From Polyangiaceae bacterium (GTDB lineage: Bacteria; Myxococcota_A; Polyangia; Polyangiales; Polyangiaceae): a stretch of DNA of 45,753 nt. The DNA lies in contig JAICQO010000050.1 of NCBI GenBank assembly GCA_025937835.1, positions 1-45,753 on the forward strand, in the 5' to 3' direction. A model generated the notes under the pieces. That model was not told the DNA's origin and searched no databases. It saw nothing but the letters and a program-made list of their open reading frames with translations. This document shows, piece by piece, positions 1 to 45,753 of this stretch (position 1 is the first letter of the stretch; every line of letters begins with the position of its first letter). The position numbers and the translations under genes are program-made.

Positions 1-252
1 CGTGGGTCGTGCAAAGCGCCCCCAGAAAAACTTGCGAGTCTTTGCGCCCCTTTGCGCCTTTGCGGCAGAAGCTCACCAAGCCCGTCTCTTCGACTCACGA
101 AGACGCGCACAGCGCCCCCCAAAACTTGCGCCTGTGGCGCTCTGTCCCCGACCGCGTCGTCACTCAGTCGCCGTGGGTCGTGCAAAGCGCCCCCAAAAAA
201 CTTGCGAGTCTTTGCGCCCCTTTGCGCCTTTGCGGCAGAAGCTCACAAAGCC
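1..252. repeat. Intergenic direct repeat, two ~81-bp copies plus a degenerate third
   Basis: Positions 1-82 and 172-252 are nearly identical, differing by about three changes. Each contains an A-run, then a GCAAAG-family core read on this strand as TTTGCGCCCCTTTGCGCC, and ends in GCAGAAGCTCAC. Between them, at about 109-130, lies a shorter degenerate copy (AGCGCCCCCCAAAACTTGCG). The core is a run of 9-10-bp TTTGCGCC-like units. I see no plausible gene here; the short open frames are by-products of the repeat. The first copy starts at the window edge, so the array may continue to the left. Similar CGCAAAGGCGCAAAG-type intergenic repeats occur in several GC-rich phyla, but the function of this one is unknown. 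Confidence 0.85.
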
Positions 253-264
253 TTACCCCCGAGG

Positions 265-1287
265 CTAGAACTGCCCCGTGTACTTGGCCGAGCAGCTGCT
301 GCGGCTGACGCGGACGGCGAGGCCCGGGCGGGGGCCGGACGGGCGCGGTTGGGGTGCGGCTTCCATGGCGCGGAAGAAGAGCAGCAGACCGCCCGTGAGC
401 GTGGCCGCCGTGCCGAGGCCCGCGAAGAAGGCCGTGCCGGGACGGATCGTGTCGGACGACGCGGGGCTCGCGGCTTCGATGGCGAGCGCCGTTCCGAGCG
501 CGGCGCCGCCGGTGATGAGCGCGGTCCAGGTCAGCGCATCCACGCGCGCCTTGTGCCGCGTGCGCGTGACGGGCGGCGGGAGGTGCTTGAGTGAAGCCGG
601 ACCGGATTCCGGAGTTTCGTGCAGCACGACCTTGACCTCGGCCGAGCGGTGCGGCTCCACCTCACTCACGAAGCGGTCCGTCTGGTAGCGGTCGCGGCGC
701 ACCTCGATCTGGTGTTTGCCCGGCCATGTAAGGCCCGTCCACGGAGTCAGTCCAACCGGGTGACCGTCGAGCACCACGAGAGCTTCGGGCGGATCGCTGA
801 TTACCGTGAGCTGTTGCACGCCCTGATCGACGAGCGCAGTCTCGAGCTGGCGAACTCGGACCTCGACGGCAGCGCGATCCGGGGCGTCCGGAGAGCGGCG
901 CAGGTAGTCGCGGTAGTAGCGCAGGCTGCCGCTCTTGCTGCCCAGGTTGTCGTAAGCCTTGGCGATGTTGAAGGAGAGCTGCGGGTTCGGGTAGAGGCGG
1001 TCGGTCTCGCTGAAGATCTCGATCGCTTCGTAGTAGTGGCCGAGGTCGTAGGCCGCAGCTCCCTTGTCGAAGAGCTGCCGGGCGCGTTTCACGGCGCCTG
1101 ATCCTTCGGCAGCGCCCGGCGTCGGGGGCACGGAGATCGGCGCGGGCTTGGGCGTTGCACCTGGTCGCGCGGCCGTGGCCTTCGGCTGCGACGCAGGGGT
1201 GGGAGGCGCGGGCTCGGCACCTGCGCGAAGGGTTACGAGCACGGTCACAGCGCACAGCCAGGCGAAAGGACGCGCGCGCGGAGCCAT
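265..1287 (-). CDS. TPR-PEGA domain membrane protein
   Basis: A 340-residue envelope protein of a type common in Myxococcota. Residues 1-24 look like a signal peptide or N-terminal anchor, followed by a Pro/Ala-rich linker to about 60. Residues 66-135 are TPR-like helices (RQLFDKGAAAYDLGHYYEAI, then FNIAKAYDNLG). Residues 158-222 form a PEGA domain (VISDPPEALVVLDG, VGLTPWTG, PGKHQIEV). Two hydrophobic segments follow at about 252-270 and 284-305. The start at 1287 is preferred over an upstream one at 1335 because it puts the hydrophobic leader at the N-terminus. PEGA domains are usually surface beta-sandwich modules and TPRs bind proteins, so a scaffold role in the envelope is likely, but no specific function can be assigned. 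It is separated from the next minus-strand gene by about 125 bp. Confidence 0.85.
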   Translation of the reverse strand: MAPRARPFAWLCAVTVLVTLRAGAEPAPPTPASQPKATAARPGATPKPAPISVPPTPGAAEGSGAVKRARQLFDKGAAAYDLGHYYEAIEIFSETDRLYPNPQLSFNIAKAYDNLGSKSGSLRYYRDYLRRSPDAPDRAAVEVRVRQLETALVDQGVQQLTVISDPPEALVVLDGHPVGLTPWTGLTWPGKHQIEVRRDRYQTDRFVSEVEPHRSAEVKVVLHETPESGPASLKHLPPPVTRTRHKARVDALTWTALITGGAALGTALAIEAASPASSDTIRPGTAFFAGLGTAATLTGGLLLFFRAMEAAPQPRPSGPRPGLAVRVSRSSCSAKYTGQF

Positions 1288-1413
1288 AGGCCCCCGAACG
1301 GCGCGGCGCGAGACACGATTAGGTAGGACGCGCACCGCGAGCCGCGCAGCCTGGAGGCGAAGGGCGCAGAACCAGCGAGCGGGTAAGCCTCACGGGTGAA
1401 ACGGCGGAGCCGC

Positions 1414-2499
1414 TCAGTCGTCCCCGTCGAGCTTACGGATCAGCGCCTCCACCCGCAGCATGGCCGGCAGATCGCTGGTGCGGTGCGCGTGATCCATGGC
1501 GGCGAACAGGTGCGTCTGTTCCAAGAGCAGACGCTCGGGCTCGCGCTCGAGGAGCGAGACGTAGTGATCGAACAGGCGAGCGTGGTTGCTGCGGGTGCGG
1601 CGGCTCACGGCGTGCCGCACCACGGCGTGGAGCGTGAAGCGTCCGGCGGCCGGCTCCTGAACCAGGCGGAACGCTCGCAGTGGCTCGAGGGCGCGCTCGG
1701 CGTGGCTCCGGATCCGCGCCAGGGACACGAGCGACGCGCGATCGACGTGGTCGCCTTCCACGTGGGCGAGCACGGCGAGGATCCGCCGGCTCTCGGGCGA
1801 GAGACGGCGCCAGGCCCACTCCACGAGCAGCGCCACCTCGGGCAGATCGTCCTCGTGCTCGATGGCGACCACCCGCTCCACGCCGCGCGCGCGGAGCGCC
1901 TCGGCAAGCCCGGTTACGGTCTCGGCGCGCGAAGCCACGATCCCGTCGGCGATGTCGAGCGCCAGCGGGTTGAAGCGCAGCAAACGCGTGAGCCCTGCCA
2001 CGCGCGGGAATGCGCTCTTGCCGGAGGTCACGAGCGGCGCCGTCACGGGAAAGATCCAAACGCCGGCCAGCAAGCAGCGCCGGGCGGTGATCACGAAGCT
2101 CACGGGAGTCTTGGAGAACGCCTCGAGCAGCCGCGCCGTGGCGCGATCGTTCTCATGGTTGTCGAGCACGATCAGCCGCGGGCCGCCCGCCCGAAAGAAA
2201 CGAGCGAGCGCGGCCACGCGACCGTCTCCGAGCGGCGTGCCGAAGCGCAGCGCGAACAGCTCCGTGACCGTGCGGAACCCCCAGGAGGCGACGCGAAACC
2301 AGTGCACATTGCCCCGGAAGAAGCGCGCCATTCGGTGACCGAGCGCGGAAGCCAGCAGCGATTTGCCCGAGCCGCCCGAGCCGACCAGCGCCAGCCGCGC
2401 AGGCGCCGCGCTCTTTATCGTGCGCTCCAACGTCGAGAGCTCGCCGCGCCGGCCCTTCAGTCCGGTGGGCTTGGGTGGGAACAGCGCGTCGCTGATCAT
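1414..2499 (-). CDS. STAND-like (NB-ARC type) ATPase, minimal form
   Basis: This 361-residue protein has a Walker A motif GSGGSGKS at 40-47, a hydrophobic Walker B strand RLIVLDNHEN around 108-117, a sensor-1-like FVITARR, and FNPLALDIA, which matches the GxP motif (GLPLAL) that links the NTPase to the winged helix in STAND/NB-ARC proteins. The rest of the C-terminal half is helical and looks like the winged-helix and arm regions. STAND proteins are normally regulators with a large sensor (TPR, WD40, LRR) after the NTPase and an effector before it. Here both are missing, so this is an isolated switch module or it acts with a partner encoded elsewhere. The second Walker B acidic residue is replaced by Asn114. 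It precedes the TPR-PEGA gene on the same strand. Confidence 0.75.
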   Translation of the reverse strand: MISDALFPPKPTGLKGRRGELSTLERTIKSAAPARLALVGSGGSGKSLLASALGHRMARFFRGNVHWFRVASWGFRTVTELFALRFGTPLGDGRVAALARFFRAGGPRLIVLDNHENDRATARLLEAFSKTPVSFVITARRCLLAGVWIFPVTAPLVTSGKSAFPRVAGLTRLLRFNPLALDIADGIVASRAETVTGLAEALRARGVERVVAIEHEDDLPEVALLVEWAWRRLSPESRRILAVLAHVEGDHVDRASLVSLARIRSHAERALEPLRAFRLVQEPAAGRFTLHAVVRHAVSRRTRSNHARLFDHYVSLLEREPERLLLEQTHLFAAMDHAHRTSDLPAMLRVEALIRKLDGDD

Positions 2500-2599
2500 G
2501 CGAAGCGCAGTCTACGCGACGCGGTCACCCGAGAGAAACCCGGCGTCGCCGTCGGGGCAAGGCGTCGAACGACCGCGCCGAGCCCGCGCTCGGAAGCGC

Positions 2600-4096
2600 T
2601 TACGGCGCGAGGTACCGCCGCTCGAGATGACGGAAAAACGCCTCCGTTCCGAGCGGCGCGCCCGTGGCGCGGCCGATCAGCTCCGGCGTGTCGAACAGCG
2701 AGCCCTGCGACCAGACGTTGTCCTTGAGCCAGGCGTTCATCGGCGTGAAATCGCCTGCGGCGAGCGCTTCGCGAACGCCGTCGGACTCGATCATCGCGCG
2801 GAACAGCTGCGCGGCCGTGAGGGCGCCGAGGGTGTAGGTCGGGAAATAGCCGAACAGCCCGGCAGGCCAGTGCACGTCCTGCATGCAACCGTCGCGGTGG
2901 TTGTCGCCCGTGCGGAGGCCGAGCAGCGAGAACATGGCGGCGTCCCAGGCTTCGGGGATGTCGGCGACCGTGAGCTTGCCCTCGATCAACGCCTTTTCGA
3001 TCTCGAAGCGGAGTACGACGTGGCACGGATACGTCGCCTCGTCGGCGTCGACGCGGATGAAGTCGCGGCGCACGCGCGTGGCCAGGCGGTACAGGTTGTC
3101 CACGGAGAAGGCCCGGGCGTTCCGCGCGAAGGCTTCGGGGAAGGCTTCGCGCACGAGCGGCTCCATCACCTGCAAAAACTCGCGGCTGCGGCAGACCTGC
3201 ATCTCTTGCAAGAGGCTCTGGCTCTCGTGCACGCTCATGCCGCGCGCCGCGCCCACCGGCTGCTCGAGCCAAGATTTCGGCAAGTTTTGCTCGTATTTCG
3301 CGTGCCCGGTCTCGTGCATCACGCCCATCAGCGCCTTCTGGAAGTCGCTCTCGTCGTAGCGCGTGGTGATGCGCACGTCGGTCGGCACGCCGCCGCAGAA
3401 CGGGTGGTGGCTCTGATCGAGCCGGCCGTGGACGAAGTCGAAGCCGACCTTTTCCATCAGCCGGAGGCCGAGCCAGCGCTGGCGTTCGACGGGAAACGGC
3501 CCCTCGGGCTCGAGCACCGTCTCTCGGCTCTGCTTTTCGACGACGCGATCGATGAAGCCGGGCAAGAACGCGCGGATCTCGGCAAACAGCGCCGCGAAAT
3601 GCTCGCTGTTGCCGCCGGGCTCGAAGCCGTCGACCAGCGAGTCGTACGGAGAGAGGCCGAGATTCGAGGAGAGCGCCGCGGCCACCTCGCGCTTCAGCGA
3701 CACCACCGCCTCGAGCAGCGGACGGAAGCTCTGCCAGTCGCTCGCAGGGCGAAGCATGCGCCAGGCCTGTTCGCTCTGGCTCTCGGCGCGGGAGGAAGCC
3801 TCGACCAGGCGCCGCGGGATGCTGGTCTCGCGCAGGTAAGCGCGCTTGATCTCGCGCAGGTTCGCGCGCTGCCACGGCTCGAGCCCGCCCGAGCTCTCGG
3901 CCGCGGCGATCCAGTCCCCCACGCGCGGATCGGTGAGCTGTTCGTGGATCAGGCCGCGCAAGGTGGCGAGCGCTTCGGCGCGCGCCTGACCGCCGCCGGG
4001 CGGCATCATCGCCGCTTCGTCCCAGGCGCTGATGGCCTCGACGTGTCGCAGACCGGAGATGCGCTGGTTGTGCTGCTCGAGGGCGGCGTAGGACAT
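2600..4096 (-). CDS. Carboxypeptidase Taq (M32 family metallocarboxypeptidase)
   Basis: A 498-residue cytosolic zinc carboxypeptidase of family M32, which removes C-terminal residues from peptides. The length is normal for the family (about 490-510). The zinc site is intact: HETGH at 261-265 (His261, Glu262, His265) and the third ligand in HESQS at 290-294 (Glu291). Family motifs FCGGVPTDVRITTRY and a DNHRDGCMQDVHW segment near the C-terminus are also visible. No signal peptide is present. The start at 4096 matches the usual N-terminus of the family (YAALEQHNQRISGLRHV). The downstream ATPase gene follows after 100 bp. Probably a peptide-recycling enzyme. Confidence 0.95.
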   Translation of the reverse strand: MSYAALEQHNQRISGLRHVEAISAWDEAAMMPPGGGQARAEALATLRGLIHEQLTDPRVGDWIAAAESSGGLEPWQRANLREIKRAYLRETSIPRRLVEASSRAESQSEQAWRMLRPASDWQSFRPLLEAVVSLKREVAAALSSNLGLSPYDSLVDGFEPGGNSEHFAALFAEIRAFLPGFIDRVVEKQSRETVLEPEGPFPVERQRWLGLRLMEKVGFDFVHGRLDQSHHPFCGGVPTDVRITTRYDESDFQKALMGVMHETGHAKYEQNLPKSWLEQPVGAARGMSVHESQSLLQEMQVCRSREFLQVMEPLVREAFPEAFARNARAFSVDNLYRLATRVRRDFIRVDADEATYPCHVVLRFEIEKALIEGKLTVADIPEAWDAAMFSLLGLRTGDNHRDGCMQDVHWPAGLFGYFPTYTLGALTAAQLFRAMIESDGVREALAAGDFTPMNAWLKDNVWSQGSLFDTPELIGRATGAPLGTEAFFRHLERRYLAP

Positions 4097-4119
4097 GCCC
4101 GAAGAGCGTACGCCAGATC

Positions 4120-5478
4120 CTAACCCGGGGCTTGTTCAATCACGGCCTGGGCCGCGGCCCTCCGCTCGTTCTCGCGCGAGATGGCCAGGACCAACCACAG
4201 CCAGACGCCAGTGAGGACGAGATTCAGCACCGCGAACACGCGCACTCCGAGGCCCATCGTGGCCGAAAGCAGCAGCACGAACCCCGCCGAGGTCACGTCG
4301 CCGAACCGCACGCAGAACGAATCCACGGCTTGCTTGGCCTTGTATTTGGCTTCGGTGCTCGTCGGCAGCCACAGCATGTTGCGGGCCGTGTTGTTGAACG
4401 AATAGTCGGAAGAGTTCTCGAGGATCTTGCCGATCCGGAGCACCCCCAGCACGGGCAGGATCGCCACGCTGAGCGCGTCACCGAGCGCGATCACCGGCAG
4501 CACCAGCAGCGCGGCCTTCACGCCGCCGCGCTTGACGAGGCGCGAGACCACGAGCGTCTGCAAGAGCACCGTGAGGGTGTTGGTGATCAGGTAGAAGTCC
4601 GCGTACTGCTCGCTGATGTACTGGCCGATCTCGCCCTTGGCGATGGCGCCCTGGTCGGCGAGCTCTCGAGCTACGCCGACGAACAGCTTGGACAACATGA
4701 ACTCGCCGTTGGTGTTGACGAGCGTGAACACCACCGTAAACGCCGCGATCAGCCCGAGATAGCGGTCGCTGCGCAAGAGCTCGAACGCCCCGGCGCGGTC
4801 CGCCGCGGGCTTCTCGGCGACCGCGTGCTCCGGCGCGACTTTCTTGCGTAGCCGGTACACGACCGAGCCGAGCGCGGCCGAGGCCAAGAGCAGCGCGGCG
4901 CTCACCAGCATCAGCGTGTAATTCTCGAAGATACGCACCAGCAATGCAGCGACCAGGCTGCCGAGAAACGCACCGACGGTTTGGCCGATGCCAACCAGCG
5001 GGAACAGGCGCTTGCCCTCCTCGACCGAGTACAGATCGTTCGCCAGCGCCCAGAACTGCGCGACGATCATCATGTTGAAGATGCCGTGCCACAGGTAAAA
5101 CACGATGCCGAGCTTCGACGACAGCGCCGGCACCGAGTGGGCGAGCGAGAACAGCAGCAGGTGCGAAGCGAAGAACAGCGTGACGCTCACCACCAGGCGA
5201 AGCTTCGGAACTCTGTCCGCGTAGCGCGCATAAGCCGGCACGGCGAAGACGAGCGACGCGGCGATCGCCGCGCCGACGTAGCTCTTGTACTCGGCGCCGG
5301 ACGGGCCCATGGACAGGATCAGCCCGTCGCGCACCGGCTTCAGGATCAGCGACGCGGTCAGGATCAGGCACACGTTCAGCGCCAAGAGCAGCGCTGCAAT
5401 GCCTTCCCCGGCTCGAACTTCGGTAACGACGGCGAGCGCCCGCTCGAGCGAGCTGGGCTTGGGCTGGGTGTCGGTCAT
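4120..5478 (-). CDS. Tlc/NTT-like major facilitator protein (nucleotide transporter family)
   Basis: A polytopic inner-membrane protein of about 452 residues with roughly 11-12 hydrophobic segments. The N-terminal segment LILKPVRDGLILS is the kind of Lys-Pro-x-Arg-Asp element seen in the ADP/ATP carrier-like (Tlc/NTT) branch of the MFS, and FWALANDLYSVEEGKRLFPLVGIG is also typical. True Tlc proteins exchange ATP for ADP in intracellular bacteria and plastids; related proteins in free-living bacteria have no established substrate. It is divergent from another protein of the same type at 5628, across 150 bp. A TTG start at 5496 would add six residues; ATG at 5478 is preferred. Confidence 0.85.
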   Translation of the reverse strand: MTDTQPKPSSLERALAVVTEVRAGEGIAALLLALNVCLILTASLILKPVRDGLILSMGPSGAEYKSYVGAAIAASLVFAVPAYARYADRVPKLRLVVSVTLFFASHLLLFSLAHSVPALSSKLGIVFYLWHGIFNMMIVAQFWALANDLYSVEEGKRLFPLVGIGQTVGAFLGSLVAALLVRIFENYTLMLVSAALLLASAALGSVVYRLRKKVAPEHAVAEKPAADRAGAFELLRSDRYLGLIAAFTVVFTLVNTNGEFMLSKLFVGVARELADQGAIAKGEIGQYISEQYADFYLITNTLTVLLQTLVVSRLVKRGGVKAALLVLPVIALGDALSVAILPVLGVLRIGKILENSSDYSFNNTARNMLWLPTSTEAKYKAKQAVDSFCVRFGDVTSAGFVLLLSATMGLGVRVFAVLNLVLTGVWLWLVLAISRENERRAAAQAVIEQAPG

Positions 5479-5581
5479 AGCGGGGGGTGGTTCCAACGGC
5501 AGCGCCCTGGGCGCAGGTCCCGAGGAAGCGGGGCAGCCGCAGACGAGTCGCGTCGCCGTGAGAAAAGCTGATCCGCGGGGG

Positions 5582-5627
5582 TGCGGCAGCTGCCAACTGC
5601 AGTGCGGCGGCAGTATATGCTCGGACC
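5582..5627 (+). promoter_or_regulatory. Divergent control region with a -10-like TATATGCT just before the ATG
   Basis: The 149-bp gap between the two transporter genes contains a perfect 10-bp palindrome GGCAGCTGCC at 5585-5594 and a TATATGCT element at 5614-5621. If that element is a -10 box, transcription would begin at or within a base or two of the ATG at 5628, giving a leaderless message; no Shine-Dalgarno sequence precedes the ATG. I see no good -35 box. This is inference from position and sequence only. Confidence 0.3.
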
Positions 5628-7793
5628 ATGCGCCCAGATCAATGGCGGCGACAGCCGGGCCCCGTGGCCCTCGCCGCGCTTTGTGCGGCGCTGATGATCT
5701 GTCATCAGGTGGTCGCCAAGGCGCTGCGCGACGCGCTGTTTCTGTCGGCGTTCCCGAGCGCGGATCTTCCGAAGGCGATGCTGGCGGCGGCGCTGCTCGG
5801 CGTCCCGAGCGTGCTCGCGGCCGCGAACGCGATGGGGCGAGTCGGTCCCGGGCGGCTCGTGCCCGGATTGATCCTCGCGAGCGCGACGATCTACGCTGTC
5901 GAGTTCTTGACCATCGAGCGCTGGCCAGGGCCCACGGCGGTGCTCGTGTACCTCCACGTCTCGGTCGGCGGCGCGCTCACGATCAGCGGCTTCTGGTCGG
6001 TAGTGAACGAGCGCTTCGATCCGCACAGCGCGCGCCGCGCGATCGCCATCATCACGGGTGGAGCCGCGCTCGGCGGTCTGGGGGGCGGGCTGCTCGGGCG
6101 CTCCCTGGGCGAGCTCGGCGCGAAGGCCATGTTGCTTGCGCTGGTGACGCTCGGCGCGATGGCCGCGCTCTTGGTGCTGCGGCTCGGCCAAGGGTCGAGC
6201 GCGTCGCTGCTCTCGACGCGCGCCGCTTCGGCGATCGTCAGCTTGCGCGAGTCGTCCTACCTGCGGAAGCTTTCGCTGTTCGTGGCGCTGACCAGCTTCT
6301 CGGCGGCGCTGATCGATTTCGCCTTCAAAATGTCGGCCGCGGAGGCGCACAGCGGCGCCGCCGATCTGGTCCAATTTTTCGCGGTCTTCTACACCGTGAC
6401 CAGCGTGGTCACCGTGCTGTTCCAGCTCGGCCTCTCACGGTTCATCCTCGACCACGTGGGGCTCGGCGGCGCGCTCGCGGTCCTGCCGGGCGCGCTGCTC
6501 TCGTTCGGCGTGCTGGCCCTCGGCGCCCCGGGCACCCTCACCTTCTCGCTGCTGCGCGGCGCCGAGAACACCTTGCAAAGCTCGCTGTTCCGCTCGGCCT
6601 ACGAGACGCTGTACACCCCGGTCGCGCCCTCCATCAAGCGCAGCGCGAAGGCCATCATCGACGTCGCCTTCGATCGTGCGGGGGAAGCCATCGCCAGCGG
6701 CTTCGTGCTGCTCTTGCTGTTGTTCCTGCCCGCGCTCGCGCCGCGGATCGGCGTGGGCACGGCGATCGCGATCGGCGGCGTGTGCATGTTCATGGCGATG
6801 CGCCTGCAAAAGGGCTACGTCGAGGAGCTCGCCGCGAGCCTGCGCGCCGGCCGTATCCACCTCGACGAGATGCAAGTCGGCGACGCCACGACGCGGCTCG
6901 CGGTCTCGCAAACGGCGCTCGAAATCGACCGCGCCGAGCTGCTTCGTCAGATCCAGGCGCTGCGCTCGCAAGAGGGGCACGCAGGCGAGCGCGGCTCGCG
7001 CCCGACCTCGGCGCGGCCCAGCCTCGAGCCGCTGGTCGCGTGGCCGCGCGCGGCCGAGCTCGCCTCGGGCGACGTCGCGCGCATCCAGGCAGCGCTCGTG
7101 TCGGCGCCGCTCGAGCCGCCGCTGGTGTCGCTGGTGATCCCGCTGCTCGCGCACGACGAGCTGAACCCCGCCGCGGTCAAGGCCCTGCTCGGCGTGGCGG
7201 AGCGCTCCGCGGGGCAGCTCGTCGACGTGCTGCTCGATCCGGAGCAGCCGCTCAAGCTACGGCGACGCATTCCGCGCGTGCTGCGCTCGGTAGCGTCGTC
7301 GCGCGCGGCGCGCGGCCTCTCCGACGGCCTGTTCGATCCCGAGTTCGACGTGCGGCAGCGCAGCGCGGTGGCGCTGCTGCGCATGGTCGAGCAACGGCCA
7401 GAGCTCAGGCCTCCGCGGCGCCTGGTCTACGAAGCGGCGGAGCGCGAGCTGTCGCTCGACGCGAACGACGAGGCCTGTTTCCATCCGGACGCACTCGACG
7501 ACGAGCAAGCCCTGGCGCGCGGGCCCGGCTCGGCCTTTCACCGCGGGATCGAGCACATCTTCACGCTGCTCGGCCTGGCCCTGGATCGCGAGGCGCTCGA
7601 CCTGGCCGTCCGCGCGCTCGCCGGCAGCGACGCCAAGCTGCGCGGCACCGCGCTCGAATACCTGGAAAATGTGCTGCCGGACACGATCCGCACCGAGCTC
7701 GTGAAGCGGCTTTCTCGCGACCTGCCTCGCAAGCCCGTCGAGCGCCGCCCGAGCAAGGAGCTCGTTGAAGAACTGAAACGCTCGATGGGCTGA
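5628..7793 (+). CDS. Tlc/NTT-like transporter fused to a C-terminal HEAT-like domain
   Basis: This 721-residue protein begins with about 390 residues of transmembrane segments related to the protein at 4120-5478. ALCAALMICHQVVAKALRDA resembles the first helix of Tlc-like proteins, and SGFWSVVNERFDPHSARRAI the conserved middle loop. From about residue 394 it becomes soluble: a charged helical linker (LRAGRIHLDEMQVGDATTRL), then a helix-repeat region from about 497 to the end resembling HEAT/armadillo repeats (VIPLLAHDELNPAAVKALLG, LRSVASSRAARGLSDGLFD). Fusion of an ATP/ADP-carrier-like core to HEAT repeats is known in bacterial NTT-like proteins of unknown role. The next gene starts 4-22 bp downstream, so it leads an operon with the outer-membrane barrel and lipoprotein. 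Substrate unknown. Confidence 0.85.
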   Translation: MRPDQWRRQPGPVALAALCAALMICHQVVAKALRDALFLSAFPSADLPKAMLAAALLGVPSVLAAANAMGRVGPGRLVPGLILASATIYAVEFLTIERWPGPTAVLVYLHVSVGGALTISGFWSVVNERFDPHSARRAIAIITGGAALGGLGGGLLGRSLGELGAKAMLLALVTLGAMAALLVLRLGQGSSASLLSTRAASAIVSLRESSYLRKLSLFVALTSFSAALIDFAFKMSAAEAHSGAADLVQFFAVFYTVTSVVTVLFQLGLSRFILDHVGLGGALAVLPGALLSFGVLALGAPGTLTFSLLRGAENTLQSSLFRSAYETLYTPVAPSIKRSAKAIIDVAFDRAGEAIASGFVLLLLLFLPALAPRIGVGTAIAIGGVCMFMAMRLQKGYVEELAASLRAGRIHLDEMQVGDATTRLAVSQTALEIDRAELLRQIQALRSQEGHAGERGSRPTSARPSLEPLVAWPRAAELASGDVARIQAALVSAPLEPPLVSLVIPLLAHDELNPAAVKALLGVAERSAGQLVDVLLDPEQPLKLRRRIPRVLRSVASSRAARGLSDGLFDPEFDVRQRSAVALLRMVEQRPELRPPRRLVYEAAERELSLDANDEACFHPDALDDEQALARGPGSAFHRGIEHIFTLLGLALDREALDLAVRALAGSDAKLRGTALEYLENVLPDTIRTELVKRLSRDLPRKPVERRPSKELVEELKRSMG

Positions 7794-7815
7794 TTTCGTG
7801 ATAGGACCGGCCCGG

Positions 7816-9213
7816 ATGGCGACCGCGCGAGGACTCGGCCTGTCTATGGCTCTGCTCCTGGCCTCGCCCCTGGCCTCGGCCGCCGCGCCGGATCCGACAG
7901 AAAGCGGCGGCAAGCGGTCCGAGCCGGCACCCAGGACGCCGACCGAGGAACACCCGCGCGTCCCGCCGGACTACGACGGCCGGCCGTCTGAGCCGCCTGC
8001 CCCATCGGGCGCGCTGTGGGTGCCGCGGGTGGTGTTGTTCCCGCTCTGGGCGGTCAGCGAATTCGTGATCCGCCGTCCGCTCGGCTGGGTCACCACCGAA
8101 GCGGAGCGCGCCAACATCCAGACGCTGCTGCTCGACTTCTTCACCTTCGGCCCGGACCGCAGCGGCGGCATCGTGCCGACGGCGCTGTTCGACTTCGGGC
8201 TCCGGCCGAGCGTCGGCGTGTATTTCTTCTGGGACGACGCGGGCTTCAAGGGTCACGATCTGCGCCTGCACGCGGCGACGGGCGGCACGGACTGGCTGAA
8301 GGCCGCGTTCGCCGATCGGATCGAGCTCGACTCGCGCACCAAGCTCGAGCACCGCTTCCTCGCGCTTTCCCGGCCGGACTACCTGTATGCCGGGCGCGGC
8401 TGGGACTCGCGCGACCAAGACCGCGCCCGCTATTCGGCCAACCGCTTCGAAGCGGAGGTCGGGCTCTGGCGACAGCTCTCGGCGTTCGGCTGGTTCAACG
8501 GCTTCGTCGGAGTCCGGCGCGTGACCTTCGAGAGCGGCTCGTGCTGCGATGATCCGGGCATCGCGAGCCGCGTCGTCCAGGGCACGTACGCGTTGCCGAG
8601 CGGCTTCGACGAGGGTTACAGCATTCTGCGCCAGGGCCTGAGCGTCGAGCTCGACACGCGGCAACCGCGGCCCGCGCCGGGCTCGGGCTTTCGCGGCATG
8701 TTCCGGGGCGAGCACGCGAGCCGCCTGGCTGGCGAGAGCGCGCGCGAGTTCGTTCGCTACCGCACGGCGCTGAGCGCGTTCTGGGATCTCACCGACCAGA
8801 ACCGCGTGCTCAGTCTGTCCGTGGGGGCGACCTTCGCCGATCCTCTCGGCGCGGGCTCGGCGCCGATTCCGTTCACGGAAGAGGTGCAGCTCGGCGGCGA
8901 AAACCCGATGCGCGGCTTCCTCGAGGGGCGGCTCACCGATCGCAGCACGGTCGGCGCGCGCCTGGGCTACGACTGGCCGATCTGGGCCTTTCTGGACGGC
9001 TCGATCCAGATCGACTTCGGCAACGTGTACGGCGAGCACCTCGAGGACTTCGCGCTCGACAGGAACCGGCTGTCGTTCGCGCTCGGTATCCGCAGCGCCG
9101 GACGGCGCGACCAGCCGTTCGAGCTCTTGATCGGCACGGGCACGACGCCGATCGAGGACGGCGCGCAGCTCGACTCTTTCCGCTTCGTGCTGGGGGCGAC
9201 CAATGCGTTCTGA
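7816..9213 (+). CDS. Omp85/BamA-type outer-membrane beta-barrel, no visible POTRA domains
   Basis: A protein of about 465 residues with a signal peptide (LSMALLLASPLASAAA), a Pro-rich segment to about residue 65, and a barrel domain. The Omp85 signature is MRGF at 365-368, in GGENPMRGFLEGRLTDRS, equivalent to the VRGF/VRGY motif of BamA and TamA. The protein ends in Phe (ATNAF), the usual C-terminal signal for barrel insertion. Only about 70 residues lie between the Pro-rich linker and the barrel, too few for several POTRA repeats, so it resembles the single-barrel surface antigen group. ATG at 7816 is chosen because AGGA lies at 7803-7806; GTG at 7798 is the alternative. Its 3' end overlaps the next gene by 11 bp, suggesting translational coupling. 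Confidence 0.85.
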   Translation: MATARGLGLSMALLLASPLASAAAPDPTESGGKRSEPAPRTPTEEHPRVPPDYDGRPSEPPAPSGALWVPRVVLFPLWAVSEFVIRRPLGWVTTEAERANIQTLLLDFFTFGPDRSGGIVPTALFDFGLRPSVGVYFFWDDAGFKGHDLRLHAATGGTDWLKAAFADRIELDSRTKLEHRFLALSRPDYLYAGRGWDSRDQDRARYSANRFEAEVGLWRQLSAFGWFNGFVGVRRVTFESGSCCDDPGIASRVVQGTYALPSGFDEGYSILRQGLSVELDTRQPRPAPGSGFRGMFRGEHASRLAGESAREFVRYRTALSAFWDLTDQNRVLSLSVGATFADPLGAGSAPIPFTEEVQLGGENPMRGFLEGRLTDRSTVGARLGYDWPIWAFLDGSIQIDFGNVYGEHLEDFALDRNRLSFALGIRSAGRRDQPFELLIGTGTTPIEDGAQLDSFRFVLGATNAF

Positions 9214-10978
9214 GCAAAGCCGCGCTCGGCGCCTGGGCCTGTGGCTGGGGTTCATCACTCTCGCGGGTTGTGCGAGCGATCGCGTGGTGCGCTTCCCCGA
9301 AGGGCGGCCCACGGTCTGGCAAGACAACGACACCGTGCCGTTCTACACGGAGTGTTCTCCGGATCCCGAGGAGCCGGGCCACGAGCTGTGCGTGCCGGAG
9401 ACGTATGTCTCGCCGTTCGCCTGGGACGCGGTCGATAACACCGTCTTTTTGCCCGTGTCTCGCGCACTCAGCGTGCCCGGCTCGCGCGAGGCCGAGAACG
9501 CCAACGACCTCGACGAGGTGCCCGACTCGAGCTGGTACCAGAACCGGATCGGCCGTTTCGGCATGACCACGGCAGAGCTGATGCGCGGTCCGTGCGAGGG
9601 GGGCGGCACGCTCGACCCCAACGCCACGGCGTCGGGCGATTGGCTGATCGATCAGGGCAAACCGAACGGCGCGAACCCTGGGTTTCGGATCCGCGCCAAG
9701 GGCGCCGGCAAGTTCATGCTCAAGGCGGACATCGCCGGCGAGCCGGAGCGCGCCACCGCAGCCGCCGCGATCGCCGCGCGGCTCTACTGGGCCGCCGGCT
9801 ACCACACGCCGTGCGATTCGGTGCTCTACGTCCATCCCTCGTGGCTTTCGCTCAAGCCGGGTCTGAAGTTCGCCGACAACAGCGGGGTCGAGCGCCCGTT
9901 CGACGATGCCAAGCTGAGCTCGGTGCTCGGCAACGCGGCACGGCGCGGTGATTTCGTGCGCATGTCTGCGTCGCGCTGGCTGCCCGGGCGCACGATCGGG
10001 CCCTTCACCTACGCCGGTGTGCGCGACGACGACCCGAACGACGTGATCCCCCACGAGCACCGGCGCGAGCTGCGCGGCGCACGGCTGTTCGCGGCCTGGC
10101 TCAATCACTTCGACTCTCGCGAGCAGAACTCCATGAACACGTGGATGGCGGTCAACGAGGAGGACCCCGACTCCACGCCCGGCCACATCCGCCATTGGTA
10201 TCTCGACTTCGGCGATTGCTTCGGCAGCCAGTGGGACTGGGACTCGCTCTCGCGCCGGCTCGGCCACGCCTATTACCTCGACCTCGGGTACCTCTCCGCA
10301 GACTTCCTCACGCTCGGCGCCGTCGAGCGTCCCTGGGATCGCGCGCAGATCGACGACCGTGCGCGGATTTTCGGCTACTTCTCGGCCAAGGACTTCGACC
10401 CTGCCGCCTGGCGCGGGGGCTATCCGAACCCGGCTTTCCACGAGATGACCGAGCGCGACGCGGCCTGGGCAGCGCGCTTGATTGCGCGCTTCACGCCGCG
10501 CTTGTTGGCGACGGCCGTCGCCTCCGGCAACCTCACCAACCCCGCTCACTCTCGAATCCTGCTCGACGCGCTCGTGGCGCGAAGGCGCGCGATCCTGGAG
10601 CGCTACCTGACGCGCCTCTCGCCGCTCGCCGACGCGACGGTCACCGGCTCCAAGCTCTGCCTCCGCGATCTGGCGCGGGCTTCGGGCGCATTCGACGCGA
10701 AGCGCTTCCGCTACACGGCACGGACCTACGCCGGCGCGCGGCTCTCACCACTCGGTGAGCCGCCGCTCCGAACCTTGGCGAACGGCGAGCTCTGCCTGTC
10801 ATTGCCGCGCTCACCGGGCGGCGGAGCCGGCTCGAGCCTCGAGCGCTACCTGATCGTCGACATCGCGAACGGGCTCGCCGAGGGTCCGCTGCGCGTGCAC
10901 CTCTACGATCAGGGGCCCAAGGGCTTCGAGCTCGCGGGCCTCGAGCGCCCGGAAACGAACGAAGCGCCCGAGCTGTGA
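9203..10978 (+). CDS. Lipoprotein with a putative atypical kinase fold
   Basis: The 591-residue product has a lipoprotein signal peptide ending in LAGC (Cys23), so it is exported and lipidated. I do not recognise a named family. Reading it against PI3K/HipA/Fam20-type kinases, I find a plausible set of catalytic residues in the right order: Lys174 in GKFMLKAD (ATP-binding Lys after a Gly-rich turn), Glu182 at the start of the next helix, Asp304 and Asn309 in NHFDSREQNSMN (DxxxxN, as in HipA), and Asp335 in WYLDFGDCFG (metal-binding DFG). The helix ERATAAAAIAARLYWAAGY between the first two is also typical. It overlaps the upstream Omp85-type gene (start at 9203, stop at 9213), so the two are very likely made together. 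The kinase call is inference; an inactive structural relative is also possible. Confidence 0.8.
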   Translation: MRSEQSRARRLGLWLGFITLAGCASDRVVRFPEGRPTVWQDNDTVPFYTECSPDPEEPGHELCVPETYVSPFAWDAVDNTVFLPVSRALSVPGSREAENANDLDEVPDSSWYQNRIGRFGMTTAELMRGPCEGGGTLDPNATASGDWLIDQGKPNGANPGFRIRAKGAGKFMLKADIAGEPERATAAAAIAARLYWAAGYHTPCDSVLYVHPSWLSLKPGLKFADNSGVERPFDDAKLSSVLGNAARRGDFVRMSASRWLPGRTIGPFTYAGVRDDDPNDVIPHEHRRELRGARLFAAWLNHFDSREQNSMNTWMAVNEEDPDSTPGHIRHWYLDFGDCFGSQWDWDSLSRRLGHAYYLDLGYLSADFLTLGAVERPWDRAQIDDRARIFGYFSAKDFDPAAWRGGYPNPAFHEMTERDAAWAARLIARFTPRLLATAVASGNLTNPAHSRILLDALVARRRAILERYLTRLSPLADATVTGSKLCLRDLARASGAFDAKRFRYTARTYAGARLSPLGEPPLRTLANGELCLSLPRSPGGGAGSSLERYLIVDIANGLAEGPLRVHLYDQGPKGFELAGLERPETNEAPEL

Positions 10979-11016
10979 TCGAGGCCGTTGCTTCGGCCGT
11001 GCACTCGAGTTGACGC

Positions 11017-11034
11017 CTCGGCACCCAAGCCGAG
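11017..11034. terminator. Possible bidirectional stem-loop between convergent genes
   Basis: CTCGGC (11017-11022) and GCCGAG (11029-11034) form a perfect 6-bp stem with a 6-base loop in the 67-bp gap between two convergent genes. There is no long T-run on either side, so it is a weak terminator candidate. A second 5-bp hairpin (GGCCG/CGGCC) lies at 10983-10998. Confidence 0.3.
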
Positions 11035-11045
11035 CATTCTGCGCC

Positions 11046-12206
11046 TCACGGGGTGCCCCTCTCGAATCGGACCAGCCGCTCGGCTGCGAGCGCGAGCGTT
11101 TCGCGACTCTTGGCGAAGCAAAAACGGATCAGCCTGCGCTCCAGCGGCGTGGCCGAAAGCGCCGAGACCGGGATCACGGCCACGCGCGCCTCGACCGCGA
11201 GACGCCGCGCGAACTCCAAATCGCCCTCCGGCGACAGCTGCGAGTAGTCCGCGAGCTGAAAATACGTGCCGCCGACGGGCAAGAGCCGGAAGCGAGATCC
11301 GGCGAGCAGCGCGCGAAACTCGTCGCGCTTGTGCTGATAGAAGCGCGACAGGTTCTGGAGGTGCTCCGGTTCCTGCTCGAGCACGTCGGCGAACGCGTGC
11401 TGCGTTGGCGTCGACGTGGCGAAGGTCACGAACTGGTGGACCTTGCGGAGCTCGGCGGAGAGCTCGGGCGGCGCGACGACCCAGCCCACCTTCCAACCCG
11501 TGGCGTGAAACGCCTTGCCGAACGAGCCGATCACGAACGAGCGCGCGCGGAGCTCGGGGCTTCGAAGCACGCTCTGAAAGGGCTTTTGGTCGAACACGAT
11601 GTGCTCGTAGACTTCGTCCGAGATCAGATAAACGTCGTCGCGGCCCCTGAGCACGCGGGCCAGCGTTTCGAGATGCTCGGGCGCGAGGACCGCGCCGCTC
11701 GGGTTGTGCGGGTAGTTCACGATCACGAGCCGCGTGCGCTCGCTGAAGGCGGCCGCGAGCCGTTCGAAGTCCGGGGTGAAGTCGGCGGCGAGCGGCACGT
11801 GGATCGGGCGCCCGCCCTGCAACAGCACGGCTGGCTCGTACGAGTCGAAGCAGGGATCGAGCAGGATCGCCTCGTCACCCGGACCGATCAGCGCCGCGAT
11901 CACGTCGAAGATGGCCTCGGTCGCGCCGCTGGTGATGGTGACCTCGTGCTCGGGGTCGGGCTCCGCGCCGTAGTCGCGCGCGAGCTTGCCGGCGATTGCC
12001 TGACGCAAGCGCAGCAGCCCGGCCATCGGCGCGTACTGGTTCTTTCCCCCACGCGCGTGACGATCGAGCGCGGCGAGCAGCCGCTCGGGCGGGTCGAAGT
12101 CGGGGAAACCCTGGCCCAGATTGACGGCGCCGGCCGTTTCGGCGAGCCCGGACATCACGCTAAAAATCGTGGTTCCGACTTGGGGCAGCTTGGAGCGGAC
12201 GGCCAT
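11046..12206 (-). CDS. PLP-dependent aminotransferase, YbdL/kynurenine aminotransferase-like
   Basis: A 386-residue class I/II aminotransferase. The substrate signature is typical of the methionine/aromatic aminotransferase group: NLGQGFPDFDPPE near 29-41, NQYAPMAG at 56-63, NYPHNPSG at 164-171 and the PLP lysine in SFGKAFHATGWKVGW (Lys231). YbdL-like enzymes transfer the amino group of methionine, and sometimes of kynurenine or glutamine, to a 2-oxo acid. The start at 12206 (AVRSKLPQVGTTIFSVMSGL) matches the family N-terminus; the longer open frame upstream is Arg-rich and not expected. It is divergent from the lipoprotein gene at 12248, only 41 bp away. The exact amino-acid substrate cannot be told from sequence. 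Confidence 0.92.
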   Translation of the reverse strand: MAVRSKLPQVGTTIFSVMSGLAETAGAVNLGQGFPDFDPPERLLAALDRHARGGKNQYAPMAGLLRLRQAIAGKLARDYGAEPDPEHEVTITSGATEAIFDVIAALIGPGDEAILLDPCFDSYEPAVLLQGGRPIHVPLAADFTPDFERLAAAFSERTRLVIVNYPHNPSGAVLAPEHLETLARVLRGRDDVYLISDEVYEHIVFDQKPFQSVLRSPELRARSFVIGSFGKAFHATGWKVGWVVAPPELSAELRKVHQFVTFATSTPTQHAFADVLEQEPEHLQNLSRFYQHKRDEFRALLAGSRFRLLPVGGTYFQLADYSQLSPEGDLEFARRLAVEARVAVIPVSALSATPLERRLIRFCFAKSRETLALAAERLVRFERGTP

Positions 12207-12247
12207 CGCGTTGCCGGCCGAGCATAACCCAAGGTAGCGTCCGGAAC

Positions 12248-12526
12248 GTGAGCGTCTCGCGCCCCGGCCTGCTACTCCTGCTGCTGGCAGCGGCGACTGC
12301 GAGTGGCTGCGCGAGCCGGGGTACCGCGCGCGTCCGCGTCGATCACTACGCGTTCGGCTTGGCCGCGGGAAAGTCGGTGGACGTTCGAGACGTGTGCGCG
12401 TCCGGCCAGGCCGATACTCTCGAGTTATCGCGAACCTTCGGGGACTACGCGTGGAGCATCGTGACCCTCGGGTTCTACCTGCCACACCACGTCGAGATCG
12501 CGTGCGTGAAGGAAACCGCTCGATGA
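12248..12526 (+). CDS. Bor-like small lipoprotein (first of pair)
   Basis: A 92-residue lipoprotein with a signal peptide and lipobox ASGC followed by ASRGTARV. The mature part, VRVDHYAFGLAAGKSVDVRD then VCASGQADTLELSRTFGDYA and ending VTLGFYLPHHVEIAC, has the pattern of the Bor family: two Cys about 40 residues apart, then the hydrophobic VTLGFYxP motif. Bor, from phage lambda, is an outer-membrane lipoprotein linked to serum survival; most bacterial relatives have no known role. Starts with GTG. The next gene's ATG overlaps its stop (ATGA at 12523-12526), and a related lipoprotein follows, so the two look like a tandem duplication. Confidence 0.75.
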   Translation: MSVSRPGLLLLLLAAATASGCASRGTARVRVDHYAFGLAAGKSVDVRDVCASGQADTLELSRTFGDYAWSIVTLGFYLPHHVEIACVKETAR

Positions 12527-12861
12527 GGTACGGCGTGCTCGCGGCCGTCGTCTTGTGTTTCGGCTGCACGGGGACCACGCTGCGCTCGGGCACACCGCCC
12601 GGTACCGCCGCCCCAGGCTACGAGCGCCGCTGGCATTCGAGCTTCCTATTCGGCGCCGTCGAAATCGAGGGGCCGTACCCGCTCTCGAGAATTTGCCCGA
12701 AAGGCTGGTCGGAAGTGCAGGTAGGCCCGGACGAATTCACGATCTTGGCCGGGCTTTTCACGCTATTCCTTTACTCTCCGAGCCGGGTCACGGTGGTGTG
12801 CAGCGCCGCAACCGGAACGAGCCCTCCCGAGCTGCCCGAGCTTTCGACGTTCACGCGATGA
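12523..12861 (+). CDS. Bor-like small lipoprotein (second of pair)
   Basis: A 112-residue lipoprotein. The N-terminus MRYGVLAAVVLCFGC is a short signal peptide with the lipid-acceptor Cys at position 15. The mature part repeats the pattern of the gene before it: a Phe-rich strand, a central Cys (LSRICPKGWSEVQVG) and the terminal LFTLFLYSPSRVTVVC, comparable to VTLGFYLPHHVEIAC upstream. A tail of about 16 residues after the last Cys is extra. The longer open frame starting at 12394 is rejected because it would lie inside the upstream gene. Its TGA overlaps the ATG of the biotin carrier gene at 12858. Function unknown. Confidence 0.7.
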   Translation: MRYGVLAAVVLCFGCTGTTLRSGTPPGTAAPGYERRWHSSFLFGAVEIEGPYPLSRICPKGWSEVQVGPDEFTILAGLFTLFLYSPSRVTVVCSAATGTSPPELPELSTFTR

Positions 12862-13361
12862 CCGACAAGACCCGCGACTATCAGGTCGAGATCGACGGCG
12901 AGCTCGTGTCGGTTCGCGTCGAAGCGCATGGTTCGGTCGTGACCACCGCGCTCGGCGCTGAAGGCTCGGAGCGCCGCCCGCTGCGCGTGCTCCGCTCGGG
13001 ACCGAACCCGCTGGTCCTGGTCGAAGGTCGCGTCGTCTCGTTCGCGCGCGGCGCCGACCATCGCCTCTCCTTCGGCGGGCGCCCCACCGAAGCCCGCGTG
13101 CAGAGCTCGGCGCGGGGCGGCAGCCACGCGCCCGAGCAGCTCGGCGGAGGGGGTCGGATCGAGGCGCCCATGCCCGGCCGCGTGGTTTCGGTGCGGGTGA
13201 AGGTCGGCGACGTGGTCGCGACCGGCGCCGCGCTGGTCGTGGTCGAGGCGATGAAGATGCAGAACGAGCTGCTCGCACCGCGCGCCGGCACGGTGGCGCG
13301 CGTGCTCACGAGCGAGGGCGCGGCCGTCGAGCGCGGCGCCGTGCTCGTCGAGCTCGAATGA
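12858..13361 (+). CDS. Biotin/lipoyl attachment domain protein (biotin carboxyl carrier type)
   Basis: A 167-residue protein ending in a biotinyl domain (about 100-167). EAMKMQ at 130-135 holds the biotin-accepting Lys133, and the preceding IEAPMPGRVVSVRVKVGD is the classic first half of the domain. Residues 8-75 form a beta-rich N-terminal region like that of acyl-CoA or pyruvate carboxylase carrier subunits. Biotin carrier proteins shuttle carboxyl groups between a biotin carboxylase and a carboxyltransferase; neither is in this window. The gene is in frame-overlap (ATGA, 12858-12861) with a Bor-like lipoprotein gene, an unexpected partner. The holoenzyme must be encoded elsewhere, so the substrate is unknown. 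Confidence 0.88.
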   Translation: MTDKTRDYQVEIDGELVSVRVEAHGSVVTTALGAEGSERRPLRVLRSGPNPLVLVEGRVVSFARGADHRLSFGGRPTEARVQSSARGGSHAPEQLGGGGRIEAPMPGRVVSVRVKVGDVVATGAALVVVEAMKMQNELLAPRAGTVARVLTSEGAAVERGAVLVELE

Positions 13362-13369
13362 AGCTCGCT

Positions 13370-13389
13370 GTCAGCTATTTGTCAGCTAT
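13370..13389. repeat. Short 11-bp-period direct repeat between convergent genes
   Basis: GTCAGCTAT occurs at 13370-13378 and 13381-13389 in the 31-bp gap between two convergent genes. It is flanked by AGCTC and GAGCT, which could form a small hairpin. No function can be assigned. Confidence 0.4.
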
Positions 13390-13392
13390 GAG

Positions 13393-15588
13393 CTAGGGCT
13401 TGCGCACTCGAACTTCGCGCAGGCCGCGGCGGAACTCCTTGTACGACTCGAGCGCCGTCTTGGTGCGCTCCTTGTCGGACATCAGGTTCTTTTTCTCTGC
13501 CGGATCGGCCGCGAGATCGTAGAGGCCGAGCGGGCGGCCGCCGCTGGTGATGAGCTTCAGATCCGACTCGATGAAGGCGCTGCGCTCGGCGTTGTACGGC
13601 CCCTCGGGCATGTCGACCAGGATCGGGCGCGCCGAAGGCTCGCCGGGCGTGAGCAAATCCGGTACCAGGGACTGTCCGCTGAGTGCGTCGTCGCCTTCGG
13701 GCAGCGGCAGCCGGAAGAGCTCGAGCACCGTGGGCACGAGATCGATCACGCTGCGGCGGGTCTTGATGCGGCGCGGGGTGACGCCCGGCACGCGCACGAT
13801 CAACGGCACGCGCACGAGCTCCTCCCAGAGCTCGAAGCCGTGACGGATCAGGCCGTGCTCGCCGAATGCCTCGCCGTGGTCGCTGGTGACGATCACCGCG
13901 GTTTTTGCCCAGAATGGGCTCTTGCGCAGGCCGTCGAGCAGGCGACCCACGTGATGATCGACGTAGGCCACCTCACCGTCGTAGCGAGCGCGCCCATCCT
14001 TACCGAAATCGAAGCCTTCGTGCTCGACGTATTCGGCGTGCGGATCGGTGTAGTGAGTCCACAGGAAGAACGGCTTGTCGGCGAGCTCGGGGCGCGCGAG
14101 CTCCGCGAGCGCCGCGTCCGTCAGCTGCTCGCTCGTGGAGGTGCGATCGCCCTCGGCCTGGGCTTGCTTCGGCTGCGCGCTCGAGTCGATGCGCGAGAAG
14201 CCACGCTCCATCCCGTAGTTCTTGAAGAAGTACCAGTGGCCCTGCACGCTCACGCTCGGGATGCTCGCTTGCTGGAGGCGCTCGGCGAGGAAGGTGTCGG
14301 TCTTCTCGAAGCGGTTGAAGTGCGCGTAACCGCGGTGCGTCTCGGAGCAATAACGACCGATCAACATCGGCGGCAGGCTCTTCGCCGTGTAGGACGCCAG
14401 CGAGTAGGCGCGCTCGAAGAGCACGCTCTCGCGCACCAGCTCGTCGAGCCGCGGTGAAATCGGGCGCGACGCGCCGAGGTAGCCGAGATCGTAGCGCAGC
14501 GTGTCGATCGTGATCAGCACCACGCGCAGCCCTTCGGGCAGACTTTCGCGCGCCGCGGCAGAGTCGGCTGCGGCGGGCTGCGCCGGCTGCGCGGCGCTCC
14601 GCGCGCGCGCGTCCGAGCCCGAGCAGTCTTCGTCGACGCCGTTTCCGGGGAGGTCGTCGGCGGCGGGGTTCTTGTTCGGATCGGAGTCGTCGCAGTCCCC
14701 TCCCCCGTAGCGCGCGGAGTAACCGTCGCGATCCGCGTCGCTTCGCTTGCGCAACGCCTGCAGCACCTTGCCCGCGAGCGGCGAGGAGCGCTCCACCGCG
14801 AGCGAAAGCTCCGGCTCGTCGAGGCGGCGCTCGACCAGAGACCAGCGCAGCACTGGCGGGACCAGGGCGAGCGCGAGCCCCAGCCCGAGACCGAGCCAGC
14901 TGCGAGCCAGCGGCCATCCCAGGGCGCCGGCCGCCACCACGATCAGCATCGACAGCGGGTAGAGGTCGAGCTCGTCGCGCGTCAGCACACCGAACAGCGA
15001 CAAGGGCCCTCCGGCACCACTCGTTTCACCCGTGACGATGATCAGCATGAGCAGCGCGCCGCTGAGCAGCGCCGAGCCCAGCAGCATTTTTGCAGGCGAC
15101 GGAAAGCTCGACGCCCGGCGAGCCAGGCCGCGCGCGACCGCGAACACGCCCGCGGCAAGCGCAAGCCCGAGCAGCGTGGTTCCGAGCGCAACGCCCGACG
15201 GGAGCGGCCCCTCTGCCTCCGAAGCGAGGCCGTGGAGCGCCGTGCCCGCGCTCCACAGCAACCAGAACACCAACGAAGGCGGCGCGAGCAGCGCGAGCAA
15301 CGCGCGTTCGCCACGCTCGCGTGGGTCCTCCGGGGTGAACCAGCGCGCGAGCGCGGCACGGCTCGAATCCGGGAGCACGACGGCCAACGCGAGGCCGACG
15401 CCAAGGCCGAGCGCGAGCGCGCCCGGTAACAGCAAGCCGACCGAGGCCGGCAACGTGGCCCCGAAGCTCTGGCCCGAGAGCTGCGAGGTGCGCCAGGCGT
15501 CGACGATTGCCGCCACGACGCCGCCGGCGACGCCGCCCGCAGCTCCAGCCAGCGCGCGGCCGAGCCCCTCCGAGAGCCAGGCCTTCAT
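13393..15588 (-). CDS. Membrane-anchored sulfatase-fold hydrolase with MopE metal-binding motif
   Basis: A 731-residue protein in three parts. Residues 1-250 hold about six transmembrane segments. Residues 284-324 hold a MopE-type, Asp-rich cation-binding motif (DADRDGYSARYGGGDCDDSD, then GVDEDCSGSD). Residues 356-731 are an alkaline phosphatase/sulfatase-fold domain with VVLITIDTLRYD (metal Asp362) and SDHGEAFGEHG. The nucleophile region YTAKSLPPMLIGR aligns with CxPSRxxLLTGR of formylglycine sulfatases but has Thr401 in place of the Cys, as in phosphoethanolamine and phosphoglycerol transferases of the same fold. It may therefore transfer or hydrolyse phosphate groups outside the membrane rather than sulfate. 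Its ATG overlaps the xerC stop (13393-15588, 15585-16538), so it is coupled to xerC. Confidence 0.85.
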   Translation of the reverse strand: MKAWLSEGLGRALAGAAGGVAGGVVAAIVDAWRTSQLSGQSFGATLPASVGLLLPGALALGLGVGLALAVVLPDSSRAALARWFTPEDPRERGERALLALLAPPSLVFWLLWSAGTALHGLASEAEGPLPSGVALGTTLLGLALAAGVFAVARGLARRASSFPSPAKMLLGSALLSGALLMLIIVTGETSGAGGPLSLFGVLTRDELDLYPLSMLIVVAAGALGWPLARSWLGLGLGLALALVPPVLRWSLVERRLDEPELSLAVERSSPLAGKVLQALRKRSDADRDGYSARYGGGDCDDSDPNKNPAADDLPGNGVDEDCSGSDARARSAAQPAQPAAADSAAARESLPEGLRVVLITIDTLRYDLGYLGASRPISPRLDELVRESVLFERAYSLASYTAKSLPPMLIGRYCSETHRGYAHFNRFEKTDTFLAERLQQASIPSVSVQGHWYFFKNYGMERGFSRIDSSAQPKQAQAEGDRTSTSEQLTDAALAELARPELADKPFFLWTHYTDPHAEYVEHEGFDFGKDGRARYDGEVAYVDHHVGRLLDGLRKSPFWAKTAVIVTSDHGEAFGEHGLIRHGFELWEELVRVPLIVRVPGVTPRRIKTRRSVIDLVPTVLELFRLPLPEGDDALSGQSLVPDLLTPGEPSARPILVDMPEGPYNAERSAFIESDLKLITSGGRPLGLYDLAADPAEKKNLMSDKERTKTALESYKEFRRGLREVRVRKP

Positions 15589-16538
15589 CGGCCCTTCGGG
15601 CGCGGCGCGCGGGCCAGCGGGTGAGCCTTGTCGTAAACAGCGAGCAGTTGATCCATCGAGACGTGGGTGTAGCGCTGAGTGGTGCCGAGGCTCGAGTGAC
15701 CGAGCAGTTCCTGGATCACGCGCAGATCCGCGCCGCCCTCGAGCAAGTGGGTGGCGCAGGAATGACGGAGCGCGTGCGGGTGGAGATCCGCGCGCCCGGC
15801 GCCGAGCACGCCGTAGCGCCGCACCAGCTTCTGTACGGCGCGCACCGACAAGCGGCGGCCGCGCCGCGATACGAACACGGCGCCCGGCAGCTCCGGGCCC
15901 TTGCGCGGGCGGAGCTCGGTGCGGCACGAGAGGTAGGCCGCGAGGGCTTCACGCGCGCGGCTGCCGACGGGCACCACGCGTTCCTTGTTGCCCTTGCCGA
16001 GCACGCGCAGCTCCTCCGCGTCGAGGGCCAGGTGCTCGAGATCGAGCCCCACGAGCTCGCTCACGCGTAACCCCGAGCCGTAGAGCAGCTCGAGCAGCGC
16101 TGCGTCGCGGGTGCGCTCGGCTGTGCGACCCTTGGCCGAGAGCGGGGCTTCGACGATCTCGGCGGCGCTCTCGGCATCGACCAGGCGCGGCAGCTTGCGG
16201 CTGAGCTTCGGGCTCTCGAGCAGCGCCGCCGGATTCTTGCGCAGCGTGCCGCGACGCTCGAGGAAGCCGAACAGCGCGCGAAAGCTCGACAGCTTGCGGC
16301 CGATCGTGACGGGCTTCACCGATTCGGCGAGCTTGCCGAGGTAGACGCGCAGCAGGCTGCGGTCGATCGCCGCAAGCTTCACCCCCTCACCGAGCCGCTC
16401 TTCCGCGAAGCTCGAAAGGCCGTCGAGATCGCGGCGGTAGGCGGACACGGTGTGCGGCGAGGCGTGCCGCTCGTGCGCGAGGTGGTCGAGGAACGCGGTG
16501 ATGGCTCTTCTGAGCTCGGAGGCCGGTGCCTTCACCAT
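15585..16538 (-). CDS. xerC: Tyrosine recombinase XerC
   Basis: A 317-residue site-specific recombinase. With XerD, XerC resolves chromosome dimers at dif sites during cell division. All catalytic residues are in place: Arg158 (SGLRVSELVG), Lys182 (GKGNKERVVP), His255 and Arg258 (HPHALRHSCATHLLEGG), His281 (GHSSLGTTQRY) and Tyr290. The N-terminal SAM-like core-binding domain covers about 11-100. The start at 16538 gives the normal family length; the longer frame reaching 16670 is not needed. It shares a 4-bp stop/start overlap with the sulfatase-fold gene downstream, an unusual neighbour for xerC. XerD-type paralogues are hard to tell apart from XerC by motifs, but the family call is secure. 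Confidence 0.93.
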   Translation of the reverse strand: MVKAPASELRRAITAFLDHLAHERHASPHTVSAYRRDLDGLSSFAEERLGEGVKLAAIDRSLLRVYLGKLAESVKPVTIGRKLSSFRALFGFLERRGTLRKNPAALLESPKLSRKLPRLVDAESAAEIVEAPLSAKGRTAERTRDAALLELLYGSGLRVSELVGLDLEHLALDAEELRVLGKGNKERVVPVGSRAREALAAYLSCRTELRPRKGPELPGAVFVSRRGRRLSVRAVQKLVRRYGVLGAGRADLHPHALRHSCATHLLEGGADLRVIQELLGHSSLGTTQRYTHVSMDQLLAVYDKAHPLARAPRPKGR

Positions 16539-16611
16539 GGTCGAGCCGACGTATACCGCGATTCCCGGGTAAATTCCCGATTTCTGCAGCCGCGAGCGCC
16601 ACGCTGGCCGC

Positions 16612-17274
16612 TCAGGCTCGATACACCGCGAGCGCCCAGCACAGCGCACCAGCCACTCCGAGCACGGCACCCAGCAACAACTCGCGGCGCACCGGGCTTC
16701 CGTCGCGGCGCACGCCGCGCAGCGCGGCCCAGGCCACGCCCGCTGCGCAGAGAACCAGGCCGGATCCGAGCAAGAGCGACCAGAGCCCGCTGCGCGCGGC
16801 GGGCCGCGAAAGATCGCGCTCGAGTGCGCGTTCGAGCGCGGCGGCCTCGCCCGGCGTGCGCTCGACGACCTGCCGGGCGCCGAGCCGCGCCAGGTTCCGG
16901 TTGGCGCGGCTCAGGTGATCCGACGGCGCGCCGAACGCGGGCTTCCCCTCGAGCGCCGCGCTCCGCACCGCTTCCCAGGCGAGCCGAGCCGAGTCGAGAT
17001 CACCGGCGGCTTCCGCGCCGCGAGCCACGACCAACAGCCGCGCGAAGGCTTGCTCGACGTGGCCCGCGCCGGGCACGACCAGGCTCGCCGAGCGCCGCGC
17101 TTCGCGGATCGTCTCGCGCAAGTCGCCGCGGTCGAACGCGGCCTCGGCGCGCTCGAGCGCAGCCTCACCCAGGCTGAGCGCGCGAAAGGTCATCACGGAC
17201 GACCCGAGCACGAGCAGCGCGACCACGAGCCCGAGCGAGCGCAACCACGCGAGCGGCGGGCGCTGCTCGCTCAT
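16612..17274 (-). CDS. Membrane protein of unknown function with helical central domain
   Basis: A 220-residue protein I do not recognise. Residues 10-32 form one transmembrane segment, residues 33-155 an Ala/Arg/Glu-rich helical region resembling TPR helices (ALSLGEAALERAEAAFDRGD, DSARLAWEAVRSAAL), and 165-218 two more transmembrane segments. The central region would face the periplasm or the cytoplasm depending on the topology of the first helix. It overlaps the ABC-2 permease gene upstream (its ATG at 17274 overlaps that gene's stop at 17271), so the two are probably made together and may form a complex. Confidence 0.8.
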   Translation of the reverse strand: MSEQRPPLAWLRSLGLVVALLVLGSSVMTFRALSLGEAALERAEAAFDRGDLRETIREARRSASLVVPGAGHVEQAFARLLVVARGAEAAGDLDSARLAWEAVRSAALEGKPAFGAPSDHLSRANRNLARLGARQVVERTPGEAAALERALERDLSRPAARSGLWSLLLGSGLVLCAAGVAWAALRGVRRDGSPVRRELLLGAVLGVAGALCWALAVYRA

Positions 17275-18203
17275 AGAAAATCGCGCCGCCGGAAAATCAG
17301 ACTGGCCGCGGCGAGCAGCCCGGCGATCCAGCCGAGCGCGTGGAGCGAGGCGAGCCCGAGGTACGCACCGAGGCTCGCCCCTGCTGCTTCACCCGTGAGC
17401 AGCGGGCGCTCGGGCGCGTACACCATCAGGTTTGGAACCACGCGGCTGGCGACTCCGCCGAGAAAGCGCACGCCCTCGCCAAAAAGCCGGAGCGGCAGGT
17501 TCGCCAGCACGTCCGCCGAGCGCCCGACCACGAACACGCCGAACGTGAACACCGCCGTCAAGAACGGCGAAGAAAACGCCGAAAACAGCGTGGCCAGGGC
17601 CGACACGATGCCGACCTCCAGCAAGGTCAGCGCGGCCGAGCCGAGCAACACGCGCCGGTCGTCGGGCGCTGCACCCGACAGCAACACGCCGGCCCCGAGC
17701 AGCAACAGCGCCCAGGGGATCGGCAGCGCCGTGCGAAAGCGCGGCAGCTTCCACGACAGCAACACGAGCGCGGCCACGCTGCCGAGACCAATCGCCACGC
17801 CCGGCCAGGCCGCTCGCCCCGACAGCGGAGCCAGCGCGAGCAGCAACGCGCCCGTGTCTGCCGCGACGAATACCAGCAGCGTCAGCAAAGTCCCGAAGAA
17901 CTTTCCGACCAGGTACTCGCCCCGGTAGAGCGGGCGCGCCAGGATCGGGAAGATCGTCTTCAGCTCCAGCTCTCGATACAGCGAGGTCGCGCCGAGCACG
18001 ATCGCCACGATGATGCCGTAGATGGAGATCGAGGCCGCGCCCAGATCGCTCACGACCCGCAGCCGCGCTCGTCCCGCGAAGGCGCCGACCACCAGCGCAT
18101 AACCCGCGGTCGCGAGCGCGAGCCCGAACAGCCCGTGGAGCACCCGCGCCCGCACCGCTTCGCGGTAGGTGTTGAAGGCGATGGCGGCGATGCGCGCGAG
18201 CAT
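17271..18203 (-). CDS. ABC-2 type transporter permease
   Basis: A 310-residue polytopic protein with about six transmembrane segments. The N-terminus RIAAIAFNTYREAVRARVLH and the cytoplasmic loop ELELKTIFPILARPLYRGEYLVGKFFG are typical of ABC-2 permeases of the GldF/NosY type. These proteins form the membrane part of exporters or of complexes that use ATP hydrolysis outside transport. No ATP-binding subunit is encoded next to it: the upstream minus-strand gene is a surface lipoprotein 14 bp away, and the downstream gene is the unknown membrane protein that overlaps it. The ATPase must be supplied from elsewhere. Confidence 0.87.
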   Translation of the reverse strand: MLARIAAIAFNTYREAVRARVLHGLFGLALATAGYALVVGAFAGRARLRVVSDLGAASISIYGIIVAIVLGATSLYRELELKTIFPILARPLYRGEYLVGKFFGTLLTLLVFVAADTGALLLALAPLSGRAAWPGVAIGLGSVAALVLLSWKLPRFRTALPIPWALLLLGAGVLLSGAAPDDRRVLLGSAALTLLEVGIVSALATLFSAFSSPFLTAVFTFGVFVVGRSADVLANLPLRLFGEGVRFLGGVASRVVPNLMVYAPERPLLTGEAAGASLGAYLGLASLHALGWIAGLLAAASLIFRRRDFL

Positions 18204-18216
18204 GAGTCGCGCGAGC

Positions 18217-20391
18217 TTATGGATCCGTCACGAAGACGTCGAGTACCCAGTTGCCGTAGCCGCGGTTGTAGCCGTCTACCTGCACCCAGTACTCCCCTGC
18301 CGGCAGGACCCGGTCGAGGTAGCTGCGATTTTCCACGTAGCCCGGGGCGCAGGCGCGCAGGATTTCGGGGCCCGGACAGGAGCTGGCCTCGCGCACCAGG
18401 AGCAGGGTCGAGTAACCGCTGCCGGCCATGTCGAGCACGACCCGCTTCTCCTCGGACAGCGTGAGCTTCAACATCTGCTCGGGAGCTCCGCCCGGCACGC
18501 CGGTCCCGAAGTCGCAGCTGCCCTCGTAGTCGGCCTTGGCGTTGGCGGTGTTGCCGACGAAGCGCCCTCCGCTTTCCGGGATCGTCACCGCGTCGTCGCA
18601 GGTATCGGAGAAGCCGACCAGGACCGGCGTCGCCGCCGAACGCACGAACGCGGTGAGCGTGAGCGGCGCGCCGAGCGCACTCTCGACGATCGCTCGATAT
18701 TCACCGGGAGGCACGGCGTTCGAGACCGCGCGGAGCGGGCTCTGGTCGCTCAGGTTGCAGGCGAGCCGCGTGTCCAGCGAGCAATCGGCGCCGGTCAGGC
18801 TGAGCCCCCCGATGTCGCCGTCCGAGAGCCGCGCCACGAGCAAGACGTCGCTCGGTTCCTCGAGCGTGAGCCCGAACGTGCCGTCCGGCGCGCCCGCGAG
18901 GCACTCGGGGTTCACGGCGTCGATGCTGGTTTGCAGATCGAGCTCGCGTGTCTCGCCCGCGCTCAGGGCCGGCGGGTCCTCGCAGCCCTCGGCGTCGGTG
19001 CCGGGGCTCGGTTCGCGCAGGGTCAAGCGCACGTCGATGTCCGACGGGCCACTCGAGCCGACGGCCACGTAGTAGCGGCCGGGCTCGAGGCTCCGCGCGT
19101 AGAGGCTCGAGGGCGAGCCGCGCCGGCAAGCGAGCTCGTCGCTCGGATCTCCGCAACCTTCACCGCGCAACGACAACCAGGGCAAGCCGTAGCCGTCGAG
19201 AGCCACCGCCGCGACCTCCACGTCGCTCGGCGACTCGAGCTCGAAGTAGTAGACGAGCTCGCGGCTGTCGGTGCCGCCGCAAGTGGTCTCGAGCTCGCCC
19301 TCCGCGGTGGCGAGCTCCGCGACCTGGTTCTCGTCGGGGACGAGCTCGAGCGCCGTCTCACAGGTCTCGTTCTCGGGCTCGGGTGTCGGGGCCCGGTAGG
19401 CCACCCGCAGATCCAGCTCGGTGTCGCCGGGGGCGTTCAGGAACAGCGGATAAGTGCCGGGCTCGAGGCCGCGCAGCACGGTGCGCGCCACGCCGCTGCC
19501 ATTCGGCGCAGTCGTCACGCCCGCGGCGCACACGAGCTCCGAGCCGAGGTCGGTGCACGACCCGGCGAGCCCGAGCGATGGCGTCACGCCGGAACCGCGC
19601 ACCGCGACGTCGAGCTCGGTCCCCTCTTCCGGCACGGTCAGCGCCACCACCACGTCTCGCCGCAGCGGATCTTGCATTACGCAGCCGAGTGGGAAGTCGA
19701 GGCGCGCGGCCGCGAGCGACAGCCGAAACGAACCGGAACCGTCGACCTCGAGCGGGCTCGCACAGGTATCGTTTGCCGGCTCGACGCAGTCCGGCTCGTC
19801 GATTGTGCCGTCGCAGTCGTCGTCGCGCCCGTTCTGGCAGACCTCGCCGGCGCCGCTGTGTACGTTCGGATCGTCGTCGCGACAGTCGCCGCCGCCGCAG
19901 TTGTGGATCGGGTCACCGTCGCCGTCGGCGTCGCGCGGGCGCGATTCGCAGCTGCGCGTCGCCTCGACGCACACGTCGATCGTGCAGCTCGAGCCGTCGC
20001 TACAGGAGACCGGCTCTCCCGCGGCGCAACCGACCCCGACCACGCAGATTTCCCCGCCGTTGCAGTACGCGTCGTCCCCGCAGCGCGTGTGTACGGGCGA
20101 GAACCGACAACGACCGAGCTCGGTATCGCAGGTGTCGTCCGTGCAGTCGATGGCGTCGTCGCACTGGTCGGAGTCGACACAAGGCCCGCCCAACATGGGG
20201 TCGGGAACGGTGGTGGTCGGCGCGGGCGCAGCGCCGCCCTCGCCCCCTGCTCCCGCCTCGTTGCTCGGGGCGAAGGGGCTCGGCGCCGCCGGGCTGCCGC
20301 CGCACGCCGCGCCGACGGCCGCGGGGAGGACGAGCAGCGCTGCGAGCCAGAATGAGCGCGGGATCCCGCGTCTCGAACACGTGTCGGTCAA
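18217..20391 (-). CDS. Surface lipoprotein with MopE metal-binding motif and PPC-like repeats
   Basis: A 724-residue predicted exported protein. The signal peptide ends near AVGAACGG with Cys30 as probable lipid acceptor (a loose lipobox). After a low-complexity linker come Cys-rich modules at about 70-150 (VDSDQCDDAIDCTDDTCD), then a MopE-type Ca/Cu-binding motif (DADGDGDPIHNCGGGDCRDD, VCQNGRDDDCDGTIDEPDC), and four similar beta-sandwich units. The units are introduced by NDTCASPLEV, NETCETALEL, DAEGCEDPPAL and SDTCDDAVTI, each followed by a strand motif like EPGTYPLFL, EPGRYYVAV, PPGEYRAIV and PAGEYWVQV. These resemble bacterial pre-peptidase C-terminal (PPC) domains. Secreted proteins of this architecture are abundant in Polyangia, with unknown roles. 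It lies 13 bp upstream of the ABC permease. Confidence 0.85.
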   Translation of the reverse strand: MTDTCSRRGIPRSFWLAALLVLPAAVGAACGGSPAAPSPFAPSNEAGAGGEGGAAPAPTTTVPDPMLGGPCVDSDQCDDAIDCTDDTCDTELGRCRFSPVHTRCGDDAYCNGGEICVVGVGCAAGEPVSCSDGSSCTIDVCVEATRSCESRPRDADGDGDPIHNCGGGDCRDDDPNVHSGAGEVCQNGRDDDCDGTIDEPDCVEPANDTCASPLEVDGSGSFRLSLAAARLDFPLGCVMQDPLRRDVVVALTVPEEGTELDVAVRGSGVTPSLGLAGSCTDLGSELVCAAGVTTAPNGSGVARTVLRGLEPGTYPLFLNAPGDTELDLRVAYRAPTPEPENETCETALELVPDENQVAELATAEGELETTCGGTDSRELVYYFELESPSDVEVAAVALDGYGLPWLSLRGEGCGDPSDELACRRGSPSSLYARSLEPGRYYVAVGSSGPSDIDVRLTLREPSPGTDAEGCEDPPALSAGETRELDLQTSIDAVNPECLAGAPDGTFGLTLEEPSDVLLVARLSDGDIGGLSLTGADCSLDTRLACNLSDQSPLRAVSNAVPPGEYRAIVESALGAPLTLTAFVRSAATPVLVGFSDTCDDAVTIPESGGRFVGNTANAKADYEGSCDFGTGVPGGAPEQMLKLTLSEEKRVVLDMAGSGYSTLLLVREASSCPGPEILRACAPGYVENRSYLDRVLPAGEYWVQVDGYNRGYGNWVLDVFVTDP

Positions 20392-20530
20392 GCTCGCACC
20401 TCGACGCCACTAGCGGATCCGCGCACACGCCGGCCCATGGGATGCGCTGGGTGTACCACGCCATCCCCGCCCTCGCCGAGGCGAACGCAGCCGTAGCGGC
20501 GCGCCTCGGTTAAAGCGTAAGATTCCGGCG

Positions 20531-21862
20531 GTGACTCAAGATCGGCTCACGCGCCACGAGTTGAGCTGGCTGCTGGCGCAGGAGGCAAAAGGCGCCGCCC
20601 GCGCCTTGCGCGACGAGGTCGGCAACCTCAAACGCGACGGCTTGGCCGCAGAGGCTCAGCCCGTCGCGCCGAGCCTCGACGCGCTCGACGACGCGATCGA
20701 GATGCTGACGGCCCTGAACGCGGGAAAGGCCGGCGCGCGCGGCCGCCACGGGCGCATCGACCTCGCGGCGCTGCTCTACGAGATCGCGCCGAATGCGCGG
20801 ATTTCGATCGCGCCCGGCTCGGGCACCGAGGTCTTCGGCGACGAGACCGAGCTGCGCCGGATGCTCAACGTGCTGGTGGCGCAGACGTCCGCGGCCGAGA
20901 CCGAAATCCGCATCGGTCGCCAGGGCGACTGGATCAAGATCCAGATCGATCTCGGCCCCGACGTGGCCACGACGGGCGAGCTCGAGCGCCGCTGGCTGAG
21001 CCGCATGGCGACGCGGCACGGCGGCTGGATCGAGCTCGAGGGCGGTACGCAATCGATCTTTTTGCAAGCCGACGGCGCCAGCGACAAGCGCGAGGTCACC
21101 GAGCTCCGCAAAGAGCTCGCGCAAGCCCAAAAACTGGGCGAAGCCTACGCCCGCGAGATCGCCACGATGCTCGCGACCGGCGAGGTGAAGAGCGAGCTGC
21201 CGCCGCTGCCCGACAGCCAGGGAGCCGCCGTGTTCGAGGCGCTGCGCGCGCTCTCGTGCGTCTTCGAGCGGCGCCTGAAGAGCCTGGCGGAAGCCCTGCG
21301 TTCGGACGCGACGCTCGGCTACGAAGAGCTACAAGCCAGCGTGTCGAGGCGCGCGGCCGGCGCTCAAGATCTGGCGAGCGATCTCGCGGCGCTCACCGAG
21401 TGCCCGCTCGACGAGCCCGTGGTGTCGATCGACGTGGCCGGTGCCGTGAAAGACGCCGTGAGCCACCTGGAAGCGCGCGCGGGCCGCGCGAGCGTCGGCA
21501 TCACCATCGACGTCCCGGAGAACCTGCGGTTGCGCCAGCGACGCGGCGCCTTCGGGGTGTTACTCCGGATGCTCGTGTCCCACGCCGTTGCCGCGACTCC
21601 CCGTGACGGCGCGGTCACGGTCGCCTGTTTTCGCACCGAGATCGGGCTCGGGCTGCGCGTGGAGGACGGCGGCCCGGCCGTTCCCGAAGCCGCTCGCGAC
21701 TCGCTGCTCCGGCTCGGCGCCGATCCCGCAGGCCTCGGTCGCCCGACGGGTGTGGCCTTGCTCGCGGCGTCGGTCGCCGCCGGGCGGCTCGGCAGCCTGC
21801 TCGAGCTGAGACAGGGGCCGACGGGCGGCGCAGAGACCTGGGTGCTCCTTTCCGACGCCTGA
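20531..21862 (+). CDS. Degenerate double histidine-kinase-like ATPase protein
   Basis: A 443-residue cytosolic protein that looks like two histidine-kinase ATPase (HATPase_c) halves in tandem. The N-terminal half begins with LTRHELSWLLAQEAKGAARA, which resembles an H-box helix (His9), then IDLAALLYEIAPNARISIAP and GDETELRRMLNVLVAQ, comparable to an N-box region, and ends with an RHGGWIELEG strand. The C-terminal half has VVSIDVAGAVKDAVSHLE, GVLLRMLVSHAVAATPRDGA (N-box region with His for the usual Asn), VEDGGPAVP (like DxGxGIP) and RPTGVALLAASVAA (like GLGLAI). Neither half keeps the full ATP site, so kinase activity is doubtful. A response regulator gene follows 17 bp later. Starts with GTG; a -10-like TAAGAT lies at 20518-20523. 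Confidence 0.8.
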   Translation: MTQDRLTRHELSWLLAQEAKGAARALRDEVGNLKRDGLAAEAQPVAPSLDALDDAIEMLTALNAGKAGARGRHGRIDLAALLYEIAPNARISIAPGSGTEVFGDETELRRMLNVLVAQTSAAETEIRIGRQGDWIKIQIDLGPDVATTGELERRWLSRMATRHGGWIELEGGTQSIFLQADGASDKREVTELRKELAQAQKLGEAYAREIATMLATGEVKSELPPLPDSQGAAVFEALRALSCVFERRLKSLAEALRSDATLGYEELQASVSRRAAGAQDLASDLAALTECPLDEPVVSIDVAGAVKDAVSHLEARAGRASVGITIDVPENLRLRQRRGAFGVLLRMLVSHAVAATPRDGAVTVACFRTEIGLGLRVEDGGPAVPEAARDSLLRLGADPAGLGRPTGVALLAASVAAGRLGSLLELRQGPTGGAETWVLLSDA

Positions 21863-21864
21863 GG

Positions 21865-21879
21865 TATGCTCGAGCTCGT
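21865..21879 (+). promoter_or_regulatory. Candidate -10 box (TATGCT) with leaderless start
   Basis: TATGCT at 21865-21870 lies 10 bp before the ATG at 21880 and overlaps the end of the kinase-like gene. If used, the transcript would begin 1-3 bases before the start codon. No clear -35 box. The same spacing recurs at 5628 and 24160. Confidence 0.25.
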
Positions 21880-22257
21880 ATGCGTATCCTCGTGTGCGAA
21901 GATCAGGACTCGATCCGCAGGATGATCGAGGCACTCGTGCAAGCACGAGGCTATGAAGTCACGGCCGTCGCGAGCGGCGCCAAGGCGCTCGACGTCGCGT
22001 TCACCGCTCCGCACGATCTGGTGCTGCTCGATCTGATGCTGCCCGGTCAGTACGACGGCTTCGAGGTCTGTCGCCGGCTGCGCGCCGACGAGCGCACGCG
22101 ACAGACGCCCGTGCTCGTGATCAGCGCGCTCGACGATCCGGAGTCCCGCGCGCGGGCGACCGAAGCCGGCGCCAGCGCGTATTACACCAAGCCGTTCAGC
22201 GCGATCGCCCTGTTGAAGGAGATCGAGCGGCTAGGTGGGGTCGCGCCGCGAGCCTGA
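21880..22257 (+). CDS. Single-domain response regulator (receiver only)
   Basis: A 125-residue CheY-like receiver with no output domain. The phosphorylation site and pocket are intact: acidic pair Glu7-Asp8, phospho-acceptor Asp51 (LVLLDLMLP), Ser82 (VLVISALDD) and Lys104 (YYTKPF). Receivers of this type act by binding a partner protein when phosphorylated. It follows the double HATPase-like gene by 17 bp, so the pair probably works together, although the kinase-like partner lacks standard catalytic motifs. The last 27 bp overlap, in antisense, the 3' end of the gene on the other strand. Confidence 0.92.
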   Translation: MRILVCEDQDSIRRMIEALVQARGYEVTAVASGAKALDVAFTAPHDLVLLDLMLPGQYDGFEVCRRLRADERTRQTPVLVISALDDPESRARATEAGASAYYTKPFSAIALLKEIERLGGVAPRA

Positions 22258-23201
22258 GTCGACCGGCTCTGGGCCAGGCGTGCCCTCGACGCCGGCCAGG
22301 CGCTTGAGCTCGGCGCGCAGCGCCTTCTCGTCCAACGGCGGCGCGGTCTCGAAGCTCTCCATCAGCTCGCCCACGCCACGCGGCGCTGGCGGCTCGCTGG
22401 AGTAAGCAGGCGGCGCGGCCGTCGGCAGATCGGGGCTCGGCGCATCCACGCACGCGATTGGGGCGTCCAGGTGCACGTCGATGCCGATCGAGCCGATGTA
22501 CGGCGTGCGATCGGAGAGCCGCTCGCGCGGCGGCGGCCGCCCCGATTCCGACAGGGCGACGACCGTCTCGGGGCGCGTCGAGGGCTCGCCGAAGCCCGCG
22601 GGCGGCTCCGGCGGAACGGCCTGCACGGGGGGCGGGACGCGCAGCGCCGTGGTGGCCGGCTCCGGCGAAAGCGCGGGCGGCTCCGGCGAGAACGCCACGG
22701 CAGGCGGAGGCGCGGGCGACGGCATGGCCGGCGTGGCTTCCGGCGAAACCACGGCGGGGAGCGGCTCCGACGGCTCGAGCACGAGCTTTCCTTCGCGGCG
22801 CGCGCGCTCCGTCTCGCGGCAGAGCCGCACCAGCGCGCGCTTGGCCGCGGTGCGGTTGACCGGCACGAGCGCGCGCTCGAGCTCGGCGACGAGCGCAGGC
22901 AGATTGCCGGTCGGCGGGCGCCCCGCCGCGCGCATCAAGGACGGGCCCGGTGACGAGGCCACTGCCAGGAGCTGCGACAGCACGCCGCGCAACGTCTGCT
23001 CGAGCGCCGCCCCTTCCAGCGCCTCGCCGGCCAAGAGCTGCAGGCTGCCATCGTCCTCGAGCTCAACCGAGCCGAGCTCGACGCGGCGCGGGACATGGAG
23101 CGCACGCTCGGACAGCGACAGCGCGAGGTACCCGGCGCTCTCCGCCGCGAGCGGCACCGCCCGCGCGCGCGCCGCCTGAACTACTTCGAGCAACGTCACG
23201 C

Positions 23202-23205
<4 letters not shown>
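22231..23205 (-). CDS. Unknown protein with possible kinase-lobe-like N-terminus and Pro-rich tail
   Basis: A 324-residue protein without a recognised domain. Residues 1-90 ([20 protein letters not shown], then [17 protein letters not shown] and [18 protein letters not shown]) look like the C-lobe of a protein kinase without catalytic residues, as in KIND-type domains. This is suggested only by the spacing of helix, acidic turn and helix. Residues 90-150 are helical and basic, and from about 155 to 300 the chain is Pro/Glu/Ser-rich and probably disordered. The start is at 23205, overlapping the hisF stop by 4 bp, so it is probably co-translated with hisF. Its 3' end overlaps the receiver gene on the opposite strand. 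Confidence 0.7.
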
Positions 23206-23966
<761 letters not shown>

Positions 23967-24145
23967 GGGCTTCGGCCCGGAAGGCCGCTCCCCTTGTTAA
24001 GCCATGCGCTCGCGATTGGACAAGGAAGCCGGACGGGGAGACGGAGCCTGCTCGCGACGTTCTGCCTCGGTGCCAGAGCGAGAGCGGTGGATCGCGCAGG
24101 CCGGAACCTCGACAAATGCCCGCGTTCTCCCGGCTCGATCGAGGG

Positions 24146-24159
24146 TATAGTGTGCGCGG
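24146..24159 (+). promoter_or_regulatory. Candidate -10 box TATAGT directly upstream of ATG
   Basis: TATAGT at 24146-24151 is followed after 8 bp by the ATG at 24160. Transcription from it would start at about 24158, giving a leaderless or near-leaderless message, and no Shine-Dalgarno sequence is seen. The preceding 180 bp between divergent genes has no clear -35 element. Confidence 0.3.
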
Positions 24160-26223
24160 ATGACGGTCTGTCCGCGCTGCGGAACCCAAAACGCGCCGCA
24201 TTTACCGGCGTGTGCGCTGTGCGGAATGCTGTTGGGGCGCGGCGTCCCCAAGGGCACCCTGGTCGGGATTTCTCCATTTTTTACCCCGCCAACCGCGCCG
24301 GTCGGCTCGGAAAAACCGGCGCCCGCCGCCGCGCCCGATGGGCCGCGCGCCGTCGAGGCTCCGGCACCCGCCGACGCGCCCGTCCCCGAACCAGCGCAGC
24401 CTGCCGCGGCCGCCCCCGCCGGGCTGCGCGGCACCCTGGTGGGTGTTCCGGTTCCGCAGTCGCCAGCTGCCGCAACCGCGGCGCCCAATCGCCACGGCCA
24501 AACCATTCTCGGCATGCCCGCCGTGGTGCCCCAAGCGCCACCGGAACCGGAGATCTCGGCGACCGGCCACGCGCACGCGCCGACGTCGCAAGCGGAGCCC
24601 TCGTCGCCGGTCTCGTCGCTGCCCGGCTACGCGTATCCGCAATACGAGAACGGCGAGTATCCGTACCCGTACCAGGGCGACGCGCAGGGTCAGGCGTACT
24701 CGTACGAGCAGCAGGCCGCACCGTTCTCGAGCGATCCGACGGATTCCGCCCCTGCGTTGCCGCTGGCGAATGCGCCTCCGACGGAGCCGTCGCCAGGGGG
24801 CCCGATGACGCGCACGATCCTCGGCGTTGCGCGACCGGGCATCGCTCCGCTCGACCCGAGCCAGAAGAAGGAGGGAGCGCCCCCGGCCTCACCGTACATT
24901 TACTCGCCGCAGCTGGATCCAACCGCGACCGCCGCGCCCCCGCCGCCCGCGGGATACGCGCCCCCCGAATACGCGGCGCCCGGCTACGCTCCGCCGCCCG
25001 CCGCGGAGGCTCCGGCTCCGGCCGCGCGCCCGCGCGGCATCCCGGTGCTGGCTGCGCTCGCCGTCACGCTCGCAGCAGCGCTGTTCGCGGCCGGCGTCGT
25101 CGTGCTCGTCCTCCACCGCGGAACGGGCCCGATTGAGGGCCGCGCGGTGCTCGGCGCCGACGGCAAAGAGCGGCTCGAGCTCAGCTGCGCGGAGTGCCCC
25201 GACGGCACGCGGATCGCGCTCGGCAAGGCCAGCACCACGCTGAAGGCCCGACGAGGCGCGCTCGTGCTGCCCGCGCCGCTCAAGATCGGCGAGAACAAGC
25301 TCGAGCTCTTGCTCACTCGCCCGGAGGAGAAAAAGTCGACCGAGGTGTCGCTGACCGTACCGGTTCAGTACCGCGTGCGCGCCGACACCTCGACGCTCGC
25401 CGACCCGAAGCCGCGCTTGCGCGTGCTGGTCGACGCGCTGCCGAAGAGCATCGTCACCGTGGCCGGTGAAGCGGTGAAGCTGGGCTCGGACGGCAAGGGC
25501 CATTTCGACGTCGATATCAGCGAGGAGATCACCGGCGCGGATCCCTCGGTGCGGAAGCTCGAGCGAGTGCTCGACTACAGCGTCACCCCTCCGGGTGGTG
25601 TCGCAGAAGCGGGCAAGGTCACGTTCCAGCTCGGCGTCACCCCGCTCACGATCGAGGCCCCCCGCGAGCGCATCACCATCGATACCCCGACGTTCGTGCT
25701 CTCCGGTAAGAGCCAGAAGGGCGCGAGCGTGAGCGTCGCCGACCGGCCGATCCAGCTCGACGCCGAGGGGCGCTTCGCGCAGGTGATGAGCGTCTCGTCC
25801 GAGGGCGAGACCACGATTTCCGTGCGCGCCACGAGCCCGGATCAGGCCCCGCGGCTCTACGCGATCCAGATCAAGCGCGTCGCGCGGCTCGCCGACGAGG
25901 CGGCGCGGCTGCGCCCGCTCTCGATCAGCTCCTACGCCAAGCTCTCCGACGCCGACGCCCACCGCGGCGAGGAAGTCGCGCTCGACGGCTCCTTGCTCGA
26001 GCTGCGCGCCGAGGGCTATGCGAGCTATCTCTTGGTGGACGTCTCGAGCGGCTGCAAGACGCCGCCGTGCCTGCTCCGGGTGCTGCATGGCGCGCCGGTG
26101 CGCGTCGCGCAGGGCTCGTCGCTGGGCGTTTACGGCCGCGTGACGGGCTCGGTGGACGGAGCGCGCAGTGGCACGCGCATCCCCGAGGTCGTCGCGAGCT
26201 TTCTGATCCCGGGCACGAAATGA
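24160..26223 (+). CDS. Zinc-ribbon, single-pass membrane protein with repeated T-[LI]-[LV]-G motifs
   Basis: A 687-residue protein of unknown function. Residues 4-21 are a zinc ribbon (CPRC, CALC). Residues 30-290 are Pro/Ala-rich and hold four copies of a short motif: KGTLVG at 31-36, RGTLVG at 90-95, GQTILG at 113-118 and TRTILG at 217-222. A transmembrane helix at about 293-317 follows Arg-rich residues. The outside part from 320 is beta-rich, possibly several Ig-like strands (LSCAECPDGTRIALG, PVQYRVRADTSTLADPKPRL). This layout, with a cytoplasmic ribbon plus Pro-rich linker and a periplasmic domain, is common in Myxococcota. Its TGA overlaps the ATG of the next gene (26220-26223), so the two are coupled. 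Confidence 0.85.
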   Translation: MTVCPRCGTQNAPHLPACALCGMLLGRGVPKGTLVGISPFFTPPTAPVGSEKPAPAAAPDGPRAVEAPAPADAPVPEPAQPAAAAPAGLRGTLVGVPVPQSPAAATAAPNRHGQTILGMPAVVPQAPPEPEISATGHAHAPTSQAEPSSPVSSLPGYAYPQYENGEYPYPYQGDAQGQAYSYEQQAAPFSSDPTDSAPALPLANAPPTEPSPGGPMTRTILGVARPGIAPLDPSQKKEGAPPASPYIYSPQLDPTATAAPPPPAGYAPPEYAAPGYAPPPAAEAPAPAARPRGIPVLAALAVTLAAALFAAGVVVLVLHRGTGPIEGRAVLGADGKERLELSCAECPDGTRIALGKASTTLKARRGALVLPAPLKIGENKLELLLTRPEEKKSTEVSLTVPVQYRVRADTSTLADPKPRLRVLVDALPKSIVTVAGEAVKLGSDGKGHFDVDISEEITGADPSVRKLERVLDYSVTPPGGVAEAGKVTFQLGVTPLTIEAPRERITIDTPTFVLSGKSQKGASVSVADRPIQLDAEGRFAQVMSVSSEGETTISVRATSPDQAPRLYAIQIKRVARLADEAARLRPLSISSYAKLSDADAHRGEEVALDGSLLELRAEGYASYLLVDVSSGCKTPPCLLRVLHGAPVRVAQGSSLGVYGRVTGSVDGARSGTRIPEVVASFLIPGTK

Positions 26224-27434
26224 TCCGGCCCTGGCTGCCGGCACTTCTACTGCTCGGGGTGGCGCTGAGCGCGCTGAGCGCACGGGCACGTGAGCTCGAT
26301 CCGGCCGTCCCGCAGCGCTTCGCGCTCGACCCGGTGCGCGCTTCGACGTCGAGCCCGAGCCAGGGCTCGCTGCCCCGCAACGCCAGCGTCGCGTTTCGGC
26401 TGCGCGTCGCCAACGCGGTCGCGCACCCGCCCGCCGTCACTCCGGACAAGACCGTGCTGATCGCGCACGCCGATCCCGTGCTCGCCGAGTACGACGCGCG
26501 CGGGCGCTCGCTCTGGGCAGCCCGGCTCGGCCCGAACCCCGCGGCCACGAGCCCGTTCGTCTTCGCCGACGGCACGCGCGCGGTCATCACCGAAGGGGGC
26601 GAGCTGGTCGGCTTCTCGCCGCGGGGGCGCAGCGTATTCCGCGCGCGCTTGCCGTTCGGCACGATCGGCCCTTCGCTGGTGGTCGCGCCGCTCGGCGACG
26701 GCGGCTTGTTGCTCGCGGAGCGCCAGCGCGTCGTGGGCCTCGACGCCGCGGGCACGCTGCGCTTTCGAGCCGAGCTCGACAAGGACGTCTCGACCATCTT
26801 ACCGGGGCTCGCCCCCGCCGCCGGCGCCGACGCGCTGTCCACGCGTGCACTGCTGGTCACGCGCGGGGGTAGCGTCCTCGATCTCGGGAGCGACGGTCGT
26901 TCCACGTGGCGGGCGCGCTTCAGCGGCAACGTGACGGCGGCGGCGCGCCTCGGTGCCTCACGCGTCCTCGGCGTGCTCGACGCGCAGCGGCTGGTCGAGC
27001 TCGACCTCGTCGCCGACACCGAAAAGCTGTTGGCCGAAGCCGCCGATTTTTCGCTGCTCCCGGAGCTCGCGGTCAACCGAAGGGGAGAGAGTCGCGTGCT
27101 CGGCAGCAACGACTTACTGCTCGCATTCGACGCCGCCGGCGCGGAGCGCTTCCGGGTTCCGTTCGCGACGCCCGCCACGGGCCCCGAGCCGCGCGACGGA
27201 GCGGCGGAGCTCTTGTTCGACAGCGCCGGCACCACGCTCGTGGCGCGCGCCGGCGCCGGAGTGTTTTCGATCAGCGCGGACGGCGTCGTCACGCGAGTGG
27301 AGAGCTCTGCGTGTCCCGAGCCGCTGCGTCCGGCGCTCTTACCGCCGTCGAGCGTGGTGGTTGCCTGCCGGTCCGGGATCCTGCTGCGCCTCGAGGCGGC
27401 CGCGCCGCCTGCTGCTAGTGATACACCACGCTGA
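26220..27434 (+). CDS. Periplasmic beta-propeller-like (PQQ-type repeat) protein
   Basis: A 404-residue protein with a signal peptide (LPALLLLGVALSALSARARE). The mature chain is built of repeated beta-strand units of PQQ-like type, for example VLAEYDARGRSLWAARL, ELVGFSPRGRSVFRARL, VVGLDAAGTLRFRAEL and VLDLGSDGRSTWRARF. Each ends in W/F-x-A/R-x-L, and the units are spaced about 40 residues apart. Such propellers often form protein-binding platforms or bind metals. The upstream zinc-ribbon membrane protein is translated with it (4-bp overlap), suggesting the propeller works with the external domain of that protein. The 3' end overlaps the barrel gene on the other strand by 20 bp. Confidence 0.8.
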   Translation: MIRPWLPALLLLGVALSALSARARELDPAVPQRFALDPVRASTSSPSQGSLPRNASVAFRLRVANAVAHPPAVTPDKTVLIAHADPVLAEYDARGRSLWAARLGPNPAATSPFVFADGTRAVITEGGELVGFSPRGRSVFRARLPFGTIGPSLVVAPLGDGGLLLAERQRVVGLDAAGTLRFRAELDKDVSTILPGLAPAAGADALSTRALLVTRGGSVLDLGSDGRSTWRARFSGNVTAAARLGASRVLGVLDAQRLVELDLVADTEKLLAEAADFSLLPELAVNRRGESRVLGSNDLLLAFDAAGAERFRVPFATPATGPEPRDGAAELLFDSAGTTLVARAGAGVFSISADGVVTRVESSACPEPLRPALLPPSSVVVACRSGILLRLEAAAPPAASDTPR

Positions 27435-28266
27435 TCTGCGCAGCGGCGAAGTAGCTCGTGCCCTGGCGTAGGACGTCCTGGCCGTCGATCGTCGCGTCGT
27501 CGCGGCTCACATTCCCACCGAGCTCGACCAGGGCGCCGAACGACCACTGCTCGGCGATCCACGTGTCCAGCCCCGCAAACACGGACACGCCGACGCCTTC
27601 GCCCTCGTACGAAGTCTGCGGCTGATCGCCAGTGGCGGAGCTCTCCACCTCGCTCGACGAAGCCGAGAGGATGCCGCCGAAATGGAAGCCGTCCTCCGGC
27701 ACCGGGTAGGCGTCGATGAACACGCCGGCGCGCGACGCCGAGGCGGTGACCCGCGCTTTCCGATTTTCGACCGTGCCATTATCGGAGCGCTCCGCCCTGC
27801 CCCCGACGACTCCGCCGATCACGAGACCGGGTTTCGGCGTGCCGCCTAGCCACAGCGAGACATGCCAGCCGACGCCGCTCATCCGCACGTCGGGTTGGCT
27901 CGTGCGATCGGTCCTGACCGACGTCCTTCCGTAGTGCGGGCCGGCCGTCACGCGGAAATAGAATCCGTCGTGAAGGTGAACCGTGGTCGGCATCCCGAGC
28001 TGCGCGCGCGGCGGCGCCGGTGCTGGCGGCGGCGCGGGCTGCGCGCGCTTCCGGGACGGTGGCGGAGGCGGTGGCGGCAGGGGCGGTGGAGCCGGCGACT
28101 CCGCACTACGGGGCTCGGGAGCCAGCCGCAGCGGAGGCGGCGCGGGGGGCGACGCGGCTCTCCCCGACCCGAGCGCGGGCGGCTGCTCTTCCGCCACCAC
28201 CGGACGTGAAACTCCCCCGACCGCGACAAGGAGGGAGACGCAGAGCAGGTGGCGCGGCCGGGTCAC
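27415..28266 (-). CDS. Outer-membrane beta-barrel protein with Pro-rich N-terminus
   Basis: A 283-residue exported protein. It has a signal peptide (LLCVSLLVAVGGVSRPVVAE), a strongly Pro-rich linker to about residue 85, then about 190 residues of alternating polar/hydrophobic strands: HDGFYFRVTAGPHYGRTSV, GVGWHVSLWLGG, GLVIGGVVGG, GFHFGGILSAS. The last strand, TSYFAAAQISVVYH, does not end in Phe, but the aromatic pattern is that of small barrels. Role unknown; comparable small porin-like or OmpW/OmpA-like barrels are frequent in Myxococcota. Its stop lies inside the 3' end of the propeller gene. Confidence 0.8.
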   Translation of the reverse strand: MTRPRHLLCVSLLVAVGGVSRPVVAEEQPPALGSGRAASPPAPPPLRLAPEPRSAESPAPPPLPPPPPPPSRKRAQPAPPPAPAPPRAQLGMPTTVHLHDGFYFRVTAGPHYGRTSVRTDRTSQPDVRMSGVGWHVSLWLGGTPKPGLVIGGVVGGRAERSDNGTVENRKARVTASASRAGVFIDAYPVPEDGFHFGGILSASSSEVESSATGDQPQTSYEGEGVGVSVFAGLDTWIAEQWSFGALVELGGNVSRDDATIDGQDVLRQGTSYFAAAQISVVYH

Positions 28267-28289
28267 TGGTCAGGGCTCCGAACCGTGCC

Positions 28290-28344
28290 TATACTATGCC
28301 GGTCCGCGACGAGGCTGCCTCGCACGCGGCCATCCGAAGAAAGG
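28290..28344 (+). promoter_or_regulatory. -10 box and RBS candidate for the Fe-S carrier gene
   Basis: TATACT at 28290-28295 is a good -10 box; the -35 position (TGGTCA at 28267-28272, 17 bp before) is weak. A purine-rich GAAGAAAGG lies at about 28336-28344, some 15 bases before the ATG at 28360. The promoter overlaps the divergent barrel gene's 5' end. Confidence 0.4.
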
Positions 28345-28359
28345 CGAACCGGCGTCCCG

Positions 28360-28683
28360 ATGATCTCGATCACCCAACTCGCGGCCGAAAAAGTTCAAGA
28401 AATCTCGAAGAGCGAAGGCCTGGACGGCCAGGGCTTGCGGCTCCGGGTGATCGGCGGTGGCTGCGCCGGCTTCCAGTACGACCTTTACTTCGAAGAAGCT
28501 CCCACGGATCTGGACGAGCGATTCGAGTCGAACGGCGTTCAGCTCTACATCGATCCGCTCAGCTACCAGTACCTGGAAGGCACGCAGATCGACTACGTCG
28601 AGACCACGCACGGCTCGGGCTTCAAGTTCGGCAATCCGAACGTGTCCGGCACCTGCGGCTGCGGCTCGTCCTTCAAGGTCTGA
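28360..28683 (+). CDS. erpA: A-type iron-sulfur cluster carrier (ErpA/IscA family)
   Basis: A 107-residue HesB/IscA-type carrier that passes Fe-S clusters to apo-proteins. The three conserved Cys are Cys35 (GGGCAGFQY), Cys99 and Cys101 (GTCGCGSSF). The chain starts at ATG 28360 with ISITQLAAEKVQEI, the usual N-terminus; the longer open frame from 28249 is not needed. ErpA and IscA are hard to separate by sequence, and this call does not decide between them. No other isc or suf gene is in the window. A sigma-factor gene follows after 245 bp on the same strand. Confidence 0.93.
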   Translation: MISITQLAAEKVQEISKSEGLDGQGLRLRVIGGGCAGFQYDLYFEEAPTDLDERFESNGVQLYIDPLSYQYLEGTQIDYVETTHGSGFKFGNPNVSGTCGCGSSFKV

Positions 28684-28773
28684 ATTCCGCGCTCAGCGGA
28701 GCGTGAAGGGGTCGGCCGACTTCGGGGGCGAGTCGGTCGGCTGACCCGGCACCACTGATCTGACAGCGATCCC
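28684..28773 (+). terminator. Stem-loop region downstream of the Fe-S carrier gene
   Basis: TCCGC and GCGGA form a small hairpin right after the stop, and a larger imperfect one is possible at about 28707-28746 (CCGACT with AGTCGG, plus GGTC with GACC). No T-run follows, so any termination here would have to be Rho-assisted. Low confidence. Confidence 0.25.
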
Positions 28774-28820
28774 GCGGACAAGTGTCCGCCATGACGCTGC
28801 GGACAAGTGTCCGCCATGAC
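28774..28820. repeat. Tandem pair of palindromes upstream of the sigma-factor gene
   Basis: GCGGACAAGTGTCCGC occurs at 28774-28789 and again at 28799-28814, exactly 25 bp apart, each followed by CATGAC. Each is an inverted repeat with 7-bp arms GCGGACA and TGTCCGC around a 2-base centre. The pair lies 110-155 bp before the ATG at 28929, in the right place for an operator. It could also be a small interspersed repeat element. The identical 22-bp extent of both copies favours recent duplication or strong constraint. Confidence 0.6.
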
Positions 28821-28928
28821 TCGGCGTCCGGATGACTTTTCCATCCGTCCGAACCACCGAAGAACCGGAACTGCCCCGGAGGCGCGCGCGTAGCCCCACC
28901 CGACACCCACTCCCACTCGGACTACGCC

Positions 28929-29801
28929 ATGTCCCGACAGATCGATCCGGAACTCACCCGTTACATCACCCGCGTTCACGCCTACCCGCGCTTGTCTCGA
29001 GAAGACGAGGCGGTCCTGGTCGAACGCTGGAGCAGCCAGAAAGACCTGGTTGCACGCCAGCAGCTGCTCGAAGCTCACCTGCGCTACGTCGTCGCCATCG
29101 CCCTCCGCTACCGGCGCTACGGCGTGCCTGTCTCGGAGCTGATCGCCGAGGGTAACTTCGGCGTGCTCCATGCGCTCGACAAGTTCGAGCTGTCGCGCGG
29201 CACGCGCTTCGTCACTTACGCCGCCTACTGGATCCGCGCCTACACGCTGAACCACATCATTCGTTCGTGGAGCCTGGTCGGCGTCGGGTCCGGCGCTCTC
29301 CGCTCGAAGATGTTCTTCAAGCTCCGCCGGGAGCGCGTGCGCATCGCGAACCTCGTCGGCGACGGCGAGCAAGCGGAGGAGCTGCTCGCCGAGCGGCTGA
29401 ACCTGCCGAAGGCCAAGGTCGAATCCATGGTGCGGCGGCTCGAGAGCCGCGACATCTCGCTCGACACGCGCCCGCACTCGGACTCCTCCGTCACGCTGCT
29501 CGATAGCCTGGCCGCGCCCGAGACGAGCCAGGAAGATCAGGTCGGCGACAACGAGCTCGGCGGCCGTATGCGCGACGTCGTGCGCGACGCGATGGTCGTG
29601 CTCGACCACCGCGAGCGTTACATCGTCGAGAAGCGCCTGATGGCCGACGCGGAAGAAGAGCTGTCGCTCGCCGAAATCGGCCGCCAGCTCGGGGTGTCGC
29701 GAGAGCGTGCCCGCCAGCTCGAGGCGCGCGCCAAGCGCAAGCTCAAGTCCCGCATCGCGCAGCTCTCGCCGAGCGACGTCAGTTACCTCACGGCAGCCTG
29801 A
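28929..29801 (+). CDS. rpoH: RNA polymerase sigma factor of the sigma-32 (RpoH) type
   Basis: A 290-residue sigma-70-family factor. Region 2 is typical: RYVVAIALRYRRYGVPVSEL, IAEGNFGVLHALDKFELSRG and FVTYAAYWIRAYTLNHIIRS. Right after it, RSKMFFKLRRER at about 125-136 matches the RpoH box, the mark of heat-shock-type sigma factors. The C-terminal helix-turn-helix is LSLAEIGRQLGVSRERARQL. Several RpoH-like paralogues are usual in Myxococcota, where some control heat shock and others development. A tandem palindrome lies upstream, and rnpB follows 49 bp downstream. Confidence 0.92.
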   Translation: MSRQIDPELTRYITRVHAYPRLSREDEAVLVERWSSQKDLVARQQLLEAHLRYVVAIALRYRRYGVPVSELIAEGNFGVLHALDKFELSRGTRFVTYAAYWIRAYTLNHIIRSWSLVGVGSGALRSKMFFKLRRERVRIANLVGDGEQAEELLAERLNLPKAKVESMVRRLESRDISLDTRPHSDSSVTLLDSLAAPETSQEDQVGDNELGGRMRDVVRDAMVVLDHRERYIVEKRLMADAEEELSLAEIGRQLGVSRERARQLEARAKRKLKSRIAQLSPSDVSYLTAA

Positions 29802-29850
29802 TCCGAGCCGCCCTCACCTCCTCCCGAGCTTGTGCTAGCGTCCCGCCGCC

Positions 29851-30225
29851 GCAGTCAGTCAGGCGATCGCTCGGCTTCGGCCGGGAGGAAAGTCCGGGCT
29901 CCGCAGGGCAAGATGCCGGGTAACGCCCGGTGAGGGTGACCTCGAGGAAAGTGCCACAGAAAACGCGAAACCGCCGTCACGACCGCGAGGTCCTGGCGGT
30001 AAGGGTGAAACGGTGGGGTAAGAGCCCACCGCGCGATCGGTAACGATCGCGGCACGGCAAACCCCATCTGGAGCAAGGCCACGTAGAGGAGCGTTCGAGA
30101 GCTGCCCGCTCGAGCTCCTGGGTAGGCTGCTCGAGGCGCGCGGTAACGCGCGTCCCAGAGGAATGACCGCCGCGCGCTTCTGGGCGACCGGAGGCGCGAA
30201 CAGAACCCGGCTTATCGACGACTGC
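29851..30225 (+). ncRNA. rnpB: RNase P RNA, bacterial class A
   Basis: The catalytic RNA of RNase P, which cuts the 5' leader from pre-tRNAs. The conserved 5' core GAGGAAAGTCCGGGCTCC starts at about 29885, the CACAGAAA element is at about 29954-29962, and the 3' core CAGAACCCGGCTTAT is at 30201-30215. The ends pair as helix P1: GCAGTC at 29851-29856 with GACTGC at 30220-30225. The length of about 375 nt fits the A class. It lies on the same strand as the sigma factor, and a strong terminator follows. The short open frames across it are not genes. Confidence 0.95.
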
Positions 30226-30228
30226 GAC

Positions 30229-30268
30229 CGCGCCCGGTGGGAAACCGCCGGGCGCGTCTATTTCGTCC
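30229..30268 (+). terminator. Rho-independent terminator of rnpB
   Basis: CGCGCCCGGTGG (30229-30240) pairs over 12 bp, with one T-G wobble, with CCGCCGGGCGCG (30245-30256). The loop is GAAA, a stable GNRA tetraloop. TCTATTTCGT follows as a T-rich tail. It ends the RNase P transcript and argues that the next gene starts at 30300, not at a GTG inside this hairpin (30237). Confidence 0.85.
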
Positions 30269-30299
30269 GTCGCCGCGATTCGTGGAACCATCGTCACTC

Positions 30300-31016
30300 G
30301 TGCCAGTAAAGACGAACCACTCGTGGGCGCGCCGCTTCGCGCGGGTGGCGACAGCCCTCGCCCTCGCCTTCGCCCCGCGGCTCGGCTGGTGCTCGCCCGA
30401 TGCAGCACAGCAGGCCTTGCCTCGGTCGACGATGCAACGCTTGCGCGGCGAGGCGGAGCTCAGCGGCCTTTTGGCAACGCCGTTCGAAGGAGGCGGTGGC
30501 CATCTGGGCATCGGCTGGCGCGGTGCGCTGGGCGTCGGTTGGGACCGCCTTCCGTTCACGGTCGGTCTCGATTTCGGGGGAGCCTATTTCGGCAACTCGA
30601 GCTCGCGCGACGTGATCCTGATGGACGGGCAACCGCTCGAGGTCGATCAGCAACGCAGCGACTCCGCGCTCTTTCTCGATCTGTTTGCGCGCCTGCAACC
30701 GCTCTGGCCCGTGCGGCCGTACCTGGAAGGAGCGGTGGGACCAAAGCGGCTGCACCGCGAGTATGAGCTGTCCTTTCCCGACGAAGCCTTTGCCCCCGAG
30801 ACGACGAGCGCCGATGACTGGACGTACACGCTCGGGCTCGGCGCGGGGCTCGACGTACCGCTCGGCGCTAGTCTGTGGCTCACGGGCGGCGTGCGCCGCT
30901 TGTTCGGCGGGCGAGTGTCCTACGAGCGCGCGCTCGTTGCCACCGGGGGCGCCCGGATTCGCTACGACGCCAGCACGACGACCACCACGTTCTCGCTCGG
31001 CCTGATCGTTCGGTAG
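30300..31016 (+). CDS. Exported outer-membrane beta-barrel protein
   Basis: A protein of about 238 residues starting at GTG 30300 (VPVKTNHSWARRFAR), followed by a signal peptide (VATALALAFAPRLGWC). The mature part has repeated barrel-like strands: AELSGLLATPFEGGGGHLGI, ALGVGWDRLPFTVGLDFGGA, LFARLQPLWPVRPYLEGAVG, YTLGLGAGLDVPLGASLWLT and TTTFSLGLIV. This resembles the small OmpA/OmpX-like barrels. No function can be given. A GTG at 30237 would add 21 residues but lies inside the rnpB terminator. Confidence 0.8.
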   Translation: MPVKTNHSWARRFARVATALALAFAPRLGWCSPDAAQQALPRSTMQRLRGEAELSGLLATPFEGGGGHLGIGWRGALGVGWDRLPFTVGLDFGGAYFGNSSSRDVILMDGQPLEVDQQRSDSALFLDLFARLQPLWPVRPYLEGAVGPKRLHREYELSFPDEAFAPETTSADDWTYTLGLGAGLDVPLGASLWLTGGVRRLFGGRVSYERALVATGGARIRYDASTTTTTFSLGLIVR

Positions 31017-31031
31017 CGCCTGAGTCGGACG

Positions 31032-33287
31032 CTACTGCGCCGCGAACACGAACGGCACGTTCACCGTGGTGGTGCTCGAGCCGGGCGGGAACTGCCACGA
31101 GCGGACCTTGCTGGTGATGCAGTTCGAAAGGCCGGGGTAGCCCCGCGGATCTCCGGAGGCGGTCGCGCTCTGCACGCTGCCGCTCGGGGCCACGGTGATC
31201 GACACGTTGACGCGCGCGCTGGACGGCGCGTCCTTGTCGCGCGTCTCGAGCGCGGGCTGCCAGCAGCCGCGCTTCACCCCTGCGGTATACCGAGCGACCG
31301 TCGATTGGATCTGGCCTGCGCCGAGCTCCTGGCCCGACGCCGTCGCGCTGCTCTCGCCCGGCTTTTCGCGGCTCGGGCCCTCGGTAGGCGCCACGCCCGA
31401 GCCCAGGTTCTTGAGCTCGCCGGTCAGCTTGCTCGGGGCCTCGGGCTCGGCTTTTTTGGTGCCCGTGCCCTGCACCCGAGGCTTCGCCGGTGCGTCTTGC
31501 GGGGGCGGGGCGGCGGCCGTGGCCGTCTCTGCCGGCGGCGGCGGGACGGACGGCAGGGGCTCGCTCGGCTGCGCCGCGGCGACGGCGCTTTGCGGCGGCG
31601 CGGCCTCGGACTTCGCCGACTGCCCGGGGCTGAACAACAGGAAACCGATCCCGAGCCCAACGACTGGCAGACCGAGCCAGAGCGCGGCGCGCACGGCGAT
31701 GTGCGGCTTCCGCGCGGCGCGTGCCTCGAGCTCGACCAGGTCGAGCGGGTCGCCCTGCACGCGTGACGGCGTCGTCGCGCCCGCCAGCGTCCCGGGCGTG
31801 GTTCCGCTCCCGAACGGATCGGGGATGCTCATCGGCGACGAGGCAGTTGGTAGCGACACCAGACCCGAGAACGGATTCGAAGGCGCAACGGGCGCCGGCG
31901 CAGCGCTCGGCGTCACGGCTGGCATCAGATCCGCGGCCGTGATCGTGGCCGCGACCGGCGCCGCGTTCGGCAACAAGGAGGCGGCCGGCGCGGGTGCGGC
32001 GTTCGGGCTCGACGCCGGCTTCGGCGGCGGCGCGGCGGCGTTCGAGCTCGACGCCGGCTTCGGCGGCGGCGCGGCGGCGTTCGGGCTCGACGCCGGTTTC
32101 GGCGGCGGCGCGGCGGAGACCGGGCTCGACGCCGGCTTCGGCGGCGGCGCGGCGGCGACCGGGCTCGACGCCGGCTTCGGCGGCGGCGCGGCGGCGACTG
32201 GGCTCGACGCCGGCTTCGGCGGCGGCGCGGCGGCGTTCGGGCTCGATGCCGGCTTCGGCGGAGCCGCTGCGGCGGCGTTCAGGTTCGGCGCGGGCTTTGG
32301 CGGCGGCGTGGGGGCCGCAACGGCGGGCGCGGCAGGGCTACGCGCCGAGGCCGGAGCAGCCGCATTCGTCACTCCCAAGGGTGAGCGAGCCGAGAGCGGC
32401 GCGACCTCGGGCGGGAGCGTGTTTGCAGCGGCGCGGGCACGCGCAGCCTCGGCCGCCTTCTGTGCGGCGGAGGGCGCGGCGGGTTGAGTACGCGGTCGGG
32501 GCGGCGCACCGACGTTGGAGGGCCGGTTCGCCCGCGACTCGGGCAGCGCGGACTCGCGGTCGCCCGTCGGGGAGGGCGCGACGGGCGGCGCCGCCGCGGG
32601 AGCTGCCGGCGCAGGAGCCGCTGTCGCCGGAGGTGCGGCGGGCGGCGCCGGAGGCGGAGCCGCGATCGCGCTGCTCTTCGCCGCAGCTTCCAGAGTGCGC
32701 TCGGCGAGCGCGACCTGCTGCTCGATGCGCGCTTTCGCGATGCGCTCGGCGGCGCGCAGCGCTTCTTCCTGAACCTGCTCTACGATCGACGCGAGCTCGG
32801 GGAAGGTGCGCAGCGGCCGCCACTCGTCGCAGCCTTCGCGCCAGGTCAGAGATTCGAGATTGACCGCACCGGTGGCTGCCTTGCTGCGCAGCTCACTCAA
32901 GCGGATCGGCCCGACCGGCACGCCGTTGATGCCGACGAACCAACCATCGGCGGCCGGCTCCTGCGGCTTGGATGCGGCCTGGCGCGCGGCGGCCATGGCC
33001 CGCGCGACGGCGCGCGGTTGCACGATCGCGGTCGTCTCGTCGTCGTCCGGCGGCAGCGGCTCGTCGTCTATCGAGCGCACGCTGGCCGGCGCCGCTGTGG
33101 GCGGCTCGGGAGTCAACGGAGCGATTTCACCACCGGACGTTGGAGGATCGGACTCATGGCTGGCGTCGGCCCCCGAAATCTGGATCATGTACCCACATTT
33201 CCGGCACTTCATTCGTACCGATCGCCCCGAAACCTTCTCGTCGGCGAGCTGGTACTTGGCTTTGCAGCTAGGACAGAGAAACTTCAT
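31032..33287 (-). CDS. AgmX/GltJ-like gliding-motility envelope protein with 39-bp tandem repeat
   Basis: A 751-residue protein with the domain order of AgmX/GltJ. A zinc ribbon at 1-31 (MKFLCPSCKAKYQ, CRKC), a GYF-like domain at about 112-165 (GWFVGINGVPVGPIRLSELR, EWRPLRTFPEL), a long Ala/Pro region, a transmembrane helix at about 530-554 and a TonB-like C-terminal domain in the last 95 residues (YTAGVKRGCWQPALE, ARVNVSITVAPSGSV, VRSWQFPPGSSTTTVNV). In Myxococcus xanthus, GltJ/AgmX belongs to the Glt complex that links the cytoplasmic motor to the outer surface. The Ala/Pro region contains seven copies of a 13-residue repeat (residues about 338-429). Start at 33287; the frame upstream to 33389 is not expected. 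Confidence 0.87.
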   Translation of the reverse strand: MKFLCPSCKAKYQLADEKVSGRSVRMKCRKCGYMIQISGADASHESDPPTSGGEIAPLTPEPPTAAPASVRSIDDEPLPPDDDETTAIVQPRAVARAMAAARQAASKPQEPAADGWFVGINGVPVGPIRLSELRSKAATGAVNLESLTWREGCDEWRPLRTFPELASIVEQVQEEALRAAERIAKARIEQQVALAERTLEAAAKSSAIAAPPPAPPAAPPATAAPAPAAPAAAPPVAPSPTGDRESALPESRANRPSNVGAPPRPRTQPAAPSAAQKAAEAARARAAANTLPPEVAPLSARSPLGVTNAAAPASARSPAAPAVAAPTPPPKPAPNLNAAAAAPPKPASSPNAAAPPPKPASSPVAAAPPPKPASSPVAAAPPPKPASSPVSAAPPPKPASSPNAAAPPPKPASSSNAAAPPPKPASSPNAAPAPAASLLPNAAPVAATITAADLMPAVTPSAAPAPVAPSNPFSGLVSLPTASSPMSIPDPFGSGTTPGTLAGATTPSRVQGDPLDLVELEARAARKPHIAVRAALWLGLPVVGLGIGFLLFSPGQSAKSEAAPPQSAVAAAQPSEPLPSVPPPPAETATAAAPPPQDAPAKPRVQGTGTKKAEPEAPSKLTGELKNLGSGVAPTEGPSREKPGESSATASGQELGAGQIQSTVARYTAGVKRGCWQPALETRDKDAPSSARVNVSITVAPSGSVQSATASGDPRGYPGLSNCITSKVRSWQFPPGSSTTTVNVPFVFAAQ
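32002..32274. repeat. 39-bp tandem repeat inside the AgmX/GltJ-like gene
   Basis: Seven in-frame copies of a 39-bp unit run from 32002 to 32274, encoding 13-residue repeats of the type KPASSPNAAAPPP with a few substitutions. The near-identity of the copies suggests slippage or recombination, so copy number may vary between strains. Confidence 0.85.
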
Positions 33288-33454
33288 CCGGACCGAGCAG
33301 TAAACGTCGCGCCCGCGCGCGAGAATAGCCTGAACATAGCGCCTCGTCCTCCGAGTAGCGACGGCTATCGGCTGGCGGTCCTGCTTCACCGGCCGGAGAG
33401 CCCGCGCAACGGTGAAACTCCACCCACCGGCGTCTCGAGCCAGGACGACCCGAG

Positions 33455-34636
33455 TCAGAGCGACTCATCACTGGCTCGCGGCAGCACGGCCGGGCTGCCT
33501 TCACCCTCGTTCGGCGCGCCGCGCCGGAAGCGCTCGAGCGTCGCCGTTTGCCACTCGGCGAACTGCCCGCGTTCGATCGCGGAGCGCGCCCGCGCCACGA
33601 GCTCGGCATAAAACCAGAGGTTGTGCAGGCTGAGCAGGCGGAAAATCGTGAGCTCCTGAGCGACATACAGATGGCGCAGGTAGCTCCGCGAATAGCCCTT
33701 CCGGCACGTGAAACACCCGCAGTCTGGGTCGAGGGGCAGCGGGTCGTTTCGATACCGCGAGTTCTTGATCACGATCCGCCCGTCGTTGACGAAGACCTGA
33801 CCGTTTCTCGCGTTCCGCGTCGGCATCACGCAATCGAAGAGATCCACGCCCCAGCCGATCGCTCGCACGATGTCTTCCGGAGTACCGACCCCCATCAGGT
33901 AGTGCGGGCGGCGCGGATCGACCGCGGGTCCGAGCTCCGAGAGCACGCGATACATGTCCGCGATCGGCTCGCCGACGCTGAAGCCGCCGAGCGCGATGCC
34001 GTCGAAGGGTTGTTTGGCGATTTCCTCGGCGTGCCGCAGCCGGAGCTCGATGTCGGTTCCGCCCTGCACGATGCCGAACAGCGCCTGCTGCTTGGCCTTG
34101 GCGGCGAGGCAGCGCTCGCCCCAGCGCAGCGTGCGGTCGACCGCCTCGGCCAGCTCGGGTCGCGGCGAGCCCCCCTTGGGGCAGACGTCGAGCTGCATGG
34201 CGATGTCGGAGCCGAGCAAGCCCTGGACCCGCATCGCCTCCTCCGGGGTGAGCAAGAGCTTCTTGCCGTCGAGGTGAGACTTGAACGCGAAGCCCTGCTC
34301 GCTGAGCTTCACGAACTCCCCGAGCGAGAACGCCTGAAAGCCGCCGGAATCCGTGGTGATCACGTGAGGCCAATGCGAAAACGCGTGGAGCCCGCCTTGC
34401 TCCGCCACGAGCTCCGGCCCGGGCCGCAGCCACAGGTGGTACGTGTTCATGATCACGATCCGAGCGCCGGTGTCGTGCACGTCTTCGGCGGTGAGCGCCT
34501 TCACGCTCGATTGCGTCGCGACAGGCTGAAACGCCGGCGTGAGCAAATCGCCGTGGCGCGTATGGAGCACGCCGGCTCGCGCGTGCCCGGACGTCGCCCG
34601 AACTTCGAAGCTCAACCCGCTCGACGTGGGATCCAC
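33455..34636 (-). CDS. tgt: Queuine tRNA-ribosyltransferase (TGT)
   Basis: A 393-residue enzyme that swaps guanine-34 for preQ1 in tRNAs with GUN anticodons. Key residues are in place: Asp96 (TTDSGGFQAFS), the nucleophile Asp268 (LFDCVMPTRNARNG), and the zinc site Cys306, Cys308, Cys311 (CGCFTC) with His338 (LHNL). Starts with GTG at 34636; its first 25 bp overlap the 3' end of queA, so the two are made together. The C-terminal 30 residues after GQFAEWQ are not part of the usual fold. Confidence 0.96.
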   Translation of the reverse strand: MDPTSSGLSFEVRATSGHARAGVLHTRHGDLLTPAFQPVATQSSVKALTAEDVHDTGARIVIMNTYHLWLRPGPELVAEQGGLHAFSHWPHVITTDSGGFQAFSLGEFVKLSEQGFAFKSHLDGKKLLLTPEEAMRVQGLLGSDIAMQLDVCPKGGSPRPELAEAVDRTLRWGERCLAAKAKQQALFGIVQGGTDIELRLRHAEEIAKQPFDGIALGGFSVGEPIADMYRVLSELGPAVDPRRPHYLMGVGTPEDIVRAIGWGVDLFDCVMPTRNARNGQVFVNDGRIVIKNSRYRNDPLPLDPDCGCFTCRKGYSRSYLRHLYVAQELTIFRLLSLHNLWFYAELVARARSAIERGQFAEWQTATLERFRRGAPNEGEGSPAVLPRASDESL

Positions 34637-35694
34637 AGCGCATCTCCGTAAGACAGGAACCGATAGCCCGAGCTCAAGGCGTGCCGGTATGCGGCGAACG
34701 TGCGCTCGTAGCCGGCAAAGGCCGAAACCAGCGCGAGCAACGTGCTCCGCGGTTGATGGAAATTCGTGAGCAGCGCGTCCACCACGCGAAACCGATAACC
34801 GGGCTGGATGAGCAGCCGAGTCTCCGCGTCCACGGCGTTCACTTCGCCCGGGCGCGATGCGTCGGCGGCGCTCTCCAGGGCGCGCACGACCGTCGTGCCC
34901 ACGGCCACCACCGGCGCGCCCCGCCGCCGCGCGTCGCTCACCGCTTCCGCCACCGAGCGCGGCACCGAATAGCGCTCGACGTGCATCGGGTGCTGGTCGA
35001 GATCATCGTTGTTTACCGGTCGAAACGTGCCGAGGCCTACCGAGAGGTGCAGCCGCGCCGTGCGCACTCCGCGCGCTTCGAGGCGCGCGAGCAGTGCCTC
35101 GGTCAGGTGCAGGCCGGCGGTGGGCGCCGCGACGGAGCCGATGCGCTCCGCGTAGACGGTCTGATAGCGCGTGGCATCTTCGGGCACGTCCCCGCGATCG
35201 AGGTAGGGCGGGATCGGCACGTGACCCGAGCGCTCGAGCACGGCCTCGACGCTCTCCTTCGATTCGACCGAGACGGCCACGTCGAGCACTCCACCCTCGC
35301 GCGGTGAAAGCACCTCGATGCGCATCCCCCCGTCGGCATCGATCAGCGTGCCCGCCGAGAGCGGCTTGTTCGCGCGCCCGAGCACTTGCCAGCGCTCGCG
35401 CCCCTCGCTCTGCGGCTCGACCGGCCCAACGCGCTCGATGAACAAGAGCTCGACGCGCCCGCCGCCCGGGCGCCGCGCCCCGAACACGCGCGCGCGCCGC
35501 ACGCGTGTCGCGTTCAGCACCACGAGCGCGCCTTCCGGCACGAGCTCCGGCCAATTCACGATCTCGCTATCTTGCAGGCGGCCGTCGTGCCCGTCGTAAT
35601 CGAGCACCAAGAGCCGCGCTCCGTCGCGCGCGTCCGAAGGAAAGCGAGCGATGGCCGCGTCAGGAAGGTCGTAGTCGAGAAGCTGCGTGCGCAC
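34612..35694 (-). CDS. queA: S-adenosylmethionine:tRNA ribosyltransferase-isomerase QueA
   Basis: A 360-residue enzyme that moves the ribosyl part of SAM to preQ1 in tRNA, making epoxyqueuosine. Family motifs are clear: YDLPDAAIARFPSDARDGAR, LNATRVRRARVFG, AAPTAGLHLTE, SVGLGTFRPV, HVERYSVP and NFHQPRSTLLALVSAFAG. The length is normal. Together with tgt it gives two consecutive steps of queuosine synthesis in one operon. The divergent region to the cytochrome gene is 110 bp. Confidence 0.96.
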   Translation of the reverse strand: MRTQLLDYDLPDAAIARFPSDARDGARLLVLDYDGHDGRLQDSEIVNWPELVPEGALVVLNATRVRRARVFGARRPGGGRVELLFIERVGPVEPQSEGRERWQVLGRANKPLSAGTLIDADGGMRIEVLSPREGGVLDVAVSVESKESVEAVLERSGHVPIPPYLDRGDVPEDATRYQTVYAERIGSVAAPTAGLHLTEALLARLEARGVRTARLHLSVGLGTFRPVNNDDLDQHPMHVERYSVPRSVAEAVSDARRRGAPVVAVGTTVVRALESAADASRPGEVNAVDAETRLLIQPGYRFRVVDALLTNFHQPRSTLLALVSAFAGYERTFAAYRHALSSGYRFLSYGDALWIPRRAG

Positions 35695-35794
35695 GAGCGG
35701 CCTTCTCTAGCCTAAACAATTTCACCACGCGATCCCGGCCCCGAGGTGCTTGTGAAATGACGCTAAATCGCATAGGGTCGCGCTACTTTCGAAC

Positions 35795-35804
35795 AGGAGT
35801 AACC
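35795..35804 (+). promoter_or_regulatory. Ribosome-binding site that fixes the cytochrome start
   Basis: AGGAG at 35795-35799 lies 5 bases before a GTG at 35805, one of the clearest Shine-Dalgarno sites in the window. It favours GTG 35805 over the in-frame ATG at 35757. Confidence 0.6.
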
Positions 35805-36719
35805 GTGAAGCCGCTCGTGAAACGCATCCTCATAGGTGTAGGTGCGGTCGTCGGAACCATCGTCGTCGGAGGTGGCGCGTTCGTCGCCTACCAAGCGCAC
35901 GCTTTCGGTTCCAGCATGGACACCGTCTATGACGTTCCGGTCCCCAATATCACCGTCTCGAACGATCCGGCGGTGCTCGAGCGCGGCAAGCACCTGTCCG
36001 AAGCCGTCGGCGGTTGCCTGAACTCCGACTGTCACGGCGGCGATCTCAGCGGCGGCAAGACCATGGAGTTCGGCCCGCTCGGCAGGATCACCGGGCCCAA
36101 CATCTCCAAGGCCGGCATCGGCGCGGCCTACTCCCCCGGGGAGATGTTCCGCGTGATCCGGCACGGCATCAAGAAGGACGGCCGCTCCGTCCGCTTCATG
36201 CCCTCGCACGAGATCGGCTGGTTGCCCGACTCCGACATCACCGCGATCGTCTCTTACCTGGCCACGTTGCCGCCGGCGAACAAGCCGAACGGCCCGATCG
36301 AGCTCGGTTTGATGGCCAAGGTGCTGGACCGCATGGACGCCATCCACATCGACGTCGCGCGCCGCATCGATCACAAGAGCCCGATCGTCGGCCCCGCACC
36401 CACGCCGACCGCCGAATACGGCAAGTACCTCGCCAAGCTCTGCACCGGCTGTCACGGGAACACGTTGTCGGGCGGCCCGATCCCCGGTGCCCCGCCGGAT
36501 CTGCCGATCCCCACCAACCTCACCCCGGACGAGACCGGCTTGAAGGGCTGGACCTACGAAGATTTCGATCGCTTGCTCACGCAGGGCATCAAGAAGAACG
36601 GGCAGAAGCTCAACCCGTTCATGCCAATCTCTTCGTTCGGCAAGATGGACGAGACCGAGAAGAAGGCGCTCTGGGCTCACCTCACCCAGCTGCCAGCCAA
36701 GCCCTTCGGTGGCCGCTAG
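35805..36719 (+). CDS. Diheme cytochrome c, membrane-anchored
   Basis: A 304-residue protein with an N-terminal anchor or signal (ILIGVGAVVGTIVVGGGAF) and two cytochrome c domains. The first heme site is CLNSDCH (Cys71, Cys76, His77), which is CX4CH rather than the normal CX2CH. The second is CTGCH (Cys213, Cys216, His217). Likely axial Met residues lie in RFMPSHEI and PFMPISSFGKM. The GTG at 35805 is preferred because of AGGAG at 35795-35799; ATG at 35757 would add 16 residues. A HiPIP gene follows after 4 bp, so both are probably parts of one electron-transfer chain outside the membrane. Confidence 0.9.
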   Translation: MKPLVKRILIGVGAVVGTIVVGGGAFVAYQAHAFGSSMDTVYDVPVPNITVSNDPAVLERGKHLSEAVGGCLNSDCHGGDLSGGKTMEFGPLGRITGPNISKAGIGAAYSPGEMFRVIRHGIKKDGRSVRFMPSHEIGWLPDSDITAIVSYLATLPPANKPNGPIELGLMAKVLDRMDAIHIDVARRIDHKSPIVGPAPTPTAEYGKYLAKLCTGCHGNTLSGGPIPGAPPDLPIPTNLTPDETGLKGWTYEDFDRLLTQGIKKNGQKLNPFMPISSFGKMDETEKKALWAHLTQLPAKPFGGR

Positions 36720-36723
36720 CTCG

Positions 36724-37020
36724 ATGACCGCGCGCTTCGATCGACGAGGCTTGCTGATCGCCTCGGCAAGCCTCGCCACCCTCACCGCCGCGGGTTGCAA
36801 GAAGGTCCCGGCAACCTGCCCTCCCGGGAACATGAGCAGCGACGAGCTCAGCGTGCGCGCCACGCTCGGCTACGTCGACCAGACGCCGGACCCCGGAAAG
36901 CCGTGCGTCCGCTGTACTCAATACATCCCCGCAACCGGCGGCGACCACTGCGGCGGCTGCAAGCTCATGAAGGGGCCGATTCACCCGAACGGCTACTGCC
37001 GAGCCTTCGCGCCCGTGTGA
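36724..37020 (+). CDS. High-potential iron-sulfur protein (HiPIP)
   Basis: A 98-residue protein with a Tat-type signal (RFDRRGLLIASASLATLTAA) that ends in AGC, so Cys25 may also be lipidated. The mature part has the HiPIP pattern: Cys61 and Cys64 (CVRC), Cys76 and Cys79 (DHCGGC), and Cys92 (GYCRAFAP). One of these five, most likely Cys76 or Cys79, is not needed to hold the [4Fe-4S] cluster; Cys32 is extra too. HiPIPs carry electrons between membrane complexes in some aerobes and phototrophs. It follows the cytochrome gene by 4 bp. A GTG at 36709 is a less likely start. Confidence 0.85.
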   Translation: MTARFDRRGLLIASASLATLTAAGCKKVPATCPPGNMSSDELSVRATLGYVDQTPDPGKPCVRCTQYIPATGGDHCGGCKLMKGPIHPNGYCRAFAPV

Positions 37021-37079
37021 CCTCGCCAAAACCGCAAGCCTACCAGGCGGGCGTTCGTTGAAGGTCTGGGGATGGCGAC

Positions 37080-38426
37080 CTATCCGTCGTAGGTGATGCC
37101 GAGCCGGTTCATCTTCCGCCACAGCGTGGTCGGACTGATGTCGAGGGCTTCCGCTGCGCGCTCGCGGCTGCCCTCGCTCTGGCGCAGCGCGGACTCGACG
37201 GCTGCGCGTTCGGCGTCGTCGACGATGTCGGCGAGCGTGCGGCCGCTGCGGGTTTCGGGCGCCTTGGGGCTGCGCGGCAATATATCGTCCACGCGGATCA
37301 CGCCGCCGGTGCAGAGCGCCACCGATTGCTCGACCATGTTCTCGAGCTCACGCACGTTTCCGGGGAAGTCGTAGGCGTCGAGCCGCTCCATCACGCCGTC
37401 GCCGATGCGCGCCCGGGCGTTCATCCGCCGCGAGTGCTTCTCGAGGAAATGCTCGACGAGCAGCGGGATGTCCTCGCGGCGTTCGCGCAGCGGCGGCAAG
37501 CGGAACCGCACCACGTTCAAGCGGTAATAGAGATCCTGACGGAAGCGCCGCTCTTCGACGGCCGTCGCCAGATCCACGTTGGTGGCGGCGACCACGCGGA
37601 TGTCCACCTTGATCGCCTTGTTCTCGCCGACGTGGCGGATCTCGCCCTCTTGCACGGCGCGCAAGAGCTTGGCCTGGAACGCGGGCGTGGTCTCGGCGAT
37701 CTCGTCGAAGAAGAACGTCCCGCCGTCGGCTTCCTCGAACAGACCCTTGCGCGCCGTGACGGCGCCGGTGAACGCGCCGCGCGCGTGCCCGAAGAGCTCA
37801 CTCTCGAGCAAGGTCTCGCTGATCGCCGCGCAGTTCACGGTCACGAACGGCCGCTGGGCGCGCTTGCTGTTGACGTGGACCGCGCGCGCCACGAGCTCCT
37901 TGCCCGTGCCGCTCTCGCCCGTGATCAGCACCGTCGCGTCGGTCGGCGCGATCTTGACCACCCGCGTGAGCACGTCGCGGATCGCTTGCGAGCGCCCGAC
38001 GATGTTCTCGAGGTGGTACTTCTCCTTGAACTCGCGGGCGAACAGCTGGACCTGGCCCTGGAGCTTCCTGCTCTCGAGCGCGCGCGAGACCTTGACGATC
38101 AGCTCCTGCTCGGTGAACGGCTTCTGGATGTAGTCGAACGCGCCGGCGCGCATGGCCTCGACGGCGTTCTCGATCGTGCCGTACGCCGTCATCACGATCA
38201 CCTCGGTCATCGGCTGCGCTTCCTTCACGCTGCGCAAGACGTCGATGCCGTCGTACTCCCCCATTCGGAGGTCGGTGATGACCACGTCGTAGGCGCCCGT
38301 CGCGCCGCTCTCGCGTCCTTGCTCGCCGCTCGCTGCCTCGTCGACTTCGTAGCCGGCTCCGCGCAGCATCATGGCCAGCGTGGTGCGCATGTTGCGCTGA
38401 TCGTCGACGACTAGAATCTTTCCCAT
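37080..38426 (-). CDS. NtrC-family sigma-54-dependent response regulator
   Basis: A 448-residue regulator with three domains: receiver (Asp52 in VVITDLRM, Lys in YIQKPF), AAA+ sigma-54 activator domain (Walker A GESGTGKE at 170-177, GAFTGA loop at 217-222) and a Fis-type helix-turn-helix (REQ: SRERAAEALDISPTTLWRKM). It activates sigma-54 promoters once phosphorylated. No histidine kinase gene is adjacent; the nearest partner is the Ser/Thr kinase 179 bp upstream on the same strand, so it is an orphan regulator here. Myxococcota carry many such regulators. Confidence 0.95.
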   Translation of the reverse strand: MGKILVVDDQRNMRTTLAMMLRGAGYEVDEAASGEQGRESGATGAYDVVITDLRMGEYDGIDVLRSVKEAQPMTEVIVMTAYGTIENAVEAMRAGAFDYIQKPFTEQELIVKVSRALESRKLQGQVQLFAREFKEKYHLENIVGRSQAIRDVLTRVVKIAPTDATVLITGESGTGKELVARAVHVNSKRAQRPFVTVNCAAISETLLESELFGHARGAFTGAVTARKGLFEEADGGTFFFDEIAETTPAFQAKLLRAVQEGEIRHVGENKAIKVDIRVVAATNVDLATAVEERRFRQDLYYRLNVVRFRLPPLRERREDIPLLVEHFLEKHSRRMNARARIGDGVMERLDAYDFPGNVRELENMVEQSVALCTGGVIRVDDILPRSPKAPETRSGRTLADIVDDAERAAVESALRQSEGSRERAAEALDISPTTLWRKMNRLGITYDG

Positions 38427-38605
38427 GAGTGGCGCAGAGGAGCCCCGAAAACCGCGGGCAACATCCGAAGCGAGTCTCCGAGTCTAGCTCGGTCCGGCCC
38501 CCGCTGCCTCAGTTCTCAGGGGGCGGCACACGCCTGACGTGCCCTCGCTCGGATAGTCGGAGCTTTCGCCAATTTAGGCGGGTCCTGAGCTCCCCTGCGC
38601 GCTGA

Positions 38606-39859
<1,254 letters not shown>

Positions 39860-40041
39860 TCTGGATCTTGGGTCGGGCTAGAAACGCACCGGCTCATCGC
39901 GGCGTCCGGCCCCTACTTGGCACGAATGCCCCGCTGAACGAAAACAAACCGGCGCCCGACGGGCCTGGGGTCTGCAACCGGCGCCTCCGGCCGAGAATCC
40001 CGGTCAACCCGCGTCGCACCAGTGGTAAGAGGGGTCGCGCA

Positions 40042-40491
40042 ATGGCAACCCTCAAAGAACAGTTCTCGAACGCCGATCGCAGAAATGCCCTGGTCGATGA
40101 CGCGGTCAAAGTCCTGGACCAAGAGGTCGCGGACAAGGGCGGTCTCACGGGGATGGCGATCAAGGGTGCGTACAAGCTGGTTCAGGGGATGCGCCCGGGC
40201 TTCGTCCGTCACACGGTCGACGCGCTGCTCGACGATTTCCTCGAGGCGCTGGAGCCGGTTTATCTCGAAGCTTCGGAGAAAAAGCGCCCGGCGGGGGCAT
40301 ACCTGCTCGAGCAGCGAGACCGCGTCGCGGACGCGCTCCTCAGTGTGACCGACAAGAAAGCTGAACGGGCCCAGAGCGCCCCGCTCAAGTCGGCCTATTC
40401 GAAATTGAGGCCGATGGCGAAGAAGCAGGTGGACGCGGCGGCACCCCGATTGGCCACGCTGATCGACCGCCACACGACCCCGACCGGCTGA
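40042..40491 (+). CDS. DUF6918-like protein
   Basis: A 149-residue, all-helical, soluble protein. The pattern TLKEQFSNADRRNALVDDAV, GGLTGMAIKGAYKLVQGM, VRHTVDALLDDFLEALEP and RDRVADALLSVTDKKAERA matches the DUF6918 family found mostly in Actinobacteria and some Myxococcota, with no known function. GAGGGG at about 40029-40034 is a good ribosome-binding site for ATG 40042. It is alone between a divergent kinase gene and korA, with no clear operon partner. Confidence 0.75.
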   Translation: MATLKEQFSNADRRNALVDDAVKVLDQEVADKGGLTGMAIKGAYKLVQGMRPGFVRHTVDALLDDFLEALEPVYLEASEKKRPAGAYLLEQRDRVADALLSVTDKKAERAQSAPLKSAYSKLRPMAKKQVDAAAPRLATLIDRHTTPTG

Positions 40492-40802
40492 GCTTTCGCG
40501 GGATATCCGCCCAGAAGGGCCGGAAACCGGGCTGGGATCCGGCCACATGACATCGATCCTTGACGGGAGACGAGCGCCGACCCAGGCATGGGGCGCCGCC
40601 CGAGCGAGGTGTGCCCTGAGAAAACCACCTCCGCCGGGCGTTCGGTTTGCCATCCCGAGGGAAAGCGGTAAGGAAATCTCCGCGTTGCACCCCGGAAATA
40701 GGGAGCCGTTTCACCGCATCGAAACCAAGAACCCGCTATTCCCGACCGGATGACTTGACAATTGTCCCAGACGGTGCACTTTTCCAGCCAATTTTAAAGC
40801 GC
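40492..40802. other. 311-bp intergenic region upstream of korA
   Basis: No gene is seen here. It holds GGCCGGA (40518-40524) and TCCGGCC (40538-40544), a 7-bp stem that may end the DUF6918-like transcript, though without a T-run. Near the 3' end a perfect -35-like TTGACA sits at 40755-40760, overlapping the palindrome GACAATTGTC (40757-40766). The -10 position 17 bp downstream is poor (ACTTTT). Together these could be a regulated promoter for korAB. Confidence 0.4.
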
Positions 40803-42671
40803 ATGGCCTCTTCCCAGATCGTTCCAACTCCGCAGACCCCCTCTCAACAAGTAGTGCGTGCCGCGGTCGTCCGCTTCGTGGGCGACTCGGGCGACGGCAT
40901 GCAGATCACGGGGGACCAATTCACGGTCGCCGCCGCGCTCGCGCGCAACGACCTCGCGACCTTCCCCGACTTCCCCGCCGAAATCCGCGCACCCGCGGGC
41001 ACCACCTACGGCGTCTCGGGCTTCCAGATCCACTTCGCGGCGGATCACGTCTACACGCCCGGTGACGCGCCGGACGTGCTCGTGGCGATGAACCCCGCGG
41101 CGCTCAAGACCAACCTGCGCGATCTGAAGAAGGGCGGGATCTTGATCGTCAACAGCGGCGCCTTCAACGCCGCGAACCTGAAGAAGGCCGGCTACGGCGA
41201 GAAGAACCCGCTCGAAGACGGCTCTCTCGAGGGCTACGCGCTGCTCTCGATCGACATCACGAAGCAGACCCAGAACGCGGTGAAGGACTCGGGCCTCTCG
41301 AACAAGGAGGCGAACCGCTGCAAGAACTTCTGGACGCTCGGCTTGATGTTCTGGATCTACGCGCGGCCGCTCGAGCCGACGATTCAGTACATCGAGCAGA
41401 AGTACGGCAAGCGCGCCGAGCTCGTGCAGGCGAACATCGCCGCGCTCAAGGCCGGGCACGCCTACGGCGAGACCACCGAGGTATTCCAGAACCGCTATCA
41501 GGTCCCGCCGGCTCCGGTCGAGCCCGGTGTGTACCGCAACATCAGCGGCAACGCGGCCACCGCGCTCGGGCTGGTCGCCGCGGCCGAGCTCGCGAACCGC
41601 GAGATGGTGCTCGGCGCTTACCCGATCACGCCCGCGAGCGACGTGCTGCACGAGCTCAGCAAGCTGAAGAGCTTCGGCGTCACGACAGTCCAGGCCGAGG
41701 ACGAGATCGCGGCGGTGTGCGCTGCGATCGGCGCCTCGTACGCAGGCAACCTCGGCGTCACCACCACCAGCGGCCCGGGCATGGCGCTGAAGACGGAGGC
41801 GATCGGCCTCGCCATCGCCGTCGAGCTGCCGCTCGTGATCATCGACGTGCAGCGCGGCGGCCCGAGCACGGGTTTGCCGACCAAGACGGAGCAAGCCGAC
41901 CTCTTGCAGGCCGTGTACGGTCGCAACAGCGAAGCGCCGCTGTGCGTGCTGTCGGCGTCCACGCCCGGCGAGTGCTTCTACATGGCGATCGAGGCGGTGC
42001 GCCTGGCCGTCTCCTACATGACGCCGGTGATCCTGCTCACCGACGGCTACCTCGCCAACGGCGCCGAGCCCTGGAAGATCCCGAACGTCGCCGACCTGCC
42101 CAAGATCGAGCTCAAGTTCCGCACCGATCCGGTCGGGTTCCACCCGTTCGTGCGCGACGAGAAGACCCTGGCGCGCGCCTGGGCGATCCCGGGCACGCCG
42201 GGCCTCGTGCACCGCATCGGCGGCCTCGAGAAGGACTACGACTCGGGGCACATCTCGTACGCGCCCGAGAACCACGAGCGGATGTGCCGGGTTCGCGCCG
42301 CCAAGATCGCCGGCATCGCCGAGGACGTGCCGGAGCAGGCGATCGAGGTCGGAAACGAGAGCGGCAAGCTGCTCGTGCTCGGCTGGGGCTCGACCTACGG
42401 CGCGATCCGCGAGGCCGTCGAGCGCAGCCGCGCGCGCGGGCTCGACGTCTCGCACGCGCACGTGCGCTACCTGAACCCCTTCCCCAAGAACCTCGGCGAC
42501 TTGCTGCGCCGCTTCGACCGCGTGCTCGTGCCGGAGCTGAACCTCGGCCAGCTCGTGAAGATGATCCGCAGCCAGTACCTGATCCCGGCGGAGAGCCTGC
42601 CCAAGGTGCAAGGCAAGCCGTTCCGGATCGAAGAGCTCGAGGACAAGATCCGAAAGATGCTGGAGAGCTGA
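40803..42671 (+). CDS. korA: 2-oxoacid:ferredoxin oxidoreductase alpha subunit, gamma-alpha fusion
   Basis: A 622-residue subunit of a 2-oxoacid:acceptor oxidoreductase. The N-terminal gamma domain has VVRFVGDSGDGMQITGDQFT and LATFPDFPAEIRAPAGTTYG; the alpha domain begins at about 240 with GNAATALGLVAAAELA and LGAYPITPASDVLHEL and includes TTSGPGMALKTEAIGLAI. This fused type is found in KorA, the 2-oxoglutarate:ferredoxin oxidoreductase. The enzyme cleaves 2-oxoglutarate and CoA to succinyl-CoA, CO2 and reduced ferredoxin. The beta subunit starts directly after its stop. ATG 40803 is used because the frame upstream to 40647 lies in the promoter region. Pyruvate or another 2-oxoacid is possible but less likely. 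Confidence 0.93.
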   Translation: MASSQIVPTPQTPSQQVVRAAVVRFVGDSGDGMQITGDQFTVAAALARNDLATFPDFPAEIRAPAGTTYGVSGFQIHFAADHVYTPGDAPDVLVAMNPAALKTNLRDLKKGGILIVNSGAFNAANLKKAGYGEKNPLEDGSLEGYALLSIDITKQTQNAVKDSGLSNKEANRCKNFWTLGLMFWIYARPLEPTIQYIEQKYGKRAELVQANIAALKAGHAYGETTEVFQNRYQVPPAPVEPGVYRNISGNAATALGLVAAAELANREMVLGAYPITPASDVLHELSKLKSFGVTTVQAEDEIAAVCAAIGASYAGNLGVTTTSGPGMALKTEAIGLAIAVELPLVIIDVQRGGPSTGLPTKTEQADLLQAVYGRNSEAPLCVLSASTPGECFYMAIEAVRLAVSYMTPVILLTDGYLANGAEPWKIPNVADLPKIELKFRTDPVGFHPFVRDEKTLARAWAIPGTPGLVHRIGGLEKDYDSGHISYAPENHERMCRVRAAKIAGIAEDVPEQAIEVGNESGKLLVLGWGSTYGAIREAVERSRARGLDVSHAHVRYLNPFPKNLGDLLRRFDRVLVPELNLGQLVKMIRSQYLIPAESLPKVQGKPFRIEELEDKIRKMLES

Positions 42672-43694
<1,023 letters not shown>

Positions 43695-43725
43695 AGGGAC
43701 GAGGGCCGGGGGACAGGGACGAGCG

Positions 43726-43772
43726 CTGCCCCTTTCCCCTTCTCCCTCCCTTTTCCCTCTCCCTTTCCGTTT
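43726..43772. repeat. Homopyrimidine tract downstream of korB
   Basis: About 45 almost uninterrupted C/T bases (CCCCTTTCCCCTTCTCCC and onward) follow a purine-rich GGGACGAG/GGGACAGGGACGAG stretch at 43696-43725. The strand asymmetry stands out in this GC-balanced genome. It could form a triplex (H-DNA) or act in transcript ending; neither is proved. Confidence 0.6.
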
Positions 43773-43811
43773 GTAGTCGCCTGGAAACCTGCTAAACAGC
43801 GCGCCACTACA

Positions 43812-43952
43812 ATGGGAACCCCGCAAGACCCCCGCGCCCGCCGCAAGCAGCGTATTCGCCGCGCGAAGAAGAACGCGGAGTGGGCCGAGAAGCGCGCGCT
43901 CGAGAACGCCGAGGCCAAAAAGCCCAAGGCGCCCGCGAAGACCGCGACCTGA
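43812..43952 (+). CDS. Small basic protein, 46 residues
   Basis: An ATG at 43812 opens a 46-residue frame: GTPQDPRARRKQRIRRAKKN, then AEWAEKRALENAEAKKPK and a short Ala/Thr tail. It is rich in Arg, Lys and Ala and should form one long basic helix, so it could bind nucleic acid or a ribosome. No ribosome-binding site is obvious, but the codon use is normal for the genome, with G/C at third positions. It sits between korB and clpS in a 378-bp stretch. Function unknown; the call rests on composition and position. Confidence 0.5.
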   Translation: MGTPQDPRARRKQRIRRAKKNAEWAEKRALENAEAKKPKAPAKTAT

Positions 43953-44072
43953 GGCGTGCACGCGGCGCGCCGCCGCGTCTCCTCGCTGCCCGCGCAGAGT
44001 ACCTGCCCGATGTGGCAGCATTTTCGACTGTCGCTAGACAGCTCGCCCGAGCGTGGTCAAATAGTCGCGACC

Positions 44073-44414
44073 ATGTCGACGGAACGGCCCAAGGGAGACC
44101 CGGAGCACGAAGGGGATCTCTCGCTCGATGAGAAGCCGCGCGTCGAACGGCCGCGCCGCTACGTGGTGGTGCTTCACAACGACGACTACACGACGATGGA
44201 ATTCGTCGTGCACGTGTTGATGAAGTTCTTCCATCTGGGTGCGACCGAGTCCACCCAGATCATGCTGCACGTACATCACAAGGGTTACGGAATCGTCGGC
44301 ACGTACACGAGAGACGTCGCCGAAACCAAGGCGGAGCAGGTCACGGACTACGCCAAGGAGCACGGCCATCCGCTCCGGTGCACGGCCGAGCCAGAAGGGT
44401 TCGGCGAACAGTGA
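44073..44414 (+). CDS. clpS: ATP-dependent Clp protease adaptor ClpS
   Basis: A 113-residue adaptor that delivers N-end-rule substrates to ClpA-ClpP. The substrate pocket is intact: HNDDYTTMEFVV at 35-46 with Asn36, Asp37, Asp38 and Met42, and His66 in MLHVHHKGYGIVGTYTRDVA. The N-terminal 28 residues are an unstructured, acidic extension as in other ClpS proteins. ATG 44073 is chosen over an upstream start at 43956. The GTG of clpA overlaps its TGA (44411-44414). Confidence 0.96.
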   Translation: MSTERPKGDPEHEGDLSLDEKPRVERPRRYVVVLHNDDYTTMEFVVHVLMKFFHLGATESTQIMLHVHHKGYGIVGTYTRDVAETKAEQVTDYAKEHGHPLRCTAEPEGFGEQ

Positions 44415-45753
44415 AGGTCAGCCCCGAGGTCGAGATCGCCTGCAACCTGGCGCTGCGCGAGGCCGAGCGGCGCCGCCACGACGTCATGACCGTGGAGCAT
44501 CTGCTCTACGCGCTGCTCCACGACGAGGCCACGGCCACGGTCGTGCGCAAGGCCGGCGGTAACGTCGAGCGCATCAAGGCCCGGCTGGATCGGCTGCTCG
44601 AGCGTGACTTGCCGAAGGTGCCCGACGGGCAGCCCGTCTCCCCCACTCCCTCACGCGGCTTTCAACGCGTGCTGCAGCGAGCTGCGTTCCACGTTCAGTC
44701 GAGCGGGAAAGACCGGCTGGAAGGGCACAACGTGCTGATCGCGATGTTCGCCGAGCCCGAGAGCTCCGCGGTCGAGGCGATGAAGGCCGAAGGGCTCACC
44801 CGCTACGACGTCGTGAACTTCGTGTCGCACGGGGTCGCGAAAGACGGCACCGACGACGACTCGATGGAGCTCAGCGAGAACGACGGCGAGGACGGCGACG
44901 GCGAGCGTGAAGCGCCGCGCGGCGATCCGCTCCAGCAGTTCGCGGTGAACCTCAACGAGCGCGCCAAGAACGGCGAGCTCGAGCCGCTGGTCGGCCGCGA
45001 GAAGGAGCTGCGCCGCGCGATCCAGGTGCTGTGCCGCCGCAAGAAGAACAACCCGATTTTCGTGGGTGACGCCGGCGTCGGCAAGACCGCGATCGTCGAA
45101 GGCCTGGCCTCGCTGATCGAATCCGGGATGGCGCCGAAGCCGCTGCACGGCGCGACGATCTACGCGCTCGACATGGGCTCGCTGGTCGCCGGCACGCGCT
45201 TCCGCGGCGACTTCGAGAAGCGCGTGAAGGGCGTGCTCAAGCAGATCGAGAAGCTCCCGGGCGCGATCCTGTTCGTGGACGAGATCCACACCGTGATCGG
45301 CGCGGGCGCCGCGAGCGGCGGCACGCTCGACGCCGCGAACCTTTTGAAGCCGGCCCTCTCGAGCGGCAAGCTCCGCTGCATCGGCGCGACGACCTTCGAG
45401 GAGTACCGGAACCACATGGAGCGCGATCGCGCGCTCGCCCGCCGCTTCCAGAAGATCGACGTGCCCGAGCCGAGCCTGGACGAGACGATCCAAATCTTGA
45501 AGGGCCTCCAGAAGCACTACGAGGAGTTCCACGAGGTCAAGTACACGCCCGAGGCGGTCGAGTCCGCGGCGAAGCTCGCGGACCGGCACCTCCGCGACAA
45601 GAAGCTACCGGACAAGGCCGTCGACCTGCTCGACGAGTCCGGGGCCGATACCAAGCTCGACGAGGGCCCGGGCGCCGTGGTGGACGTGGACCGCATCGAA
45701 GCCGTGGTCGCGCGCATGGCGCAGATCCCGCCCCGCCAGGTGAGCCACGACGA
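44411..45753 (+). CDS. clpA: ClpA, ATP-dependent Clp protease ATPase subunit (partial, cut by window end)
   Basis: The first 447 residues of ClpA, starting at GTG 44411; the rest lies past the window. The Clp N-domain spans about 1-145 ([31 protein letters not shown]), then an acidic linker ([20 protein letters not shown]), then the first AAA+ module with Walker [10 protein letters not shown] at 219-227 and Walker [10 protein letters not shown] (Asp290, Glu291). [13 protein letters not shown] and [20 protein letters not shown] are typical of ClpA. ClpA unfolds substrates for ClpP and binds ClpS, whose gene overlaps its start. Confidence 0.96.

Follow-up and report, generated by a model that had tools for sequence, protein, structure and literature searches.

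Fam20C is a kinase that acts after export, so that its donor has to pass a membrane, and to our knowledge the established view is that the periplasm generally lacks ATP. At the outer membrane, BamA works with lipoprotein partners, either the propeller BamB or RcsF. Surface-layer phosphorylation has a bacterial example in CotH, a spore-coat kinase described as acting on structural proteins of such layers (PMC7821199). According to Major et al. (2017, PMC5381601), transporters that fuse an NTT domain to HEAT repeats are found widely among bacteria, have not been characterised and in some cases precede a cyclic-nucleotide-binding protein. Omp85 proteins that lack an N-terminal extension have been delineated as 'noNterm' by Heinz and Lithgow (2014, PMC4104836). 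The locus described here has likenesses to several of these systems, and no title or abstract opening returned by searches of open-access PMC papers describes its gene combination. The comparison draws on computations made here, namely the linkage of the genes in three phylum-level groups, the folds predicted for their products, the residues that these conserve and the lipobox.

The window, that is, the whole stretch of 45,753 nt analysed, comes from a Polyangiaceae bacterium (GTDB lineage Bacteria; Myxococcota_A; Polyangia; Polyangiales; Polyangiaceae; assembly GCA_025937835.1, contig JAICQO010000050.1, positions 1-45,753, forward strand). As a first-pass annotation of this DNA had stated, its open reading frames include three packed genes (NTTb, BAR and LIP) and a second NTT-like gene, NTTa, diverging from NTTb on the opposite strand. 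BAR follows NTTb after 4 bp if it starts at GTG 7798 or after 22 bp if it starts at ATG 7816, and the start of LIP overlaps the end of BAR by 11 bp. The features are as follows.

4120..5481, minus strand: NTTa, single-domain NTT/TLC-family (MFS-like) transporter, ATG at 5481 (the frame may also be taken to 5496); from PF03219 and profile matches
5628..7793, plus strand: NTTb, NTT domain (about residues 1-400) and C-terminal helical-repeat (HEAT-like) domain, 721 aa; from PF03219
7816..9213, plus strand: BAR, signal peptide, N-terminal helical segment and 16-stranded Omp85 barrel, no POTRA; from PF01103 and AlphaFold model
8893..8919, plus strand: Omp85 RGF-type motif (GGENPMRGF) of BAR; from alignment A2 and sequence
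9203..10978, plus strand: LIP, lipoprotein with lipobox Cys23, a kinase-like core (residues 135-475 or so) and a beta-sandwich at its C-terminus (about 475-590); from lipobox, AlphaFold model and conserved residues
9722..9724, plus strand: LIP Lys174 codon (predicted beta-3 lysine); K in 72 of 77 family members
10031..10075, plus strand: LIP DxND...H..RR..R signature (D277, N279, D280, H284, R287, R288, R291); from conservation
10106..10129, plus strand: LIP predicted catalytic loop H302-x-D304-xxxx-N309; from conservation
10205..10213, plus strand: LIP D335-F-G (predicted metal-binding 'DFG'); D335 in 72 of 77

Adjacency in other genomes had been set in advance as a check, and it was found: of 77 loci, 69 have BAR next to LIP, BAR being the upstream gene and on LIP's strand in 64 of these, and NTTs lie near the pair in many loci. 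These loci span three phylum-level groups, Myxococcota and two others. Duplicates L035, L040 and L041 (same contigs as L048, L054 and L076) were removed before counting, and the short loci L001-L030 and L093-L114 lie outside the locus and residue counts; L086 and L087 joined the 77 via their BAR match, and without both the adjacency is 67 of 75. Three LIP loci (L047, L059, L070) have no BAR beside LIP despite room, and six of 35 strong BAR matches (E <= 1e-20; L084, L085, L088-L091) have no LIP in the flanking sequence examined. Among the 25 LIP-bearing Myxococcota genomes, 16 carry an NTT within 10 kb of LIP, and 23 of their 58 listed NTT genes fall within this distance, with 0.23 expected. 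In the 48 loci flanked by 5 kb or more on both sides, an NTT lies within 5 kb in 27 and is missing there in 21; among the well-flanked Myxococcota loci, 14 out of 32 have none at that distance, and the LIP residues are intact in most of these. The orders NTTa-BAR-LIP, BAR-LIP-NTTa, BAR-LIP-NTTb and LIP-BAR-NTTb all occur, arguing that the linkage is more than frozen synteny. Both NTT matches of the window's own genome sit in the LIP locus (another search gave NTTa only), and of 282 genomes 134 have an NTT, most of them lacking LIP. In four loci (L080-L083) LIP is clearly degenerate; these keep BAR and have no NTT in the flanking sequence examined, a contrast that probably represents a single lineage. 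It is near certain that BAR and LIP form a gene system, with frequent NTTs, kept in three phylum-level groups.

Inner-membrane retention of lipoproteins follows rules on the residue at position +2 after the lipobox cysteine. The LIP of the window carries the lipobox LAGC (LAGC-A-S), and the strict pattern recurs in 63 of 77 LIPs, in which the +2 residue is mostly G, A or S and never D or K. The other 14 include several near-lipoboxes, two proteins without their N-terminus, and four members of the L042 group (L116, L117, L121 and L125) with none. Its signal peptide, lipobox Cys and lack of a retention residue mark LIP as a putative outer-membrane lipoprotein; as predicted, it is exported and carries a lipid anchor, its site most likely being the outer membrane.

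LIP had been proposed to be a lipoprotein kinase, with a kinase-like structure as a further check set in advance. The predicted fold passes this check; the sequence shows no detectable relationship to known kinases. The AlphaFold model (pLDDT 71.5, pTM 0.78) was built from 14 sequences, and its pLDDT is <50 in three segments (262-281, 305-315 and 329-333) that surround the proposed active site. When this model was compared by VIA-align, the top 19 rows were all kinases (Z 8.5-12.1 over 204-260 residues), among them CtkA (12.1), Fam20C (11.5), actin-fragmin kinase (9.6), HipA (9.3), the lipid kinase MavQ (9.0) and HipT (8.7), and the first non-kinase row had Z 8.0. At E <= 0.001 Foldseek returned nothing, and only the VIA-align second look places kinases first; the top Foldseek matches (STAT5, filamin and others), whose TM-scores relative to the query are about 0.1, were set aside. 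LIP matched nothing in Pfam or NCBIfam; no kinase link appeared in PADLOC or, with queries of 1, 14 and 56 LIP sequences, among PDB sequences, and a comparison with E. coli HipA by hhalign returned probabilities of 0.7 and 1.3%. Armadillo-repeat matches were weak (best E 0.0043), each adding up several 4-bit repeats, and were not considered further.

The residues expected of a kinase site are widely kept: K174 in 72 of the 77 members, D304 in 73, N309 in 71 and D335 in 72, their equivalence to kinase residues being set by order and spacing, without superposed coordinates. H302 of the predicted catalytic loop is present in 61 of 77, and the D-xxxx-N spacing of this loop is like that of HipA. 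The most conserved element of LIP, above the predicted catalytic Asp, is DxND...H..RR..R, with D277, D280, H284, R287, R288 and R291 in all 77 proteins and N279 in 76. Alignment A7 left out L067, L042, L034, L125, L127, L073, L080-L083 and L076, together with cores <330 residues and sequences >70% alike to one kept; because degenerate LIPs were dropped beforehand, residues 'invariant' in A7 exclude degenerate members. In the model, LIP folds as a kinase of the CtkA/Fam20C/actin-fragmin kinase/HipA type and carries the full predicted Lys-Asp-Asn-Asp set. The predicted core resembles Fam20C and Fam20A (and Golgi casein kinase) over about 234-260 residues (Z 9.8-11.5). Unlike these proteins, to which it has no detected sequence similarity, LIP is bacterial, lipid-anchored and linked to an Omp85 barrel, with an extra C-terminal beta-sandwich. 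Its predicted fold is shared with HipA, HipT and CtkA, none of which we know as an outer-membrane lipoprotein. CotH, unlike LIP, belongs to the Bacillus spore coat, and the searches made gave no match between the two.

The proposal of a barrel with the MRGF motif held up. The motif lies within 'PMRGF' of BAR (alignment A2), PF01103 scores 45.4 bits (cut-off 24) and the AlphaFold model (pLDDT 69.5, pTM 0.65) has 16 strands, features that place BAR in the Omp85 superfamily. It matches BamA structurally (E 1.6e-10, Z up to 23.1); the BamA-RcsF complex (6t1w) is also among its matches, as expected of any barrel that resembles BamA. POTRA domains were found neither by Pfam nor in the model, where only helices 68-98 and 101-109 precede strand 1. 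BAR is thus like the 'noNterm' proteins in the relevant passages of PMC4104836, being 16-stranded without POTRA, and unlike them in its partner LIP and its modelled N-terminal helical segment (68-109). By analogy with BamA-BamB and BamA-RcsF, BAR may be an Omp85 barrel working with a lipoprotein, although BAR, unlike BamA, lacks POTRA domains and LIP, unlike BamB or RcsF, is kinase-like. Barrel alignment A3 was made without L032 and L041. A BAR-LIP gene fusion in L041/L076 (one contig seen twice) was rejected: relative to the window's BAR of 471 residues the barrel breaks off near residue 328, and some 85 residues are missing from the start of LIP, which makes a deletion in frame or a faulty MAG assembly the likelier cause.

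Both transporters match PF03219 (TLC; curated cut-off 21), NTTa with 56.8 bits (E 2.3e-15) and NTTb with 27.4 bits (E 1.9e-6), and both miss the cut-off of 387.2 for the NCBIfam NTP/NDP exchanger TIGR00769 (54.2 and 20.4 bits, respectively). The NTTa family profile matches the solved ADP,ATP carriers 9j3n (E 2.5e-22) and 9j3j (E 8.4e-17), and the NTT-domain profile of NTTb matches 9j3n (E 5.3e-25). By a crude hydropathy count NTTa has 8 peaks and NTTb has 12, of which one lies beyond its NTT domain (about 12 transmembrane helices expected). The functional charges of AtNTT1 are described as K155, E245, E385 and K527 (PMC10654386). At these positions the window NTTa has G, G, N and D, keeping none of the four, with a weak alignment at K155 and a residue at E385 that depends on gap placement; NTTb has L, S, D and E, keeping an acidic residue at E385 only, its K155 position being hand-counted. 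Positions were taken from printed alignments, in which a single chain offset of 84 accounts for all four of the AtNTT1 residues. At K527, 13 of 13 aligned NTTa members have Asp and 12 of 12 NTTb members have D, E, Q or T, which suggests a changed substrate. The assignment to the 'family that moves ATP/ADP' is therefore real as a family match, but with the exchanger charges mostly missing, movement of ATP/ADP is not supported as stated for either protein.

Like the fusions of PMC5381601, NTTb consists of an NTT domain followed by HEAT-like repeats: its family profile matches alphaRep/HEAT and HEAT_2 was found in 10 of 13 members scanned, the window NTTb itself giving no Pfam HEAT match. Some LIP loci likewise have a cyclic-nucleotide-binding protein adjoining NTTb (cluster in 8 loci). 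The link of NTTb to an Omp85 barrel and a kinase-like lipoprotein is unlike that account, whose passages on these fusions mention none. ORF clustering of LIP neighbours gave the four families described here with their shadow frames, plus other recurrent clusters. Eight examples of the latter were scanned and comprised four ordinary Ser/Thr protein kinases (PF00069; 16 loci, scattered distances, both strands), two cyclic-nucleotide-binding proteins, one hybrid histidine kinase (7 loci) and one protein with no match; none was a constant extra component. A defence-system reading was dropped, PADLOC giving no match. In LIP-less genomes, the NTTa type adjoins an exported PPDK_N-domain protein in 8 of 12 chosen loci, and 12 of 17 genomes with a PPDK_N protein have it within 3 kb of an NTT match on one contig. 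From this pairing with an exported protein that has an ATP-binding domain comes a separate hint that transporters of this type work for envelope enzymes that use nucleotides.

The gene set hints at phosphorylation chemistry beyond the cytoplasm. We judge the chances to be evenly balanced that it is an envelope phosphotransfer (kinase-like) system with LIP as enzyme, BAR as outer-membrane partner and the NTTs as suppliers. We infer that LIP would move phosphate, or another part of a nucleotide, onto a periplasmic or surface molecule, be it protein, glycan or lipid; that the POTRA-less barrel BAR would be its usual outer-membrane partner, holding or displaying it in a physical complex; and that the inner-membrane NTT-family carriers would bring a nucleotide or related donor into the periplasm. 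A bolder version, which we advance tentatively, is a new class of extracytoplasmic kinase in which a dedicated NTT exports the donor, a BAR-held LIP of Fam20C/HipA fold modifies the envelope or surface, and NTT plus an exported PPDK-like enzyme is a parallel design in other Myxococcota.

An Omp85-lipoprotein complex for assembly or sensing, comparable to BamA with BamB or RcsF, would account for the constancy of BAR-LIP (69/77) beside optional NTTs and for the retention of BAR by degenerate LIPs. Here the kinase fold would only bind, and the NTTs would carry another small molecule or be loosely associated. The D277-H284-R287-R288-R291 patch, more conserved than the catalytic Asp, and the lost substrate charges of the NTTs also fit, as does the 6t1w match, although any BamA-like barrel would give it. 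We nevertheless hold this reading to be rather unlikely: a pure scaffold would not need Lys-Asp-Asn-Asp, kept in 71-73 of 77 members over three phylum-level groups, nor does it explain NTT linkage far over chance (23 versus 0.23).

Kinase folds are also known to perform AMPylation (SelO), glutamylation (SidJ) and sugar phosphorylation (Fam20B). LIP might accordingly catalyse AMPylation, glutamylation or the phosphorylation of a sugar or lipid, and a non-ATP donor would fit the NTT site altered at K527 (Asp in 13/13 NTTa; D, E, Q or T in 12/12 NTTb). MavQ and the Fam20 family among the structural matches point the same way, but direct evidence for a particular donor or acceptor is absent, and we give this alternative a small chance. 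That the genes are ordinary envelope neighbours with no joint function is highly improbable and already disfavoured by the adjacency counts; LIP loci without NTT, three without BAR and six BARs without LIP would agree with it, but the genes are found linked in each of three phylum-level groups and in many different orders (again 23 against 0.23 expected).

If the bolder version is true, nucleotides would drive chemistry in the periplasm of some bacteria. The LIP and PPDK_N sets make periplasmic nucleotide supply for covalent modification directly testable. Such a system would also give a role to the NTTs of free-living bacteria, which are uncharacterised, and to Omp85 barrels that lack POTRA.

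The open reading frames of the window bear out the three-gene packing and the diverging second NTT-like gene of the first-pass annotation. The Omp85-type barrel gene (BAR) follows one NTT/TLC-family transporter gene (NTTb) after a gap of 4 or 22 bp and overlaps a lipoprotein gene (LIP) by 11 bp on the plus strand:

4120-5481, minus strand, divergent from NTTb-BAR-LIP: NTTa, the second NTT/TLC-family transporter, with a PF03219 match above cut-off
5628-7793, plus strand: NTTb, with a PF03219 match above cut-off
7798 or 7816-9213, plus strand: BAR, with a PF01103 match
9203-10978, plus strand: LIP, with the lipobox LAGC

LIP matched no Pfam family, and no NCBIfam family above cut-off. At 12394-12861 on the plus strand lies a small ORF whose Lambda_Bor match stays below threshold (E 0.0071); on the opposite strand, an aminotransferase ORF overlaps it with its 5′ end.

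We scanned the stretches around LIP with profile HMMs of the four families, counting matches of > 250 bits for LIP, > 80 for BAR and > 100 for NTT. After three duplicate contigs had been taken out, this yielded 77 LIP loci, 51 from Myxococcota and 12 and 14 from two further groups, those of loci L042 and L043, which we treated as separate phyla since none of their listed genomes appears in the Myxococcota search. Adjacency in other genomes, named earlier as a check on a shared system, was found for BAR and LIP in 69 of the 77 loci across all three groups (67 of 75 without L086 and L087, both reached via a BAR match); BAR precedes LIP in the same orientation in 64, and the matched regions are < 300 bp apart in 66. 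Among the eight loci without BAR, L042, L067 and L131 have a contig end close to LIP, L047, L059 and L070 have enough flank, yet no BAR, and L058 is ambiguous, since its upstream flank is 1.5 kb long and downstream there is just a BAR fragment scoring 54 bits. The eighth is L076; a single frame (L041/L076:1236-3968) joins a truncated barrel to a LIP without its N-terminus, which is probably a deletion or an assembly fault rather than a true fusion.

Conversely, 29 of 35 BAR matches at E <= 1e-20 have LIP alongside, and six (L084, L085, L088-L091) have none in the stretch examined. L084 has a transporter of the NTTb type close by, L085 has an NTTa, and in L089 a transporter lies about 11 kb off. 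Three genomes (G239, G187 and G214) each hold a BAR without LIP plus a LIP without BAR, which may represent split pairs. A single-sequence search of 282 Myxococcota genomes detected a LIP relative in 33, and in 25 the match was strong (E <= 1e-60). Profile searches recovered LIP from 32 of the 282, from 10 of the 39 L042-phylum genomes and from 7 of 193 drawn from the L043 phylum. BAR at E <= 1e-20 was present in 23 of the 282, all of which belong to the 25 with strong LIP.

The claim of an outer-membrane barrel agrees with both the PF01103 match and the predicted BAR model (pLDDT 69.5, pTM 0.65), which forms a 16-stranded barrel preceded by helices, lacks a POTRA domain and matched the barrels of BamA, the Sam50 complex and TamA (best E 1.6e-10, Z up to 23.1). 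As an Omp85 barrel without POTRA, BAR fits the 'noNterm' class characterized in PMC4104836.

A strict lipobox pattern is present in 63 of the 77 LIPs, none of which has Asp or Lys at +2; among the other 14, several have a near-lipobox, two are missing the N-terminus, and four members of the L042 group have no lipobox. Sequence methods linked LIP to no kinase. Its AlphaFold model, built from 14 sequences (mean pLDDT 71.5, pTM 0.78), has two lobes, one small and rich in beta structure and the other helical, plus a beta-sandwich at the C-terminus. At E <= 0.001 Foldseek returned no match to this model, and in a second look with VIA-align the first 19 rows were kinases, aligned over 204-260 residues: CtkA (Z 12.1), Fam20C (11.5; Fam20A is listed after it), actin-fragmin kinase (9.6), HipA (9.3), MavQ (9.0) and HipT (8.7) were among them, and the first non-kinase row had Z 8.0. 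By VIA-align, then, the predicted lipoprotein structure is kinase-like, as the first-pass annotation had supposed. Residues K174, D304, N309 and D335 are retained in 72, 73, 71 and 72 of the 77 LIPs, respectively, and their order and D-xxxx-N spacing fit the kinase Lys, catalytic Asp, Asn and DFG Asp; in the predicted catalytic loop region the pLDDT falls below 50. More conserved than these predicted catalytic residues, and near-absolute among the 77, is the motif D277-x-N279-D280...H284..R287-R288..R291 (window 10031-10075, LIP residues 277-291), for which we know of no counterpart.

The catalytic set is lost (e.g. R-L-E-R-G at 153, 174, 304, 309 and 335) in four pseudokinase-like LIPs:

L080:7619-9244
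L081:7573-9060
L082:7953-9470
L083:3006-4499

BAR still adjoins these and no NTT lies in the stretch examined, a contrast that is weak because the four probably form one subfamily with a single loss event and because many intact LIPs also have no NTT nearby. Other deviants are L073 (at 153 and 174), L078 (at 309) and the incomplete L125.

In 48 loci the flank measures 5 kb or more on each side, and 27 of these have an NTT within 5 kb of LIP (18 of 32 in Myxococcota, 6 of 9 and 3 of 7 for the two further phyla). Gene orders include NTTa-BAR-LIP (e.g. L031, L033, L036), BAR-LIP-NTTa (L050, L051, L057), BAR-LIP-NTTb (L069, L071), LIP-BAR-NTTb (L065) and BAR-LIP-NTTa-NTTb (L115, L120), where single NTTa or NTTb labels are unreliable because the two profiles recognise each other; long proteins are of the NTTb type. 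Across the 25 strong-LIP Myxococcota genomes, 23 of the 58 listed NTT genes are no more than 10 kb from LIP, where uniform placement would give 0.23, and 16 genomes have such a gene; in the window's genome, both NTT matches found sit in this locus. We judged linkage by this ratio and by the variety of gene orders, setting aside the Poisson P, which ignores shared ancestry.

The assignment to the family that moves ATP/ADP stood as regards family (PF03219; solved carriers 9j3n and 9j3j matched at E 2.5e-22 and 8.4e-17 by the NTTa profile and at 5.3e-25 and 3.3e-21 by that of the NTTb membrane domain), whereas the exchanger charges are mostly absent and both proteins fall far below the NCBIfam exchanger cut-off. 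PMC10654386 gives K155, E245, E385 and K527 as important residues of AtNTT1; by a single offset (84) these are K71, E161, E301 and K443 of chain 9j3j. There, the window's NTTa has G, G, N and D (K155 being weakly aligned and E385 dependent on gap placement) and its NTTb L, S, D and E (the K155 position counted by hand). At the K527 position all 13 aligned NTTa members carry D, and each of the 12 aligned NTTb members carries D, E, Q or T. NTTa D395 (the K527 position), D359 and E355, numbered by residue in the window's NTTa, are acidic and invariant in the 13-member alignment; at this position, D395 hints at a changed substrate or coupling. Given the altered residues and the missed cut-off, NTTa and NTTb are carriers of the NTT family whose binding site is altered, and ATP/ADP exchange should not be taken for granted.

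NTTb is a transporter of the NTT-HEAT type reported in PMC5381601, where some such genes are followed by one for a cyclic-nucleotide-binding protein, as NTTb is in some loci here. One protein family adjoins NTTb in eight loci (L033, L037, L045, L062, L064, L068, L069, L071), and both members scanned (L045, L062) contain cyclic-nucleotide-binding domains; the window has no such protein after NTTb.

We also picked 12 loci from strong NTTa matches in Myxococcota genomes without strong LIP. Eight of these have, near NTTa, a roughly 1000-aa protein that combines PPDK_N with PEP-utilizers domains (Pfam-confirmed in six: L143, L144, L145, L147, L149, L150), and nine have a beta-lactamase-fold protein (PF13354), one of them weak. 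Judged by eye, six of the eight PPDK-like proteins carry a Sec-type signal peptide; the other two are truncated by the end of the contig or stretch. The neighbourhoods in question are:

L142-L150, e.g. L143:2160-8922 and L144:5653-12527: neighbourhoods of NTTa, an exported beta-lactamase-fold protein and an exported PPDK-like protein

At E <= 1e-60 the PPDK-like protein occurs in 17 of 282 genomes, none among the 25 with strong LIP, and in none of the LIP loci examined. It shares a contig with an NTT match < 3 kb away in 12 of the 17 (the G148 match is weak, 2.6e-12) and is on a different contig in five. This neighbourhood is a candidate second periplasmic nucleotide-using system. Two unrelated exported, apparently nucleotide-using proteins adjoin one transporter type, which by guilt by association favours donor supply as the role of NTTa-type transporters.

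Computation shows the linkage, predicted folds, conserved residues and export signals. From these we envisage that the NTTs would deliver nucleotide and that LIP would catalyse transfer from it, acting at the outer membrane with BAR to modify some envelope target. We put the odds on a phosphotransfer system along these lines at about even. That BAR and LIP instead form a non-catalytic Omp85-lipoprotein pair strikes us as rather unlikely, and that the locus performs transfer chemistry of another kind as somewhat less likely still.

A search of the open-access literature did not find this gene combination; its parts belong to known superfamilies, and the system, as well as LIP as a sequence family, appears undescribed. 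Copy numbers are lower bounds because the genome searches score the best few candidates per genome: G177, a 10.3-Mb single contig, has at least four LIP paralogues, and G149 has at least four in the search listing besides the two of L086 and L087. Such multiplicity suggests that targets differ within one cell.
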